Positions 1 to 49,762 of a DNA stretch of 49,762 nucleotides are shown here, piece by piece. The stretch spans positions 1 through 49,762 of the forward strand of contig JAIXZE010000446.1 of the NCBI GenBank assembly GCA_027489875.1, read 5' to 3'. Each line of letters starts with the position of its first letter. Position 1 is the first letter of the stretch. The notes beneath the pieces are model-generated. The model saw only the letters and a program-made list of their open reading frames with translations. It was not told where the DNA came from and did not search any database. The translations under genes were made by a program, and so were the position numbers. This DNA is from Verrucomicrobiales bacterium. GTDB lineage: Bacteria > Verrucomicrobiota > Verrucomicrobiia > Limisphaerales > UBA9464.

Positions 1-1
1 A

Positions 2-2920
2 GTCGTAGCTGGGCGGGCCGGCGGTGCTGTATTGCACGCGGAAGCTGCCGCCCGGCACGCCGAGGAAGGTGACGACGAAATCGTTCCCGCTGGGAATGAC
101 CCCGATTGCGTTGGGCGCGGCAGCGGCGGGAAGGCCGCCTTCAGTGACCGTGACCGTGCCGGTCACGGTATGGGTGCCGTCGCTGAGGGTGTAGGTGAAG
201 CTGCCATTGCCGGCGTTGTTGGCCGGGGCGGTATAGACCACGAAGTTGCCGGCGAGAACCACCGTGGCACCGGCGGGTTGGGCGTTGCCCACGGCGGTGA
301 GCGTCAGCGGGTCGCTGTCCGCATCAGAGTCGTTGGCCAGCAGCGCGCTCTTCAGCACCTTGGCCACACGGGTGGTGTTGGGGCGGGTCAGGGTGTCGGC
401 TTCGGCGACCGGGGCGGCGTTCTCGACGGCACCAATGTCGCTGCGGCCGTTGACCGGACGAGGCGAACCGCGCTGGTCGGTGGTGAGGGTGGAGGCGGGA
501 TCGCCGGCGTCGAGGGCCGGGCTGCCAGCCAGCAAGGCGTGGGTGAAGGTCGGGCCGCCGTTGTCCTGGAGCGGGCCGAGCAACGGATCGGTGTTGATCA
601 CGTCACCGGCGGCGGTGAGAAAGCCACCGGCACCGTCGTCGCTGAGATTGTAGCCCAGGGAGGACGGCGAATCTTCCCCGAGTCTCCCGAGGTTTCCTCC
701 GGTGGCGGCATTGGCCAGGATCGTGTTGCCGATCTGGAGCGAGCTGCTGTTCGCGAGACCGTTGTTCAAGATGGCACTGCCCAACAACTGGGAGATGTTC
801 CCGCGGACGGTGCAGTGGTTCAGGCTCAGCGAGCCGATGTTATAGATGCCGCCTCCGCCGTGCACGGCGAGGTTCCCGCTGACGGTGCAATTGGCCAGGC
901 TCAATGTTCCTTGGTTGTAAACGCCGCCGGCGACGCCCTGAGTCGCGTCGTTCCAGCTGACAGTGCAGCGGGTCAGGGTCAGGTTACCGCTATTGTAGAT
1001 GCCGCCGCCGGCTCCGGCCGAGTTCCGGATGATGGTGCAGGCGCTCAGAGAGAGGTTGCCGGCGACGAAGATGCCGCCGCCCACGTTTCCAGTGTCGCTG
1101 GCCTCACCGTCAGCGATGGTCAGACCCGAGATCCAGGCGGAGGTACCGCCCGGGATATTGAAGACGCGGGAGGCTTGATTACCGCTGAGGGTGAGCAGGT
1201 CCGCACCCGGCCCGTTGATGACGTAGCTCTTGGGAACGACCAGTTGGCCGCTGGTGAGGGTGATGGTCCTGCCGCGGAGGGTCGGGGCGAAGTCGATGGT
1301 GCCGCCCTGACAGATATCGGCCAGCGCCTGACGCAACGAGCCGTAGCCACTGTCACGGGTGTTCCGCACCGTCGCGTGCGGAAGGCAGCTGTCGTATTCG
1401 ACCGCACCGATGTCCACCTGATTGACCGGCCGCGGGAAGCTTCGCTGATCAACGGTCGGCAATGGTCCGCCGTTCGATAGGGTGAAAGGACCGGGACCCG
1501 AGGTGCCGCCGCTCCCGCTGCCAGTCATGAGTGGCTGATCCTGCCCAGCAAGGGTTCCGCCAGAGAAGCTCACGAAGAATTCGTTGGCACGCGCCAGGTT
1601 GCGGACCACGGCGACGCTGCCGCCGACCCCGCCGATGCTGGACAGCGCATTGAGAGCGTCCTGCACTTCGGCCGCCGTGGCATTGAAGGGCAAGGCTGCC
1701 GTCGTTGCGCCGTTGAAGGTCAACGTGAACGTGCCGGCTGAGCCGCTGACGGCTATACTCTGCAACTCGTCCGAGCCGCCACCCGCATCGATGGCCGGGC
1801 TGCCGGGGAGGAGGGCATGGGTGGGCGTGGGGCCGCCATTGTTCTGGAGCGGGCCGAGCAGGGGGTCGGTGTTGCGGCGGTCGGTGGGCTGGTTGAGCCA
1901 GCCTCCGGGGCCTGTTGATGCGTCGCCCCCCGCGTTCCCCCGGGTGAGGTTGTGGCCGAGCGAAATGGGAGCTTTGTCGTTAACCAAAGGGAAAACCCTT
2001 TGGTTCGTATCCTGTTCGTTGTCGAAAATGGTGTTCCCGATGACGCCGACTCCGGTGCTGGGATTCGTACTTAGCCCTAACGGATGCCCGACGATGGTTG
2101 AGTTCAGGATTTTACCAGCCCCGGCAGATTGCAGGCCAATCCCCCCATTTCCGCTCAGTGTGCATTGATCGACGGTCCACCCAGGAGCAACGATATCCAC
2201 GCCCATCCTGGTGTTTCCGCTCAGGGTGCATCGGGAGATCAACACCCCTCCAGATGAACTGGCGTAGATACCGATGGTGTCGTTGTGGACGATGGTGGAG
2301 TCCACCACGGTCATCGCGCCGGTACCTAAGGTGACGATGCCGCCGCCGGACTGTAAGGCGTCACCGGAGTTCCCGGAGATGAGGCAGTGCGTGACGGTCA
2401 ATGGCCCGAGGCTGGTCACGCCCCCTCCGTACCAGCCCGCGTCGCTGGTAATGGAATTCCCCCGGATGGCGCAGTCACTGAGGGTGAGCGCGGCCCGGCT
2501 GAAGATGCCGCCCGAAGCGGTGAAAAAGTCTTCCGGGCCGGGGGCGGACGCCTGGTGGCCGTCGGCGACGGTGAGGCCCGAGATGCTCACCGTGCTGTCG
2601 GCCGAGGAGAGGTGAAGGACGCGCGTGGCGTGGTTGCCGCTGAGGATCAGCACGTCCTGTCCTGGGCCGGTGAGGGTGAGGCTCTTGTCCACGACCAGCT
2701 CGCTGGCCAAGGTGATGGTACCGGCAACCCCGGTGGCATCGATGGTATCCCCGGCGGCAGCCATCGCAATGGCCTCACGCAGCGAGCCGGGGCCCGAGTC
2801 GGCGGTGGTGGTGACGGTGTAGGTCGCAGCGGTGAGGGCGGTGTGTAAGGTCAAAGCCGCCAGGCCCAACCAACCGCCCAGACGCCGAAGGATAACCGCG
2901 CGAGGAAAAGAGAACTCCAC
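2..2920 (-). CDS. Secreted right-handed beta-helix protein with choice-of-anchor Q motifs (partial)
   Basis: Read on the minus strand, this is an open frame of 973 codons that runs off the left edge, so the C-terminus is missing. I place the start at a GTG (2918-2920) because AAGGA sits 7 bases upstream. A hydrophobic signal segment (LGLAALTLHTALTAA) follows. The body holds two copies of the same module. Each begins with a T-x-DSG-x-GSLR-A motif near residues 35 and 480, continues through many beta-helix rungs rich in LT-x-C-T-x-SGN, and ends with TDPLLGPL followed by NGGPT, HALL and GSPA-DAG, the choice-of-anchor Q signature. A cadherin/Ig-like segment (APVAEADTLTRPN, LLANDSDADSDPLT) and a final beta-rich domain follow. 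The family is extracellular and often polysaccharide- or surface-associated. The ligand cannot be read from sequence. Confidence 0.9.
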   Translation of the reverse strand, partial: MEFSFPRAVILRRLGGWLGLAALTLHTALTAATYTVTTTADSGPGSLREAIAMAAAGDTIDATGVAGTITLASELVVDKSLTLTGPGQDVLILSGNHATRVLHLSSADSTVSISGLTVADGHQASAPGPEDFFTASGGIFSRAALTLSDCAIRGNSITSDAGWYGGGVTSLGPLTVTHCLISGNSGDALQSGGGIVTLGTGAMTVVDSTIVHNDTIGIYASSSGGVLISRCTLSGNTRMGVDIVAPGWTVDQCTLSGNGGIGLQSAGAGKILNSTIVGHPLGLSTNPSTGVGVIGNTIFDNEQDTNQRVFPLVNDKAPISLGHNLTRGNAGGDASTGPGGWLNQPTDRRNTDPLLGPLQNNGGPTPTHALLPGSPAIDAGGGSDELQSIAVSGSAGTFTLTFNGATTAALPFNATAAEVQDALNALSSIGGVGGSVAVVRNLARANEFFVSFSGGTLAGQDQPLMTGSGSGGTSGPGPFTLSNGGPLPTVDQRSFPRPVNQVDIGAVEYDSCLPHATVRNTRDSGYGSLRQALADICQGGTIDFAPTLRGRTITLTSGQLVVPKSYVINGPGADLLTLSGNQASRVFNIPGGTSAWISGLTIADGEASDTGNVGGGIFVAGNLSLSACTIIRNSAGAGGGIYNSGNLTLTRCTVSWNDATQGVAGGVYNQGTLSLANCTVSGNLAVHGGGGIYNIGSLSLNHCTVRGNISQLLGSAILNNGLANSSSLQIGNTILANAATGGNLGRLGEDSPSSLGYNLSDDGAGGFLTAAGDVINTDPLLGPLQDNGGPTFTHALLAGSPALDAGDPASTLTTDQRGSPRPVNGRSDIGAVENAAPVAEADTLTRPNTTRVAKVLKSALLANDSDADSDPLTLTAVGNAQPAGATVVLAGNFVVYTAPANNAGNGSFTYTLSDGTHTVTGTVTVTEGGLPAAAAPNAIGVIPSGNDFVVTFLGVPGGSFRVQYSTAGPPSYD

Positions 2921-3403
2921 ACCGCATTCCTTACCGGTGCCGTCGGGATCTTTTCACGAATTCGCGAATTGTTTTCGCCGCCCGTCAGGAAGGCGGAACC
3001 ACGGCCGCTGGGCCGCCGGACAACGGGGCCTTTCAGCCATGGGACGGGTGGCCGACGGTCGGGCGACTCCAGGCGTTGGAAGAGGAACCAATGCAGCCAG
3101 CATGGGGTGGGCAACCCACCTCCCAACCCTCGCCTGAACCCCGGTAGGGGATCCTGATCTGCCGTTTCAGGGCGCGCTTTCGATTCCGATGGAGATACCG
3201 ATCCCGATACCGACGCGCGCGGCAAGGGCTGCCCACCGGGATACCTTCACGGCGGAGGCTTGGGATCGGGTCGGGCATCCATGGGACAAGGCAATCACCC
3301 ACGGCGATGAGGACATCGCCTCCCCGTTCAAGATCCATGGCCGGGGTGAAACACGGGAGCCGACAAACCCCACAGGCATCGCCGTACCCATCGACATGGA
3401 TCC
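2921..3403. other. Non-coding gap with one dispersed repeat
   Basis: These 483 bases lie between two minus-strand genes and hold no convincing gene. They include the 12-base palindrome AATTCGCGAATT (2959-2970), about 40 bases upstream of the GTG of the beta-helix gene and possibly part of its promoter region. They also include a GATACCGAT-rich repeat (3177-3245) and a piece of the GGCGATGAGGACATCGCC palindrome family (3300-3325). The ORFs here are low-complexity shadows. Confidence 0.6.
3177..3245. repeat. Dispersed GATACCGAT-rich repeat, copy 1
   Basis: About 60 bases built on TTTCGATTCCGATGG, GATACCGATC and GATACCGACGCG. They recur in the same orientation with few changes at 35172-35235. 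Both copies are intergenic, next to other repeat families. No open frame is shared. Confidence 0.7.
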
Positions 3404-4135
3404 TCACGGGATCAGGAGGACGGGAGGCGGGTTGGTACCGATGGGCGCGAGACCGGCGGTAAAGACCCGGGCCGCCTTGGGCGACAACACCTGTTGGACA
3501 GAGCCGTCGGTGAAGAGAAGGTTGCCGCCGCCTTCGTGGTGGCCGGGTTTGGTGAAGCCGAAACGGTCGTTGGTGGCGGTCTGGATCCGGCCGCGGACCG
3601 AAACGCCGTCGCGGGTCAGGTTGCGGTCGCCTGCGAGGATGCGGTTGGCGTCCTTTTCGAGAAATCCGGTCGTCAGGAAGTAGGAGACGTGGTTGTTGTG
3701 GGAGAACTGGCGGAGCTTGCTGTCGTTTGTTGGTGGAGCGCCATACATCCATCGGAGCTCCACATGACTCGGGATGTTTGTGTCGCTGCGGCACTGCACG
3801 ATCATCGGGGTACTGAGTTCGTTGGACATCACATGGAAGTGCCGCCAGATGCGGCCCTCGTCGGCGAGTTCCTCGAGTGAACCACCCTTCTCGATGGGGA
3901 TCCTCCACGGGAACTGGCCCTCGTTGTCGGTGGCGAAGAGCCGGAGGGCGTGGCCGAGGTTCTTGAGTTTGTGGACGCACCGGATGCGGTTCTCCAGACG
4001 GGAATTTCGGGTCGAGGTAGTAGGAGCGAACAAGCCCACGAGGAACAGGAGAACAAGCACGACGACAAGAACTCCGATCCAGGTCGCTGCGCGGATGCTG
4101 CCTCGTCGATGGGTGCCGTGGATCGGAAGTCGCAT
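3404..4135 (-). CDS. Membrane-anchored pseudopilin-like protein with H-x9-DG C-terminal motif
   Basis: A protein of 243 residues. I start it at the ATG at 4133-4135 (MRLPIHGTHRRGS), which has AGGA 5 bases upstream; the longer upstream frame is only repeat sequence. After a short basic N-terminus there is one membrane segment (IGVLVVVLVLLFLVGLF, about residues 21-37). A region follows that resembles the helix of type II pseudopilins (RCVHKLKNLGHALRLFATDNEGQFPW). The C-terminal part carries HEGGGNLLFTDGSVQQV, the H-x9-DG motif of the DUF1559-like proteins abundant in the PVC superphylum. Unlike the related protein at 36716-37525 it lacks a prepilin peptidase site (no FTLIE), so it probably stays as a plain membrane anchor. 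Its role is unknown. Confidence 0.8.
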   Translation of the reverse strand: MRLPIHGTHRRGSIRAATWIGVLVVVLVLLFLVGLFAPTTSTRNSRLENRIRCVHKLKNLGHALRLFATDNEGQFPWRIPIEKGGSLEELADEGRIWRHFHVMSNELSTPMIVQCRSDTNIPSHVELRWMYGAPPTNDSKLRQFSHNNHVSYFLTTGFLEKDANRILAGDRNLTRDGVSVRGRIQTATNDRFGFTKPGHHEGGGNLLFTDGSVQQVLSPKAARVFTAGLAPIGTNPPPVLLIP

Positions 4136-4194
4136 GGATGTCCTGGTGGGTGGCGGTCGAGGATCACGAAGCAGCAATGTCCATGCCGGGGGGG

Positions 4195-4545
4195 CACCCC
4201 CTTCGCCCCGAAGGGGCAGCCCAAGACAGCCCAGGGCAACGCCCTGCGGTCTGACCGCCCCCATGAGAGACCCAAGCCCTGAAAGGGCGGCCCAACCCAC
4301 CCCAGAAGTCGAAATGCGGGTCCTGAGCCGCCCTTTCAGGGCTCGCTTTCGTTTCGTTCCCCGGTCCCCGGGGCGATGCCCCGGGCTGCCTTGAAACGCC
4401 CCGTTGGGGCTGCCTCGCCTTGCCGGGGAGACCATCCCCGGTCCGAGTTCATCCCCGCCTCCTCACGTCGTCTACGTCCGCGCTGGCTTCAAACTTCCGA
4501 CTCTCCTTCGCCGGGTGAGGGCACCCGGCCTCCAGATGGGTCTGG
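4195..4545. repeat. Multi-hairpin repeat cluster
   Basis: This intergenic stretch strings together short perfect hairpins: GCCCTGAAAGGGC (inverted later as GCCCTTTCAGGGC), CAGGGCAACGCCCTG, CCCGGGGCGATGCCCCGGG, CCCCGAAGGGG and GCCCCGTTGGGGC. The same set occurs at 29380-29590 and 48820-49075. A fragment of the GGGTGAGGGCACCCGGCCT repeat (about 4510-4538) and a TTCAAACTTGAAAC motif follow before feoB ends. I see no gene. Confidence 0.75.
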
Positions 4546-4560
4546 CTTCAAACTTGAAAC

Positions 4561-6843
4561 TCAGCCCATCCCCAACGCCCCCGTGACGAGATACGTGATC
4601 CACGCCAGCACCCACGCCAACGCGGTCATGTAGACGAACTGGAACACCGGCCACTTCCAACTGTTCGTCTCGCGACGGACGATCGCGATCGTGCTCACGC
4701 ACTGCATGGCGAAGACATAGAAGACCATCAACGTGAGTCCCAGCCGCGGCGTGTACAGCACGGTGCCATCCTCCCGACGCTCCCGTTGCATCGTCTCCAC
4801 CAAGCCCGCCGTCGCTCCGGCATCGCCCACGTCCACCTCGCCGACGTTGTAGACCACCGACATCGTGCTCACGAAAACCTCGCGCGCCGCAAACGACGCC
4901 ACGATGCCGATGCCGATCTTCCAGTCGAAACCCAGCGGTCGGATCAGGGGTTCCACGGCGTGGCCGACCTGACCGGCGAAACTGTGCCGAAGTGCTGCAC
5001 CCGAGGCTTCGCGGTCGATGCTTCCCACGGTTTCCCGCAATCCGGCCAATGCCGGCGGTTCGTTCGTCGTCAACACCGCCTGCACCGACGCCAACCGCTC
5101 GGCCACCAACTCAGGCGTCGTGTCGCCCGGGAACGCGGCCTGGACCGCCGCGATTCGTCGCGCTTCCACCCGTGCCTCGGCCGCTGCATCGCGAGGAAAC
5201 GTCACCAGGAACCACAACAGGATATTGATCCCGAGGATCACCGTGCCCGCCCGGCGCAGGAACAGCTTCGACCGGTCCCACATGTGCCGCAGGGTGACCG
5301 TCAGGACCGGACGCTTGTAGGGCGGCAATTCCAGCAACAGCGGTGGCGGCTCGCCCTTCAGCAGCGTCCGCTTGAACAACCACGCCATTCCCAACGCGCC
5401 CACGACGCCCAGCACGTACATGCCGGTCAACGTCAGGCCCTTCCTCAGCGCATTGCCGCCGATGCAAGCCGCGATCAGCACCGTGTACACCGGCAACCGC
5501 GCCGAACAACTCATCAACGGCGCCACCAGGATCGTCGCCAACCGATCCTTCGGCGTCTCGATGGTCCGCGTCGCCATGATCCCCGGGATCGCACAGGCAA
5601 ACGACGACAGCATCGGAATGAAACTCTTTCCATGGAGCCCCACGCGGCTCATGAGCCGATCCATCAGGAAGGCCGCGCGCGCCATGTAACCCGAGTCCTC
5701 CAGCAGGCTGATGAACAGGAACAGCAGGCAGATCTGCGGCAGGAACACCACCACCGATCCTACCCCCGCCACCACGCCCTTCGACAACAGGTCGTTCAGG
5801 TCGCCCGGTGGCATCGACCCGGAAACCCAGTCCGCCAGCGTCCCGACCATCCACTCGATCCAGCCCTTGGGAATCTCCGCGAGCCAGAACAGGCTCACGA
5901 ACAACGCCAGCAGGATCCCAACGAAGATCAACGGTCCCCAGATCCGGTCCGTCACCACCCGATCCACCCGATCCGACCACGTTTCGCCGGGGGGTGCCGT
6001 CTCGGTGGTCACGGCCATCTCGATCGCCGCTGCCCGGGCGTAGCGCGCCTCGATGGCGGCGCTGCGCCAATCCGTGCCCGCGGCTTCCAGACGTGCCCGC
6101 GCGTCCGTCACGCGCTGCCGCAACTCGACCGGGTAATGATCCGGATGCCCGTTCAAGGCCTGGTCATCCGACAACACCAGCAAGGCCTCGGCGGCGGCCA
6201 ACCGTTCGCGCTGGGGCGAGCGGGCGGCCATCCACTTCTGGAGTTCCCGCGCCTCGTTCCCGAAAACCTCCGGCAACTCGCTGAACTCGCGCGGAATCGT
6301 CCGCGCCGTGCCACGCGACGCCTGCGCTCGGATGGCCGCGGCAAACTCCGGAACCCCGTCGCCCGCGCTCGCGACCAGGGCAAACACCGGCACGCCCAAC
6401 GCCGCCGACAACCCCTTCAGGTCGATCTCGTGGCCGTTCTCCGCCGCCACGTCGACCATGTTCAACGCGACGAACGTCGGGTAGCCGAGTTCGATCACCT
6501 GCGTCGCGTAGTACAGGTTGCGCTGCAGGTTGGAGGCGTCGACCACCACCATCACCAGGTCCGGCGGAGCCACCTCGGGCAATCGCTGGAACAGGACGTC
6601 GCGGGCGATCTGCTCATCGGGCGACTGCGGACTCAGGCTGTAGGTACCCGGAAGATCGAGGATCGTCACCGGCTGACCCGCGGCCGTTCCGAGCAGCGCC
6701 CCTTCCTTCCGTTCCACCGTCACACCGGCGTAATTGCCGACATGGGCGCGAAGCCCGGTGAGCGCGTTGAAAAGGGTGGTCTTTCCGCAGTTCGGATTCC
6801 CGGTCAGGACAGCCAGAAATGGACGCGGGCCCGGGGCACTCAT
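4561..6843 (-). CDS. feoB: Ferrous iron transport protein B
   Basis: A polytopic inner-membrane Fe(II) transporter of 760 residues, close to the usual length of about 770. The N-terminal G domain shows G1 GNPNCGKT (residues 15-22), a G3-type DLPG (63-66) and NMVD as G4. The helical GDP-dissociation-inhibitor region follows, then the transmembrane core with Gate motifs, including SFACAIPGIMATRTIE and the second half FAAREVFVSTMSVVYN. The ATG overlaps the stop of the upstream feoA by 4 bases (ATGA), so the two are translationally coupled. The three-gene order feoA-like, feoA, feoB is a complete Feo system. Nothing essential appears to be missing. I found no convincing Fur box upstream of the operon. 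Confidence 0.97.
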   Translation of the reverse strand: MSAPGPRPFLAVLTGNPNCGKTTLFNALTGLRAHVGNYAGVTVERKEGALLGTAAGQPVTILDLPGTYSLSPQSPDEQIARDVLFQRLPEVAPPDLVMVVVDASNLQRNLYYATQVIELGYPTFVALNMVDVAAENGHEIDLKGLSAALGVPVFALVASAGDGVPEFAAAIRAQASRGTARTIPREFSELPEVFGNEARELQKWMAARSPQRERLAAAEALLVLSDDQALNGHPDHYPVELRQRVTDARARLEAAGTDWRSAAIEARYARAAAIEMAVTTETAPPGETWSDRVDRVVTDRIWGPLIFVGILLALFVSLFWLAEIPKGWIEWMVGTLADWVSGSMPPGDLNDLLSKGVVAGVGSVVVFLPQICLLFLFISLLEDSGYMARAAFLMDRLMSRVGLHGKSFIPMLSSFACAIPGIMATRTIETPKDRLATILVAPLMSCSARLPVYTVLIAACIGGNALRKGLTLTGMYVLGVVGALGMAWLFKRTLLKGEPPPLLLELPPYKRPVLTVTLRHMWDRSKLFLRRAGTVILGINILLWFLVTFPRDAAAEARVEARRIAAVQAAFPGDTTPELVAERLASVQAVLTTNEPPALAGLRETVGSIDREASGAALRHSFAGQVGHAVEPLIRPLGFDWKIGIGIVASFAAREVFVSTMSVVYNVGEVDVGDAGATAGLVETMQRERREDGTVLYTPRLGLTLMVFYVFAMQCVSTIAIVRRETNSWKWPVFQFVYMTALAWVLAWITYLVTGALGMG

Positions 6844-7073
6844 GCGTCACGCACCATCACCTGCTCCGCCTCGTGTCGGCGCAGCGAGAGGTTGTATCCA
6901 CGGATCCGGATCTCCACCGGATCCCCCAGCGGCGCGAACCGGATCACCTCGATCGGCGTGCCCACCAGCAATCCCATTTCCAGCAGGCGACCGCGGTGCG
7001 CGGGCGGAATCTGGATGGCGGCAACGATCCCGCGGGAACCGGGGGTCAGGGAGGTGAGCGGCCGGGTTTCCAT
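6840..7073 (-). CDS. feoA: FeoA family protein
   Basis: A small cytosolic SH3-like protein of 77 residues with the normal FeoA layout: LTSLTPGSRGIVAAI, then RGRLLEMGLLVGTPIEVIRFAP, and GDPVEIRIRGYNLSLRRHEAEQVMV. FeoA proteins bind FeoB and support Fe(II) uptake. The ATG has GGAAG 5 bases upstream and the stop overlaps the feoB start by 4 bases. A second FeoA-like gene lies 36 bases upstream in the same direction. Confidence 0.95.
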   Translation of the reverse strand: METRPLTSLTPGSRGIVAAIQIPPAHRGRLLEMGLLVGTPIEVIRFAPLGDPVEIRIRGYNLSLRRHEAEQVMVRDA

Positions 7074-7109
7074 GGGAAGCTTCCGGGAAGGGGACGAAGA
7101 TCAGGGAGC

Positions 7110-7418
7110 TCAGGCTGCGAGGCGGAAGCCGGGGCCGCCCAGGGAAGGCCGTGAGACGAGGATCAGCTCGGCCAGGCGTGCACTCAGGCCCAGGCGGGAG
7201 TTGCAGACCTGACACAGCAGGTTGGCCTGGAGCGTGATCACCCGGACCTTCTGTTCCTCGCCGAAGCCCATCTCCCGCAGGCGCTGGTTCATCTCCGGCG
7301 TGCCGTTGAGCTGCTTCACCACCACCGTTTCGCCCGCACGGACCCGGTTCAACTGGCAAAGCTGTGGCGTCCGGCAGTTCGCCGGTTGGCAATCGGGCAC
7401 GGGGCACGCGTCGCTCAC
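7110..7418 (-). CDS. Second FeoA-like protein with a cysteine-rich N-terminus
   Basis: A protein of 102 residues, GTG start, first gene of the feo operon. The SH3-like FeoA core is clear (LNRVRAGETVVVKQLNG, NQRLREMGFGEEQKVRVI, RLGLSARLAELILV). Before it is an unusual segment with four cysteines in the first 21 residues (CPVPDC, then NC and LC), and CQVC sits in the middle of the core. This could bind iron or zinc, or act as a redox switch; that is inference. Two different FeoA domains in front of FeoB occur in several phyla and are thought to form a regulatory complex with the G domain. The start has no strong ribosome binding site, so an internal start is possible. Confidence 0.88.
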   Translation of the reverse strand: MSDACPVPDCQPANCRTPQLCQLNRVRAGETVVVKQLNGTPEMNQRLREMGFGEEQKVRVITLQANLLCQVCNSRLGLSARLAELILVSRPSLGGPGFRLAA

Positions 7419-7595
7419 AGTGCGAAGACGCTACGGGTGCCTCCTCCGCCCGGCAAGGCGTCCCGTTGTCGCATGCTTGTCATCGTTTGTTGTCTTCTTG
7501 TGGGAAGGGGAGAGGGGAAGTTGCCAGTTGCCAGTCTCCAGTTTGAAGGCGGTTCCCAGTTTCCAGAAAGCAGTTCGCATTCTCGGGGTGGCCTC

Positions 7596-7667
7596 GGGGC
7601 GGCGATATCCTCATCGCCATGGGAAAGGCTTCGGGACCGCGACGAGGACGTCGCCACCCCGTTGCAT
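7596..7667. repeat. GTCGCC palindrome-family element (core only)
   Basis: Inverted-repeat core: GGGGCGGCGATATCCTCATCGCC on the left (7596 on) and GGCGACGAGGACGTCGCC-type sequence on the right, separated by about 20 bases. The same core occurs at 12844-12918, 22671-22740, 27009-27120, 34994-35127, 36529-36663 and 48569-48640, and as a tandem array at 15491-15722. It can form a long hairpin and may act as a transcription barrier. Confidence 0.8.
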
Positions 7668-7717
7668 GTGAACCAGGCCCCCCCCCACCGCACCGATCCG
7701 TCGCAACCCGTGAGGCT

Positions 7718-7757
7718 TTTGCAAACTCGCGTCGCATATGCGACACGAATTTGCAAA
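7718..7757. repeat. 40-base imperfect palindrome centred on GTCGCATATGCGAC
   Basis: Two 20-base arms meet at 7737/7738 and pair with two mismatches. The ends are TTTGCAA and TTGCAAA. It is a sister copy of the perfect palindrome 33 bases further on, so both belong to one repeat family. Confidence 0.85.
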
Positions 7758-7789
7758 TGGCGGCCCGTTCCATCGTCGTTTCGGCGGTT

Positions 7790-7829
7790 TTTGCATCCGG
7801 ACGTCGCATATGCGACGTCCGGATGCAAA
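7790..7829. repeat. 40-base perfect palindrome
   Basis: The 20 bases from 7790 (TTTGCATCCGGACGTCGCAT) are followed directly by their exact reverse complement, centred between 7809 and 7810, with no loop. It shares its centre (GTCGCATATGCGAC) and ends with the palindrome at 7718-7757. A perfect palindrome without a spacer may form a cruciform, or may be a binding site for a dimeric protein. Confidence 0.9.
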
Positions 7830-8089
7830 TCAGGGAACCCGCCTCGGACCCAGCTTCCTGGCCGGGACGGTCCACGCCCGGTTAACTTGCACAGGGTTCC
7901 GGTGGGGGCACGCGGCCTACAGTGGGAGTTTCCGAGAACTGGGGACTGGCATCTGGAAACTGGGAACTGGAAAACTGGAATCTCCCCGGACGATTGCAGT
8001 CCCCTGATCCGCTGCTAATCTCTGCCCACCTCCTGGCCGCACCTGCGGTGCTCCGGGACATTTTCACAACATCTGATCGACGAACCAGT

Positions 8090-8716
8090 ATGGCCCACGA
8101 ACTCGCCCCGCTCCCGTATCCCAAGGAAGCCCTCGAACCCCATCTCGACACCGCCACGATGGAGATCCACCACGGCCGCCATCACAAGGCCTACGTGGAC
8201 AACCTCAACAAGGCCATCGCCGGCAACGCCGCCCTCGAAGCCAAGTCCATCGAGGCCCTGATCGCCGATCTTCCCTCCGTTCCCGACAACATCCGCGGCC
8301 CGGTCCGCAACAACGGCGGCGGTCACTGGAACCACACCTTCTTCTGGAACCTCCTGGCCCCCGGCAAGGGCGGCACGCCCACGGGCGAACTCGCCGCGGC
8401 CATCGCCGCCACGTTTGGTTCCTTCGACACCTTCAAGGAGAAGTTTGAAGCCGGTGGCATCGGCCGCTTCGGCTCCGGATGGGTCTGGCTCGTCGTCAAC
8501 GGCGGCAAGCTCGAGATCGTCTCCACGCCCAACCAGGACAACCCCCTCATGGGCAAGACCCTGTCCGGCGTCGAAGGCAAGCCCATCCTCGGTGTCGACG
8601 TGTGGGAACACGCCTACTACCTCAAGTACCAGAACAAGCGCGCCGACTACCTCAAGGCGCTCTGGAACGTCGTGAACTGGGACAAGGTCGCCGCCCTGTA
8701 CGCCGCGGCCAAGTAA
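8090..8716 (+). CDS. sodA: Superoxide dismutase, Mn-type by signature
   Basis: A protein of 208 residues that converts superoxide to oxygen and peroxide in the cytoplasm. I start it at [17 protein letters not shown], the normal family N-terminus. Metal ligands by homology are H27 ([12 protein letters not shown]), H82 (WNHTFFW), D170 and H174 (DVWEHAYYL). Residues that separate the metal types are GGGHWNH, where a Gly precedes rather than the Gln of Fe enzymes, and Gln149 in NQDNPLMG. Both favour manganese, although cambialistic members exist. There is no signal peptide. The gene stands alone and ends in a strong hairpin terminator. Upstream sequence is repeat-rich and I see no clear ribosome binding site. 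Confidence 0.95.
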
Positions 8717-8733
8717 CCGGCCCTTCCGTCCAC

Positions 8734-8779
8734 AAAACCCCGCCCGCACCGGCAACCGCCGACTGCGCGCGGGGTTTTT
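8734..8779. terminator. Bidirectional rho-independent terminator between sod and pgi
   Basis: AAAACCCCGC (8734-8743) pairs with GCGGGGTTTT (8769-8778), followed by one more T. Read in either direction the stem ends in a T tract, so it can stop both sod transcripts and the converging pgi transcript. Confidence 0.85.
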
Positions 8780-8793
8780 GCGTTCAACGACAC

Positions 8794-10377
8794 TCACCCG
8801 CGGAACTGCGTGGCCACACCGGCCCCGCCCGTCCGCGTGATGCGCCCGTTGGCGGCGAGGTGGCTCAGGATTTTGAACAAGGCCTCCGCCGCATCGGGCG
8901 TCCCCAGCGCTGCCGCCAGGTCACCCGCCGTGTAAGCCGTGGCCGTATCGTGCTTCAGCCGGTCCACCGCCTTCCGCTGCAACGCCAGCACCACCGACGC
9001 CGCCTTCTTCCCGGCTTCCACGCCCGGCTGGTGATACGCGTTGATCCGCACCAGCGACGCGTACAACCCGACCGCCCGCTCGAACAGTGCGATCAACGCT
9101 CCGACCGTCTGGCCGGTGACGCGATCCACCGTGATCGTCAGGCTCTGGCGTCCCTTCTCGTACAACGCATCCCGCGTCCCCAGGAAGAATCCCGAAAGGT
9201 AATCGCCGCTGGTGACGCCCGGCTCCACCTCGATGCCGGAACCATTGCGATCCGACAGCACCTCGATGAACACCGCGAAGAAGTTGAGCACGCCCTCCCG
9301 CAACTGCTGCACGTACGCGTGCTGATCGGTCGAACCCTTGTTGCCGTACACGGCCAGGCCCTGGTTCACCACGCGCCCGTCGAGGTCGAGTTCCTTCCCG
9401 AGCGATTCCATCACCAACTGCTGGAGGTACCGCGAGAACAGTTCCAGCCGATCCTTGTACGGCAGCACCACCATGTCCTTGGAACCGCGGCCCTCCCCGA
9501 GGAAGTACCACGCCAAGGCAAGCTGCGCCGCCGGGTTCTGCTTCAGGTCCGCCACCCGCGTCTGTGCGTCACAGGCCCGGGCACCTTCCAGGATTCCAGC
9601 GATGTCCAACCCCTGCAGCGCCGCCGGCAGGAGGCCCACCGCGCTCGTCACGCTCGTCCGGCCGCCGACCCAATCCCACATCGGGAACCGACGCAGCCAG
9701 CCTTCGGCGACCGCCGTCTTGTCGAGGTTGCTGCCCGCGCCCGTCACGGCCACCGCGTGCTTCGCGAAAACCAATCCCGCGTCCGCATACGCCGCCGCCG
9801 CTTCCAGCATGCCGTTGCGGGTCTCGGGCGTTCCACCCGACTTCGAGATCACCACGCACAGCGTCCGACCCAACCGACCGTCGAGCCGCGCGAGGACACG
9901 GTCCAAGCCGTCCGGATCCGTGTTGTCGAAGAAGTGCGGCGTCAACCGATCGGTCGTCGGCTGGCCCAGCGCGTTGGCGACAAACTGGGGTCCCAGCGCA
10001 CTGCCGCCGATGCCGATCACGAGCACCTCGGTGAACGTCCCGCCTTGACCGGCAACGATCCCGGCGTGCACGTCCGCGGCAAAGGCCTTCACCGCCTCGA
10101 CGGTCTGCTCGATCTCGGTGCGCAATGCGGGGGTTGGGGCCAGCGCCGGGGCGCGCAACCAGTAATGGCCCACCATCCGCTGCTCGTCCGGATTCGCGAT
10201 CGCCCCCTTCTCCAGGGCTTCCATGGCGGCGAACGCCTGCTTCAACGGGGTTTCCATCGTGGACAGGAACCCGTCCGGAAAATCAACCCGGCTCAGGTCC
10301 AGGGCCAGACCCGCGGCAGGAAACTCGGTGTAGGTCTGCTGGAATCGCGCCCAGAGCGCAGCTTTTGAAAGTGGCAT
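8794..10377 (-). CDS. pgi: Glucose-6-phosphate isomerase
   Basis: A cytoplasmic glycolytic enzyme of 527 residues interconverting glucose-6-phosphate and fructose-6-phosphate. The SIS-fold sugar-phosphate site is visible as [14 protein letters not shown] and [11 protein letters not shown]. The second signature is [15 protein letters not shown] with the catalytic His in it. Other conserved blocks are [21 protein letters not shown] and [25 protein letters not shown] in pieces. The ATG is supported by GAGG 6 bases upstream. The length fits the roughly 530-550-residue bacterial type. It converges on sod and shares its terminator. Upstream is a tandem repeat array rather than a co-transcribed gene, so it is probably monocistronic. 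Confidence 0.96.
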
Positions 10378-10444
10378 GTGAATCCTCGGTTCGGCGGCAT
10401 CGACCGCACGCCTGCCAACCTACGCACATCCCGCGCAGGTTTCC

Positions 10445-10666
10445 AGCTGTAGGCCGCGTGCCCCCACGCGGCGCTTCACGACCTCCGCCGGGTGAGGGCA
10501 CCCGGCCTTCACCTTCCTAGCTGTAGGCCGCGTGCCCCCACGCGGCGTTCCTTGACCCCCGCCGGGTGAGGGCACCCGGCCTTCACCTTCCTAGCTGTAG
10601 GCCGCGTGCCCCCACGCGGCGTTTCACGACCTCCGCCGGGTGAGGGCACCCGGCCTTCACTTCCCA
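10445..10666. repeat. Three tandem copies of a 74-base palindromic repeat
   Basis: Units start at 10445, 10519 and 10593, an exact 74-base period. Each contains two inverted repeats: GCCGCGTGCCCCCACGCGGC and CCGGGTGAGGGCACCCGG. Copies differ at only a few positions between the two hairpins. Single or partial copies occur at 29638-29700, near 7903, near 4510 and near 38868. There are no spacers of unique sequence, so it is not a CRISPR array. Confidence 0.93.
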
Positions 10667-10667
10667 C

Positions 10668-11678
10668 TCAGCGGAGCCCTTCCTCCAAGATCTCGTACGC
10701 CCGTCCACGCTGTTCGGGTGGGAACCGATGGGGTCCCTCCGGATGCACCACTTCAGGAGCCACACCACCCTCGGCCCAACGCGGCCGCGCCTTCTCCACC
10801 ACGCGGTCCACGCTCTGCCACCGGAAGTTCGAATCCCCCTTCGGCGCGCTGATGAACACCCGCCGCGGCGCGATGGCACCGAGCACATCGTCGAAGTCAA
10901 AAGGCAACGCCTCCAACCGCCCGCGATACGCCAGCAACCCCGGCATGTACCGCAGCTGGCACCAGCCGCGTTCCTCAGCCCACACCGCCGGATTGCCGTC
11001 GTAGTAATCCCGGAACGAGTCGAAGCCGCAGCTGGTCACCACCACGCGGATCCGTTCGTCGAAGGCCGCCGTGAACAACCCGTTGTGCCCGCCCAGCGAA
11101 TGACCGATCGACCCGAAGCCGCGGTTCGTGGACACGAACGGCAGCGACGCCAGCAGGTCCAAGCCGCGCACGTTGTCCCAGACCGCCTTCATCGTCCCGC
11201 TTTCGAAGCCGAGACCGCGAACGTCCGGTTGGTGATCCGCGAGCAACGGATACGCCGGTGCCAGCACCACGAACCCGCGCTTCACCAGTTCCACACCGTA
11301 GGCGTCATCGGGAGAATTCCCGAGACCCACCACCACCTTCCGTCCTGCCGCATGCGTCTGGTGCAACCCCAGCACGGCCGGGTGACGCGTGCCATTGGTC
11401 AGCGCGGATTCCGGGAACATCAGGTACGCAGGAACCGCGGCTCCCGGCTGGCTCTCGTACGTCAGGTCCCGCAACACCCAGCCGTCCCGACGCACCTCCG
11501 AAAGCACCACCACCTTGGGAACGTCGCGCGGTCCCGACGGCATGCGGCCCATCACCGATTCCATGGCGCGCAGGGATTCCGCGCGGGTCCGTAGCGCCGC
11601 AGACGCCGACTGCCCCTGCGTCGGCAGGGCCACGAACACAGCGCACAGCAACGCCCACACTGCTCCGGGAACGTTCAC
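10668..11678 (-). CDS. Secreted alpha/beta hydrolase (esterase-like)
   Basis: A protein of 336 residues with an N-terminal signal peptide (VWALLCAVFVALPTQGQSASA), so it is exported. The alpha/beta hydrolase core shows the nucleophile elbow GHSLGGHNG, a candidate acid in SAPKGDSNF and a candidate His in HPEGPHRFP, in the right order. HPAVLGLHQTHAAGRK supplies the oxyanion-side motif. It resembles acetyl-xylan-esterase or dienelactone-hydrolase relatives common in polysaccharide-degrading Verrucomicrobiota. The start is GTG and overlaps the stop of the upstream oxidoreductase by 4 bases (GTGA), so the two are co-expressed. The substrate is not evident; an acylated sugar would fit the partner gene, but that is inference. 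Confidence 0.85.
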   Translation of the reverse strand: MNVPGAVWALLCAVFVALPTQGQSASAALRTRAESLRAMESVMGRMPSGPRDVPKVVVLSEVRRDGWVLRDLTYESQPGAAVPAYLMFPESALTNGTRHPAVLGLHQTHAAGRKVVVGLGNSPDDAYGVELVKRGFVVLAPAYPLLADHQPDVRGLGFESGTMKAVWDNVRGLDLLASLPFVSTNRGFGSIGHSLGGHNGLFTAAFDERIRVVVTSCGFDSFRDYYDGNPAVWAEERGWCQLRYMPGLLAYRGRLEALPFDFDDVLGAIAPRRVFISAPKGDSNFRWQSVDRVVEKARPRWAEGGVAPEVVHPEGPHRFPPEQRGRAYEILEEGLR

Positions 11679-12748
11679 AACTTCACCGTCCGCCCGGTTG
11701 CCGCACTCTTCACCGCGGCATCCACGATCTCCTGGCCAATGCGGCTGATCGGGAGGCTGACCGGTCCCTGCAAGGGTTCGCCCCTATCGAGGCAATGCAG
11801 CAGGTATTCCACCGGATTCCGGTGCGGTGCCTTGGGCAAGGGGGCCGCGACCATCGCGGGCTTCGGCCGACGCCGCGTCTGCACCGTCACGAAGGCCTCG
11901 TAATCGTCGCTGCGGATGGTTCCCTCCGTGCCCGCGATCACGAACCCGCACGACGGCTGCGGCGGGATCGTCCACGGATCGGTGAAGGTTCCCCACCGGG
12001 TCTCGAACTTCGACAACCCATGGGCGTACCGGGCCACCACGATGGAGTGTTCGTCGACCTCCAACCCCGGCGGCTGGTCCACCACCGCGGTCACATCGAT
12101 CGGCCGGCGTCCGCCCTGGTACCACGTCCCCAGCGTCGTGCCGTAGCCGAGGTAATCGAGCAGGGAACCGCCGCCATGCTTCCGCTGGTAAAACCAGGAA
12201 TGGGGTTTCTCCGCGGCCACCTGTTCGGCCGTCTTCTCATGCTTGTCCGCGCCGTGCCACAACGGCCCGCGGTTGCCGCCGAAATGCCAGACGTTCAACA
12301 CCTCGCCGATCACCCCCGACTGCACCAGATCGTGGGCCTTCCGATGCGACCGCAGCCATTGCAGCGGCCAGTTGATCATCAGCGTCCGATCCTTCGGCAT
12401 CGCCTTGATCATCGCATCGGCCTCCTTGAGCGAGGCGGCGAAGGGCTTTTCCACGATGAGATGGGCACCGGCCGGGGCCACGCGCCGCACCCACTCGCCG
12501 TGACTGGACGCCGCCGGGCACAGGATCACCACGTCCGGCCGGGTCTTTTCGAGGCACTCGGCCTCATTCGTGAACACCCGGTCCCGCGGGATCCGGAGCT
12601 TGCGCACGGCTTCTTCCATCCGCGCGGGCTGCTCGTCCGAAATCCCCACCAACTCGACCTGCGGATGCTCCACCGCCATGCGGAGGAGATCCCCCATGTG
12701 AAAGTGGTCGAAGTTGATGCCGGCAATCTTCCAAACGCGCTTTTTCAT
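11675..12748 (-). CDS. Gfo/Idh/MocA family oxidoreductase
   Basis: I start this at MKKRVWKIAGINF (ATG at 12746-12748), giving 357 residues; a start at 12778 is also possible. The N-terminal Rossmann fold opens with KIAGINFDHFHMGDL rather than the usual GxGxxG, a variant glycine pattern. The catalytic-lysine motif of the family is clear (AHLIVEKPFAASLKEAD, EKP). The C-terminal half has HKAHDLVQSGVIGEVLNVWHFGGNRGP and GGGSLLDYLGYG, typical for sugar or polyol dehydrogenases. There is no signal peptide in this reading. It is the first gene of a two-gene operon with the secreted hydrolase (GTGA overlap). The substrate is unknown. Confidence 0.9.
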   Translation of the reverse strand: MKKRVWKIAGINFDHFHMGDLLRMAVEHPQVELVGISDEQPARMEEAVRKLRIPRDRVFTNEAECLEKTRPDVVILCPAASSHGEWVRRVAPAGAHLIVEKPFAASLKEADAMIKAMPKDRTLMINWPLQWLRSHRKAHDLVQSGVIGEVLNVWHFGGNRGPLWHGADKHEKTAEQVAAEKPHSWFYQRKHGGGSLLDYLGYGTTLGTWYQGGRRPIDVTAVVDQPPGLEVDEHSIVVARYAHGLSKFETRWGTFTDPWTIPPQPSCGFVIAGTEGTIRSDDYEAFVTVQTRRRPKPAMVAAPLPKAPHRNPVEYLLHCLDRGEPLQGPVSLPISRIGQEIVDAAVKSAATGRTVKL

Positions 12749-12843
12749 CGGGATCGACAAGGCTGGCGCACGAACCATCAATGGCAAGCCTTGAGGGAAC
12801 GGGAAGCGGAACGGGGGGCATCGGGACAGGGGCCCCAACTCAA

Positions 12844-12918
12844 ACGGGGTGGCGACGTCTTCATCGCCCTGAGCCTGGGCCGCAAGAGGGCGATGAGGAC
12901 GTCGCCGCCCCGTTGCAG
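12844..12918. repeat. GTCGCC palindrome-family element
   Basis: Left arm ACGGGGTGGCGACGTCTTC, right arm GGCGATGAGGACGTCGCCGCCCCGT, with a loop of about 20 bases. It fills most of the gap between the oxidoreductase gene and the small ORF behind kup, where it could attenuate read-through. Confidence 0.8.
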
Positions 12919-12925
12919 GGGGGCG

Positions 12926-13129
12926 TCAGGGCAGGTTCGCGATGATCGGTTCCACCAGTTCGGCACCCTTCAGCAACCGGCAGAACTCCTTCTTCGTGGC
13001 CTCGTGGTGCGTGCCTTCACCGGACTCGCGGTTCTTGAGCTTCTTGTAGCCCACCTTGAGCCGTTCGAGATGAACGACCCGGATGAGCTCGCCGTCCGCC
13101 TTCCAGATCTGTCCTTGCTGCAGTTTCAC
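12926..13129 (-). CDS. Small conserved-looking hypothetical protein
   Basis: A protein of 67 residues, GTG start (MKLQQGQIWKADGELIRVV). It is charged and compact, with no signal or membrane segment. The first part looks like a small beta-barrel (QGQIWKADGELIRVVHLERLKVGYKKL). The tail HHEATKKEFCRLLKGAELVEPI has the K-x-EF-x-RLLK-x-A-x-L pattern I associate with short verrucomicrobial proteins of unknown function. It lies 49 bases behind kup on the same strand and may be on its transcript. I cannot assign a function. Confidence 0.65.
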   Translation of the reverse strand: MKLQQGQIWKADGELIRVVHLERLKVGYKKLKNRESGEGTHHEATKKEFCRLLKGAELVEPIIANLP

Positions 13130-13178
13130 GGCGCAAGGCTGCCCCTGCGCCGCGCGCCTGACCAGCCCAGACCCGGGC

Positions 13179-15071
13179 CTAGATCTCGACCTGCATCCCC
13201 AGCTCGACCACCCGGTTCGCCGGCAGCCGGAAGAATGCCGTCGCGCTCTGCGCGTTCCGGGCCATCACCGCGAACAGGTGTTCCCGCCACAACGCCATCC
13301 CCGCCTTTCTCGCCGGGATGATGGTCTCGCGGCTGAGGAAGAACGTGGTCTCGGTCTCCTTGAACTCCAAGCCCCGCGCCGCGCACGTCGCCAGCACCGA
13401 GGGCACATCCGGATCCTCGAAGAACCCGAAACGCGCCCGCACCCGCCAGAACCCATGCGGCAACTTCTCGATCTCGACGCGCTCGTCGTCCGCCACCCGC
13501 GGATCCTCGTCGACCTGGATCGTGAGGAACACGATCCGGCGGTGCAGCACCTTGTTGTGCTTCAGGTTGTGCAACAGGGCCAGCGGCGTGCCGTCCGAGT
13601 TGCCCGCCATGTAGACGGCCGTGCCTTCCACCCGCGACGGTTGCCGCCGCTCGATGCTCTCGATGAACTTGTCCGCCGGAATCGAACTCGACCGCACCCG
13701 CTCCCACAGCAGTTGGCGTCCGCGTTTCCAGGTGGCCATCAAGGTGAAGAGGGCGACGCCCACCGCCAGCGGGAACCATCCGCCATGCGCGATCTTCAGG
13801 GCATTGGCACCAAAGAACGCCATTTCGATGATGAACGCCGGGATGCAGACGCTGGCGGAGAGCCACCAGGACCAGTTCCACAGCCGCCGCGCCGCGAAAT
13901 AGAACAACAGCGTGGTGATGCCCATCGTCAGCGTCACCGCGATGCCGTACGCCGCCGCGAGATTCGAGGACGAGCGGAACTCCAGCACCAGTCCAAGGCA
14001 GGCGATGGCGAGGGCCATGTTCACCTGCGGGAGGTAGATCTGCCCGCGTTCCCGCTCGGAGGTGTGCTCGATCGCCAACCGCGGGATGTACCCCAGCTGG
14101 ATCCCCTGCATGGTGAGCGAAAACGCTCCGCTGATCAGCGCCTGCGACGCGATCACCGCCGCCGCCGTGGCCAATGCCACCAACGGAATCAACGCCCACT
14201 TCGGTGCGAGGTTGTAGAACGGATTCTGCGCGAGGCTGGGATCCTGCAGCAGGAGGGCTCCCTGCCCGAGGTAGTTCAAGGTGAGCGCCGGCAACACCAT
14301 GATGAACCACGCCATCCGGATGGGACGCCGCCCAAAATGACCCATGTCCGCATACAGCGCCTCGCCACCCGTCACCACCAGGAACACGGATCCAAGGATC
14401 GGGAACACATGCCACTGTCCGGTCGCCAGGAATCGCACCGCATGCCAGGGATTCAGCGCGGACAAGACCCCGGGCGCGTTCAGGATTGCCCGCACGCCCA
14501 GCACACTGATCACGGCGAACCACACGATCATGATCGGCCCGAACACCCTTCCCACCGCTCCGGTCCCTGCCCGTTGTGCCAGAAAGAGTCCGGTCAGGAT
14601 CACCAAGGTGATCGGCACCACCGCCTTGTCCAATTTCGGGGTCAGGACATTCAACCCTTCCACCGCTCCCAGCACCGAGACCGCCGGGGTGATCATGCCA
14701 TCGCCATACAGCAGCGCCGCGCCGAACAACCCCAAACCAATCATCACCCCCGCTCCCCGGGTGCGCCCTTCTCCGTGCCCGCGCTTCTCCGGAAAGGCCA
14801 GCGACAGCAACGCGAGGATTCCCCCCTCGCCCTTGTTGTCCGCCCGCATCACGAAAACGATGTACTTGATGGAAACGATGAGGATGAGGGACCAGACGAA
14901 GAGGGAAAGGATTCCCAGCACGTTCGCTGGCGTCACCGCCATCTTGTGATGCTCACCAAAGCACTCCCGCAAGGCGTACAGCGGGCTCGTTCCAATATCT
15001 CCATAGACGACGCCAAGCGCCGCCAGCGTCAGCCCCGCCAGACGCAACCGACCAGAATTCTCGTTTTGCAT
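13179..15071 (-). CDS. kup: Kup/Trk-D type potassium uptake transporter
   Basis: A polytopic inner-membrane protein of 630 residues that imports K+ with protons. The start is MQNENSGRLRLAGLTLAALG; the frame extends further upstream but only through the riboswitch. The family signature GVVYGDIGTSPLYALRECF is at residues 21-39. About twelve hydrophobic segments follow, with conserved DNKGEGGILALLSL and YGDGMITPAVSVLGAVEGL. The C-terminal cytoplasmic domain ends in NRVVELGMQVEI. A c-di-AMP riboswitch lies in the leader about 185-360 bases upstream, matching the known link between Kup, K+ homeostasis and c-di-AMP. A 67-residue ORF follows 49 bases downstream. Confidence 0.97.
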   Translation of the reverse strand: MQNENSGRLRLAGLTLAALGVVYGDIGTSPLYALRECFGEHHKMAVTPANVLGILSLFVWSLILIVSIKYIVFVMRADNKGEGGILALLSLAFPEKRGHGEGRTRGAGVMIGLGLFGAALLYGDGMITPAVSVLGAVEGLNVLTPKLDKAVVPITLVILTGLFLAQRAGTGAVGRVFGPIMIVWFAVISVLGVRAILNAPGVLSALNPWHAVRFLATGQWHVFPILGSVFLVVTGGEALYADMGHFGRRPIRMAWFIMVLPALTLNYLGQGALLLQDPSLAQNPFYNLAPKWALIPLVALATAAAVIASQALISGAFSLTMQGIQLGYIPRLAIEHTSERERGQIYLPQVNMALAIACLGLVLEFRSSSNLAAAYGIAVTLTMGITTLLFYFAARRLWNWSWWLSASVCIPAFIIEMAFFGANALKIAHGGWFPLAVGVALFTLMATWKRGRQLLWERVRSSSIPADKFIESIERRQPSRVEGTAVYMAGNSDGTPLALLHNLKHNKVLHRRIVFLTIQVDEDPRVADDERVEIEKLPHGFWRVRARFGFFEDPDVPSVLATCAARGLEFKETETTFFLSRETIIPARKAGMALWREHLFAVMARNAQSATAFFRLPANRVVELGMQVEI

Positions 15072-15254
15072 GGTGGGGGGGGTCAGTCGTGCTTGGGGTA
15101 CCCCAACCCGGTCCCACCCGGAACGGATGCCCAGTCTGCGGTTTGATTGCCTGTCAGGAGCCAAAGCTCCCGTTGGCGAGTTCCAACTCTTGTTTTCATG
15201 GCGTTCACGGCGGACGTCCCGAAAGGGCAGCATCCGACCGCGATCCAGCGATCT

Positions 15255-15430
15255 GACTCCAGCCCCTTTCCATGCCTGCGAGGTTAGCTGACGGGCTCGG
15301 GCCGAAAGGTGCCCTGGCCGCCGGTTACCCGGCGTCGTACGCCCCGTCCGGCGGCTTTGCGTTGCGGCAATACCACCGGAATCTGGTTCCCCCGCGCCCG
15401 TCAACTCACTGCTGCCGGGCTTCGGCGAAG
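15255..15430 (-). promoter_or_regulatory. c-di-AMP riboswitch (ydaO/yuaA type) in the kup leader
   Basis: On the minus strand the leader contains CCCGAGCCCGTCAGCTAACC followed by TCGCAGGC and GGAAAGGGGC. This is the strongly conserved 3' half of ydaO riboswitches. Some 85 bases upstream is the matching 5' half, GCAGCAGTGAGTTGACGGG followed by CGCGGGGGAACCAG. The element is on the same strand as kup, with about 185 bases of expression platform before the ATG. Known ydaO switches bind two c-di-AMP molecules and usually turn K+ importer genes off. Boundaries are estimates to within about 10 bases. Confidence 0.92.
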
Positions 15431-15490
15431 GCATCGGTATCGCAAAAGCCCCGGTCTTCTGTCAAATGCCCGATTCCCGCGTGCCCCCGC

Positions 15491-15722
15491 TCACAGACGG
15501 GGAGGCGACGTCCCCGTCGCCATCCTCAAAGCCTCTCCCAAAAGGCGATGAAGACATCGCCACCCCACTCACGGACGGGGAGGCGACGTCCACGTCGCCG
15601 TCCTCAAAGCCCTCCCTCAAGGCGATGAAGACATCGCCACCCCACTCACGGACGGGGAGGCGACGTCCACGTCGCCGTCCTCAAAGCCCTTCCCCAAGGC
15701 GATGAACACATCACCCCCCCGG
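15491..15722. repeat. Three tandem 77-78-base units of the GTCGCC palindrome family
   Basis: Units start at 15491, 15569 and 15646. Each reads TCACRGACGGGGAGGCGACG, then TCC, then a CCTCAAAGCC spacer, then GGCGATGAASACATCRCCAC in degenerate form. Each unit can fold as a hairpin. The array sits upstream of the kup riboswitch and of the flavoprotein gene on the other strand, so it separates two divergent promoters. Confidence 0.9.
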
Positions 15723-15804
15723 GCGGAAAGGGCATGGGGCCATTCTCAAGAGGCGCCTGTTCCGGCGTGCCCCCGCCCGGAACGGGCGATACGCTCCAGA
15801 AAAC

Positions 15805-17001
15805 GTGACTCACGAATTCGATGTCATCGTCCTCGGCGGCGGAGCCGCGGGACTGTTCTGCGCCCGCGTCGCCGGCCTCAATGGCCGCTCCGTCGCCGTC
15901 CTGGAACACCAGGCCCGCCTGGGGAACAAGATCCTCATCTCCGGCGGCGGCCGTTGCAATTTCACCAACCTCGGGGCCACCGCCGCCAATTACGTCACCC
16001 ACGGCAGCCCCCATTTTCCAAAGTCCGCCCTCGCCCGCTACACCCCCGCCGAATTCCTCCAGCTCGTCGAAAGCCACGGAATCGCGTGGCACGAACGCAA
16101 GCACCGCCAACTCTTCTGCGATCAGAGCTCCCGCCAGATCCTCGGCATGCTCGAAGCCGAATGCGCCGACGTCGGCGTGCGCATCCACACCCAGTGCCGG
16201 ATCGAGTCCGTCCTCCGCGCCCACCCCTCGGATGTCCGCCCGTGGGAGGTCACCACGTCCAAAGGCACCTTCCGCGCCAGCAGCGTGGTGGTCGCCGTCG
16301 GCGGCCTGTCCTTTCCCAAGCTCGGGGCCACGCCCTTCGGATACGGCATCGCCCGCCAGTTCGGCCTCCGCGTCATCGAACCCCGCCCCGGCCTCGTTCC
16401 CCTGACCTGGCTTCCCGACGATTCCGCGCGCTTCGCCGACCTCAGCGGCGTCGCCATCGAGTGCGAAACCCATGCCGGCGGTGAAACCCCGCGATTCCGC
16501 GAAGCCGTGCTCTTCACCCACCGCGGCCTGAGCGGCCCCGCCATCCTCCAGGTTTCTTCGGTCCGCCAACCGGGCGCACCCATCCACGTCAACCTCCTCC
16601 CCGGAATCGACATTCCCGCCTGGCTGACCGACCGCCAGCGCTGCACGCAGACGCCCCGCCAGGCGCTGCGGACCGTCTGGCCGGATCGCCTCGCGCAGGC
16701 CTGGTGCAGCCGCGGCATTCCCGACCGCCCGCTCGCCCAGTTCTCCCGCAAGGATTTGGAATCCCTCGTCGCCCAACTCGAAGGCTGGACCATCCAACCC
16801 GCCGGCGACGAAGGCTACCCCAAGGCCGAGGTCACGCTGGGCGGCGTCGACACCGCCGAACTTTCCTCCAAAACCCTCGAAAGCCGCTCGGTTCCCGGGC
16901 TGTTCTTCATTGGTGAAGTCGTCGACATCACCGGTTGGCTCGGGGGCTTCAACTTCCAGTGGGCCTGGGCTTCCGGCCACGCCGCCGGATCCGCCGCCTG
17001 A
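15805..17001 (+). CDS. HI0933-family NAD(P)/FAD-dependent oxidoreductase
   Basis: A soluble flavoprotein of 398 residues, GTG start. The FAD-binding Rossmann motif is at the N-terminus (VIVLGGGAAGLFCARVAG), followed by the family block GNKILISGGGRCNFTN and later VVVAVGGLSFPKLGATPFGYGIA. The C-terminal part has AEVTLGGVDTAELSSKTLES and GLFFIGEVVDITGWLGGFN with WAWASGHAAG, all diagnostic of the HI0933/YhiN group (also annotated as aminoacetone oxidase or BaiN-like). The physiological reaction is not established for most members. The next gene on the strand, the H-NOX protein, starts 49 bases later, so they might share a transcript. Confidence 0.92.
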   Translation: MTHEFDVIVLGGGAAGLFCARVAGLNGRSVAVLEHQARLGNKILISGGGRCNFTNLGATAANYVTHGSPHFPKSALARYTPAEFLQLVESHGIAWHERKHRQLFCDQSSRQILGMLEAECADVGVRIHTQCRIESVLRAHPSDVRPWEVTTSKGTFRASSVVVAVGGLSFPKLGATPFGYGIARQFGLRVIEPRPGLVPLTWLPDDSARFADLSGVAIECETHAGGETPRFREAVLFTHRGLSGPAILQVSSVRQPGAPIHVNLLPGIDIPAWLTDRQRCTQTPRQALRTVWPDRLAQAWCSRGIPDRPLAQFSRKDLESLVAQLEGWTIQPAGDEGYPKAEVTLGGVDTAELSSKTLESRSVPGLFFIGEVVDITGWLGGFNFQWAWASGHAAGSAA

Positions 17002-17050
17002 CCCGGAATTTCCATCGCCGTCCCCCCAGCGTCCGTTCTAGTGTCGGGGC

Positions 17051-17608
17051 ATGTACGGGATGGTAAACAAGGCCATCGAAGATCTGGTCTGCACCAGCTT
17101 CGGCCCAGACAAGTGGGAGCAGATCAAGGCGAAGGCGGGCGTGGAGGAGGAGATGTTCCTCAGCCACGAGGGATACCCCGATTCCATGACCTACGGCCTC
17201 GTCGGTGCGGCCAGTGAAGTCCTGGGCCTGCCCGCGGAGAAAATCCTCCACGCCTTCGGCCGTCATTGGATCCTCAAGACCGCCCGCGAAGGCTACGGGG
17301 ACCTCCTCGCCGCCAGTGGGCGTACCCTGCCGGATTTCCTTGCCGGCCTCCCCAACTTCCATTCCCGCATCAAGCTGATGTTCCCCAACCTGAAGCCCCC
17401 CCGCTTCAGCATCACCGAACGGACCGAATCCAGCCTCCTGCTCCATTACCAGACGCACCGCGACGGTCTGGCTCCCTTCGTCGTCGGCGTCCTCGATGGC
17501 CTCGGTGAGATGTACAAGACCCCCGTCACCGTCGAACATGTCGCCCACCGGACCCCCGAGTCCCAATCCGACACGTTCCGCGTCGCCTGGTCCGCCCCCA
17601 CTCCCTGA
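17051..17608 (+). CDS. Stand-alone H-NOX heme nitric oxide sensor
   Basis: A soluble protein of 185 residues, one complete H-NOX (HNOB) domain starting MYGMVNKAIEDLV. The proximal heme ligand is H104 in NFHSRIKLMFPNLKPPRF, and the PP at 116-117 corresponds to the conserved heme-distorting Pro. The heme-propionate motif YxSxR appears as Y133-Q-T135-H-R137, with Thr in place of Ser. The position equivalent to the distal Tyr of O2-binding H-NOX proteins is Pro142, so a NO-selective sensor is predicted, as in soluble guanylate cyclase. Its stop is 24 bases before the start of a hybrid kinase carrying the matching HNOBA domain. I infer that the two proteins form one sensor. Confidence 0.95.
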   Translation: MYGMVNKAIEDLVCTSFGPDKWEQIKAKAGVEEEMFLSHEGYPDSMTYGLVGAASEVLGLPAEKILHAFGRHWILKTAREGYGDLLAASGRTLPDFLAGLPNFHSRIKLMFPNLKPPRFSITERTESSLLLHYQTHRDGLAPFVVGVLDGLGEMYKTPVTVEHVAHRTPESQSDTFRVAWSAPTP

Positions 17609-17632
17609 CCTCCCCCTCCGCAGCGGCGCGCC

Positions 17633-20600
17633 ATGCAACCCCCAGCCCAGACCTCCCTCCTCCCGGGCAAGGTGGGTCTGACGCCGGAACAGTTCGCGGT
17701 TGCCTTCCCGTTCCACTTTTCCTGCGACGCCACCGGCAGGATCACGCAGGCCGGTGCCTCCCTCCTGCGCCTCTGTCCGGATCTGGTCCGCTGCCCCAAC
17801 CTCGACGAGGTCCTGATCCTCCGCGAACCCGAGATCCCGCCACCGCATTCGATCGAGTCCTTCCGAGAGTTCAACCAACTCCTCTTCCTCATCCAGGTCG
17901 CCGGTACCGAGGTCCTCCTGCGCGGCCAGATCATTCCCATCGAGGACGGCGGCTTCGTCTTCCTCGGTTCGCCCTGGCTGACCGACATCGGCACCCTCCG
18001 CAAGCTCGGTCTCCTTCTCGACGACTTCGCCATCCACGATCCCGCCCTCGACCTGCTCCAGAGCGTCCAGGCCCAGAAGGCGACCGTCGCGGACCTCCAG
18101 AAACTCGCCGAACGCCTGCGCCACCAACGCACCGAACTCACCGTCGCCAACGCCCGCCTCCAGGAACAGAACGCCGCCCTCCGCCTCGCCGAGGAACAGC
18201 TCCGCGCCCAGGCCGCCGTCGCCCACAAGCTCGCCCTCGTCGCCGACCGCACCGATCAAGCCGTCGTCATCAGCGATCGCCGCGGTCTCATCGAATGGGT
18301 CAACGCCGGCTTCACCCGCCTCACCGGCTACACCCTGGCCGAAGCCGCCGGCCGCAAGCCCGGCGACCTCCTCCAGGGTCCCGAAACCGATCCCCGCTCG
18401 GTCGCCACCATCCGCGACCGCCTCGGCAACGGCGAACCCGTCGATCTCGAGATCCTCAATTACCACAAGAACGGCCAGAAGTACTGGCTCCACCTCGAAA
18501 TCCAACCGATCCGCGACGCCGAGGGCCAGATCTGCAACTTCATGGCGCTGGAACGCGACATCACCGAACGCGTCCGCAGCGACCACCGCCGCGCCCTCCA
18601 GTACGAGGTCTCCCGCACCCTCGCCGAGGCCATCTCCATCCCCACCGGCATCGCACGCTGCCTCCAGGCCATCGCCACCTCCCTCGGTTGGCCCGCCGCG
18701 ATCTTCTGGGCCCCCACCGAGGACGGCACCCACCTGCGCTCCGAATCCTTCTGGATCAGTCCCGACGGCCAATACGCCGAGTTCCTCCGGGCCGCCGAGG
18801 AATTCCGGGCCCGCCCCGGGGAAGGCCTCCCCGGACGCGTCTGGACCGAGGGCCGCGCCCTGTGGATCTCCAACTTCACCGCCCTCCATGACAGTCCGCG
18901 CCGCGCCTCAGCAGCCCAGTGCGGCCTCCAGGGAGCCTTCGCCTTCCCCTGCCGCGCCGAAGGCGAGTTCCTCGGCATCATCGAACTGTTCTCCCGCCAA
19001 TCCGACGATCCCGACCAGGATCTCCTCCAGCTCTTCATCTCGCTCGGCAACCAGGTCGGCCAGTTCATCCAGCGCAAGAAGACCGAGGCCGAGATCGAAC
19101 GTCAGCGCGACTTCGCCCTCCAGGTCATGAACCTGATGGGTCAGGGCCTCACCGTCAGCGACGAACAGGGCGTGTTCTCCTTCGCCAACGAGGCGTTCGC
19201 CCGCTTCGTCGGCCTCCCCCAGGCCGACGTCATCGGCCGCAGCCCCGCCGAATTCGTCTTCCCCGAGGACGTCGCCATCCTGCAGAAGGCGCGCGAAGCC
19301 CGCCAACGCGAAGAGTCCACCTCGTACGAGGTCCGCTTCCGCCGCAGCGACGGCACTGCCACCTACGCCCTCATCACCGGCGTTCCCCAACGCCGCGATG
19401 GCCGAGTCGTCGGTTCCATCGCCACCGTCACGGACCTCACCGAACGCCGGAAGGCCGAACTCGAACTCCAAAGCGCCAAGGAACAGGCCGAGGCCGCCAA
19501 CCGCGCCAAATCCGAGTTCCTCGCCACCATGAGCCACGAGATCCGGACTCCCATGAACGGGATCATCGGCATGTCGTCGCTCCTCCTCGACTCCAACCTC
19601 ACCGCCCACCAGAAGGAGATGGTCGAGGCCGTCCGCTCCTCCGGCGAAGCCCTCATGGGCATCATCGAGGACGTCCTCGACTTCTCGAAGATCGAGGCTT
19701 CCAAGATCGAGATCTTCGCCGAGGAATTCGACCTCGACTCCGTCGTCGAGGGGGTCATGGACCTCTTCACGCAGAAGTCCATCGAGAAGGGCATCGAACT
19801 CGTCGTCCACGTCCATCCCGACGTTCCCTCGCGCGTCCGCGCCGACGCCGGCCGTCTCCGTCAGATCCTGCTCAACCTCGTCGGCAACGCCATCAAGTTC
19901 ACCCAGCACGGCCAGGTCATCCTCGACATTCAACGCGCCCCCCAGCGTGGAGGCCAATCCCAGCTCCGCTTCGCCGTCCGCGATTCCGGCATCGGCATGT
20001 CGCAGGAACAGATCTCCCGCCTGTTCATGCCCTTCACCCAGGCCGATGCCTCCACCACCCGCCGCTTCGGCGGCACCGGTCTCGGCCTCGCCATCTGCAA
20101 GCGCCTCGTCGAACTCATGGGCGGCAGCATCCACGTCGAGTCCACCCCGGCCCAAGGCTCCGAGTTCCACTTCACCATCCCGGTCTCCGAACCCAACGGA
20201 GCCGTACGTTCCCAGTTCCCTCCCATCCACGTCGTCGTCGCCGAGGATCACCCCGATACCCGCGCCGCCCTTCGCGACCACCTTTCCTCCCTCGGCTCCG
20301 ATCCCATCCTTTGCGGCACCGAGGATTCCCTCCTCGAACAACTCCGCCTGCCCCGCCTTCCCAACCTCCTCATCATCGACCGCAACCTCTTCGGCCCAGC
20401 GACCCTCGAAGCCCTCCGCAAGATCAGCCTCAGCCCCGAACGCCGCACCCCAAGGCTCGTCCTCATCGGCACCGTCACCGATTCCGTCCGCCAGACCGGC
20501 AGCAGCGCCGGCGCCGACGCCTTCCTCACCAAACCCCTCAAGCGCGCCGCCCTCGCTTCGATCATCGATCGTACCGTGTCCCGCTCCGCCCCCTCCCCCA

Positions 20601-21460
20601 CCCCGTCCTCCACCGGTGCCCCCCAGCGCCGGACCGAGGTCTCATCGCTCCGCATCCTCGTCGCCGAGGACAACGACATCAACCGGCGCCTCACCACCCT
20701 CATGCTCACGAAGCTGGGTTACGTCGCCGATCTCGTCGTCAACGGCCGCGAAGCCGTCGAAGCCTGCGAACGCCTCCCGTACGATGTCATCCTGATGGAT
20801 TGTCACATGCCGGAACTCGACGGCTACGACGCCACCCGGACCATCCGCAAGGCCGAGGCCGCCAACCCAAACCGTCACCGCGTCCGGATCATCGCCCTCA
20901 CCGCCGCCGCCATGACCGGCGAACGCGAGCGCTGCCTCGCGGTCGGCATGGACGATTACCTCTCCAAGCCCGTCAAACCCGATCTCCTCCACGCCGCCCT
21001 CGAACGCGCCGAAGCCGCCATCGCCCCCAAACCTTCCCCGGCAACCCACGCCGACACGCCCCCAGCCGCGGCTCCCGCCGATCCAGCCCTCATCGAGGAA
21101 ATCACCACCGCCCGCCAGACCGCAAAGGCCCTCGCCGATGACCTCGGCACCGAAGGCGTTGTCGAACTGCTCGAAGCCTTCGTCACTGACACGCCCCTCC
21201 GCCTGACCGAACTCGTCCGCCTCGCCGCCGGCACCGACTTCATCACGCTCCGCCGCTCCGCCCACTCGCTGAAGGGCAGCTTCGCGCTCTTCGGATTCTT
21301 CCAACTCGAGGCCGCTGCCCTCGAAATCGAGATCGCCGCCTCGGAATCCCGGCCTGAGGGCCAGCTGGCGGCTTCCGCCGCCCTCGAGTCCCGCTTCCTT
21401 CAGATCTTTCCCCAGGTCCGTCAGCTCGTTGAAGAATTCCGGTCATCCCCCCCCCAATGA
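17633..21460 (+). CDS. HNOBA-PAS-GAF-PAS hybrid histidine kinase with two receivers and HPt
   Basis: A soluble protein of 1275 residues with no membrane segment. Domains in order: HNOBA (about 22-143; FHFSCDATGRITQAG, LRGQIIPIEDGGFVFLGSP); coiled coil (145-200); PAS (205-315); GAF (about 325-480); PAS (495-605); HisKA with H635 in MSHEIRTPMNG; HATPase with N748 and N752, DSGIGMS and GGTGLGLAI; receiver 1 (863-975, D916, K967); receiver 2 (1006-1120, E1012/D1013, D1056, K1112); HPt (about 1150-1270, H1211 in AHSLKGSFA). All phosphorelay residues are present. HNOBA is the H-NOX-associated PAS-like domain of soluble guanylate cyclases; here it sits on a kinase while the heme domain is encoded by the preceding gene. 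A glycosyltransferase starts 1 base after the stop. No separate output regulator is nearby, so the final phosphate acceptor is unknown. Confidence 0.95.
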   Translation: MQPPAQTSLLPGKVGLTPEQFAVAFPFHFSCDATGRITQAGASLLRLCPDLVRCPNLDEVLILREPEIPPPHSIESFREFNQLLFLIQVAGTEVLLRGQIIPIEDGGFVFLGSPWLTDIGTLRKLGLLLDDFAIHDPALDLLQSVQAQKATVADLQKLAERLRHQRTELTVANARLQEQNAALRLAEEQLRAQAAVAHKLALVADRTDQAVVISDRRGLIEWVNAGFTRLTGYTLAEAAGRKPGDLLQGPETDPRSVATIRDRLGNGEPVDLEILNYHKNGQKYWLHLEIQPIRDAEGQICNFMALERDITERVRSDHRRALQYEVSRTLAEAISIPTGIARCLQAIATSLGWPAAIFWAPTEDGTHLRSESFWISPDGQYAEFLRAAEEFRARPGEGLPGRVWTEGRALWISNFTALHDSPRRASAAQCGLQGAFAFPCRAEGEFLGIIELFSRQSDDPDQDLLQLFISLGNQVGQFIQRKKTEAEIERQRDFALQVMNLMGQGLTVSDEQGVFSFANEAFARFVGLPQADVIGRSPAEFVFPEDVAILQKAREARQREESTSYEVRFRRSDGTATYALITGVPQRRDGRVVGSIATVTDLTERRKAELELQSAKEQAEAANRAKSEFLATMSHEIRTPMNGIIGMSSLLLDSNLTAHQKEMVEAVRSSGEALMGIIEDVLDFSKIEASKIEIFAEEFDLDSVVEGVMDLFTQKSIEKGIELVVHVHPDVPSRVRADAGRLRQILLNLVGNAIKFTQHGQVILDIQRAPQRGGQSQLRFAVRDSGIGMSQEQISRLFMPFTQADASTTRRFGGTGLGLAICKRLVELMGGSIHVESTPAQGSEFHFTIPVSEPNGAVRSQFPPIHVVVAEDHPDTRAALRDHLSSLGSDPILCGTEDSLLEQLRLPRLPNLLIIDRNLFGPATLEALRKISLSPERRTPRLVLIGTVTDSVRQTGSSAGADAFLTKPLKRAALASIIDRTVSRSAPSPTPSSTGAPQRRTEVSSLRILVAEDNDINRRLTTLMLTKLGYVADLVVNGREAVEACERLPYDVILMDCHMPELDGYDATRTIRKAEAANPNRHRVRIIALTAAAMTGERERCLAVGMDDYLSKPVKPDLLHAALERAEAAIAPKPSPATHADTPPAAAPADPALIEEITTARQTAKALADDLGTEGVVELLEAFVTDTPLRLTELVRLAAGTDFITLRRSAHSLKGSFALFGFFQLEAAALEIEIAASESRPEGQLAASAALESRFLQIFPQVRQLVEEFRSSPPQ

Positions 21461-21461
21461 C

Positions 21462-22655
21462 ATGAGGCTCCTCTACGTCCACGAACGCTTCGGTGCCCTC
21501 GCCGGAGCGGAGGCCAACGCCCACATCACCGCCACCGAACTCGGCAAACGCGGCCATCACATGGCCATCCTGCACGGGCCCTCGACCGGCAAGAACGAAG
21601 CCGGCTGGAATGCCACCTTCCCCGACCGGTTCCCCATCAACCCCGACGCCGGAGCCGAATCCGCACGCAAGGCCATCGCCGCCTTCAGTCCCGATGTCGT
21701 CTATGTCCACAAGATGGCCGACCTCGACGTCATCCAGGCCCTCGTCGATTCCGGGAAGCCCCTCGTCCGCATGGTCCACGACCACGACATCTATTGCATG
21801 CGGAGCTACAAGTATAACTACTTCACCCGCGAGATCTGCACCCGCGCCGCCTCCGCCTATTGCATCTTCCCCTGCCTCGCCTCCGTCGTCCGCAACCCAG
21901 GCCCCGGATTCCCCCTCAAGTGGGTTTCCTACACCGACAAGAAGCGCGAGATCGCCCTCAACCAGCAGTTCCGCCGCATGGTCGTCGTCACCACCTACAT
22001 GCGCGATGAACTCCTCAAGAACGGATTCGACCCCGCCCGCATCCGCATCCACGCCCCCGTTCCGCGCATGGGCGATCCCAACCTCCGCTCCACCTTCTCC
22101 GACCGGAACCTCATCCTCTACGCCGGCCAGATCATCCGCGGCAAGGGCGTCGACGTCCTCCTCGAATCCCTCGCCAAGGTAAAGTCCCCCTTCGAGTGCA
22201 TCATCCTCGGCGACGGCAACCACAAGGCCTTCTGCGAGGATCTGTCCCGCAAGCTCGGTCTCCAGGACCGCGTCCACTTCAAGGGCTTCATTCCCCAGGA
22301 GGAATTGAAGGCCTACTACCGCGAGTGCTCCGTCGTCGCCCTCTCCTCCCTCTGGCCCGAACCCATCGCCACCATCGGCCTCGAGGTCATGCGCTACGCC
22401 CTCCCCGTCGTCGCCTTCGACGCCGGCGGCATCAAGGACTGGCTCATCGACGGCCACAACGGCTACCTCGTCCCCTGGATGGATCGCGACGCCTTCGCCC
22501 GTCGCACCGACGAACTCCTCAACAACAAGCCCCTCGCCCGCAAACTCGGCGAGAACGGCCTCCAACTCGTCAGCGAACGCTACGACTTCGACGGCTACAT
22601 CAAGGACCTGGAATCGATGTTCGCGGAAGTGGCGGGGGCCCCCGCCAAGGCCTGA
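21462..22655 (+). CDS. GT4-type glycosyltransferase coupled to the H-NOX kinase
   Basis: A GT-B fold enzyme of 397 residues. I start it at MRLLYVHERFGALAGAEA, the usual N-terminal Rossmann opening, rather than 11 codons earlier inside the kinase end. The C-terminal nucleotide-sugar domain shows LILYAGQIIRGKGVDVLLESL, VHFKGFIPQEELKAYYREC and the EPIATIGLEVMRYALPVVAFDAGG block with the conserved Glu pair. DHDIYCMRSYKYN and two Cys-containing segments in the N-terminal half are typical of GT4 proteins with an insertion. There is no signal or membrane segment. Only 1 base separates it from the kinase stop, so co-translation is likely. An exopolysaccharide or cell-surface glycan target is plausible; donor and acceptor are unknown. 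Confidence 0.9.
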   Translation: MRLLYVHERFGALAGAEANAHITATELGKRGHHMAILHGPSTGKNEAGWNATFPDRFPINPDAGAESARKAIAAFSPDVVYVHKMADLDVIQALVDSGKPLVRMVHDHDIYCMRSYKYNYFTREICTRAASAYCIFPCLASVVRNPGPGFPLKWVSYTDKKREIALNQQFRRMVVVTTYMRDELLKNGFDPARIRIHAPVPRMGDPNLRSTFSDRNLILYAGQIIRGKGVDVLLESLAKVKSPFECIILGDGNHKAFCEDLSRKLGLQDRVHFKGFIPQEELKAYYRECSVVALSSLWPEPIATIGLEVMRYALPVVAFDAGGIKDWLIDGHNGYLVPWMDRDAFARRTDELLNNKPLARKLGENGLQLVSERYDFDGYIKDLESMFAEVAGAPAKA

Positions 22656-22670
22656 CACGCTCGCCACACG

Positions 22671-22740
22671 GAACGGGGTGGTGACGTCCTCGTCGCCGTT
22701 CCAAATCCGTTTCCATGGCGATGAGGACATCGCCGCCCCG
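22671..22740. repeat. GTCGCC palindrome-family element
   Basis: GAACGGGGTGGTGACGTCC with CTCGTCGCC pairs with GGCGATGAGGACATCGCCGCCCC. Placed 16 bases after the glycosyltransferase stop, it is the only hairpin available to end the H-NOX transcript. Confidence 0.8.
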
Positions 22741-22837
22741 AAATCATGCGCAACAACGACACTCTCAGGATAGACCGAAGCCTCCTCCCAAACCTTCCTT
22801 GAAACGCCGGACCGATTCCGGTGTCTATCCTCCCAAC

Positions 22838-23287
22838 ATGAAGAAGCTCCTGCTGACTCTCGCCACCACGGTGGCCCTCGGATTCTCCGTCCTCGCGGCT
22901 GACGCCTGGTCCACCGACTACGCCGCGGCCCAGGCCCAGGCCAAGAAGGAAGGCAAGGCCATCCTCATCGACTTCACCGGCTCCGATTGGTGCGGCTGGT
23001 GCATCAAGATGAAGAAGGAGTCCCTCGACCTGAAGGAGTTCACGGACTACGCGGCCAAGAGCGTCGTGCTGTTCGAGGCCGATTTCCCCAACAAGAAGGC
23101 CCAGACCCCCGAGGTGAAGAAGCAGAACGAGGAGCTGAAGAAGAAGTTCGCCGTCCAGGGATTCCCGACGTTCGTGCTCGTGGATGCCGACGGCAAGGAA
23201 CTCGGCCGCCAGGTCGGCTATCTCAAGGGCGGCCCTTCGGCCTTCGTCACGAAGATCGAGGAATGGAAGAAGCCCGCCGCCAAGTGA
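22838..23287 (+). CDS. Exported thioredoxin-like protein
   Basis: A protein of 149 residues. A signal peptide (KKLLLTLATTVALGFSVLAADA) directs it to the periplasm. The thioredoxin fold is clear: DFTGSDWCGWCIKMKKE with redox pair C52/C55 (CGWC), and GFPTFVLVDADGKE with the cis-Pro. The motif CGWC and the lysine-rich surface are typical of the thioredoxin-7/DUF255-like proteins common in Verrucomicrobiota, probable disulfide reductases or chaperones. The ATG follows a repeat-rich leader without a strong ribosome binding site. Its stop overlaps the GTG of the cytidine deaminase by 4 bases. Confidence 0.9.
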   Translation: MKKLLLTLATTVALGFSVLAADAWSTDYAAAQAQAKKEGKAILIDFTGSDWCGWCIKMKKESLDLKEFTDYAAKSVVLFEADFPNKKAQTPEVKKQNEELKKKFAVQGFPTFVLVDADGKELGRQVGYLKGGPSAFVTKIEEWKKPAAK

Positions 23288-23721
23288 CCCCGTTCCCTGC
23301 CGGCAATCCACCGGTCCCGGACCGCGAAAGCCTCCTCGCCGCCGCCCGTGTGGCGGCGCAGGCGGCCTACGCGCCCTACTCAAAGTTCCGCGTCGGGGCC
23401 GTCGTCCTCACCGAGGACGGCCGCCTGTTCTCCGGCTGCAACGTCGAGAACGCCTCCTACGGACTCTGCCTCTGCGCCGAACGCAACGCCCTGGCTTCGG
23501 CCATCGCCGCAGGCGCACGCCGGTTCACCGCCGTCGCGGTCACCTGCCTCGATGCCTCCCCCGCGCTGGGACCCGAAGGCCGATCCCCCTGCGGTGCCTG
23601 CCGCCAGTGGCTGCTTGAGCTCGCCCCCGACGCCATCATCCACCTCGACGGCGTCGATCGCCCCTGGACCAGTCGCGAACTTCTCCCGCTGGGTTTCGTG
23701 CTGGATGCCGGTCGCCCCTGA
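23284..23721 (+). CDS. cdd: Cytidine deaminase
   Basis: A cytosolic pyrimidine-salvage enzyme of 145 residues converting (deoxy)cytidine to (deoxy)uridine. The zinc site is complete: C64 and catalytic E66 in LCLCAERNAL, then C103 and C106 in SPCGACRQWL. AAYAPYSKFRVGAVVL and FSGCNVENASYG are the normal substrate-binding blocks. The size fits the tetrameric small form. I choose the GTG that overlaps the thioredoxin stop (GTGA); translational coupling explains the non-ATG start. The last bases lie 9 bases from the end of the convergent porin gene. Confidence 0.94.
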   Translation: MTPFPAGNPPVPDRESLLAAARVAAQAAYAPYSKFRVGAVVLTEDGRLFSGCNVENASYGLCLCAERNALASAIAAGARRFTAVAVTCLDASPALGPEGRSPCGACRQWLLELAPDAIIHLDGVDRPWTSRELLPLGFVLDAGRP

Positions 23722-23730
23722 ACAGCCCGT

Positions 23731-24993
23731 TCAGAAAACCACCTGCGCCCGGACGCCCCCCAGGACCGCGGGATCCGCCCCCGGCCGGGGCGGACGGATC
23801 ACCATCACATCCCCCGTGAGGTACATCCAACGCGTGACCTCCACGTTGTAGAAAACCTCCAAGCCCGCTTCATTGCGGAGCGGGATACCCACAGCATCCA
23901 ACCCCTCCTTGAGGCTTTCGCTGAACCCGAGGCAGAACACGCCCGCGCCAAATCGATCCCGCTCACGTCCCGGAATCACGCCAGTACCACCCACCCCCGC
24001 CAAGGCGGACCATCCAATGGGATTCGGGTTGGCATCCGAGATCGCCGCCTGACCAAAAAGGCCCCAGGCACGCGCCGGCGCCGCTTCATCCCGCCACACC
24101 GTCTGTTCCACGGCATACGATAGGAACCATCGGTTGTCCCGGCTTCCCACCGGCGTGGAGCGTGGCAACAGGAGTTCGGGAATGTCCTCAAAATCCACGC
24201 CGTCCTGCGTGCTGTAGGCCGCCGAAAGGATGTGACGGCTTTTCCGTCCCATGAACGTTCCTCCCAGCTCGACGGAACCGTTGAAACTCGTGCCCTTCTC
24301 GAAGGGCCGATCCATGGCCGTCTGCCCGATCTTGCTGTCCGGATCGTAGATCATGAGCGTGAACTTGGCCGGTTCGGCCGGAATGGAGACCACACCGCCA
24401 AGGATCATCGAGGGCGTGATGCCACTCGCCGGCGCGGCAAACTCCAGGTGATGGAACCGCTCCACGCCGCGTCCGCCGCTGAACTCCCGCCCGGCCGAGT
24501 ACAGATCCACCGTGTTGATCTTGCCCGCCATCACCCGGACCCCGCCGGGGAACTGCTGCGCGAGGAACACCGCGAGATCTCCGCTCGCCGACTCCGTCCC
24601 CGGAAACCCCATGCCCACGTTGGTTGGCAGGAATGTTCCCCCCGGCGACGTCAGTGCCTCCCCGTAGTTCAGCTCCGCATGCGAGTGCAGTGACAACCCG
24701 CTCCACAGCCCGAGTTTCGACGCATCGAAATCGACAAAACCGTCGAGCTTCCCGCCCAGTTCCCATTCCCTCCGTCCCTCGCCTGCAGCCAGTCCCTGCA
24801 GGAAATGAGTCACCGAACCCCGCAACGACACACCCCCGTTCCGCAGGGCGGCCCCCTGTCCAAACCAATCGCCGGTCAAGGTCGGCCGGTCCCACCACCC
24901 GACCGTTCCCACGTCATTGGCGGCGCAGCCCATGACCACTCCAACCAGACTCGCTGCGACCCCGCTTATTCTCCGTCCCATACCGTACCTCAT
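23731..24993 (-). CDS. OprB-type carbohydrate-selective porin
   Basis: A protein of 420 residues with an N-terminal signal peptide, where the cysteine in VVMGCAAND could be a lipobox. The start ATG has AAAGGA 6 bases upstream. Recognisable OprB features are RPTLTGDWFGQGAALRNGGVSL near the mature N-terminus, repeated amphipathic beta strands, RVMAGKINTVDLYSA, and an aromatic C-terminal strand ending in VVF. It should form an outer-membrane beta-barrel that admits sugars or other small solutes. It is the second gene after an amidohydrolase lipoprotein (66-base gap) and probably shares its transcript. Transported solute unknown. Confidence 0.88.
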   Translation of the reverse strand: MRYGMGRRISGVAASLVGVVMGCAANDVGTVGWWDRPTLTGDWFGQGAALRNGGVSLRGSVTHFLQGLAAGEGRREWELGGKLDGFVDFDASKLGLWSGLSLHSHAELNYGEALTSPGGTFLPTNVGMGFPGTESASGDLAVFLAQQFPGGVRVMAGKINTVDLYSAGREFSGGRGVERFHHLEFAAPASGITPSMILGGVVSIPAEPAKFTLMIYDPDSKIGQTAMDRPFEKGTSFNGSVELGGTFMGRKSRHILSAAYSTQDGVDFEDIPELLLPRSTPVGSRDNRWFLSYAVEQTVWRDEAAPARAWGLFGQAAISDANPNPIGWSALAGVGGTGVIPGRERDRFGAGVFCLGFSESLKEGLDAVGIPLRNEAGLEVFYNVEVTRWMYLTGDVMVIRPPRPGADPAVLGGVRAQVVF

Positions 24994-25059
24994 CCCATGT
25001 CCTTTCGATCCCTCGCTTCAGATCCTGGCACGCCACGCGTGCCGCATGCGCCGCGGCGC

Positions 25060-26940
25060 TCAATGTCCCGACGACCTCGTGTAGATGGTCTTCCCCTCCT
25101 TGATCGTCTCGAGCACCCGGATCTCACGGATCCGGGCCGGATCCACCGTCAACGGATTGCGGTCCAGCACCACCAGGTCGGCCAGCTTGCCGACCTCCAA
25201 CGTGCCCTTCTCCGCCTCCTCGTGATACTGGTACGCCGCCCAGTCGGTCACCGCCTTCAATGCCACGTACGGGCTCACCCGTTCCTTCGGTCCCACCACC
25301 ACGCCGCTTCGGCTCAACCGGTTCACCGCCGTCCACGTCAGCATCAGGATGTCGGGCGGCACGACCGGGGAATCATTGTGGTTCGAGAACTTCAGCCCGA
25401 TCCCATGGGCATGCGCGAGCGGACTGATTCCAAACGCGCGCTCCGCACCGAACGTCTCGATGTGGGTATCGCCCCAGAAGAAGGTATGCGCCGTGAAGAA
25501 GCTGGGAACGATGCCAAGCGCCTTCATGCGATCCACCTGTTCGTGCCGCGCAAACTGGGCATGGATGGCCACCGGCCGCAGGTCCTTCGCGCCCACGATC
25601 CGTCGCGCCCGCTCGACGGACTTCAGGAAGGCTTCGACCGCGGCGTCGCCGTTCGAGTGGACCAGCATTTGCAGGTCGTTCCGATAACCCCACTCCACCC
25701 AGGCATCCAGCTCCGCCTGCTCGATCGAAGGATAGGCGCGGTAATCCGAAGGCAGCCCGGCCGGTGGACGGGTATACGGCAACGTCATGAACGCCGTCTT
25801 GCCCTGCGGCGACCCATCGCCCGTGATCTTCACCCCGCCGATCTTCAGGTGGTTTTCATACACACCGACGCGGATGCGCTGGGTGGATCCCTCGCCCGGC
25901 ACCGGCACTGCTTCCATGCCAGCGCGCCCGGGCCGCGCCCTGCCGGCATTCGAGACCTGCGACCCGGGCGGATACACCTCGACACCCTCCAGCGCCACCT
26001 CCCCCCGCATGACCTTGGTCAGTACCTTCCACATCGGGTAGCTCACCACGTCCAGCATCAACCGCCCCTGTCGCGCCTCTTCCTGCAGGAACTTCACGTT
26101 GTCCGGATTCGCGATGCCGTCCTGCGCGGTCGTGATCCCGTGACTCGCCCAGAGCTTCTGGACCTCGGCGAAGACCCGCACCTGTTCCTCGCGGGTCTGA
26201 CGCGGGAAAAACGGAAGGAACGCGTACGCCGCCTGCTCCTCGATGATGCCATTGGGCTCGCCGGTCGCCGGGTCCCGCTGGATCACGCCTCCCGGGATCT
26301 CTTCGGTATCCTTCGTCAACCGCGCCAGCTTCAACGCCGCACTGTTCGCCACCAGCAGGTGACCCGACGTGTGCAGGATGACGATCGGAACGTCCGCGCT
26401 CACCGCGTCCAGATCCACGCGCGTCGGATGCCGTCGCTCCTTCAACAGGCTGTCATCGTACCCGACCGCCACCACCAATCGCCCGGGCACGGGAGGCTTC
26501 TCGCGCAGGTGTTCCGCCAGCTTCCGTCGGATGTCCTCGATCGAGGTCACGTCGCCCACCGGGGGCGGGTTCAGCACCGGCAACGTCCATTGCTGGATGT
26601 AATCCGCGATGTGCCCGTGCCCGTCGATGAAGCCCGGCAACAGAACCCTTCCGCCCAGATCCACCACCCGTGTCCCCGATCCAACCTGCTTCATCGCGGC
26701 CGAACGCGAACCCGCATGAACAATCCTGCCCTCCCGAACCGCCAAAGCCTCCACATAGGCTGGCCGTTCTCCGGCCATCGTCAGGATCGGGCCTCCCATA
26801 TAGATCGTTTCGGCCGGCACCGTTCCATGCCCTCCCCCGGAAACAGCGCACCCCACCGATGCGAACATCCAGCAGGCCACCAAAGCCGCGCTTCCCAATT
26901 CTCGCCAACCCGGACGCCTTTCGTTGCTTCGCTCTCCCAT
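25060..26940 (-). CDS. Amidohydrolase-family lipoprotein (YtcJ-like)
   Basis: A protein of about 626 residues from the ATG at 26938-26940; a start 9 codons earlier is possible. A hydrophobic stretch ends in the lipobox-like ASVGC, so the protein is probably lipid-anchored after export. The metal-dependent hydrolase fold shows LPGFIDGHGHIADY (first two His ligands), a central K/H region with IRVGVYENHLKIGGVKITGDGSPQ in pieces, HSNGDAAVEAFL and a C-terminal composite domain with GKLADLVVLDRNPLTVDP. This is the YtcJ/DUF-type amidohydrolase layout. Substrates of the family are mostly unknown, and an amide or ester in the periplasm is a guess. It precedes the OprB porin by 66 bases, consistent with uptake of the product. 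Confidence 0.9.
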   Translation of the reverse strand: MGERSNERRPGWRELGSAALVACWMFASVGCAVSGGGHGTVPAETIYMGGPILTMAGERPAYVEALAVREGRIVHAGSRSAAMKQVGSGTRVVDLGGRVLLPGFIDGHGHIADYIQQWTLPVLNPPPVGDVTSIEDIRRKLAEHLREKPPVPGRLVVAVGYDDSLLKERRHPTRVDLDAVSADVPIVILHTSGHLLVANSAALKLARLTKDTEEIPGGVIQRDPATGEPNGIIEEQAAYAFLPFFPRQTREEQVRVFAEVQKLWASHGITTAQDGIANPDNVKFLQEEARQGRLMLDVVSYPMWKVLTKVMRGEVALEGVEVYPPGSQVSNAGRARPGRAGMEAVPVPGEGSTQRIRVGVYENHLKIGGVKITGDGSPQGKTAFMTLPYTRPPAGLPSDYRAYPSIEQAELDAWVEWGYRNDLQMLVHSNGDAAVEAFLKSVERARRIVGAKDLRPVAIHAQFARHEQVDRMKALGIVPSFFTAHTFFWGDTHIETFGAERAFGISPLAHAHGIGLKFSNHNDSPVVPPDILMLTWTAVNRLSRSGVVVGPKERVSPYVALKAVTDWAAYQYHEEAEKGTLEVGKLADLVVLDRNPLTVDPARIREIRVLETIKEGKTIYTRSSGH

Positions 26941-27008
26941 AGAATCCAGCACGCTAGGCAGGTCCATCGGGGAGTTGCCAGTTCCCAGTCACGCCCGCCG
27001 CAACGCGC

Positions 27009-27120
27009 CGCATCTTGACACTGCCCCCGTTTGGAAAGGATCCGGGGCGGCGATGTCCTCATCGCCATAGGAATGGCTTTGGAACGGCGACGAGGACGTC
27101 GCCACCCCGTTGCATGCAGG
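27009..27120. repeat. Palindromic element with decayed right end
   Basis: The left outer arm is GCATCTTGACACTGCCCC, followed by the GGGGCGGCGATGTCCTC core and its partner GGCGACGAGGACGTCGCC. The right outer arm is almost lost. The complete version is at 36529-36663. The remaining part of the gap (26941-27211) holds an AACTGG fragment and a TTGAAACTTCAAAC motif, and must carry promoters for both flanking genes. Confidence 0.8.
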
Positions 27121-27211
27121 GGCCGTCTCTTGAAACTTCAAACTCCTCCCCACAACGGCATGCCCCTTGAAGTTTCCCTCCCAAGACGGAACCCTCGCGC
27201 CTCGTTCCGCT

Positions 27212-28321
27212 GTGGATTCATCCCGTCATTCTGTTCCTGCCGTCCTGCTTGCCGACCCGGCCACCGCCGGGCTGCCGGTGGTGGCGCTGACGTCGCTGGA
27301 CCGCCTCATCGTCGCGGCGCACCGCGGCGGGTGCCGACCGATCACGGTGGTCGCGACCGGACCTCTTCCCGATCTTCGCCGGACCCGCGCCCTCGGCATC
27401 GCCTTTGAGGTCGTGGCCCAAACACCACCGCTCACCCACGGCACGCTGGTCGCCAGCACTGGCCAACTGGTGCTCGCCGGCGACATCCGCGAACTCACCG
27501 AACACGGTGGGCGCCTGACAACCCTCGACGGAACACCGCTCCCCTCCGGCCGGATCGAGAAACCCACGGCCGACCCAGCCAATCCCTGGAAGGACCTGCC
27601 TGGCGTCCCCGCCCGTGGCGTGGCCCGCCCCATCACCGACCCCTCGACAGCCCACGCTGCCGGCGAAGCCCTCTGGGCGTCCCTCTCCAGTTCCTCCGAT
27701 GGCACTGTCGACCGCTACTTCAACCGCCCCGTCGGACGCGTCCTCTTCTCCCGCTGGCTCGTCCACACGCCCATCACCCCAAACCAGATTTCCGTCGCCG
27801 CCACCGTCCTGGGCGTCACCGCCGGCGTCCTGTTCGGGTTCGGCATCCAGAACCTGTCTATCCTCGCGGCCATCCTCTTCCAGATCTCCGCCATCATCGA
27901 TTGCGTCGACGGCGACGTCGCGCGCGCGGTCTTCAAGGAATCGCCGCTGGGCAAGTGGCTGGACATCATCGGCGACCAGGTCGTCCACGCCTCGGTCTTC
28001 GCTGGAATCGCCATCGGTCTCTGGCGTCAGGGAGCGCAGGGCCCCTTCCTCTGGCTGGGTGGCAGCGCGGTCATCGGCGGGCTGATCGCCTTCCTGGTCA
28101 TCCTCCGCGGCATGCGTACACCCGGCCCCGCCAACACCCGGCTCCAGAAGCTCATCGACGCCGCCACCAACCGAGATTTCTCCGTGCTCGTGCTGATCCT
28201 TTCCTTCTTCGACCGCCTCGGCTTCTTCCTGTGGGCCGCCGCCATTGGCAGCCATGTGTTCTGGATCCTTGCGCTGATGCTGCAGCGCCAGCCACGCGCG
28301 GATTCAACAACCGCGCGATGA
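27212..28321 (+). CDS. CDP-alcohol phosphotransferase with N-terminal nucleotidyltransferase-like domain
   Basis: About 369 residues if it starts at the GTG at 27212 (MDSSRHSVPAVLLAD); a TTG at 27167 is an alternative, and neither has a ribosome binding site. The first ~150 residues (PAVLLADPATAGLPVVALTS, LDRLIVAAHRGGCRPITVV) look like a degenerate GT-A nucleotidyltransferase fold lacking the NTP-binding GxG signature. The C-terminal ~190 residues are membrane-embedded and hold the complete CDP-alcohol motif DCVDGDVAR...G...D...D at residues 230-255. Such enzymes move a phospho-alcohol between a CDP-activated substrate and an acceptor. It overlaps the next gene by 4 bases (ATGA), and a LicC/PntC-like nucleotidyltransferase lies 1.5 kb downstream. 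A lipid head-group role is inferred. Confidence 0.9.
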   Translation: MDSSRHSVPAVLLADPATAGLPVVALTSLDRLIVAAHRGGCRPITVVATGPLPDLRRTRALGIAFEVVAQTPPLTHGTLVASTGQLVLAGDIRELTEHGGRLTTLDGTPLPSGRIEKPTADPANPWKDLPGVPARGVARPITDPSTAHAAGEALWASLSSSSDGTVDRYFNRPVGRVLFSRWLVHTPITPNQISVAATVLGVTAGVLFGFGIQNLSILAAILFQISAIIDCVDGDVARAVFKESPLGKWLDIIGDQVVHASVFAGIAIGLWRQGAQGPFLWLGGSAVIGGLIAFLVILRGMRTPGPANTRLQKLIDAATNRDFSVLVLILSFFDRLGFFLWAAAIGSHVFWILALMLQRQPRADSTTAR

Positions 28322-29304
28322 AGCCCGCCGCGAAAACCGCCCTGCGGATCCTCCTGCTGGGCCTCGGCATCGGACTCTTCGCCGTCTACCTCGGCCGCAG
28401 TGGCGTCCGCGAGGTCTTTGGCGCATTCGCCAAACTGGGGGCCGCCGCGCCCCTGGTCCTGATCCCGTACTTCGCGGTCTATATCGTCGACGCCATCGGC
28501 TGGCGCCTGACGTTCCTTCCACCGGTGGCGCTGCGCTTCGTCACCTTCTGGCGCATCCGCTGGATCGGAGAAGCCGTCAACAACCTGATCCCCTCCGCCT
28601 ATATCGGCGGGGAAGCCCTGAAGGTGTACCTGCTGCGTCAGCGCGGCGTGGACGCCAGCGCCGCTACCACTGCGGCCATCGTTTCGAAATCCGCACAGAC
28701 CCTCGCGCAACTCCTGTTCATCTGTGCTGCCGCCGGACTTTTCCTCCGTATCGCTCCCGAGGTCCCGTGGCTCCGGCGCAGCCTCGCGGTCGTCCTCGGA
28801 GGCGGGCTCGCCGCCGTCGGGGTGTTGTTCTGGATCCAGTCCCGCGGCGTGTTCGGCTCCGTCCGTCAACTCACCGCGGCCGTCGGCTGGAATCCCGCGT
28901 GGCTTGAATCCCGACGCGAGAAGCTGGAGGCCACCGATCACCAGATCACCGGATTCTACCGCCATCATCGCGGCCGCTTCCTCGCGAGCACCAGCATGTA
29001 CCTCACGGGCTGGATGCTCGACGCCACCGAGATCTACCTGGTGGCCCATCTTCTCGGCCAACCGATCACGCCCACCCAGGCCCTCGTCGTCGAAGCCTTC
29101 GTCGGGGTCGCCAAGGTCATGGGCATGTGGGTCCCCGGTGCCATGGGCGTCCAGGAAGGCGGCATCCTCCTGATCGGCCGCACCGCCGGCCTGCCCGAAC
29201 CCCTGTGCCTCGCCTACGCCGTCCTCCGACGTGCCCGCGAAATCCTCTTCGTCGGCGTCGGCTGGATCCTCTTCTACCTTTCCCGGATCAGTCCGAAGGG
29301 GTGA
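28318..29304 (+). CDS. UPF0104/lysylphosphatidylglycerol-synthase-TM family membrane protein
   Basis: An integral membrane protein of 328 residues with about eight hydrophobic segments. The family pattern is visible: an N-terminal segment (ALRILLLGLGIGLFAVYL), RIRWIGEAVNNLIPSAYIGGEALKVYLL with the conserved N-x-x-x-P region, and GVAKVMGMWVPGAMGVQEGGILLI. Relatives include the flippase half of MprF, HpnL and AglD-like proteins, which handle lipids across the membrane. The catalytic aminoacyl-transferase half of MprF is absent. The ATG overlaps the CDP-alcohol phosphotransferase stop, so a role in moving or protecting the product lipid is a reasonable inference. It is not proven. Confidence 0.88.
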   Translation: MKPAAKTALRILLLGLGIGLFAVYLGRSGVREVFGAFAKLGAAAPLVLIPYFAVYIVDAIGWRLTFLPPVALRFVTFWRIRWIGEAVNNLIPSAYIGGEALKVYLLRQRGVDASAATTAAIVSKSAQTLAQLLFICAAAGLFLRIAPEVPWLRRSLAVVLGGGLAAVGVLFWIQSRGVFGSVRQLTAAVGWNPAWLESRREKLEATDHQITGFYRHHRGRFLASTSMYLTGWMLDATEIYLVAHLLGQPITPTQALVVEAFVGVAKVMGMWVPGAMGVQEGGILLIGRTAGLPEPLCLAYAVLRRAREILFVGVGWILFYLSRISPKG

Positions 29305-29819
29305 GGCGTTGGGGAGTTCCCAGATTTCAGTGCCCAGTTGCCAGTGCCGCTGGAACACCTTCGACATACCGTGCTCGTGCCCCGAAGGGGCAACAGTTGA
29401 AAGCGGGGTGGAACCCCGGGAACCACGCCACACAACGTCCTCTGTGCCCTGAAAGGGCACACGGAACAGCGTGCATGGGGTCACCGTTCGCCCCGTTGGG
29501 GCGAGGTGTCATGGGGGTGGGGTGCCCCTGGGTTCCGCTCCGCTCCACCCAGGGCTGTCTCCGTCCGCCGCGTTGCGGCGAGGACGGGCGTGGGATCCTT
29601 CTGGAAACTGGCAACTGGCCTCTGGGAACTCCCCGTTTGTAGGCCGCGTGCCCCCACGCGGCGCTTCATCCATCCGCCGGGTGAGGGGACCCGGCCTTCA
29701 CACAGAGTTGCCAGTTTCCAGAAGCCAGTTCCCAGAAATCTGGAAACTGGCAACTGGGAACTGGCAATTCCCTCCGGGCTTCAAACCTGAAACTCCCCCC
29801 GCCCCACTATGGCCAAACG
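29305..29819. other. Repeat-packed gap between flippase-like and nucleotidyltransferase genes
   Basis: 515 bases without a gene. In order: an AACTGG tract (29317-29345), a multi-hairpin cluster (CCCCGAAGGGG, GCCCTGAAAGGGC, GCCCCGTTGGGGC, CCGCGTTGCGGCG; 29380-29590), an AACTGG tract (29600-29634), one unit of the 74-base repeat (29638-29700), a fold-back AACTGG tract (29702-29772) and a TTCAAACCTGAAAC motif. Four families share one gap, so this looks like a repeat landing site. Confidence 0.8.
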
Positions 29820-30611
29820 GTGCCAGCCCGGTTAAAGTTCGGCGTGGATTCCGCTGTCATCTATGCCGCCGGACGGGCAACCCGCCTGGGACCCTCGTTT
29901 GCGAACACCCCGAAGATCCTGCTCCCGGTCGCCGGTCGCACCCTCCTCGACCGCCACGCGGAGAACCTCGCCGCCGTCGGCGTGAAGAACCTCTTCCTTG
30001 TCACCGGCCATTGCCGCGACCAGATCGCCGCGGTCATCCCGGAACTCTCCGAGCGCCACGGCATCCGCATCTACGAACTCCACAACCCGGACTTCACCGA
30101 GGGCAGCGCCATCAGCATGCACGTCTCCCTCGCCGCCATCGAACCCGCCGCCCAGTCCATCCTCATCATGGACGGCGACGTCCTCTACGGACCCGAACTC
30201 CTTCGCCGCCTCATCGATTCCCCCGCGCCCACCACCATGCTGGTGGACTTCGGCGTCGAGGCTCAGGACGACGACCCCGTCCTCGCTCCCATCCGCAACG
30301 GACGCCCCTTCGATCTCGTCAAGAAATGGGCCGGCAACGCCGACCGCGTCGGCGAATCCGTCGGGTTCTTCAAGATCGCCGCCGAACACCTTCCGTTCCT
30401 GGCGGCGCAGACCCGCGCCCGCACCCTCGGCATCCATCGGCGCGATTCCCTCGACGAAGTCCTCCGCGCCATGACCGTCGCGGGCCTGTTCCACTTCGAG
30501 GATGTCACCGGCCAACCCTGGACCGAGATCGATTTCCCCCACGATGTCGCCTACGCCCGCGACGTCATCATGCCCGCATTGGCCGCGGCCAAGACCCGGC
30601 TGAACGCCTGA
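29820..30611 (+). CDS. LicC/PntC-like NTP transferase (phospho-alcohol cytidylyltransferase candidate)
   Basis: 263 residues from the GTG at 29820; a second GTG at 29844 (MDSAVIYAAGRATRLG) gives a more typical N-terminus. The GT-A nucleotidyltransferase signature is clear: AVIYAAGRATRLGPSFANTP with PKILLPVAGRTLLDR. Metal-binding Asp residues are in IMDGDVLYG. NPDFTEGSAISMHVSL, GESVGFFKI and the end WTEIDFPHDVAYARD match the LicC (phosphocholine) and PntC (aminoethylphosphonate) cytidylyltransferases better than sugar-1-phosphate enzymes. It could supply the CDP-alcohol for the phosphotransferase at 27212. The actual alcohol is unknown. The 3' end overlaps the convergent glycosyltransferase by 61 bases. 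Confidence 0.88.
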   Translation: MPARLKFGVDSAVIYAAGRATRLGPSFANTPKILLPVAGRTLLDRHAENLAAVGVKNLFLVTGHCRDQIAAVIPELSERHGIRIYELHNPDFTEGSAISMHVSLAAIEPAAQSILIMDGDVLYGPELLRRLIDSPAPTTMLVDFGVEAQDDDPVLAPIRNGRPFDLVKKWAGNADRVGESVGFFKIAAEHLPFLAAQTRARTLGIHRRDSLDEVLRAMTVAGLFHFEDVTGQPWTEIDFPHDVAYARDVIMPALAAAKTRLNA

Positions 30612-31657
30612 TCGAGGCGATCGTCGGACTGTCGCACCCAGCATTGGAAGCGGTCATGGGCGACCCCAACGTTCAGGTCGTCCAACCGTGACAGGTCAAA
30701 CCGGTCCGAGGCCCGACCGAGGCCCGCACGTTCCAGATCGAGCGCGTTGAGCATCTGTTCAATGTGCCCTTCCACCGGCACGGCCAACGCCGGTTTCCCC
30801 AGCCACGCCGCCTCGGAAAGCGACTCGAACCCCGCGCTGCACACCACCGCCCGCGCCGTCGACATCATCCGCAGGAACTTGGCCGCGTGCAGTCGGTGCA
30901 CCCTCACCCCGTTGCCCAGCGACTCCTCTTCCGGCGCACCCGGACGTTCGCAGAAGACGTGCAGCGCCGAAGCGCCGAAACGCAGCTGCCACGCCATCAG
31001 TTCCGGGAGGTAACCCGCGTTCAACAGGTACACGAGGACGTGCCCGTGGTTCGCCCGGCCGTCCATCTGCAACAGGTCATCCCGCAGCAGCGGCGGCCCC
31101 ACCACCGTCCGGTCGTCCACCGGTGTCGCATCATAGAAAGAAAGCGCGTACCGGAGGCTCGCCTTGCCCGTCGCCGAAACAAACCGGCGAAGTCCCCACT
31201 GCGCCGGACGCTTCGTGGACAACCGGGGATATTGCGGGTGCGGCAGCATGTATTGATGCCCAACCGCCAGCACCGGCACCCCGATCCCACCCCGCCGGTG
31301 ATGCCAGCCCACCAACGGCTCCAGAAAGTTCACCAACAGGTCCGGCTGCGTCTCCTGCAAGACGGCGTCCATGCGCCGCAGGCTCGCCCGATAGGATCCC
31401 ATCCGGGAAACCAACTGCCACAGCGTCGCCGGCAGATTCACGCGCCGTTGCCCCCGATAGACAAACCCCGGACTCCGCAGGGGCGTCACCGGCACGTCGA
31501 ACCCACGCTCAAAAAAGTCCGGCCAACTCCGGTTGGGATGCGCCCCCGCCATCACGGCCACCACCGCGTGGCCCCGCCGCCGGCACCAGTCCCGCAGGGC
31601 CAACGCCTGCGTCATGTGCCCCCGCCCCTCTCCCTGCACCGCGAATGCGATCTTCAT
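30551..31657 (-). CDS. GT-B glycosyltransferase (MurG-like fold)
   Basis: 368 residues. I start at MKIAFAVQGEGRGHMTQALAL (ATG at 31655-31657), an obvious GT-B N-terminus with the glycine-rich GEGRGH loop; the longer frame upstream is only the reverse reading of its neighbour. The C-terminal domain shows VLVYLLNAGYLPELM, RAVVCSAGFESLSEAAWLGKPALAVPVEGHIEQMLNAL, the acceptor/donor loop typical of MurG-like and monogalactosyldiacylglycerol-synthase-like enzymes. Such enzymes glycosylate lipids or lipid-linked intermediates at the cytoplasmic face of the membrane. It is co-directional with, and overlaps by 149 bases, the LpxH-like phosphoesterase upstream, so they are tightly coupled. The target lipid is unknown. 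Confidence 0.88.
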   Translation of the reverse strand: MKIAFAVQGEGRGHMTQALALRDWCRRRGHAVVAVMAGAHPNRSWPDFFERGFDVPVTPLRSPGFVYRGQRRVNLPATLWQLVSRMGSYRASLRRMDAVLQETQPDLLVNFLEPLVGWHHRRGGIGVPVLAVGHQYMLPHPQYPRLSTKRPAQWGLRRFVSATGKASLRYALSFYDATPVDDRTVVGPPLLRDDLLQMDGRANHGHVLVYLLNAGYLPELMAWQLRFGASALHVFCERPGAPEEESLGNGVRVHRLHAAKFLRMMSTARAVVCSAGFESLSEAAWLGKPALAVPVEGHIEQMLNALDLERAGLGRASDRFDLSRLDDLNVGVAHDRFQCWVRQSDDRLDQAFSRVLAAANAGMMTSRA

Positions 31658-32378
31658 GGAATCGGATGAGCTCGAACGAACCGTCCCAGTGCTCGACCAG
31701 CGCGGAGCAACTCTCCACCCAGTCGCCACAGTTGAAATAGTCGAGCCCGTGCACCTTGCGCATCTCGGCCCGATGGATATGCCCGCAGATCACTCCGTCC
31801 ACTCCGGCCCCCGCCGCCAACCGCACCATTCCCTCCTCGAACTGGGTCACATACTGCACCGCGGATTTGGCCTGGAACTTGAGCCACGAGGACACCGACC
31901 AGTATCCAAAACCCATGCGCCGCCGCGCCCGGTTGAAGTACAGGTTGAAATCCAGGATGCCCGTATAGAGGCGCGAGCCCACCCGCTCCAGCAACCGGTT
32001 GAAGTGCACCAACCCATCCAGCTGGTGCCCGTGCAACACCAGGAACCGACGCCGATCCGCCGTCACATGGATCGCCCGTTCCACCAAGCGCAAGCCACCG
32101 AGCGGCATCCCGACGAACCCCTGCAGGAATTCGTCATGATTCCCATAGATATAGGTGACCTTGGTCTCCTTCCGGTTCTTCCGGAGGATTTTCTGGACGA
32201 CGGTGTTCGCGTCTTCACTCCAGGACCACTTCCGGCGCAGTTCCCATCCATCGATGATGTCCCCGACGAGATAGAGGTACCGGCACTCCGCATCGCGCAG
32301 GAAGGCCAGCAACGTATCCGCCTGCGCATGGCGGCTGCCCAGATGAACATCCGAGATCCAGATGGAACGGTATTGCAT
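31509..32378 (-). CDS. LpxH-like metallophosphoesterase (UDP-2,3-diacylglucosamine diphosphatase family)
   Basis: 289 residues. The calcineurin-like two-metal site is complete: SDVHLGS, GDIIDGW, GNHDEF, HGHQLDG and CGHIHRAE in order. Length and context resemble the UDP-2,3-diacylglucosamine diphosphatase branch, but the substrate of this subgroup is often uncertain, so a lipid A role should not be assumed. The fold seems to end near GSFELIRFHEDR. The last 50 residues, rich in Gly, Ala and Pro, are read from DNA that also encodes the N-terminus of the glycosyltransferase in another frame. That suggests a lost stop codon or a long overlap. It is the first gene of a two-gene unit. Confidence 0.9.
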   Translation of the reverse strand: MQYRSIWISDVHLGSRHAQADTLLAFLRDAECRYLYLVGDIIDGWELRRKWSWSEDANTVVQKILRKNRKETKVTYIYGNHDEFLQGFVGMPLGGLRLVERAIHVTADRRRFLVLHGHQLDGLVHFNRLLERVGSRLYTGILDFNLYFNRARRRMGFGYWSVSSWLKFQAKSAVQYVTQFEEGMVRLAAGAGVDGVICGHIHRAEMRKVHGLDYFNCGDWVESCSALVEHWDGSFELIRFHEDRIRGAGRGAGAHDAGVGPAGLVPAAGPRGGGRDGGGASQPELAGLF

Positions 32379-32525
32379 GGCCTATGCCGGCCCATGGGAA
32401 TCCTCGGGGCCGACACGCCATTGTTCACCACATTCTCCCGGCCGCGCTCAAGGAACATTCCACACGTCACTGCTTCATGACCGACCCGTCACCCACCGGT
32501 CACGTCGACACGTCAGCGCCACTCG

Positions 32526-33776
32526 TCACAGCGCACTCGCGCGGCCGATCCGCCACAGCTTCCCGTCGCTCCGCACGAACAGTGAACCCGCGGCGATCGA
32601 GGGCGTTCCCACCACCACCTGGCCCAGGTCGAGTTCGCTCGCGATCGCCACTTCGGGCTTCGCCGGATCCGTGATCTTCGCTGGATCCACCACCTGAACC
32701 AATCCCTTCTCGTTGACGCAATACAACACGCCCCCCGCCACCACGGGCGTCGAACTGAACGGCCCCTTCAATCGCAATTGCCACAGCCGCTTCCCGTCCG
32801 CCGTGTCCGCACACGACAGGATCCCGCCGTCATTCAACGTGAACACGCGGTCGCCCACGACCACCGGACTGGACGTGCCCGGCCGCAGCTGGCCCGCCCG
32901 CCAGACCTGCTTCGGTGCCTGCCCATCCGCCGTCGGCTCCAACACCGTCAATCCCTGCGACGGCACATACAACCGTCCGCCGCTCACGGTCGTCGACGGC
33001 ACCGTCGATGCCCCCTGGTCGTAGTTCCACAGGACCTTCCCCGTGGAGGGCTCGATCCCGGCGACACCCTTCGATGATTGCAGCGCGACCACCGGCTTTC
33101 CGTCGGTTCCCTTCATCACCACCGGCGACGTCCAGTTCGCCTTCTTCGGCCGATCCAGCTTCCAGCGGTTCAACCCGCTCTTGGCATCCAATCCCGCCGT
33201 GAACGACTCACTGTCGTTCTCCACCTGCGCCACCACCACGCCGTCCGTCACCACCAGTGACGACGACATCCCCAGCGAGTTGCTCGCGTTCGGATAATCG
33301 CGTCCCAGCCCTCGGAACCAGACCAGGTTCCCCTCGAAATCCAGTGCCACGCAGTCATTCGACGAAAAGATCGCGTAGATGCGCTGACCGTCCGACGCCG
33401 GCGAAGGCGTGGCCGCGCTGATCTTCTCGTGCGTCTGCGTCCGGCCTGTCGCCCAGAACTGCCGCTCCCACAGAAGCACGCCGTCCGCGAGGTTGTAGCA
33501 CATCACGTGCAAGCGGTCCTGACGCGCGCCGCTCGACGCCGTCACGAACACGCGGTTGCCCACGATCACCGGCGACGAAATCCCGCGGCCCGGAAGGTTC
33601 GCAGACCAAGTCACCGATCCGGTGTCCAGGGTCGTCGGGAGCTTCGTGTCCGGCGCGACGCCGTCGCCGGCGGGACCGCGGAACTGCGGCCAGTCCGCCG
33701 CGTGCGCCACACACAGGGAAGCCAGCAGGAGGGACGCGGCCGTGCCAAGGGAAAGCTGGGTATTCATGAAGTTCAT
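32526..33776 (-). CDS. Exported PQQ-binding-like beta-propeller protein
   Basis: About 416 residues from the ATG at 33774-33776; a second ATG 3 codons later is equally good. The signal peptide (LGTAASLLLASLCVAHAADW) ends at the AHA-A cleavage site. The mature part begins WPQFRGPAGDGVAPDTKLP, the hallmark opening of planctomycete and verrucomicrobial PQQ-like propellers. Repeated blades contain DGVLLWERQFW, DCVALDFEGNLVWFRGL and GKRLWQLRLKG. True quinoprotein catalytic residues are not obvious, so it may be a binding or scaffolding propeller rather than a dehydrogenase. It lies 22 bases after the carbohydrate-binding-like gene on the same strand, so the two probably form an operon. Confidence 0.9.
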   Translation of the reverse strand: MNFMNTQLSLGTAASLLLASLCVAHAADWPQFRGPAGDGVAPDTKLPTTLDTGSVTWSANLPGRGISSPVIVGNRVFVTASSGARQDRLHVMCYNLADGVLLWERQFWATGRTQTHEKISAATPSPASDGQRIYAIFSSNDCVALDFEGNLVWFRGLGRDYPNASNSLGMSSSLVVTDGVVVAQVENDSESFTAGLDAKSGLNRWKLDRPKKANWTSPVVMKGTDGKPVVALQSSKGVAGIEPSTGKVLWNYDQGASTVPSTTVSGGRLYVPSQGLTVLEPTADGQAPKQVWRAGQLRPGTSSPVVVGDRVFTLNDGGILSCADTADGKRLWQLRLKGPFSSTPVVAGGVLYCVNEKGLVQVVDPAKITDPAKPEVAIASELDLGQVVVGTPSIAAGSLFVRSDGKLWRIGRASAL

Positions 33777-33798
33777 CGGTTGATCGAAAGGGTTGGGT

Positions 33799-34929
33799 TC
33801 AACGGGCGGAGACGACCGGCGTTCCCTGCGCATCCGTCACCCGCAACTGAAAGTCCCAGGACTTGGTCCAGTCCTCCTTCTGCTCGTTCTGGCAGCACTT
33901 CACGAGGATCACGTTCTTCCCCGCCTTCAACCCGACCGGCATCCGGTACTGGTCGACCTCGCGATTGCGATGGTACTCGTCGCGACCAAAGAGGTACTTG
34001 CCGTTCACCCACACCTTCCACCCGTTCTGGCAACCCAACCGGATCTCCACCGGCTGATCCTTCTCCGACCAGAACTCGGCGTACGCATAACCCGCGACCT
34101 CCTTGAGCTCCGAGAACGGCTTGTTGAAGTCGATCATCCCGTAGTCGTCCTTCGACTCGAAGTCCACCCAGCGCACCTGCGCCCCCTTCCCATCCAACAC
34201 CGCATCCAGGGCCACCTGGGTCTCGGGCGGATACGCCGTCGCGAATCCTGCCCCGCCTGTGTTGTCGAAGGGCCCGATCAACTTCCACTTCATCACCCAC
34301 CCGAACACCTTCGGCAGATCCACCTTCTCCTTCAGGTCCGTCAGCTTCTTCGCGATCACGTCGATCTGGTCCGCCTCCCGCGAATGCCCCAGGGCCTCCC
34401 GATACTTCGCAATCGCCCCCGGCACATCCGTCGCCACCACCGCATCGCCGGCGGTCACCACGTGATCCACCGCTTCGCGCCGCAACTCATTCGCTGGATC
34501 GTTCACGAACCCCGGCAACATCCGGGCCGCACGCTGCGGTTCCGCACGTTGGATCAATTCATAAGCCAACCGACGCGCCCGCGGATGATGCCGCGTCTCG
34601 CGCAGGAATGCCTCCAAACCGTCCACCGGCACCGTTCCTCCCGCCAACCGCCCCCGTTGCTCCACCGTCTCCACCGCCGAACGCAGCCAGTTCAACGCGT
34701 AATCGTTCGCTCCATCCATCGCTTCCAGCAGCGACGGCAACGACGACAACGGCGCGCCCGCCACCGCCTTCCACGCTCCCGACGCGGCCACATTGCCCTG
34801 CCCCTCCACCGTCACCGCCCGCAATTCCCGCACCGCCGCCTCCAATGCTGTCGGCAACGGGGCCGCCAACAGTCCAAGGCCCACCGCCGGAAGGATCAGG
34901 CCAAGAGCAAAAAGCCGGGATGCATTCAT
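33799..34929 (-). CDS. Exported protein with HEAT-like N-terminus and beta-sandwich C-terminus
   Basis: 376 residues starting MNASRLFALGLILPAVG; the ATG has AGGG about 8 bases upstream. A signal peptide is followed by helical repeats (about 30-200) resembling HEAT-like armadillo units (ARRLAYELIQRAEPQRAARM, ANELRREAVDHVV). The C-terminal ~150 residues form a beta sandwich: KLIGPFDNTGGAGFATAYPP, then AYAEFWSEKDQPVEIRLGCQNGWKVWVNGKYLFGRDEYHR. This resembles the sugar-binding domain of family 2 glycosidases and is common in the PVC group next to PQQ propellers. There is no catalytic motif that I recognise. The partner is the propeller gene 22 bases downstream. Confidence 0.88.
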   Translation of the reverse strand: MNASRLFALGLILPAVGLGLLAAPLPTALEAAVRELRAVTVEGQGNVAASGAWKAVAGAPLSSLPSLLEAMDGANDYALNWLRSAVETVEQRGRLAGGTVPVDGLEAFLRETRHHPRARRLAYELIQRAEPQRAARMLPGFVNDPANELRREAVDHVVTAGDAVVATDVPGAIAKYREALGHSREADQIDVIAKKLTDLKEKVDLPKVFGWVMKWKLIGPFDNTGGAGFATAYPPETQVALDAVLDGKGAQVRWVDFESKDDYGMIDFNKPFSELKEVAGYAYAEFWSEKDQPVEIRLGCQNGWKVWVNGKYLFGRDEYHRNREVDQYRMPVGLKAGKNVILVKCCQNEQKEDWTKSWDFQLRVTDAQGTPVVSAR

Positions 34930-34993
34930 CTGCCACACCCTGTCCACCCCAACGCCTCCTGCCAAGCCGGGACCCGAGGGAGGAGGGGGAAGC

Positions 34994-35127
34994 TGTGCAT
35001 CCTGATGCTGCCCTCGTCTGGAACGGGGTGGCGACGTCCTCGTCGCCGTTTCAAAGCCTTTCTCAGGGCGATGAGGACATCGCCGCCCCAAAACCACTCT
35101 CCAAAGGGGCAGTGCCAGGATGCGCCC
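34994..35127. repeat. 134-base palindromic element with outer and inner inverted repeats
   Basis: The outer arms are GTGCATCCTGATGCTGCCC and GGGGCAGTGCCAGGATGCGC. The inner arms are GGGGTGGCGACGTCCTCGTC and GGCGATGAGGACATCGCCGC. Together they make an almost complete hairpin of about 134 bases. The best-preserved sibling is at 36529-36663. There is no ORF inside, so it resembles a MITE. Confidence 0.88.
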
Positions 35128-35171
35128 CAGGAGGAGGAGCGTTGGAGGATTTGAGATTCAGGCTGCTGCTC

Positions 35172-35235
35172 TTCGTTTTCGATTCCGATGGCGATACCGA
35201 TCACGATACCGACGCGTGCGACGAGGGCAGCCGAC
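35172..35235. repeat. Dispersed GATACCGAT-rich repeat, copy 2
   Basis: TTTTCGATTCCGATGGCGAT, then ACCGATCACGATACCGACGC; about 85 percent identical by eye to 3177-3245. The following bases to 35526 contain a GAGTCCGAGTTCGAGTCC tract and no gene. Confidence 0.7.
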
Positions 35236-35526
35236 AAGGCTCCTCGTCACTCTCCCGTTTCGGGCTGGCGTATCGCCAACGGGATCGGGATCGAGTCCGA
35301 GTTCGAGTCCGGGTTCGAGTGGGTACCGTCGCGAGGCACACACCGGGTTCCCCATGGGATGGGAAAAGCAACCCCGGCAGAGGTTGATGTTTCCGTGAGC
35401 TCCGGAGCGTCACCGTGTCGAACACCGCAGACACAGGACCCTGGATCCTCCTGAGCTGGGAAACCCCGCCCAAGAGATGGGGGTTCGGTTCATCTCCGCT
35501 GGAACATCGATCCACTCAACACTCCC

Positions 35527-35988
35527 ATGAAATCTTCTTCCTCCACCTGGCGGGTTGCTGGAATTGCCTCCGGTCTCGTCGCAGCGGCCCTGGTGGCCGC
35601 CTGGTGGCTGGGTCTCCTCCCACGATCCGGAGGTTCCGCACCCGCCAATGCCATGATGGTCGTCGCGCCGTATCGCCATGCGGGCACCTGGGTCTTTGAT
35701 GACCCCGGGACCGGATTGGTCCGCGAACCCTTCGTTTCCGGCGTACCCGAGATGATCGATGTGCTAGTGCGCGACATTCCGGGCGCCACCAACGGATTCC
35801 GGCTCCTGTTCTCGGCCCAGCCCTTCCCGGGATTCCAGGAGAAGCTCTCCTGGCTGCGCGGCGACATGGGCGGCAACTACTACCGGATGGACGACCCCGC
35901 GATGGAAGGTTGGATCTGCCCCGCCCTCTTCCGCTACTACCAGACCGCCCCGAAGGAAATCTACGTGAAGGCAGAGGCGAAAGGATGA
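35527..35988 (+). CDS. DUF6717 family membrane-anchored protein
   Basis: 153 residues. One N-terminal membrane anchor (VAGIASGLVAAALVAAWWLGLL, about residues 10-31) is followed by a compact extracytoplasmic domain. The domain begins MMVVAPYRHAGTWVFDD and shows LVREPFVSGVPEMIDVLV, GFRLLFSAQPFPGFQEKL, GGNYYRM, EGWICPALFRYY and APKEIYVKAE, the pattern I know as DUF6717. Family members usually lack the anchor. The function is unknown. It lies 10 bases before the Sel1-repeat gene, so the two are probably co-transcribed. Confidence 0.85.
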   Translation: MKSSSSTWRVAGIASGLVAAALVAAWWLGLLPRSGGSAPANAMMVVAPYRHAGTWVFDDPGTGLVREPFVSGVPEMIDVLVRDIPGATNGFRLLFSAQPFPGFQEKLSWLRGDMGGNYYRMDDPAMEGWICPALFRYYQTAPKEIYVKAEAKG

Positions 35989-35998
35989 ACAAACACCC

Positions 35999-36541
35999 AT
36001 GACCACGCTGGAACGGGAAAGGCGGTACATTCGAAAGTGGCGGGCCAAGGTCGCCCGAGGCGAGTACAGCGGCATGTCCAACATTGCCGCATCCTACCGC
36101 ATCCTGGAGAACTTCAGGCTGGCTGCCAGGTGGTACAAGCGTGCCGCGGAACACGGGGACGGCGACGCCTGGGTCGAATGGGGTTACTGCCTTCAGCACG
36201 GCGTTGGCACACGGATGGACCCGGATGCTGCGGAGCAAGCTTACCGCGCCGCCATCGCATCGATCTGGATCACGGAATACGCCCGGGAGGAGGCGATGTA
36301 CCATCTCGCGGTCCTGCTGCTGAACAGGCGAACCGCCCCTTCACGGCACGCCGCCGCGGAGTTGCTGCGCAGTGCGACCGCGGACAAGGACTACCCCCAG
36401 GCAGAACTCCTGTTGCAGGCCGTAACTTCATCCGCAGACGGAAGTCCGTGCGTGTGTCGTCGACATCTCCGGCCACGGCTTGCGAAGCGGCACTGCCCGT
36501 TGCATGGACCATTCCGGTCCACCGCCCCGGGCGCATCTTGA
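35999..36541 (+). CDS. Sel1-repeat protein with an altered C-terminus
   Basis: 180 residues. Two or three Sel1-like TPR units are visible: GMSNIAASYRILENFRLAARWYKRAAEHGDGDAW, WGYCLQHGVGTRMDPDAAEQAYRAAI and AMYHLAVLLLNRRTAPSRHAAAELL, in pieces. After about residue 140 the sequence turns Arg/Pro/Cys-rich and loses the repeat pattern. The last four codons and the stop (PGAS then TGA) lie inside the left outer arm of the palindromic element at 36529, so insertion of that element or earlier decay seems to have set the present end. Sel1 proteins are protein-protein adaptors. Partner unknown; DUF6717 is the neighbour. Confidence 0.82.
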   Translation: MTTLERERRYIRKWRAKVARGEYSGMSNIAASYRILENFRLAARWYKRAAEHGDGDAWVEWGYCLQHGVGTRMDPDAAEQAYRAAIASIWITEYAREEAMYHLAVLLLNRRTAPSRHAAAELLRSATADKDYPQAELLLQAVTSSADGSPCVCRRHLRPRLAKRHCPLHGPFRSTAPGAS

Positions 36542-36663
36542 CACTGCCTGCATTTGGAAAGGATTCGGGGCGGCGATGTCCTCATCGCCTTGGGAATGGC
36601 TTTGGAACGGCGACGAGGACGTCGCCACCCCGTTCCATGCGGGGCAGTGTCCAGATGCGCCCC
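36529..36663. repeat. 135-base palindromic element, best-preserved copy
   Basis: The outer arms are GGGCGCATCTTGACACTGCC (36529-36548) and GGCAGTGTCCAGATGCGCCC (ending 36662). The inner arms are CGGGGCGGCGATGTCCTCAT with CGCC, and GGCGACGAGGACGTCGCCAC with CCCG. The centre is GGAATGGCTTTGGAAC. There is no ORF of its own. The left arm overlaps the end of the Sel1-repeat gene and supplies its stop codon. Relatives are at 34994, 27009 and 48569, with cores elsewhere. Confidence 0.9.
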
Positions 36664-36715
36664 ACCACCCCAGTCCCCGGTTGCCGCCATCGGAAAGCAG
36701 GGGCATGGTCGCGCC

Positions 36716-37525
36716 ATGGCAGAGACCACACCTCGCCACCGTCCCAGGGTTCTTCCCTCTTCCGCGTTCACGCTGATCGAGCTGCTGATGGTCATCGCGA
36801 TCATCGCGATCATCGCCGGGATGCTGTTGCCGTCGCTCAGCAGTGCCCGACGCGAGGCGTTGGCTGCCTCCTGCAAGAACAACCAGCGCCAGCTCAACCT
36901 CGCCCTCCAGCTCTACGCCACCGACCACAACGACGCGCTGCCGCTCAACAATTACGTCTACGACGTCACCGACAAGACCCCGATCCTCCGCACCAACTCA
37001 TGGGCTCCCGGCCTGGCCCCGTACGATCTCACCACCTCGAACCTCCAGGCCGGTGTCTTCTACCCGTATCTGAAGTCCGTCGGTGTCTTCCTCTGCCCCT
37101 CCGACAATTCGCGGGTCCGCAATTACGACGACACCCCGCTTCCCGGAGCCCCGCGCCGAACCCGCTCCTACAACCTGAGCCAGTCCATCCACTGCGACGC
37201 CGCCCCCACGTTCCGCAAGCTGACGCAGATCACCCGTCCCGTCCCCGCCGACCTCTTCACCTTCATCGACGTCCACGAGGACGCCATCCTCGACTCCGTC
37301 TTCGGCACGCCGCCCATCAATTCCATGTACGCAGATGTGTGGTTCGACATCCCCGGCAACCGCCACGGCCAGGCGGCCAACCTCGGGTTTGCCGACGGTC
37401 ACGTTGAACGGTGGAAGTGGAAGCATCCCAAGACCGGAAACCTTTTCTTCACCACCGCGCAACCGCCCAACGACCAGGCCGACCTGCGCCGACTCCAGCA
37501 GCACATCCGCACGGAGTGGCAATAG
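36716..37525 (+). CDS. Type II-like pseudopilin with H-x9-DG motif
   Basis: 269 residues from ATG 36716. The prepilin signature is plain: [35 protein letters not shown], with cleavage expected before Phe and Glu at mature position 5; Ala rather than Gly stands before the cut, which is tolerated in this group. [24 protein letters not shown] follows, and near the end [20 protein letters not shown] gives the H-x9-DG motif. This architecture (DUF1559-like) is very numerous in PVC genomes and is probably a surface or periplasmic fibre component. The gene follows the palindromic element at 36529 and has no operon partner. Confidence 0.92.
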
Positions 37526-37540
37526 GCCTGTCTCCGGGCT

Positions 37541-37576
37541 GGAACGGGGAGGCGATGTCCCCGTCGCCATCCCCAG
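37541..37576. repeat. Half copy of the GTCGCC palindrome family
   Basis: GGAACGGGGAGGCGATGTCC then CCGTCGCCATCCC: only one side of the palindrome core. It lies in the short gap between the pseudopilin and pyrF. Confidence 0.6.
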
Positions 37577-37646
37577 CCAGCGAAGAGTGCAGATCGTCCC
37601 GATGCGTGGCTTGAATCCCGCCGGACAGCTCCCGACACTCCAGCCC

Positions 37647-38363
37647 ATGCGGAATCCGATCATCGTCGCGCTCGACCTTCCCGATCCTGACAAGGCCCTG
37701 GCCCTCGCCCGGGCTGTGGGCCCTCACGTCGGTGCGGTCAAGGTGGGCAAGGAACTCTTCGTCAGCGCCGGACCTGAGATCGTCCGGACGCTGCGCGCCG
37801 AAGGCGTGGGAGTCTTTCTCGACCTGAAGTTCCACGACATCCCGAACACGGTTGCCAAGGCGGTGGTGGCGGCGACGCGACTGGACGTCCAGATGCTGAC
37901 CCTGCACGCAGGCGGCGGGCGCGAGATGATGGCGGCTGCCGAAAAGGCCGCGCAGGAAACGGCAGCCTCCATCGGCAGGCCTGCCCCGCTCGTGCTGGCG
38001 GTGACGGTGCTCACCAGCTTCAACGAATCCGGCCTTGCCGAAACCGGCGTGACCGGGGGCATCGAGAACCACGTGGAACGGCTCGCGCTCCTGGCGACGG
38101 GTTCGGGGATCCGCGGGCTGGTGTGTTCGCCGCTCGAACTTCCCCGCCTGCGCGGGATCTTGCCCCCGCACGTCCAACTGGTCACCCCCGGCATCCGCAC
38201 GGGTGCGGAGAAGGCGGACGACCAGAAGCGCACGCTCTCACCCGCGGAAGCCATGGCGGCCGGAGCCTCGTGGCTCGTGGTGGGCCGGCCCATCTATGCC
38301 GCCACCGACCCCGTCGCCGCGGCCCGCAGCATCGCCGCGATGGCCGGGTGGCAACCCGCTTGA
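37647..38363 (+). CDS. pyrF: Orotidine 5'-phosphate decarboxylase
   Basis: A TIM-barrel enzyme of 238 residues for the last step of UMP synthesis (OMP to UMP plus CO2). I start at MRNPIIVALDLPDPDKALAL, where the first substrate Asp sits in VALD. The catalytic block is FLDLKFHDIPNTV with the D-x-K-x-x-D charge network. GIRTGAEKADDQKR and AGASWLVVGRPIYAATDP form the phosphate-binding end. This is the normal bacterial type I length. It does not sit with other pyrimidine genes here, although cytidine deaminase is elsewhere in the window. Confidence 0.96.
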   Translation: MRNPIIVALDLPDPDKALALARAVGPHVGAVKVGKELFVSAGPEIVRTLRAEGVGVFLDLKFHDIPNTVAKAVVAATRLDVQMLTLHAGGGREMMAAAEKAAQETAASIGRPAPLVLAVTVLTSFNESGLAETGVTGGIENHVERLALLATGSGIRGLVCSPLELPRLRGILPPHVQLVTPGIRTGAEKADDQKRTLSPAEAMAAGASWLVVGRPIYAATDPVAAARSIAAMAGWQPA

Positions 38364-38403
38364 AGACCAAGTCGGGGTGGCGACGAGAATGTAGCAGACA
38401 ACT

Positions 38404-38790
<387 letters not shown>

Positions 38791-38916
38791 TCAACCACCG
38801 TGTGAAGCGTCGTCGCCGACGTCAGGAGGCGAGCTGAGGGAAGCCTGGAGCCTCCTGTGCCTGCGCCGCGTGAGGGCACGCGGCCTACAAGGCGGAGTTG
38901 CCAGTTGCCGGTACCC

Positions 38917-39122
38917 GTACGCCGGAGGCGTTGCAGCCGATAGCCCCGGGTCGTGCGAAGCACGCACCCGGGGAATGGGGCCTCGATTTGGAATCCGTAC
39001 CCCGGCAGGGGTGCGAAGAATCGGGAGGCTGCAACCCCTGCCGGGGTAGGTGACTATCCAGGCACCCAGGACCCGGGGTTGCTTCGCACCCCGGGCTAAT
39101 CGCTGCAACGCCTCCGGCGTAC
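38917..39122. repeat. 206-base composite palindromic element
   Basis: The outer 30-base arms (38917-38946 and 39093-39122) begin GTACGCCGGAGGCGTTGCAG and pair with only two differences. Inside lie three more hairpins: ACCCGGG-type arms around GTGCGAAGCAC (about 38944-38976), CCCCGGCAGGGGT with ACCCCTGCCGGGG, and CCCGGGGTTGC-TTC-GCACCCCGGG. There is no ORF. It fills most of the PII/cytochrome gap (38743-39221), together with a GTGAGGGCACGCGGCCTAC fragment near 38868-38888. Confidence 0.9.
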
Positions 39123-39221
39123 CCCGCAGGCACGGCCACTGACTTCAGGTGCAGAGCCGCGGGACAACCTTCCTCCCTTCCCGAAGACCACGGACGCTCG
39201 CCCCTCCCGGACCTCACCCCC

Positions 39222-40424
39222 TCACTTCGGCAAAGGCACCTGGCCCGGACGTCCGAGGTAGTACAACAGATCCCGGACCTGCTGTTCCCCCAATCCAGCG
39301 ACCAATCCCTCGGGCATCATCGAGTTCTCCGCCTGCTCGCGCGTCGCGATGTCCGCGACGGCCACACGGACCACCTCGTTCGCCGTCTGGATCAGGAGCG
39401 TTCCTCCCTCCTGTCCTTTGACGATGCCGCTGATCAACCGGCCGTCCTTCGTCTCCACCAAGGTCTGGCGGTACTCATTCGGGATGACCGCATTCGGGAA
39501 GAGGATGTTCTGGAGCAGGTATTCCAGGTCGGAACGATTCGCCCCCGTGATGTCGGGTCCCACCGCGCCTCCGGAATCGAAGAGGTGATGGCACTGCGCA
39601 CACACCTGATTGTACACCACGCGTCCCTTCGACGCGTCTCCCGGCGTCGAGCCACCCTTCCAGTAAAGGGCCTTGTAACGCTCGATCTCCTTGGCCATGT
39701 CCGGACTGGTGTCCTTCATCACGCCCCAGACCTGCGTGATCTGCTTTTCCAGGTCCGGGTTCCTCAGGTTGCGCAACTGACGCACCAACTCCGCGGTCAG
39801 GTCGGTCCGAGGCACCGTGCCTGCGCCCACCGCAGCGAGCAGCGGCTTGGCGAAATTCACCCGTGAAACCAGGGTGTTGAGGGCATCCCGCTTTTCGCCC
39901 GCGGCCAGCTTGCCGTACTCGGCCAGGATCAAGCCGGGTGTCGCACCGTCATCGAAGGCCGCCAGTTGGCGCAAGACGACTCCGCGCACGGCAGTGTCCG
40001 AAACCAACCGCTGCAACAGCGCCCGCAAATCGGGATCGCGCGAGGCCATCAGCGAATCCAGGGCATTCCGACGCGCTCCCGCCTCCGCCTTGGGATCCGC
40101 GGCCAGGGCGCGCAGGGCCTTCAACGCCCCCTGACTTCCAAAGGTCAGCGACAAGGTCTGCACCAGCGTCCGGACGTCGCCGTTCGCGCTCCCGCCAAGC
40201 CTGTTCTCCACCTGTTCCCAACCTGCCGGCATCGGCAGCCGTTCCTGTCCACGGAACCCGGCGCTCAACCCGCGCAGGATGTCCAGTTGCAGCTGGGCAT
40301 CGTCCGTTTCGGCAAGCATGCGGACCATCCGCGTCATCGCCTCCGGTGCTGCCGCCCGCATCTCCGTGGTCACGCCGGCCACGAGCAACCCGGCCGCACA
40401 CACCATCCAGTTCAACGTCTTCAT
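39222..40424 (-). CDS. PVC-type HEAT-repeat protein with CxxCH heme site
   Basis: 400 residues with an N-terminal signal peptide (MVCAAGLLVAGVTTEMRAAA). Helical HEAT-like repeats fill about residues 25-260. A cytochrome c-like domain follows, with CAQCH in VVYNQVCAQCHHLFDSGGAVGPDITG, and then a small beta-rich domain (VETKDGRLISGIVKGQEGGT). In many PVC proteins exactly this arrangement is the C-terminal half of one long dehydrogenase-cytochrome polypeptide. Here the dehydrogenase half is the preceding gene (36-base gap). It probably accepts electrons from that partner in the periplasm. The axial second heme ligand is not certain. Confidence 0.93.
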   Translation of the reverse strand: MKTLNWMVCAAGLLVAGVTTEMRAAAPEAMTRMVRMLAETDDAQLQLDILRGLSAGFRGQERLPMPAGWEQVENRLGGSANGDVRTLVQTLSLTFGSQGALKALRALAADPKAEAGARRNALDSLMASRDPDLRALLQRLVSDTAVRGVVLRQLAAFDDGATPGLILAEYGKLAAGEKRDALNTLVSRVNFAKPLLAAVGAGTVPRTDLTAELVRQLRNLRNPDLEKQITQVWGVMKDTSPDMAKEIERYKALYWKGGSTPGDASKGRVVYNQVCAQCHHLFDSGGAVGPDITGANRSDLEYLLQNILFPNAVIPNEYRQTLVETKDGRLISGIVKGQEGGTLLIQTANEVVRVAVADIATREQAENSMMPEGLVAGLGEQQVRDLLYYLGRPGQVPLPK

Positions 40425-40460
40425 TCGCGTTCCTCGATATCGTCGTCGCGTTTCGCACCC

Positions 40461-42953
40461 TTACTTCGCCGCCACCGTCAATGCCGCCAACCGCCGTGCG
40501 ATGAACTCCCGCACCTTCGGAATCCGGCAGGCCTTCAACAACTCCACGGCAGCATCCGGATCCTCCACGACCACGCCCTCTGCCGCGTACCAATAGAGCA
40601 GTGGCAACTGGGCGTCCGTCGCGTCCTCCGCATGGGCCAGCAGTGCCGCGAGCGGTTCCTGCCGGACCTTCGCCGGGATCCGCTGCAACAGGCTCGCGAT
40701 GTAACGCCGCACCACCGGCGAGGCGTCCTCCCGGGCCATCGTCGCGAGGCCGCCCATCACGTTGCGCGCTCCCTCGCCCTCCCAACGTTCCGCCGGTGCG
40801 GCGGGCAATCCCTCACCCAACAGTTGCAGGGTCCACCCGCGCACCCACGCATCCTCATGCTGGAGGAAGGGCCCCGCCTCCCGGAGCGTGAGTGGCTGGG
40901 CCAGATGCATCGCCCACAACGCGCGCAATCGTGCCGGCGTCGTCGCGGCACCGGTCACCTGACCCGCCAACGTCGCCCGCTGGGACTCGCTGACGCCGCG
41001 TTCCTGCAACAACCGCCGCGCATGCCGGCTCATCCATTCATTCTTCGAGCCCACCAGCCCGATCAACCCGTCGACACTCTCCTTTGCGAGGTCCACCGAC
41101 GTCTTCTTCTGGCCGTTGTAGACGACCTTGTAGACGCGGCCGTTGGCACGGTCGTGACCGTCCATGTTGTTGTGATGGCATTGGTTCTTGTCGTACCAGT
41201 CGATGAAGTAGACCGAACCGTCCGGGTCATAGCGGAAGTTCAGCACCTGCGACCACCGGTCGTTGAAGTTGAGGAAGTCCGGCCCGTGATGTCCCACGTA
41301 GCCGGAGCCGCGGAACTCGGGAACGTCCATGTTGATCCGCTGGCCGTGGATGTTCCCCATGAAGAGGCTGCCACGGTACCGATCCGGCCATGACGTCCCG
41401 AGGTACACCATCATGCCCGCGTGCGCATGCCCGCCACCCGCCTGATCACTGCGGCCGTTCCCCGCGTGCGGGCCCTTGTTGCCGGCGTAGTGCAGGTGGT
41501 CGCCGGTCATCTTGATGTCCTCGTAGAAGTACGGAAACAGGGTCTTCGAACGCGCGCCGAACTTCTGCTGGTGGCGCTGGTTCCGGCGGATCTCATCCGC
41601 ACCGACGGCGTAATGCTCGCCGCCCTGGCGCTCGTATCGCCCGCCCTGCACCAGATGCCAGAGATGCGGGATGACGCACATCTCCGCCCACAGCTGGCCG
41701 TGTTCATCGAAGTCGATGCCCCACGGGTTGCTGCCGCCCTCGGAGAAGACCTCGAAGGTGTGGCGCACCGGATGATACCGCCACGCGGCACAGTCCACCC
41801 ACTGCCGATCGTTCGGTCCCGCCCCCGGCTTGCCCACCCACGACGGACAGAACACCCCATGACACCCGTACAGCCATCCGTCCGGTCCCCAGTTGAACGT
41901 GTTCAGCGTCTCGTGCGTGTCCGCTGCGAAATCCCAGCCGTCCAACAACACCTTCGGTTCGCCCGCCGGCTTAGGGTTGTCCCAGTCGGACACTGGAACG
42001 AAGAGCAGGTTCGGAGCGGCCCCGATCCACACGCCGCCGAACCCGACCTCCAGTCCGGACACCAGGTTCAGCCCTTCCATGAACACCGTCCGCTTGTCGA
42101 ACCGATGATCCCCGTCGGTGTCCTCGAACACCAGGATGCGGTCGATGCCCTGGCCTTCGGGACGTCGCCGCGGGTAGCAATAACCTTCGGCAATCCACAG
42201 ACGCCCGCGGTCGTCGTCGCAGAACGCGATGGGCTGCTTCACGTCGGGTTCCGCGGCGAAGACGTGCATCCGGAAACCCGGCGGCAAGGTGGCCTTCTCC
42301 GCTGCTTCGGCTGCCGTCAGGCCGGCAAACGGAACGTCGTCGGCCGGGGGCGGCGCGGCCTGCTGGACCGCGGCCAGCGGCACGGACCCTTCGAGCGTGG
42401 GCTTCGCGGAATACAGGACGAACCCGTCGAAGTTGATGTGGCCCCAATGCCCCATCTGTTGATCGACCACGCGCAGGAAGACCTCCTTCCCCACATGCAG
42501 CGACAGATCCGCCACGACCACCCGCAGTGTTTCACTCTCGTTGCCGCTGGCCTGGAAGATCGGCTTCTGCGTGCCCACATCGATCAACTCCACCCGCGTG
42601 GTCGGCCAGTTTCCGCCCGCCACCCGGAAGCTTGCCCACCCATGCGTCAGCTTGAACGTCTCGCTCGTCAGCACCCCGCGACGGTCGTCGCCGTACTTCT
42701 CGAAGCCACCGATCCAGTATTGCCCCTCGTGCGCCGACTTCATGTCCGGACGCCGCACGGCGACGACATCACCCCGGACGGGCTGGCCCTCGAACGCGTC
42801 TCCCTCCGTCTTCCAGTCGCGCAGATCCCCCGTCTCGAAGTCCAGATTCAGGACATGACCATCCCGGCCCACGGGCCGCACGGGATCCGCGTGCGCAGCT
42901 CCGTTGAGAGCGAGGGTGATCGCGACCAATCCCAATACGAATGGCGAACTCAT
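40461..42953 (-). CDS. PVC-type membrane-bound dehydrogenase (propeller plus HEAT)
   Basis: About 830 residues starting MSSPFVLGLVAITLALNGAAHA (GGGGA 7 bases upstream); the signal peptide sends it out of the cytoplasm. Residues ~35-190 form a jelly-roll carbohydrate-binding-like domain (LNLDFETGDLRDWKTEG, THGWASFRVAGGNWPTTRVEL). From about 215 the PVC dehydrogenase propeller begins: LPPGFRMHVFAAEPDVKQPIAFCDDDRGRLWIAEGY in pieces, RILVFEDTDGDHRFDK, NWGPDGWLYGCHGVF and YDPDGSVYFIDWYDKNQCHHNNMDGHDRANGRVYKV. Short HEAT-like repeats end the protein. The family is linked to glycan or sugar oxidation in PVC bacteria, but substrates are unproven. The cytochrome-like protein lies 36 bases downstream in the same operon. 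Confidence 0.93.
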   Translation of the reverse strand: MSSPFVLGLVAITLALNGAAHADPVRPVGRDGHVLNLDFETGDLRDWKTEGDAFEGQPVRGDVVAVRRPDMKSAHEGQYWIGGFEKYGDDRRGVLTSETFKLTHGWASFRVAGGNWPTTRVELIDVGTQKPIFQASGNESETLRVVVADLSLHVGKEVFLRVVDQQMGHWGHINFDGFVLYSAKPTLEGSVPLAAVQQAAPPPADDVPFAGLTAAEAAEKATLPPGFRMHVFAAEPDVKQPIAFCDDDRGRLWIAEGYCYPRRRPEGQGIDRILVFEDTDGDHRFDKRTVFMEGLNLVSGLEVGFGGVWIGAAPNLLFVPVSDWDNPKPAGEPKVLLDGWDFAADTHETLNTFNWGPDGWLYGCHGVFCPSWVGKPGAGPNDRQWVDCAAWRYHPVRHTFEVFSEGGSNPWGIDFDEHGQLWAEMCVIPHLWHLVQGGRYERQGGEHYAVGADEIRRNQRHQQKFGARSKTLFPYFYEDIKMTGDHLHYAGNKGPHAGNGRSDQAGGGHAHAGMMVYLGTSWPDRYRGSLFMGNIHGQRINMDVPEFRGSGYVGHHGPDFLNFNDRWSQVLNFRYDPDGSVYFIDWYDKNQCHHNNMDGHDRANGRVYKVVYNGQKKTSVDLAKESVDGLIGLVGSKNEWMSRHARRLLQERGVSESQRATLAGQVTGAATTPARLRALWAMHLAQPLTLREAGPFLQHEDAWVRGWTLQLLGEGLPAAPAERWEGEGARNVMGGLATMAREDASPVVRRYIASLLQRIPAKVRQEPLAALLAHAEDATDAQLPLLYWYAAEGVVVEDPDAAVELLKACRIPKVREFIARRLAALTVAAK

Positions 42954-43028
42954 GGCGTGTCCCCACATGCTGCCCCCGAACCACGCTTTCACGGAAGCCC
43001 CGATTCGGGGAGGAGTCGGATGTTTATC

Positions 43029-44267
43029 CTAATTGTTCTCCGGGTCGTCCTGCGGTGCCGGCCGCGGCCGGGGAGGCGGCGGCGGATAGATCCACTCGTC
43101 CAATCCAAGATCCCGAAGCGCCCAGTTCATGTCACCCGTCGTGCCCGCGCTCAGGTTCATCCGATCGAAGTCGCGCACCCAGTTTTTCACCAATTGGACC
43201 AACCGCGGACGAAGCTCCAGATCCACCGCGGCTTCGCGCGGGGTCTGGCCGCGAAGCGCCGGCACCGGCTCGTTCATCCAGGCCCGCAAGAGGTCCATGC
43301 GGATACCCAGTTCCAGCCCCCCTGTCTCGACCATCGCCTTGCCCCCCCGAACACTCACCGTTCTGAGGACTGGCGGATGTTCGAGCAATCGGGGAGGAAC
43401 CTTGGCCTGCAGATCCGGATCCAGCGGCGGAAGCTTGGGCAACATCGACGCGCGCGGACGAGTATCCATGCTTTCCAGCCCGATCCGACGCCGGACCTGG
43501 TTGGCCGCGTCCAGGCTCTCCTTGACCCTCAGGAAGCCATCGAGCATCCAACGCCTCCGTTCGGCCACCGACTTCGGGCAACCGAGGTGATCGAGGAGGA
43601 TCTCCAGGACCTCCGCGGGGCCCAGATCATGGATGGGATCCACTTCGAACATGCCCCCGTGCAGCAACCGGCAATGCGGGAGGTCATAGGTCCAGACCAG
43701 CCAGGTGGAAAACCTCGGAGCAAAGCTGGCCAGGGACCGGTCCAGCAACAGGAACTCTTCCGCCTCCGGCTCCAACAGGTCGACGGCGATCATCTGCTCG
43801 GCGTCCACGATCTGGCGGACCTCGATGAGGCTGGGCCGCAAACCGGCACGCCGCTGGAGAAACACGCGATGGTCATTCCTCAGACCGGGAAACCCCTGCT
43901 TCTCCCAACGCTCGAAGAAGGAGAGACCGTCGGCATCCGGACGGAAATGGAACCAATCCATCACCAGCATCCCCGCGCGATCCTGCCTCCCGGTCTCCTG
44001 GAGGGATCGCAACTCGCGCGCGATCTGGGCCGCCATCACCGGTTGGGTCGCAAAGTACTCGAACATCAACCGGTCGCTCTTCTCGGCGACTTCCAGCAAC
44101 CGGTTGTAGTTCGAGGGCGAAAACGTGTTGTGCGGACAGTCCTCAGGGCAGGCGTACCGGCTGTGCCGCGATTCGGCGCATTCCGCCGCCGCGATCTGTT
44201 TTCCGACGGCGGGGCAATCCCGCGTGTTCTTGGAGGTGCTCACGATGTCTGCCCGACATCGTCCCAC
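43029..44267 (-). CDS. Hypothetical protein with an N-terminal cysteine cluster
   Basis: 412 residues from a GTG at 44267; a GTG at 44240 (MSTSKNTRDCPAVG) may be the real start. The first part holds C18, C30, C40 and C44 (spacing 11, 9, 3) in DCPAVGKQIAAAECAESRHSRYACPEDCPHN, given here as motif pieces, and would suit one zinc. A long helical middle follows (EVAEKSDRLMFEYF, RRRWMLDGFLRVKESLDAAN). Near the C-terminus WMNEPVPALRGQTPREAAVD resembles the toxin-binding domain of MbcA/ParS/Xre antitoxins and related regions. There is no signal peptide or membrane segment. I do not recognise the family with a function. It ends in a Pro/Arg-rich tail. Confidence 0.82.
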   Translation of the reverse strand: MGRCRADIVSTSKNTRDCPAVGKQIAAAECAESRHSRYACPEDCPHNTFSPSNYNRLLEVAEKSDRLMFEYFATQPVMAAQIARELRSLQETGRQDRAGMLVMDWFHFRPDADGLSFFERWEKQGFPGLRNDHRVFLQRRAGLRPSLIEVRQIVDAEQMIAVDLLEPEAEEFLLLDRSLASFAPRFSTWLVWTYDLPHCRLLHGGMFEVDPIHDLGPAEVLEILLDHLGCPKSVAERRRWMLDGFLRVKESLDAANQVRRRIGLESMDTRPRASMLPKLPPLDPDLQAKVPPRLLEHPPVLRTVSVRGGKAMVETGGLELGIRMDLLRAWMNEPVPALRGQTPREAAVDLELRPRLVQLVKNWVRDFDRMNLSAGTTGDMNWALRDLGLDEWIYPPPPPRPRPAPQDDPENN

Positions 44268-44300
44268 CCATAGCCCGCACGCAAAGCCGAAACTCTAGAT

Positions 44301-44642
44301 TCAGCGTGAACCCGACCAGATGCGCGCCTCGCTCTCCGTGATGCGGGCATCGTGGTTGGTGTCGCATTCACGCACCGCCTGGTTGAATCCGTGGTTGGGT
44401 CCGGTCACCACCTTGTGCTCGTTGCTGAAGACGATCGGCAGCGAAACCTTGGTGTTGCTCTCCTCCCGGTTCAGCCGCGCAGGTCGCTTGCTCAGGGTCT
44501 CGTAGAAGATGCGCCCGGCCGTCTCGTTCTCGAACTCCACCACCGTCCGACTTTCATCCCGCACCTCCGTCTGCGACGTGTGGATGCATCCGGGGCCCAG
44601 GGTGGCGATGACCAACAAAACAGGAACAATCTTTGCGTTCAC
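44301..44642 (-). CDS. Small lipoprotein with a C-terminal EF-hand-like loop
   Basis: 113 residues. The N-terminus KIVPVLLVIATLGPGC ends in a lipobox, so the protein is predicted to be lipid-anchored. The middle is polar (EFENETAGRIFYETLSKRPARL). The C-terminus contains DTNHDARITESEA, an EF-hand-type loop (D, N, D, then I and E at positions 1, 3, 5, 8 and 12), suggesting calcium binding. It lies 33 bases before the cysteine-cluster gene on the same strand and may be co-transcribed. Function unknown. Confidence 0.8.
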   Translation of the reverse strand: MNAKIVPVLLVIATLGPGCIHTSQTEVRDESRTVVEFENETAGRIFYETLSKRPARLNREESNTKVSLPIVFSNEHKVVTGPNHGFNQAVRECDTNHDARITESEARIWSGSR

Positions 44643-44792
44643 GCCTGCCTAGACACAGAACCCTCCCGCCAGTTTCAAACGATCTTTGCGCACCCTCGGA
44701 AGAGGGGCATGCCCAGGACACCCCACGCCGCCACGCCCACGCCCCAACGGGTCGCCGCCCCACACACATCCCGATCCCACCCACTGCCCCCC

Positions 44793-44880
44793 CTTCGCGT
44801 CTTCGAGCCTCCGCGTGAACCTTACTGGCCTCATTCAGAGGAGGAACGGACGGCCGCAAGAATCGCAAGGAGACGCAAAA
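44793..44880 (+). repeat. Direct repeat module M1, left copy
   Basis: 88 bases beginning CTTCGCGTCTTCGAGCCTCC, including GGCCTCATTCAGAGGAGGA and ending GAGACGCAAA. The right copy of equal length is at 49330-49417, same orientation, roughly 85 percent identical by eye. Confidence 0.85.
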
Positions 44881-45408
44881 GAAACCAACCGTTCGCGGTC
44901 CCGTCCCCCCCCACCGCGTCTCCGCGTCTCTGCTCGAGACAAGTCCCTTTCCGCCTGAAGCCCGACACTTGGTTCTCGCGCAGAGGCGCTGGGGCGCAGT
45001 AGGAGCGAAACGCATCATCGCTGCCTTCTTCGAGGCTTTGCGGCTTCGCGGCTTTGCTCACCTTTTCCGTCCAGAAAAGGGAACGGAGGGGAAAAGCCGC
45101 CAAGCCTCAAAGCCGCAAAGGAGGGAACGGATCCGGGCGAATCGAAACGTTCCGAAAGAGGCCACGCCGCAATCGGGAACAGGGTCTGCCGCAAGAAGAC
45201 ATAAAAGGACGCTCTTCCTGTCCGACGAAGCCACCCTCCTCGAACCCTCCCCAGGTCGGCAGCCCCCCTTCACGATTGCCATGGCACGCCCGTGCCACCC
45301 CATCCCAAACCTGCCGCCATAATGCCAGTCGGCGATGCGACTCACCCGCGCTCGCCGGGGTGCAAGGCGGGAGTTTGGCGTCGTCGGGTTCTTGCCCTGC
45401 CAACGCCA

Positions 45409-45537
45409 GCTCGGACCGAAGAGACGAAAACGGGTCCAGTTCACGACACGAAGCCACAAGCCAGACCCGTCGATTCGCAGCGCCATTGGTCGCGCCAACG
45501 ATTCGTCAAATGGACAGATCTGCCCCGATTGCCCCCA
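45409..45537 (+). repeat. Direct repeat module M2, left copy
   Basis: 129 bases from GCTCGGACCGAAGAG to the GTCAAATGGACAGATCTG block. The right copy is at 49451-49578 (128 bases), same orientation, roughly 80 percent identical. The end AAATGGACAGATCTGMCCC suggests a transposon-associated sequence, but no transposase is present. Confidence 0.88.
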
Positions 45538-45583
45538 CTTTCAATGCATCCAGTCAGCTGTTCGATTCGTTTCGTCATCCAGA

Positions 45584-48535
45584 ATGACTCTGTCGCTACT
45601 TCTGGCTTTGGCCATCGTGGCCACACCCGCCACCCATGACTCCTTTGGCCTGACGCATGAGGAACCCCCACCCATCGCCAGTCCGCAAACAAGTCCAGGC
45701 CCGCTGACAGAACCCCCGCCGCGGGTCACGGCACCCCTGTCGCCATTGGAGCAGACCAACGGACCTTCCACAGGAATCTTCATGGAGGACGTCCCGCCCA
45801 ACCCAGCCCCTGCCACGAATCTTCCAGACCCCATGGCTGCGGTGGATGACGTGTTCACCCACAGGGCCAACACAATCCTCCATGTGGTGCCTCCGGGAGT
45901 CCTGCTCAACGATGCCTCCCTGGATGGTGGGCCAGCGAGGGCGGTCCTCTTCCGTCCGCCAATCCACGGGGAAGTGGATCTGGCTTCAAACGGAGGGCTT
46001 TCCTATCACCCGCCCACGAACTTCATCGGTGAGGACTCCTTCCAATACGTGATCACCTCCGCAGGCAGGACGTCGCCGCCAGCGTCCGTGCGGATCCTCG
46101 TGGACCGTCGGAATCCAGAGGCTCGCCCGGAGCGCTATTCCATCCCGGCGGGTTCGCACTTCAGACTCAATGGCCCGGGCGTGCTGGCCAATGACTCCTC
46201 GTTCGAAGGCGCACGGTTGTCAGCGGAGTGGATTCCAGTCCCCATCGATGGTCTCGAACTTGGATCGGACGGCAGCATCGTGTTCTCGCCGCCCACGGAC
46301 TTCGTGGGTCAGGTGCACCTGGCCTACCAACCTGCGGATGAGTTCGTGGTCGGCGATCCCATCGTGGTCACCATTGACGTGCACGAGGGAAACCTGCCCC
46401 CGCAGGCGATCGAAGAGGAGTATGCGCTCGTGCCAGGAATGATGGAGCTGGAGGTCGATCCAGCATCCGGCGTTCTGGTGAATGATCTGGATCCAGACAA
46501 CGATTCCCTGCGTGCGGAACTCGTTTCCGGTCCCCACCATGGCAAGCTGGAGCTGCGGTCGGACGGAGCGTTCGTCTACCGGCCATACACCGGATCTCCA
46601 GGGGAGGATTCCTTCCAGTATCGATGCGTCGACGGGCTGGCGGCATCCGAAGCCGCCACCGTGCGAATTCGATATTCGAACCGCCCGCCCGAAGCCGAGG
46701 CCGACACGTTCGAGATGGAGCCGGCAGAGACACTTGAACTGCCAGCACCGGGGATATTGGACAACGACTCGGATCCAGACGGACTCCAACCGGTGGCCCG
46801 CTTGATCCAGGGGCCGGCCCACGGAGAATTGTCACTCCGGCCAGACGGAGGATTCCGCTATGTGCCCGACCCCGGATTTGAGGGCGAGGATGGCTTCCAT
46901 TATGTCGCTTCCGATGGAGTCGCGGAAAGCCCATCCACATGGGTTCGAATCCATGTGCAGCCAGAGTCGACCAAAGCCAAGCCGGAGCCCGCCTTTCAAC
47001 CGGAGGCCAAGACCGTTCCTACCAAGGACCCAACCTTGCCCGGAGAATCGCGGCCGGCAGCCACGCCGGTTTATGTCGAACACACGCGGCGGGGCACATT
47101 CAAACGGTGGCAGAATGACGAAGCACCCGTGAAACCCTCTCTTTGGGTTGTCAGGCGGGGATCAAGACTGTCGGTCTCCGTGACGCTCACCACGATCGGC
47201 AGTGGTGTGCAATTTCCCGTCGACACCCCACTTCTGGTCCGTTGCCGGCTGGTTCAGGGTGATCCGGAAAAGCCGATGGGAATTGTCCTCGGGGGTTCGG
47301 ATGGAGCGACATTATCCGTGGACAAATCCCGGTACCGCGCCACGCAGACGGAGTTGACGGCGGATAACACGCTGCCGGACCGAGTCGACCTGTACGATCG
47401 CGTCACGCTGGTGTGGGAGTTCAAGGAAGGCAGTGGTCCGTGGCATGCGGTGGGGCGGAGCCACTATCGGATCGCAACCGTGCTCGACGAACCGATCGGC
47501 CGGTACCGGCAGGCCGCTGTCATCTACGGATGCGAGTCCGGACGCGGTGCCACGGACGAGGCAGGATTCATCAAGGGCCTCAAACAACGTCTGGTGGACC
47601 GATCCCGGCCAGCGAAGAATGCGCACGGGAAAGTCCTCGGGTATTATGAGAACTGGCAGACCCAGGCCCGGACATCCAAAGCCCTGCTGGAGGGCGGCGA
47701 CGGTCAATGCGGGGCCTGGGGACAGTTCCTGGTGGACACCTTGAGGGCACAGGGCATCACGAAAGGGGAATTTGTTCTGGTTGTGCCTACCAGGCAGGGC
47801 GATGGATTCCTGGTGAACAACTGGTCTCCCGTGCCGAATTGGCCGGAAGGTTCGGCGAACCTGATCACCTTCACCACGGACACCCCCAATGCCCATGGGC
47901 CAGTATCGGAGCACTATCCGCCCTTCGACAACCGTGGTTATACCTGGGGCAAACAGCCCTTCAGGGACGAACCCGGACTCCCCGGGCAGTCCACGAAGAA
48001 TCCGGTTGGAGCCTTCAACAATCACGTGGTGGTCAAATACGGATCCGAATTCTTCGATCCAAGCTACGGTGCCGTCTACACATCGCTGCACCAGATGTCG
48101 ACCAACGCGATCTACGCGTTCTATACACCAAAGCGGGAGAAGAACCGGATCACCTGGACCGTCCGCACCAATGATGGCGCCCAGGGCACTCTCCGGCTTT
48201 CAAGGCTCCTGGAGTTCCGATCCGAGGTCCGCAGTGCCAGCGTAGGCGTTCCCCAGAGGGACCCGGTTGTGGTTTCGGCAGCCAGGATTGGAAGCGGGCC
48301 AATGCCACGGGTCGTCATCTGCCTCCAGTTGATCGACCCGACCGGGAACGCCCAACTGAAGGGGCGCGACGGAGTCCTGCGTGCCACAACAGACGAACGG
48401 GGTCTGGCCACTTTTCAAGGGGTCACGGTCACCGCATCAGGCGAGGGACTTCAATTGGAAGCGTATCCAGAGAATGAGGAACTGGAACTGCCGCGGATCC
48501 GCGGAACGCCCTTCAATGCCACCGTTCCGAAGTAG
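45584..48535 (+). CDS. Secreted cadherin/Ig-like repeat protein with transglutaminase-like domain
   Basis: 983 residues from ATG 45584 (MTLSLLLALAIVATPATHD), a signal peptide. A Pro-rich linker follows. From about residue 84 to 460 there are four cadherin/Ig-like repeats, each ending in a V/A-x-LxNDxxxD-type turn (PGVLLNDASLDGG, PGVLANDSSFEGA, SGVLVNDLDPDND, PGILDNDSDPDGL) and GEDSFQY or similar. After another beta-rich region the last third has LEGGDGQCGAWGQFLVDTLRA with C709, FNNHVVVKYG with H814 and FFDPSYG with D825. This Cys-His-Asp order fits a transglutaminase/papain-like fold. A C-terminal Ig-like domain (residues ~890-983) closes it. Third codon positions look less GC-rich than in neighbours, which may mean a different history. 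Protein cross-linking or peptide hydrolysis at the surface is inferred. Confidence 0.87.
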   Translation: MTLSLLLALAIVATPATHDSFGLTHEEPPPIASPQTSPGPLTEPPPRVTAPLSPLEQTNGPSTGIFMEDVPPNPAPATNLPDPMAAVDDVFTHRANTILHVVPPGVLLNDASLDGGPARAVLFRPPIHGEVDLASNGGLSYHPPTNFIGEDSFQYVITSAGRTSPPASVRILVDRRNPEARPERYSIPAGSHFRLNGPGVLANDSSFEGARLSAEWIPVPIDGLELGSDGSIVFSPPTDFVGQVHLAYQPADEFVVGDPIVVTIDVHEGNLPPQAIEEEYALVPGMMELEVDPASGVLVNDLDPDNDSLRAELVSGPHHGKLELRSDGAFVYRPYTGSPGEDSFQYRCVDGLAASEAATVRIRYSNRPPEAEADTFEMEPAETLELPAPGILDNDSDPDGLQPVARLIQGPAHGELSLRPDGGFRYVPDPGFEGEDGFHYVASDGVAESPSTWVRIHVQPESTKAKPEPAFQPEAKTVPTKDPTLPGESRPAATPVYVEHTRRGTFKRWQNDEAPVKPSLWVVRRGSRLSVSVTLTTIGSGVQFPVDTPLLVRCRLVQGDPEKPMGIVLGGSDGATLSVDKSRYRATQTELTADNTLPDRVDLYDRVTLVWEFKEGSGPWHAVGRSHYRIATVLDEPIGRYRQAAVIYGCESGRGATDEAGFIKGLKQRLVDRSRPAKNAHGKVLGYYENWQTQARTSKALLEGGDGQCGAWGQFLVDTLRAQGITKGEFVLVVPTRQGDGFLVNNWSPVPNWPEGSANLITFTTDTPNAHGPVSEHYPPFDNRGYTWGKQPFRDEPGLPGQSTKNPVGAFNNHVVVKYGSEFFDPSYGAVYTSLHQMSTNAIYAFYTPKREKNRITWTVRTNDGAQGTLRLSRLLEFRSEVRSASVGVPQRDPVVVSAARIGSGPMPRVVICLQLIDPTGNAQLKGRDGVLRATTDERGLATFQGVTVTASGEGLQLEAYPENEELELPRIRGTPFNATVPK

Positions 48536-48568
48536 AATCCATAGGGTCCAGGGCAAGCCCACGCACCC

Positions 48569-48640
48569 GGGCGCATCTTGACACTGCCCCCGTCAGGAAC
48601 GGGGTGGCGACGTCCTCGTCGCCTTGGGAAAGGGTCTCGG
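48569..48640. repeat. Palindromic element, left part only
   Basis: GGGCGCATCTTGACACTGCC outer arm followed by ACGGGGTGGCGACGTCCTCG and CTTGGGAAAGG; the right half is missing or diverged. It starts 34 bases after the transglutaminase-like gene. Confidence 0.78.
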
Positions 48641-48782
48641 CATGGTTCCTGAACCAGGAGGCAAAATCAGAATCCAAGACACACACGGGGATGTGTTCGC
48701 GGACTGGAACCCGGATTCGGAGAGACCGAAGCGCAGGATGCGAGTCTCAACGCCGCAATCCGATAGATGCCGGGCACCGACA

Positions 48783-49075
48783 CCCCCCCTCACGATTGCC
48801 ATGGCACGCCGCTGCCGCCCCACCAAGGCGGACAGCTCCGCTCCAGCGCTACGCCCCAACGGGGCACACCAAGGTAGCCCAGGGCAACGCCCTGGGTCGC
48901 CGCGCCCCACGCCAAGCCGAGCCCTGAAAGGGCGACCTACCCCACACACCAAAACCCACACACGCCACCCGAAAACCCACGATACTGACCCGCCCTTTCA
49001 GGGCTTTTCCTCATTCCAACCCCCATCCCCGGGGCGATGCCCCGGGCTGCCTTGGGTCGCCCCGTTGGGGCTGCG
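48783..49075. repeat. Module M3 plus multi-hairpin cluster
   Basis: M3 (48783-48820, CACGATTGCCATGGCACGCC) is shared with 45263-45300. The cluster follows: CCCCAACGGGGC, CAGGGCAACGCCCTG, GCCCTGAAAGGGC, its inverted form GCCCTTTCAGGGC, CCCGGGGCGATGCCCCGGG and GCCCCGTTGGGGC, in the same order as at 4195-4420. The remaining bases to 49329 hold no gene that I can support. Confidence 0.82.
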
Positions 49076-49329
49076 GGAGCAGATGACACGAATCTCCTGC
49101 CAAGACCGTCCTCGGATGGATTCCGCCGTCGACACCATCTCCTGCCAACCGGGCCGTACTTGCCGGGCCGCTGCGCCATCTCCGGATGAATCCGCCGCTT
49201 ACCGTTCGCTCGTTTTCACGACGTAACCCCGACCTGAACTGATTCCTCACGCCCGCTGCGCTCAAGACGCAAAGACGCCAAGACAGCCAGCGAATGACAT
49301 GCACAGTTGGTCCCTCCCCCCCTAGGTGT

Positions 49330-49417
49330 CTTTGCGTCTTTGAGGCTCCGCGTGAGACTTACGGGCCTCATTCAGAGGAGGAGCGGCCGGCCGCAGGAAT
49401 CGCACGAGGACGCAAAG
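49330..49417 (+). repeat. Direct repeat module M1, right copy
   Basis: 88 bases beginning CTTTGCGTCTTTGAGGCTCC and including GGCCTCATTCAGAGGAGGA. Partner of 44793-44880. Confidence 0.85.
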
Positions 49418-49450
49418 GTGCGCTGTTCCCCACATCTCCGCCCAGTAGCC

Positions 49451-49578
49451 GCTCGGACCCAAGAGGGGAAGTCGTGTCCAGGTCACGACGCGATGCCACA
49501 GGCCAGACCCATCGATTCAAAGCGTTCTTGGTCCCGCCAACGATTTGTCAAATGGACAGATCTGACCCCATTGCCCCA
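49451..49578 (+). repeat. Direct repeat module M2, right copy
   Basis: 128 bases from GCTCGGACCCAAGAG to GTCAAATGGACAGATCTGAC. Partner of 45409-45537, lying only 33 bases after M1, whereas the left pair is separated by more than 500 bases. Confidence 0.88.
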
Positions 49579-49649
49579 CAGCATAACACCCTTTCCGGTG
49601 ACGGTCGGTTCTTCGCGTGAGGCAAAGAAGGGAAGGGAAACGGCTCACG

Positions 49650-49762
49650 GTAGAGTAGAGAGGAGAGCACGGATTGAGAGGTCCAAGGACCAATGACCGT
49701 GTCTCCCCTCTCCCTCGTCAAACCGGACATGAAGATTTCCCTCATCCGGCTTTCGTCGGGAC
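49650..49762 (-). mobile_element. 3' end of a group II intron: domains V and VI (partial, cut by the right edge)
   Basis: Read on the minus strand, 49753 to 49720 is a typical domain V: AGCCGGATGAGGGAAATCTT, then CATGTCCGGTT. AGCCGGA pairs with TCCGGTT, the AGC catalytic triad is at the base and a GAAA-type loop closes the helix. Domain VI follows: GAGAGGGGAGACACGG pairs with CCGTGCTCTCCTCTC and ends in CTCTACTC, a usual intron 3' end for bacterial introns, about 49650-49655. Domains I-IV and the reverse transcriptase/maturase would lie beyond the right edge. The exact splice site is an estimate. Confidence 0.82.

Follow-up and report, generated by a model that had tools for sequence, protein, structure and literature searches.

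A split H-NOX/HNOBA sensor kinase and a linked glycosyltransferase in Verrucomicrobiota form a probable nitric oxide-responsive module for extracellular polysaccharide

The window analysed here is a stretch of 49,762 nucleotides from a Verrucomicrobiales bacterium (GenBank assembly GCA_027489875.1, contig JAIXZE010000446.1). Three tandem genes on its + strand (17051-22655) encode a free H-NOX protein, a hybrid histidine kinase with an N-terminal HNOBA domain and a GT4 glycosyltransferase. In most of the related genomes with a close orthologue of this glycosyltransferase, its gene is the first of a conserved exopolysaccharide cluster. We consider it probable that the trio is a nitric oxide (NO)-responsive sensor module for extracellular polysaccharide whose relay possibly acts through a partner switch. 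As far as we know, the new part is this wiring, in which an NO-sensor/kinase/GT4 trio heads a polysaccharide cluster; the split of the sensor between two proteins was known before.

Results

A sensor, a kinase and a glycosyltransferase in one gene trio

The first gene (17051..17608) encodes an H-NOX (HNOB) haem NO-sensor protein of 185 aa, and its stop codon is separated by 24 bases from the gene for the 1275-aa kinase (17633..21460). The 397-aa GT4 glycosyltransferase (21462..22655) starts with the ATG at 21462, 1 base past the kinase stop, and the three genes are probably co-transcribed from H-NOX to GT4. The names HNOB and HNOBA reportedly go back to Iyer in 2003. A genome-wide search found a single H-NOX and a single HNOBA, and these are neighbours of each other. 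The earlier note had read this region as the same trio, and all of its domain calls were borne out by Pfam, PDB matches, a fold model and key residues.

The H-NOX protein matches PF07700 over its full length (profile 1-163, E=2.2e-51, 174 bits versus a cut-off of 25.5), and its best PDB match is Nostoc Alr2278 (E=2e-55). The haem set is complete, with the proximal H104 and Y133-x-T135-x-R137 (YQTHR, 133-137). O2-binding H-NOX proteins carry a tyrosine at the distal site. When this site was located by a fixed spacing of 9 residues from the motif tyrosine, it was occupied by P142 in the window protein, and tyrosine was found in 0 of 36 aligned H-NOX sequences. The alignment thus agrees with the earlier assignment of an NO-type H-NOX (H104, proline for the distal tyrosine, YxTxR). 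By these residue criteria the protein is of the NO-selective type, and it would be expected to bind haem and NO. We think it improbable that it senses a signal other than NO (CO or redox state, for instance) or serves as a haem-poor regulatory subunit. Redox-sensing H-NOX proteins do exist, for example Vc H-NOX (PMC7108781), and the H-NOX of the closest relative (G006) has a cysteine in place of the proximal histidine. Against this, no residue of the haem set is missing from the window protein, which lacks the distal tyrosine and is nearest to Alr2278, itself solved with NO and with CO bound (PMC2576301).

The kinase has the order HNOBA-coiled coil-PAS-GAF-PAS-HisKA-HATPase-REC-REC-Hpt. Its HNOBA region (17678..18169), a PAS fold that leads into a long signalling helix, matches PF07701 (E=6e-16, 59 bits versus a cut-off of 23.4), and phmmer aligned it at E=6e-12 with the HNOBA/PAS domain solved from a Nostoc kinase (2p04). 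An AlphaFold (AF2) model of the domain had a pLDDT of 86.6, with the helix at model residues 137-200. The best Foldseek matches of this model were soluble guanylate cyclase and 2p04, the latter with a TM score of 0.88 by target length. These three lines of evidence uphold the HNOBA call. The protein has the features of an HNOBA-type histidine kinase, namely an N-terminal PAS-fold HNOBA with a coiled coil, HisKA with HATPase, and an H-NOX gene directly upstream. The acceptor residues of the proposed His-Asp-Asp-His phosphorelay are all present as H635 (codon at 19535), D916 (20378), D1056 (20798) and H1211 (21263), and phosphate would presumably be transferred along them. In other genomes, HNOBA matches limited to profile positions of about 160-216 (for example in G024, G030 and G068) were set aside as coiled-coil false positives without the PAS part.

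The glycosyltransferase matches PF00534 (E=4e-36) as well as PF13439, and its nearest folds are HepE, BshA and WlaC. It has the GT-B fold, as seen from the HepE and BshA matches, together with the EX7E motif of the family at E300/E308, and the alignment shows four invariant cysteines at 112, 126, 134 and 138. Direct control of GT4 through fusion to a receiver was considered and dropped, as no such fusion was present in the gene maps.

H-NOX usually precedes the HNOBA kinase

Our survey covered 58 relatives together with a draw of 388 genomes from the phylum, and an HNOBA was counted only if the match took in the PAS part. An H-NOX gene lay immediately upstream on the same strand at 21 of the 26 HNOBA loci, the exceptions being G003:C379, G011:C72, G026:C72, G028:C18 and G145. 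The earlier note had asked whether an H-NOX gene always precedes HNOBA; this arrangement is usual but not universal. The junctions between the two genes are mostly 4-base stop/start overlaps. HNOBA kinases occur in about half of the genomes of the window's family and are rare in the phylum draw (7 of 388 genomes, its own included). Pairwise distances are correlated among the three proteins H-NOX, HNOBA and GT4 (r 0.54-0.78; 0 of 2000 permutations). This speaks for the trio as a module, but it would also be predicted if the gene order were due only to common ancestry or to the transfer of a single block and had no regulatory meaning. We regard this explanation as very unlikely, since the order is kept between families even where H-NOX and HNOBA are down to about 55% and 40% identity, the start/stop overlaps are preserved, and FIST/NosP-like genes with kinases take the same place in some genomes.

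The glycosyltransferase heads a polysaccharide cluster in relatives

The window GT4 was used as a query against the genome contigs and returned 77 loci. Those of at least 70% identity in other Verrucomicrobiota genomes were taken as orthologues, and the 35 with 4.4 kb or more of DNA upstream were examined. Upstream of these 35 genes on the same strand, we found H-NOX at 19, HNOBA at 23, FIST at 5 and any of the three at 27, counts that are not independent because the loci are related by descent. No such gene was found upstream of the 14 GT4s at 50-69% identity. Chance linkage of GT4 and H-NOX is negligible because the frequency of H-NOX is about one per several genomes. On the other hand, 8 of the 35 orthologue loci are without any NO-sensor gene, which weighs against a link between NO and polysaccharide.

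Downstream of GT4, where at least 9 kb could be read (n=29), the conserved genes encode a sugar transferase (28 loci), a hexapeptide protein (26), STAS (25), SpoIIE (23), a receiver (25) and an AP-superfamily enzyme (24). By Pfam, the SpoIIE gene encodes an RsbW-like HATPase/GAF/SpoIIE phosphatase and the receiver stands alone. Past the AP enzyme the relatives have a further GT4, a Wzx flippase and others, and at L101, L102, L108 and L112 the DNA upstream of H-NOX holds Wza-type export genes. The earlier suggestion of a link to glycan production is strengthened considerably by this context, in which GT4 heads polysaccharide clusters. Its remark that there is no adjacent response regulator is true locally at the window, but related clusters often have a lone receiver with STAS/SpoIIE, and so does another contig (C68) of the window's own genome. 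The conserved trio at the head of the cluster suggests that NO controls surface polysaccharide, although linkage does not prove regulation.

The GT4 scan is biased to query-like GT4s, a bias from which the HNOBA-side survey is free. Starting from HNOBA, about 17 loci could be read downstream of the kinase, and GT4 came next in 6 of them (the window's own, G007, G011, G012, G045 and G248), a fraction that weighs against the polysaccharide reading. A second kinase gene separates the HNOBA kinase from GT4 in G011 and G045. The contigs of G018 and G019 end inside the kinase, and in each case a second contig of that genome opens partway through a kinase gene and reaches GT4; the true count of kinase-GT4 loci may therefore be higher. 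The gene maps of these loci from metagenome-assembled genomes rest on automatic ORF calls. Also against the polysaccharide reading, GT4 is absent from the H-NOX/kinase locus of the closest relative (G006), whose H-NOX is the one with a cysteine for the proximal histidine. In its favor, STAS-STAS-SpoIIE-receiver comes immediately after the HNOBA kinase in G003, a member of the window's genus, although there is no GT4 at that locus.

In some genomes FIST genes occur at this site. At L091 and L140 a FIST gene replaces H-NOX before the kinase upstream of GT4, at L068/L158 and L151 both FIST and H-NOX are present, and L105 has FIST along with the C-terminal portion of a sensor of the HNOBA type. 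These FIST proteins match NosP at E 1e-19 and 2e-17, with 71 and 63 bits versus an equivalog cut-off of 450, so that "NosP-like" denotes resemblance only. In the complete genome G145 the HNOBA kinase stands beside FIST and another kinase, and H-NOX is absent genome-wide. The FIST gene of the window's own genome (C122) has none of the searched kinases or other system genes nearby.

The cluster is dispersed in the window's own genome

A REP-like palindrome (22680..22734, no strand assigned) lies directly 3' of GT4; the window contains 21 REP-like half-sites versus 0.15 expected. Beyond it is a gene for a DsbH-like thioredoxin and there are no polysaccharide genes, which counts against the polysaccharide reading. 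The palindrome sits where relatives run on into the polysaccharide cluster, and it may mark a breakpoint. Elsewhere in the genome, C68 (L192) encodes STAS-STAS-SpoIIE-receiver with the receiver gene at L192:7647-8036, a set closest to the one behind the HNOBA kinase of G003 (STAS 72%, SpoIIE 54% and receiver 82% identity), and C4 (L205) encodes the AP enzyme (77%), an FkbM methyltransferase, Wzx, a GT and nucleotidyltransferase-like genes. The window is thus a dispersed version of the cluster, spread over contigs C50, C68 and C4. STAS, RsbW/SpoIIE and receiver genes together with polysaccharide genes, the Syp-like arrangement, are found in most related clusters and not at the window. The search for a hexapeptide gene turned up none in this genome, the assembly of which is 89% complete, and this too weighs against the polysaccharide reading. 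Sugar-transferase matches on C162 (52%) and C144 (47%) were rejected as they lie outside any copy of the conserved cluster.

This dispersal bears on the possibility that the NO phosphorelay is real but has other targets here, for example the STAS/SpoIIE set of C68, and that GT4 is a passenger from a broken-up cluster. The cluster is missing behind GT4 with its pieces on other contigs, the REP-like element abuts GT4, several relatives have the H-NOX-HNOBA kinase pair but no GT4, and the G003 kinase adjoins STAS-STAS-SpoIIE-receiver where GT4 is absent. However, the window GT4 is still 1 base behind the kinase, retains every invariant residue and is 76-81% identical to its orthologues in intact clusters. 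We therefore view a passenger GT4 as unlikely, though less so than the other alternatives considered here.

Discussion

We favor the model in which the trio is a probable NO-responsive module for extracellular polysaccharide. In this model, the free H-NOX would take up NO on its His104-haem and dock on the N-terminal HNOBA (PAS) domain of the kinase in the manner of the H-NOX of soluble guanylate cyclase. The resulting change would travel along the coiled coil into the HisKA core, from there to the REC and Hpt domains, and on to a lone receiver as the putative cognate partner. This receiver, with the RsbW-like kinase/SpoIIE phosphatase and the STAS proteins, would form a SypE/SypA-like partner switch that possibly sets polysaccharide synthesis, and the presumably co-transcribed GT4 would be an enzyme of that synthesis.

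H-NOX studies have centred on Proteobacteria and c-di-GMP, and no paper on H-NOX in Verrucomicrobia was found in a literature search that reached few subscription papers. The split sensor, with HNOBA on the kinase and H-NOX separate, had been contrasted in the earlier note with the single polypeptide of soluble guanylate cyclases, but it is not new. Structures published in 2007-2008 cover a free Nostoc H-NOX of a "histidine kinase operon" as well as the H-NOXA (HNOBA) domain from a kinase of Nostoc punctiforme (PMC2576301, PMC2828450; PDB 2p04). Alr2278 and the H-NOXA kinase (PDB 2p04/2p08) gave our best sequence and fold matches, and there too a free H-NOX is encoded with a kinase having an N-terminal HNOBA. 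In contrast to the Verrucomicrobiota, no polysaccharide cluster has been reported with the Nostoc system in the accessible literature. Soluble guanylate cyclase shares H-NOX, HNOBA/PAS and the signalling helix, but it is one polypeptide with a cyclase, whereas the window encodes two proteins with a kinase output. NosP-NahK resembles the arrangement of some relatives, where a FIST protein beside a hybrid kinase occupies the same place; those FIST proteins fall far below the NosP equivalog cut-off, and the window has no FIST.

The closest parallel in output is in Vibrio fischeri, where HnoX-controlled HahK acts on SypF, SypG and SypE control the syp polysaccharide, and SypE is a regulator of the serine kinase/phosphatase type that targets SypA, a STAS protein (PMC12369376, PMC4517449, PMC8738867). 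The HahK-Syp pathway is restrained by H-NOX in an NO-dependent manner, and both systems have a separate H-NOX adjoining a kinase and a polysaccharide cluster with STAS and a serine kinase/phosphatase as output (PMC12369376, PMC4517449, PMC8738867). By analogy with H-NOX/HahK, we therefore expect that NO would restrain the window kinase. The sensor genes of V. fischeri form a separate operon that reaches syp via SypF or LuxU, whereas those of the Verrucomicrobiota relatives lie inside the cluster, where the serine kinase/phosphatase and the receiver are separate genes, unlike in V. fischeri. To our knowledge, HahK is not known to carry HNOBA.

Taken more broadly and more tentatively, Verrucomicrobiota may have evolved an autonomous route from NO to polysaccharide. 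Exchangeable sensors (an H-NOX/HNOBA kinase, a NosP-like FIST/kinase or both) would stand before one conserved cluster with its own receiver and STAS/SpoIIE switch, and NO would act through serine dephosphorylation and not c-di-GMP. The comparisons describe a family of split sensors (H-NOX with HNOBA) in Verrucomicrobiota that resemble soluble guanylate cyclase and whose probable output is exopolysaccharide, encoded adjacent to them in many genomes. This family offers a testable NO-to-matrix circuit and a bacterial two-protein model for the H-NOX/HNOBA contact within guanylate cyclase, with natural variants on hand in the cysteine-for-histidine H-NOX and the kinases paired with FIST.

Repeats and RNA elements of the window

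The block of FAD, H-NOX, kinase and GT4 glycosyltransferase genes is bordered by REP-like palindromes with the half-site GGCGATGAGGACATCGCC. The window contains 21 such half-sites, including those at 15504-15715 and 22680-22734, against 0.15 expected, and paired half-sites are spaced by about 37 bases. The same palindrome is also present on two other contigs of this genome, C4 and C162. The gene for a K+ transporter of the Kup type carries a c-di-AMP riboswitch (RF00379, 58.9 bits; 15258-15437, minus strand) at its 5' end, and the end of the window matches a Group II intron (RF00029, 48.3 bits; 49650-49754, minus strand).

Conservation and possible loss of the output gene

The window's GT4 (21462-22652) has four cysteines, C112, C126, C134 and C138, which are invariant across 23 GT4s with identity down to 45%. 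The quartet is located in a low-confidence insertion, and these residues could be ligands for a metal or an Fe-S cluster. G006, a genome of the same genus, lacks a GT4 orthologue. Its H-NOX (L050:4925-5479) is 64% identical to that of the window; the proximal His is replaced by Cys (NFCTR) and the motif Tyr by Ser. Haem ligation may have been lost or altered in G006, together with the loss of the output gene.

Sensor and kinase arrangements in relatives

Some matches to PF07701, such as those on G068:C25 and G383:C11, score above the HNOBA cut-off, yet they span only profile positions ~160-216, which represent the coiled coil alone. Because of this restriction, such HNOBA annotations are likely false. 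The complete genome G145 has an HNOBA kinase but lacks an H-NOX; the kinase lies next to a FIST protein and to another kinase (locus L213). In another relative, an HNOBA-PAS-GAF-PAS protein without a kinase core (L068:4193-6538, minus strand) is followed by FIST and then by a separate HK-REC-Hpt kinase. Here the sensor and the kinase are split yet again, onto separate proteins.

Follow-up and report, generated by a model that had tools for sequence, protein, structure and literature searches.

A conserved cassette of CDP-alcohol phosphotransferase, HpnL-like and PntC/LicC-like nucleotidyltransferase genes in a Verrucomicrobiales bacterium, a candidate part of a phosphonolipid-type pathway

Layout of the three-gene cassette

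The window analyzed here, a stretch of 49,762 nucleotides from the genome assembly of a Verrucomicrobiales bacterium, contains three genes on the same strand that encode, in this order, a CDP-alcohol phosphotransferase (CAPT), a membrane protein of the LPG_synthase_TM family that resembles HpnL, and a nucleotidyltransferase (NTP), as the first-pass annotation of this DNA had reported. The CAPT gene (27212..28321, + strand) lies in an open frame that can be extended to an alternative TTG start at 27167 and ends with the stop codon at 28321; GTG 27212, the start originally chosen, is a reasonable one. The gene for the membrane protein, a putative flippase (28318..29304, +), begins at an ATGA in which its start codon and the stop codon of CAPT overlap, as noted at first pass. 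This protein matches LPG_synthase_TM (PF03706) with 95.4 bits (cut-off 33.4) and the HpnL family TIGR03476 with 166.1 bits, under the cut-off of 195.65. An intergenic stretch of about 540 bp (29305..29843), in which inspection of the sequence reveals direct and inverted repeats, separates it from the NTP gene; in several relatives the two genes overlap or abut. The NTP frame spans 29820-30611 (+), and comparison with the locus of a relative (L035) points to GTG 29844 as the likelier start (29844..30611).

The order and strand of the three genes are conserved in 13 of the 18 loci of relatives, so that the cassette is more than a chance arrangement. Lack of a conserved neighborhood had been named in advance as grounds for abandoning a common pathway; the relatives show the opposite.

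Folds and active sites of the two enzymes

The CDP-alcohol signature D..DG..AR...G...D...D is located at 27899..27976 (+), and all eight of its residues (D230, D233, G234, A237, R238, G247, D251 and D255, numbered from 27212) are present in the translation and invariant in 18 aligned sequences, in agreement with the perfect motif noted earlier. CAPT also scores over the threshold of the Pfam family CDP-OH_P_transf (PF01066; 45.2 bits, cut-off 22). The AF2 model of the protein (pLDDT 89), in which long helices are seen, aligns with the structure of AF2299 from Archaeoglobus (4O6M) with Z 27.5 and rmsd 2.7 over 319 of 369 residues (model range 7-360; 21% identity over the alignment). Judged by the model, the two proteins share the whole architecture, that is, a cytidylyltransferase-like N-terminal domain and a six-TM CAPT fold, and the window CAPT accordingly falls into the AF2299-like class. 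The N-terminal domain, residues about 7-157 (27230..27682, +), adopts in the model a cytidylyltransferase-like fold that aligns both to the corresponding domain of AF2299 and to IspD-type cytidylyltransferases (Z 13.5), but the GxG(T/S)R...PK motif is absent, and none of its invariant residues (L29, D30, R31, R38, G40, R57 and R101) belongs to the nucleotide-binding set. The degenerate GT-A-like domain, which had been likened to the IPCT/DIPPS enzymes, is therefore real; described as unusual, it nevertheless has a solved precedent in AF2299, which CAPT matches over its full length. The donor substrate of AF2299 is CDP-glycerol, as reported (PMC4634129). In CAPT, as in AF2299, the N-terminal domain would be a non-catalytic relic or scaffold.

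The structures closest to CAPT are AF2299 and IPCT-DIPPS, and its top NCBIfam match is NF041135 (IPCT/DIPPS; 68.8 bits). Furthermore, an alternative inositol-lipid cluster of Bacteroidetes (BVU_RS13095/13105/13115) combines, similarly to the window, an NTP with a CAPT and has an LPG-synthase homologue in its vicinity (PMC9246714). These similarities could be taken to indicate a CDP-inositol/di-inositol-phosphate or glycerophospho-inositol type of solute or lipid pathway. However, the match to NF041135 is far below the equivalog cut-off of 580 bits, which the NTP does not approach either (51.3 bits), and the NTP is much closer to PntC than to IPCT. The Bacteroidetes cluster is linked to a HAD hydrolase and to inositol-1-phosphate synthase (MIPS), whereas the latter (Inos-1-P_synth, PF01658) is found neither in the window genome nor in any of the 18 cassette-bearing relatives; the three genomes that possess it, among 96 relatives, all lack the cassette. 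With MIPS missing, the inositol route is rejected as the main reading, and we consider it very unlikely.

The NTP matches NTP_transf_3 with 60 bits (cut-off 27), and its best PDB match in profile searches is the 2-aminoethylphosphonate (AEP) cytidylyltransferase PntC of Treponema denticola (Tde-PntC, 6PD1; E 2.6e-16, residues 2-247), followed by the phosphocholine cytidylyltransferase LicC (1JYK/1JYL; E 8.1e-11), with the inositol-1-phosphate cytidylyltransferase 2xme at 5.6e-4. Structural comparison also places Tde-PntC first (6PD2, Z 30.4; 6PD1, Z 29.5), ahead of GMPPB (24.8), IPCT-DIPPS (24.5) and the more distant LicC (24.3). The residues invariant in cassette NTPs are R14, K24, D110, D112, K160, D204, W226, E228 and D230, among which R14, K24 and K160 align with Arg15, Lys25 and Lys153 of Tde-PntC, whose replacement lowered the activity of the enzyme according to the mutagenesis data cited here (PMC6697681). 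Thus, at 20% identity, the fold, the full-length alignment, the catalytic Arg/Lys/Lys set and the acidic metal-site residues of the PntC class are all found in the NTP, which, as predicted from sequence and model, is clearly PntC/LicC-like, and the first-pass assignment of its motifs stands. The possibility that the NTP is a sugar-1-phosphate nucleotidyltransferase next to unrelated genes that form no pathway appears remote: many GlmU/RmlA/MurU-type families do score weakly on this protein, but all far under their curated cut-offs, and the shared gene order and strand argue against unrelated neighbors.

The amine site deserves separate consideration. Compared to Tde-PntC, the NTP has Asp instead of Glu at the equivalents of positions 104 and 196; at the amine-contacting Glu196 position, LicC likewise has Asp and five proteobacterial phosphonate-cluster enzymes have Glu. 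The Asp105/Asp192-type site of LicC is represented by D110 and D204 (alignment to Tde-PntC; equivalence as given for LicC in PMC6697681). This Asp site is not diagnostic of LicC, because the verrucomicrobial NTPs encoded next to PepM possess it as well. In the window clade, the NTP differs from the PepM-linked enzymes by Ala instead of Gly at position 12 and Leu instead of Tyr at position 203, changes that, by sequence, could reflect another substrate. Gly12 is present in 7/7 PepM-linked NTPs vs. 2/18 others; this correlation was dropped, since only two independent pairs remain once kinship is considered, and it is not significant.

Related clusters and phosphonate genes

The claim that no system with this exact set of genes had been described does not survive comparison with the literature: pepM, ppd, AEPT, NTP transferase, CDP-alcohol phosphatidyltransferase, 2OG-Fe(II) oxidase and hpnL are depicted as one predicted phosphonolipid cluster of Nostoc and Burkholderia (Fig. 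7 of PMC5987646, after Yu et al., 2013), and clusters of this type are annotated in Mycetohabitans and Roseomonas. The predicted cluster shares with the window the co-occurrence of CAPT, HpnL-type and PntC-like NTP genes, whereas the window lacks its pepM, ppd, linked AEPT and oxygenase. In Mycetohabitans, the operon reads CAPT - 2OG oxygenase - LPG-synthase-domain protein - NTP - aepX - aepY - AEPT, and all three proteins of the window have homologues in it (29, 30 and 38% identity), although its 231-aa CAPT has no counterpart of the extra N-terminal domain. No characterized transferase and no pepM-less phosphonolipid route were found in the literature searched.

Six-TM CAPTs are said to take soluble acceptors, with extra helices in the lipid-acceptor enzymes, and AF2299 and AfDIPPS are described as not processing lipids (PMC4634129). 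In a less favored alternative, the activation step would be unchanged, but CAPT would use a soluble compound or a glycan as its acceptor alcohol and so yield, instead of a lipid, a glycan or solute tailored with AEP (or ethanolamine phosphate). Against this speak the HpnL-like protein gene that adjoins CAPT and the genes in other loci that point to membrane lipids, namely MlaA next to CAPT in marine relatives and VacJ, MMPL and hopanoid genes around the Roseomonas cluster, as well as the published prediction itself, which in the cited figure is a phosphonolipid (PMC5987646).

In relatives of the window bacterium, the cassette is linked to phosphonate synthesis. PepM, with its EDKxxxxxNS motif, is encoded divergently next to CAPT in 10 of the 44 GTDB loci that contain CAPT; Ppd and AEP transaminase accompany it in eight of these, and PepM stands alone in L110 and in L126, whose contig breaks off within the PepM gene. 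Among the 96 relatives, which overlap with the GTDB set in that several loci come from the same genomes, PepM and Ppd exceed their cut-offs in the same four, and all four carry CAPT, which is present in 18/96 (Fisher p 0.0009). This count, and the assignment of the window genome, refer to matches of at least 190 bits; at E 0.001 there are 32/96, of which 14 weak matches (64 bits or less) were left out as probable paralogues. On the CAPT tree, the PepM label requires five changes for the 10 PepM-linked rows and therefore does not define a single clade. In a phylum-wide sample of 288 genomes, with at most six candidates scored per genome, PepM was over the cut-off in 16, and no full-length CAPT orthologue was detected beyond the window genome, an absence that is not firm under this scoring. 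A plasmid search with CAPT yielded only four distant matches.

The window genome itself (assembly 89% complete) has no PepM match (TIGR02320) and no Ppd over the cut-off, and neither these genes nor an AEP transaminase are among those surrounding the cassette. A true AEP transaminase (PhnW) is encoded on another contig, beside a DUF5690 membrane protein. PhnW exceeds the cut-off in the window genome and in 14/14 PepM-less cassette-bearing relatives, compared to 30/78 cassette-free ones (Fisher p 9e-6, kinship ignored); by families of the order outside its own, it occurs in 5/5 with the cassette vs. 9/37 (p 0.002). Its presence partly reflects kinship, since the three cassette-free members of the genus also have it. 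In 3 of the 11 cassette-bearing relatives with surveyed PhnW contigs, the PhnW neighbors tested are PbfA, a PhnX-like hydrolase, PhnA or PhnY, all of them genes of AEP breakdown (of the 16 PhnW contigs retrieved, all but L164-L167 were examined). The best phosphonatase match in the window genome has 40.4 bits (cut-off 220).

Unlike PntC of T. denticola, the window NTP is not fused to AEPT and comes from a genome without PepM. This absence of PepM and Ppd, the Asp pair at the amine site described for LicC (PMC6697681) and the differences at positions 12 and 203 would be compatible with a cassette that has shifted to phosphate substrates, in which the NTP forms CDP-ethanolamine or CDP-choline in a Kennedy- or Lic-like manner, CAPT produces PE/PC-like lipids or decorates glycans, and the window genome involves no phosphonate. 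Against this, choline kinase (PF01633, the kinase family searched) has no match in the window genome or any cassette-bearing relative, although other kinases could serve. In addition, PhnW tracks the cassette, and the position-12 link is not significant, so that this shift seems rather unlikely.

Predicted pathway and its implications

We moderately favor the view that the three genes make up the half of a phosphonolipid-type (phosphonyl-tailoring) pathway that covers activation, transfer and translocation, with salvaged AEP or a close phosphate analogue as the head group. The NTP would use CTP to activate a C2 phosphonate or phosphate that carries an amino group, AEP being the most likely substrate; CAPT would then transfer the head group of the resulting CMP/CDP conjugate onto an acceptor alcohol, which is probably a lipid, with release of CMP; and the HpnL-like protein would carry the product over the inner membrane. 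Substrate, acceptor and flipping are what we infer here. Of the first-pass interpretation, the PntC/LicC-type NTP, the CAPT of the AF2299 or IPCT/DIPPS kind, the conserved neighborhood and a role in head-group activation and transfer are supported; what fails is the absence of a described system. The window genome does not appear to form the C-P bond, and, as it lacks the head-group-making half, the head group is probably scavenged AEP or a related compound such as phosphoethanolamine.

It can be tentatively proposed that bacteria without C-P synthesis take up AEP from the environment and withhold part of it from PhnW-dependent breakdown, for activation by a PntC-like enzyme and transfer to the lipids of their own membranes. 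If such salvage occurs, orphan tail modules would outnumber complete clusters in this group (PepM lies beside CAPT in only the minority of loci given above), and phosphonolipid producers could therefore not be counted by pepM alone, the gene described as a marker for recognizing phosphonate producers (PMC6697681; PMC8931226). Phosphonolipids made from scavenged AEP by pepM-less bacteria would add a hidden sink to the phosphorus cycle; a module shifted to a phosphate head group would instead be a Kennedy-type route in Verrucomicrobia. The tailoring step that follows cytidylyl activation has been called enigmatic in the PntC work (PMC6697681), and CAPT is a candidate for this step.

Organization and conservation of the cassette

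The cassette, which is real, conserved and functionally coherent, consists of three genes on the plus strand: a CDP-alcohol phosphotransferase (CAPT; 27212-28321), an HpnL-like LPG_synthase_TM membrane protein (28318-29304), the ATG of which overlaps the CAPT stop codon, and a nucleotidyltransferase (NTP; 29844-30611). It is preceded by an amidohydrolase gene and followed by genes for an MJ1255-type glycosyltransferase and an LpxH-like phosphoesterase, all on the opposite strand; these neighbors are seen around the cassette in genus members only, where the latter two genes (30551-32378, minus strand), which overlap in the window, are kept as a pair. The gap between the membrane protein and NTP genes (29305-29843) contains direct and inverted repeats and is absent in several relatives. 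A GC-rich 35-base dispersed repeat has five copies in the window on both strands (7627-7661, 22674-22708, 27075-27109, 35024-35058 and 36598-36632) versus none expected from shuffles; one copy lies directly upstream of the CAPT gene.

Strong CAPT orthologs (190 bits or more) were identified in 18 of the 96 relatives searched, in addition to the window genome. The membrane protein gene adjoins CAPT in 17 of these 18 loci, and 13 carry all three genes in conserved order; among the other five, two are fragments or lie at contig edges, two have no NTP nearby, and one has a different NTP gene. A scan of GTDB yielded 44 CAPT loci (42 with Verrucomicrobiota titles, one from Desulfobacterales and one from a Binatota MAG), with the membrane protein in 37 and an NTP in 29 (25 of the window type, one of them partial, and 4 of another type). 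In a marine subclade, CAPT adjoins a gene for the lipoprotein MlaA (11324-13147 in locus L127, with matches in L131-L134), and most members lack the HpnL and NTP partners.

Phosphonate synthesis genes and the nucleotidyltransferase

The first-pass annotation knew of no described system with this exact gene set. That statement does not hold because the set has been described: the predicted phosphonolipid genes of a lichen Nostoc comprise a CDP-alcohol phosphatidyltransferase, a 2OG-Fe(II) oxidase, an NTP transferase, pepM (phosphoenolpyruvate mutase), ppd (phosphonopyruvate decarboxylase), AEPT (2-aminoethylphosphonate [AEP] transaminase) and hpnL, with a homologous cluster in Burkholderia (PMC5987646, which cites Yu et al. 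2013). Among annotated genomes, Mycetohabitans rhizoxinica has the same set and Roseomonas marmotae has it except for the oxygenase; tblastn also detected these genes in unannotated Burkholderia multivorans and Cupriavidus records. Identity between the window and Mycetohabitans proteins is 29% for CAPT (membrane domain only), 30% for the membrane protein and 38% for NTP. On the R. marmotae plasmid p1318-3, the phosphonate cluster directly adjoins shc, hpnH, other hopanoid genes, MMPL and VacJ.

Within the GTDB loci, PepM adjoins CAPT in 10 of 44, and 8 of those 10 also encode Ppd and AEP transaminase. The EDKxxxxxNS motif is present in all nine full-length PepM sequences and in one truncated one (L126). 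In locus L041, from the relatives, NCBIfam scores exceed the cut-offs for PepM (390.7 bits; 319.55), Ppd (436.7; 312.5) and PhnW/AEPT (478.4; 400.8). Among the 96 relatives, PepM and Ppd pass their cut-offs in the identical 4 genomes, all with CAPT (Fisher p 0.0009). A HalD/2OG-Fe(II)-type oxygenase or TauD/TmpA-like dioxygenase, which perhaps hydroxylates the phosphonate, is encoded inside some cassettes, upstream of CAPT in five loci and also at 12151-13152 in L128. Distant, shorter CAPTs share contigs with PepM-family matches in other genomes of the phylum (G135:C21, G154:C37, G221:C107, G222:C261 and G297:C257).

A profile of 14 NTP orthologs, compared with the PDB, best matches the AEP cytidylyltransferase PntC of Treponema denticola (E 2.6e-16, positions 2-247), followed by the phosphocholine cytidylyltransferase LicC (8.1e-11), with inositol-1-phosphate cytidylyltransferase 2xme far lower (5.6e-4). 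The predicted NTP structure (mean pLDDT 91.9) is likewise closest to PntC (Z 30.4, rmsd 1.9, 244 residues; all other matches at most 24.8). In the profile alignment, PntC Arg15, Lys25, Asp106 and Lys153 correspond to R14, K24, D112 and K160; these four residues are conserved without exception in the 25 cassette sequences and the 5 proteobacterial ones compared. The amine of AEP is contacted in PntC by Glu104 and Glu196, equivalent to LicC Asp105 and Asp192 (PMC6697681); the window NTP has Asp110 and Asp204. Because the PepM-linked verrucomicrobial NTPs have the same Asp pair, these positions cannot separate AEP from phosphocholine. PepM itself carries a fused C-terminal NTP domain with Glu at the position of the catalytic Arg15 (9/9 full-length sequences), and cytidylyl transfer may therefore be the task of the separate NTP.

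Absence of PepM and distribution of PhnW

In the window genome, which spans 6.2 Mb at 89% completeness, searches detected neither PepM (only a sub-threshold PF13714 fragment) nor inositol-1-phosphate synthase, and for Ppd only non-specific relatives. Because PepM is also absent from all eight other genomes of the genus, five of which carry CAPT, its absence is unlikely to stem from a gap in the assembly. The genome does encode PhnW on a separate contig (C221, 9694-10773; 462 bits, over cut-off), next to a DUF5690 membrane protein. PhnW passes the cut-off in 14/14 cassette-bearing relatives without PepM versus 30/78 cassette-less ones (p 9e-6, inflated by kinship) and, counted by families outside the own family, in 5/5 versus 9/37 (p 0.002); the three cassette-less genus members also have it. 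Among 11 cassette-bearing relatives with PhnW contigs listed, PhnW adjoins PbfA, a PhnX-like hydrolase, PhnA or PhnY in three, and accordingly is catabolic there; inspection by eye found no such neighbor in the others. The distribution and neighbors of PhnW agree with AEP salvage, but no phosphonatase over cut-off was found in the window genome.

The phosphotransferase and the predicted pathway

All eight CAPT signature residues are present and invariant across 18 orthologs. The AlphaFold2 model, built from 18 sequences (mean pLDDT 89.0), aligns over its whole length with AF2299, an Archaeoglobus CAPT of solved structure (Z 27.5, rmsd 2.7, 319 residues), and with the Archaeoglobus IPCT-DIPPS protein (Z 25.5, rmsd 4.1, 336 residues); IspD-type cytidylyltransferases match the N-terminal part (Z 13.5).

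The NTP, with its PntC-like fold and residues, would convert CTP and, presumably, AEP (or a phosphoethanolamine-like substrate) to CMP-AEP and PPi. The CAPT, with the fold and motif of its family, would then transfer AEP from CMP-AEP, the likely donor, to a putative acceptor R-OH, yielding AEP-O-R and CMP, and the HpnL-like protein, judging by its family, might perform translocation. MlaA beside CAPT in the marine relatives and VacJ near the Roseomonas cluster speak for a lipid acceptor; however, soluble acceptors are reported to go with six-TM CAPT enzymes, whereas lipid-acceptor enzymes have extra helices (PMC4634129), and the modeled window CAPT looks six-TM, which disfavors a lipid acceptor. 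In function, the cassette seems to correspond to the tail half of the predicted phosphonolipid pathway. It is nevertheless not classed with that pathway, since the genes that form the C-P bond were searched for and are missing. Its interest lies in this decoupling of an activation and transfer cassette from the genes for C-P bond formation.
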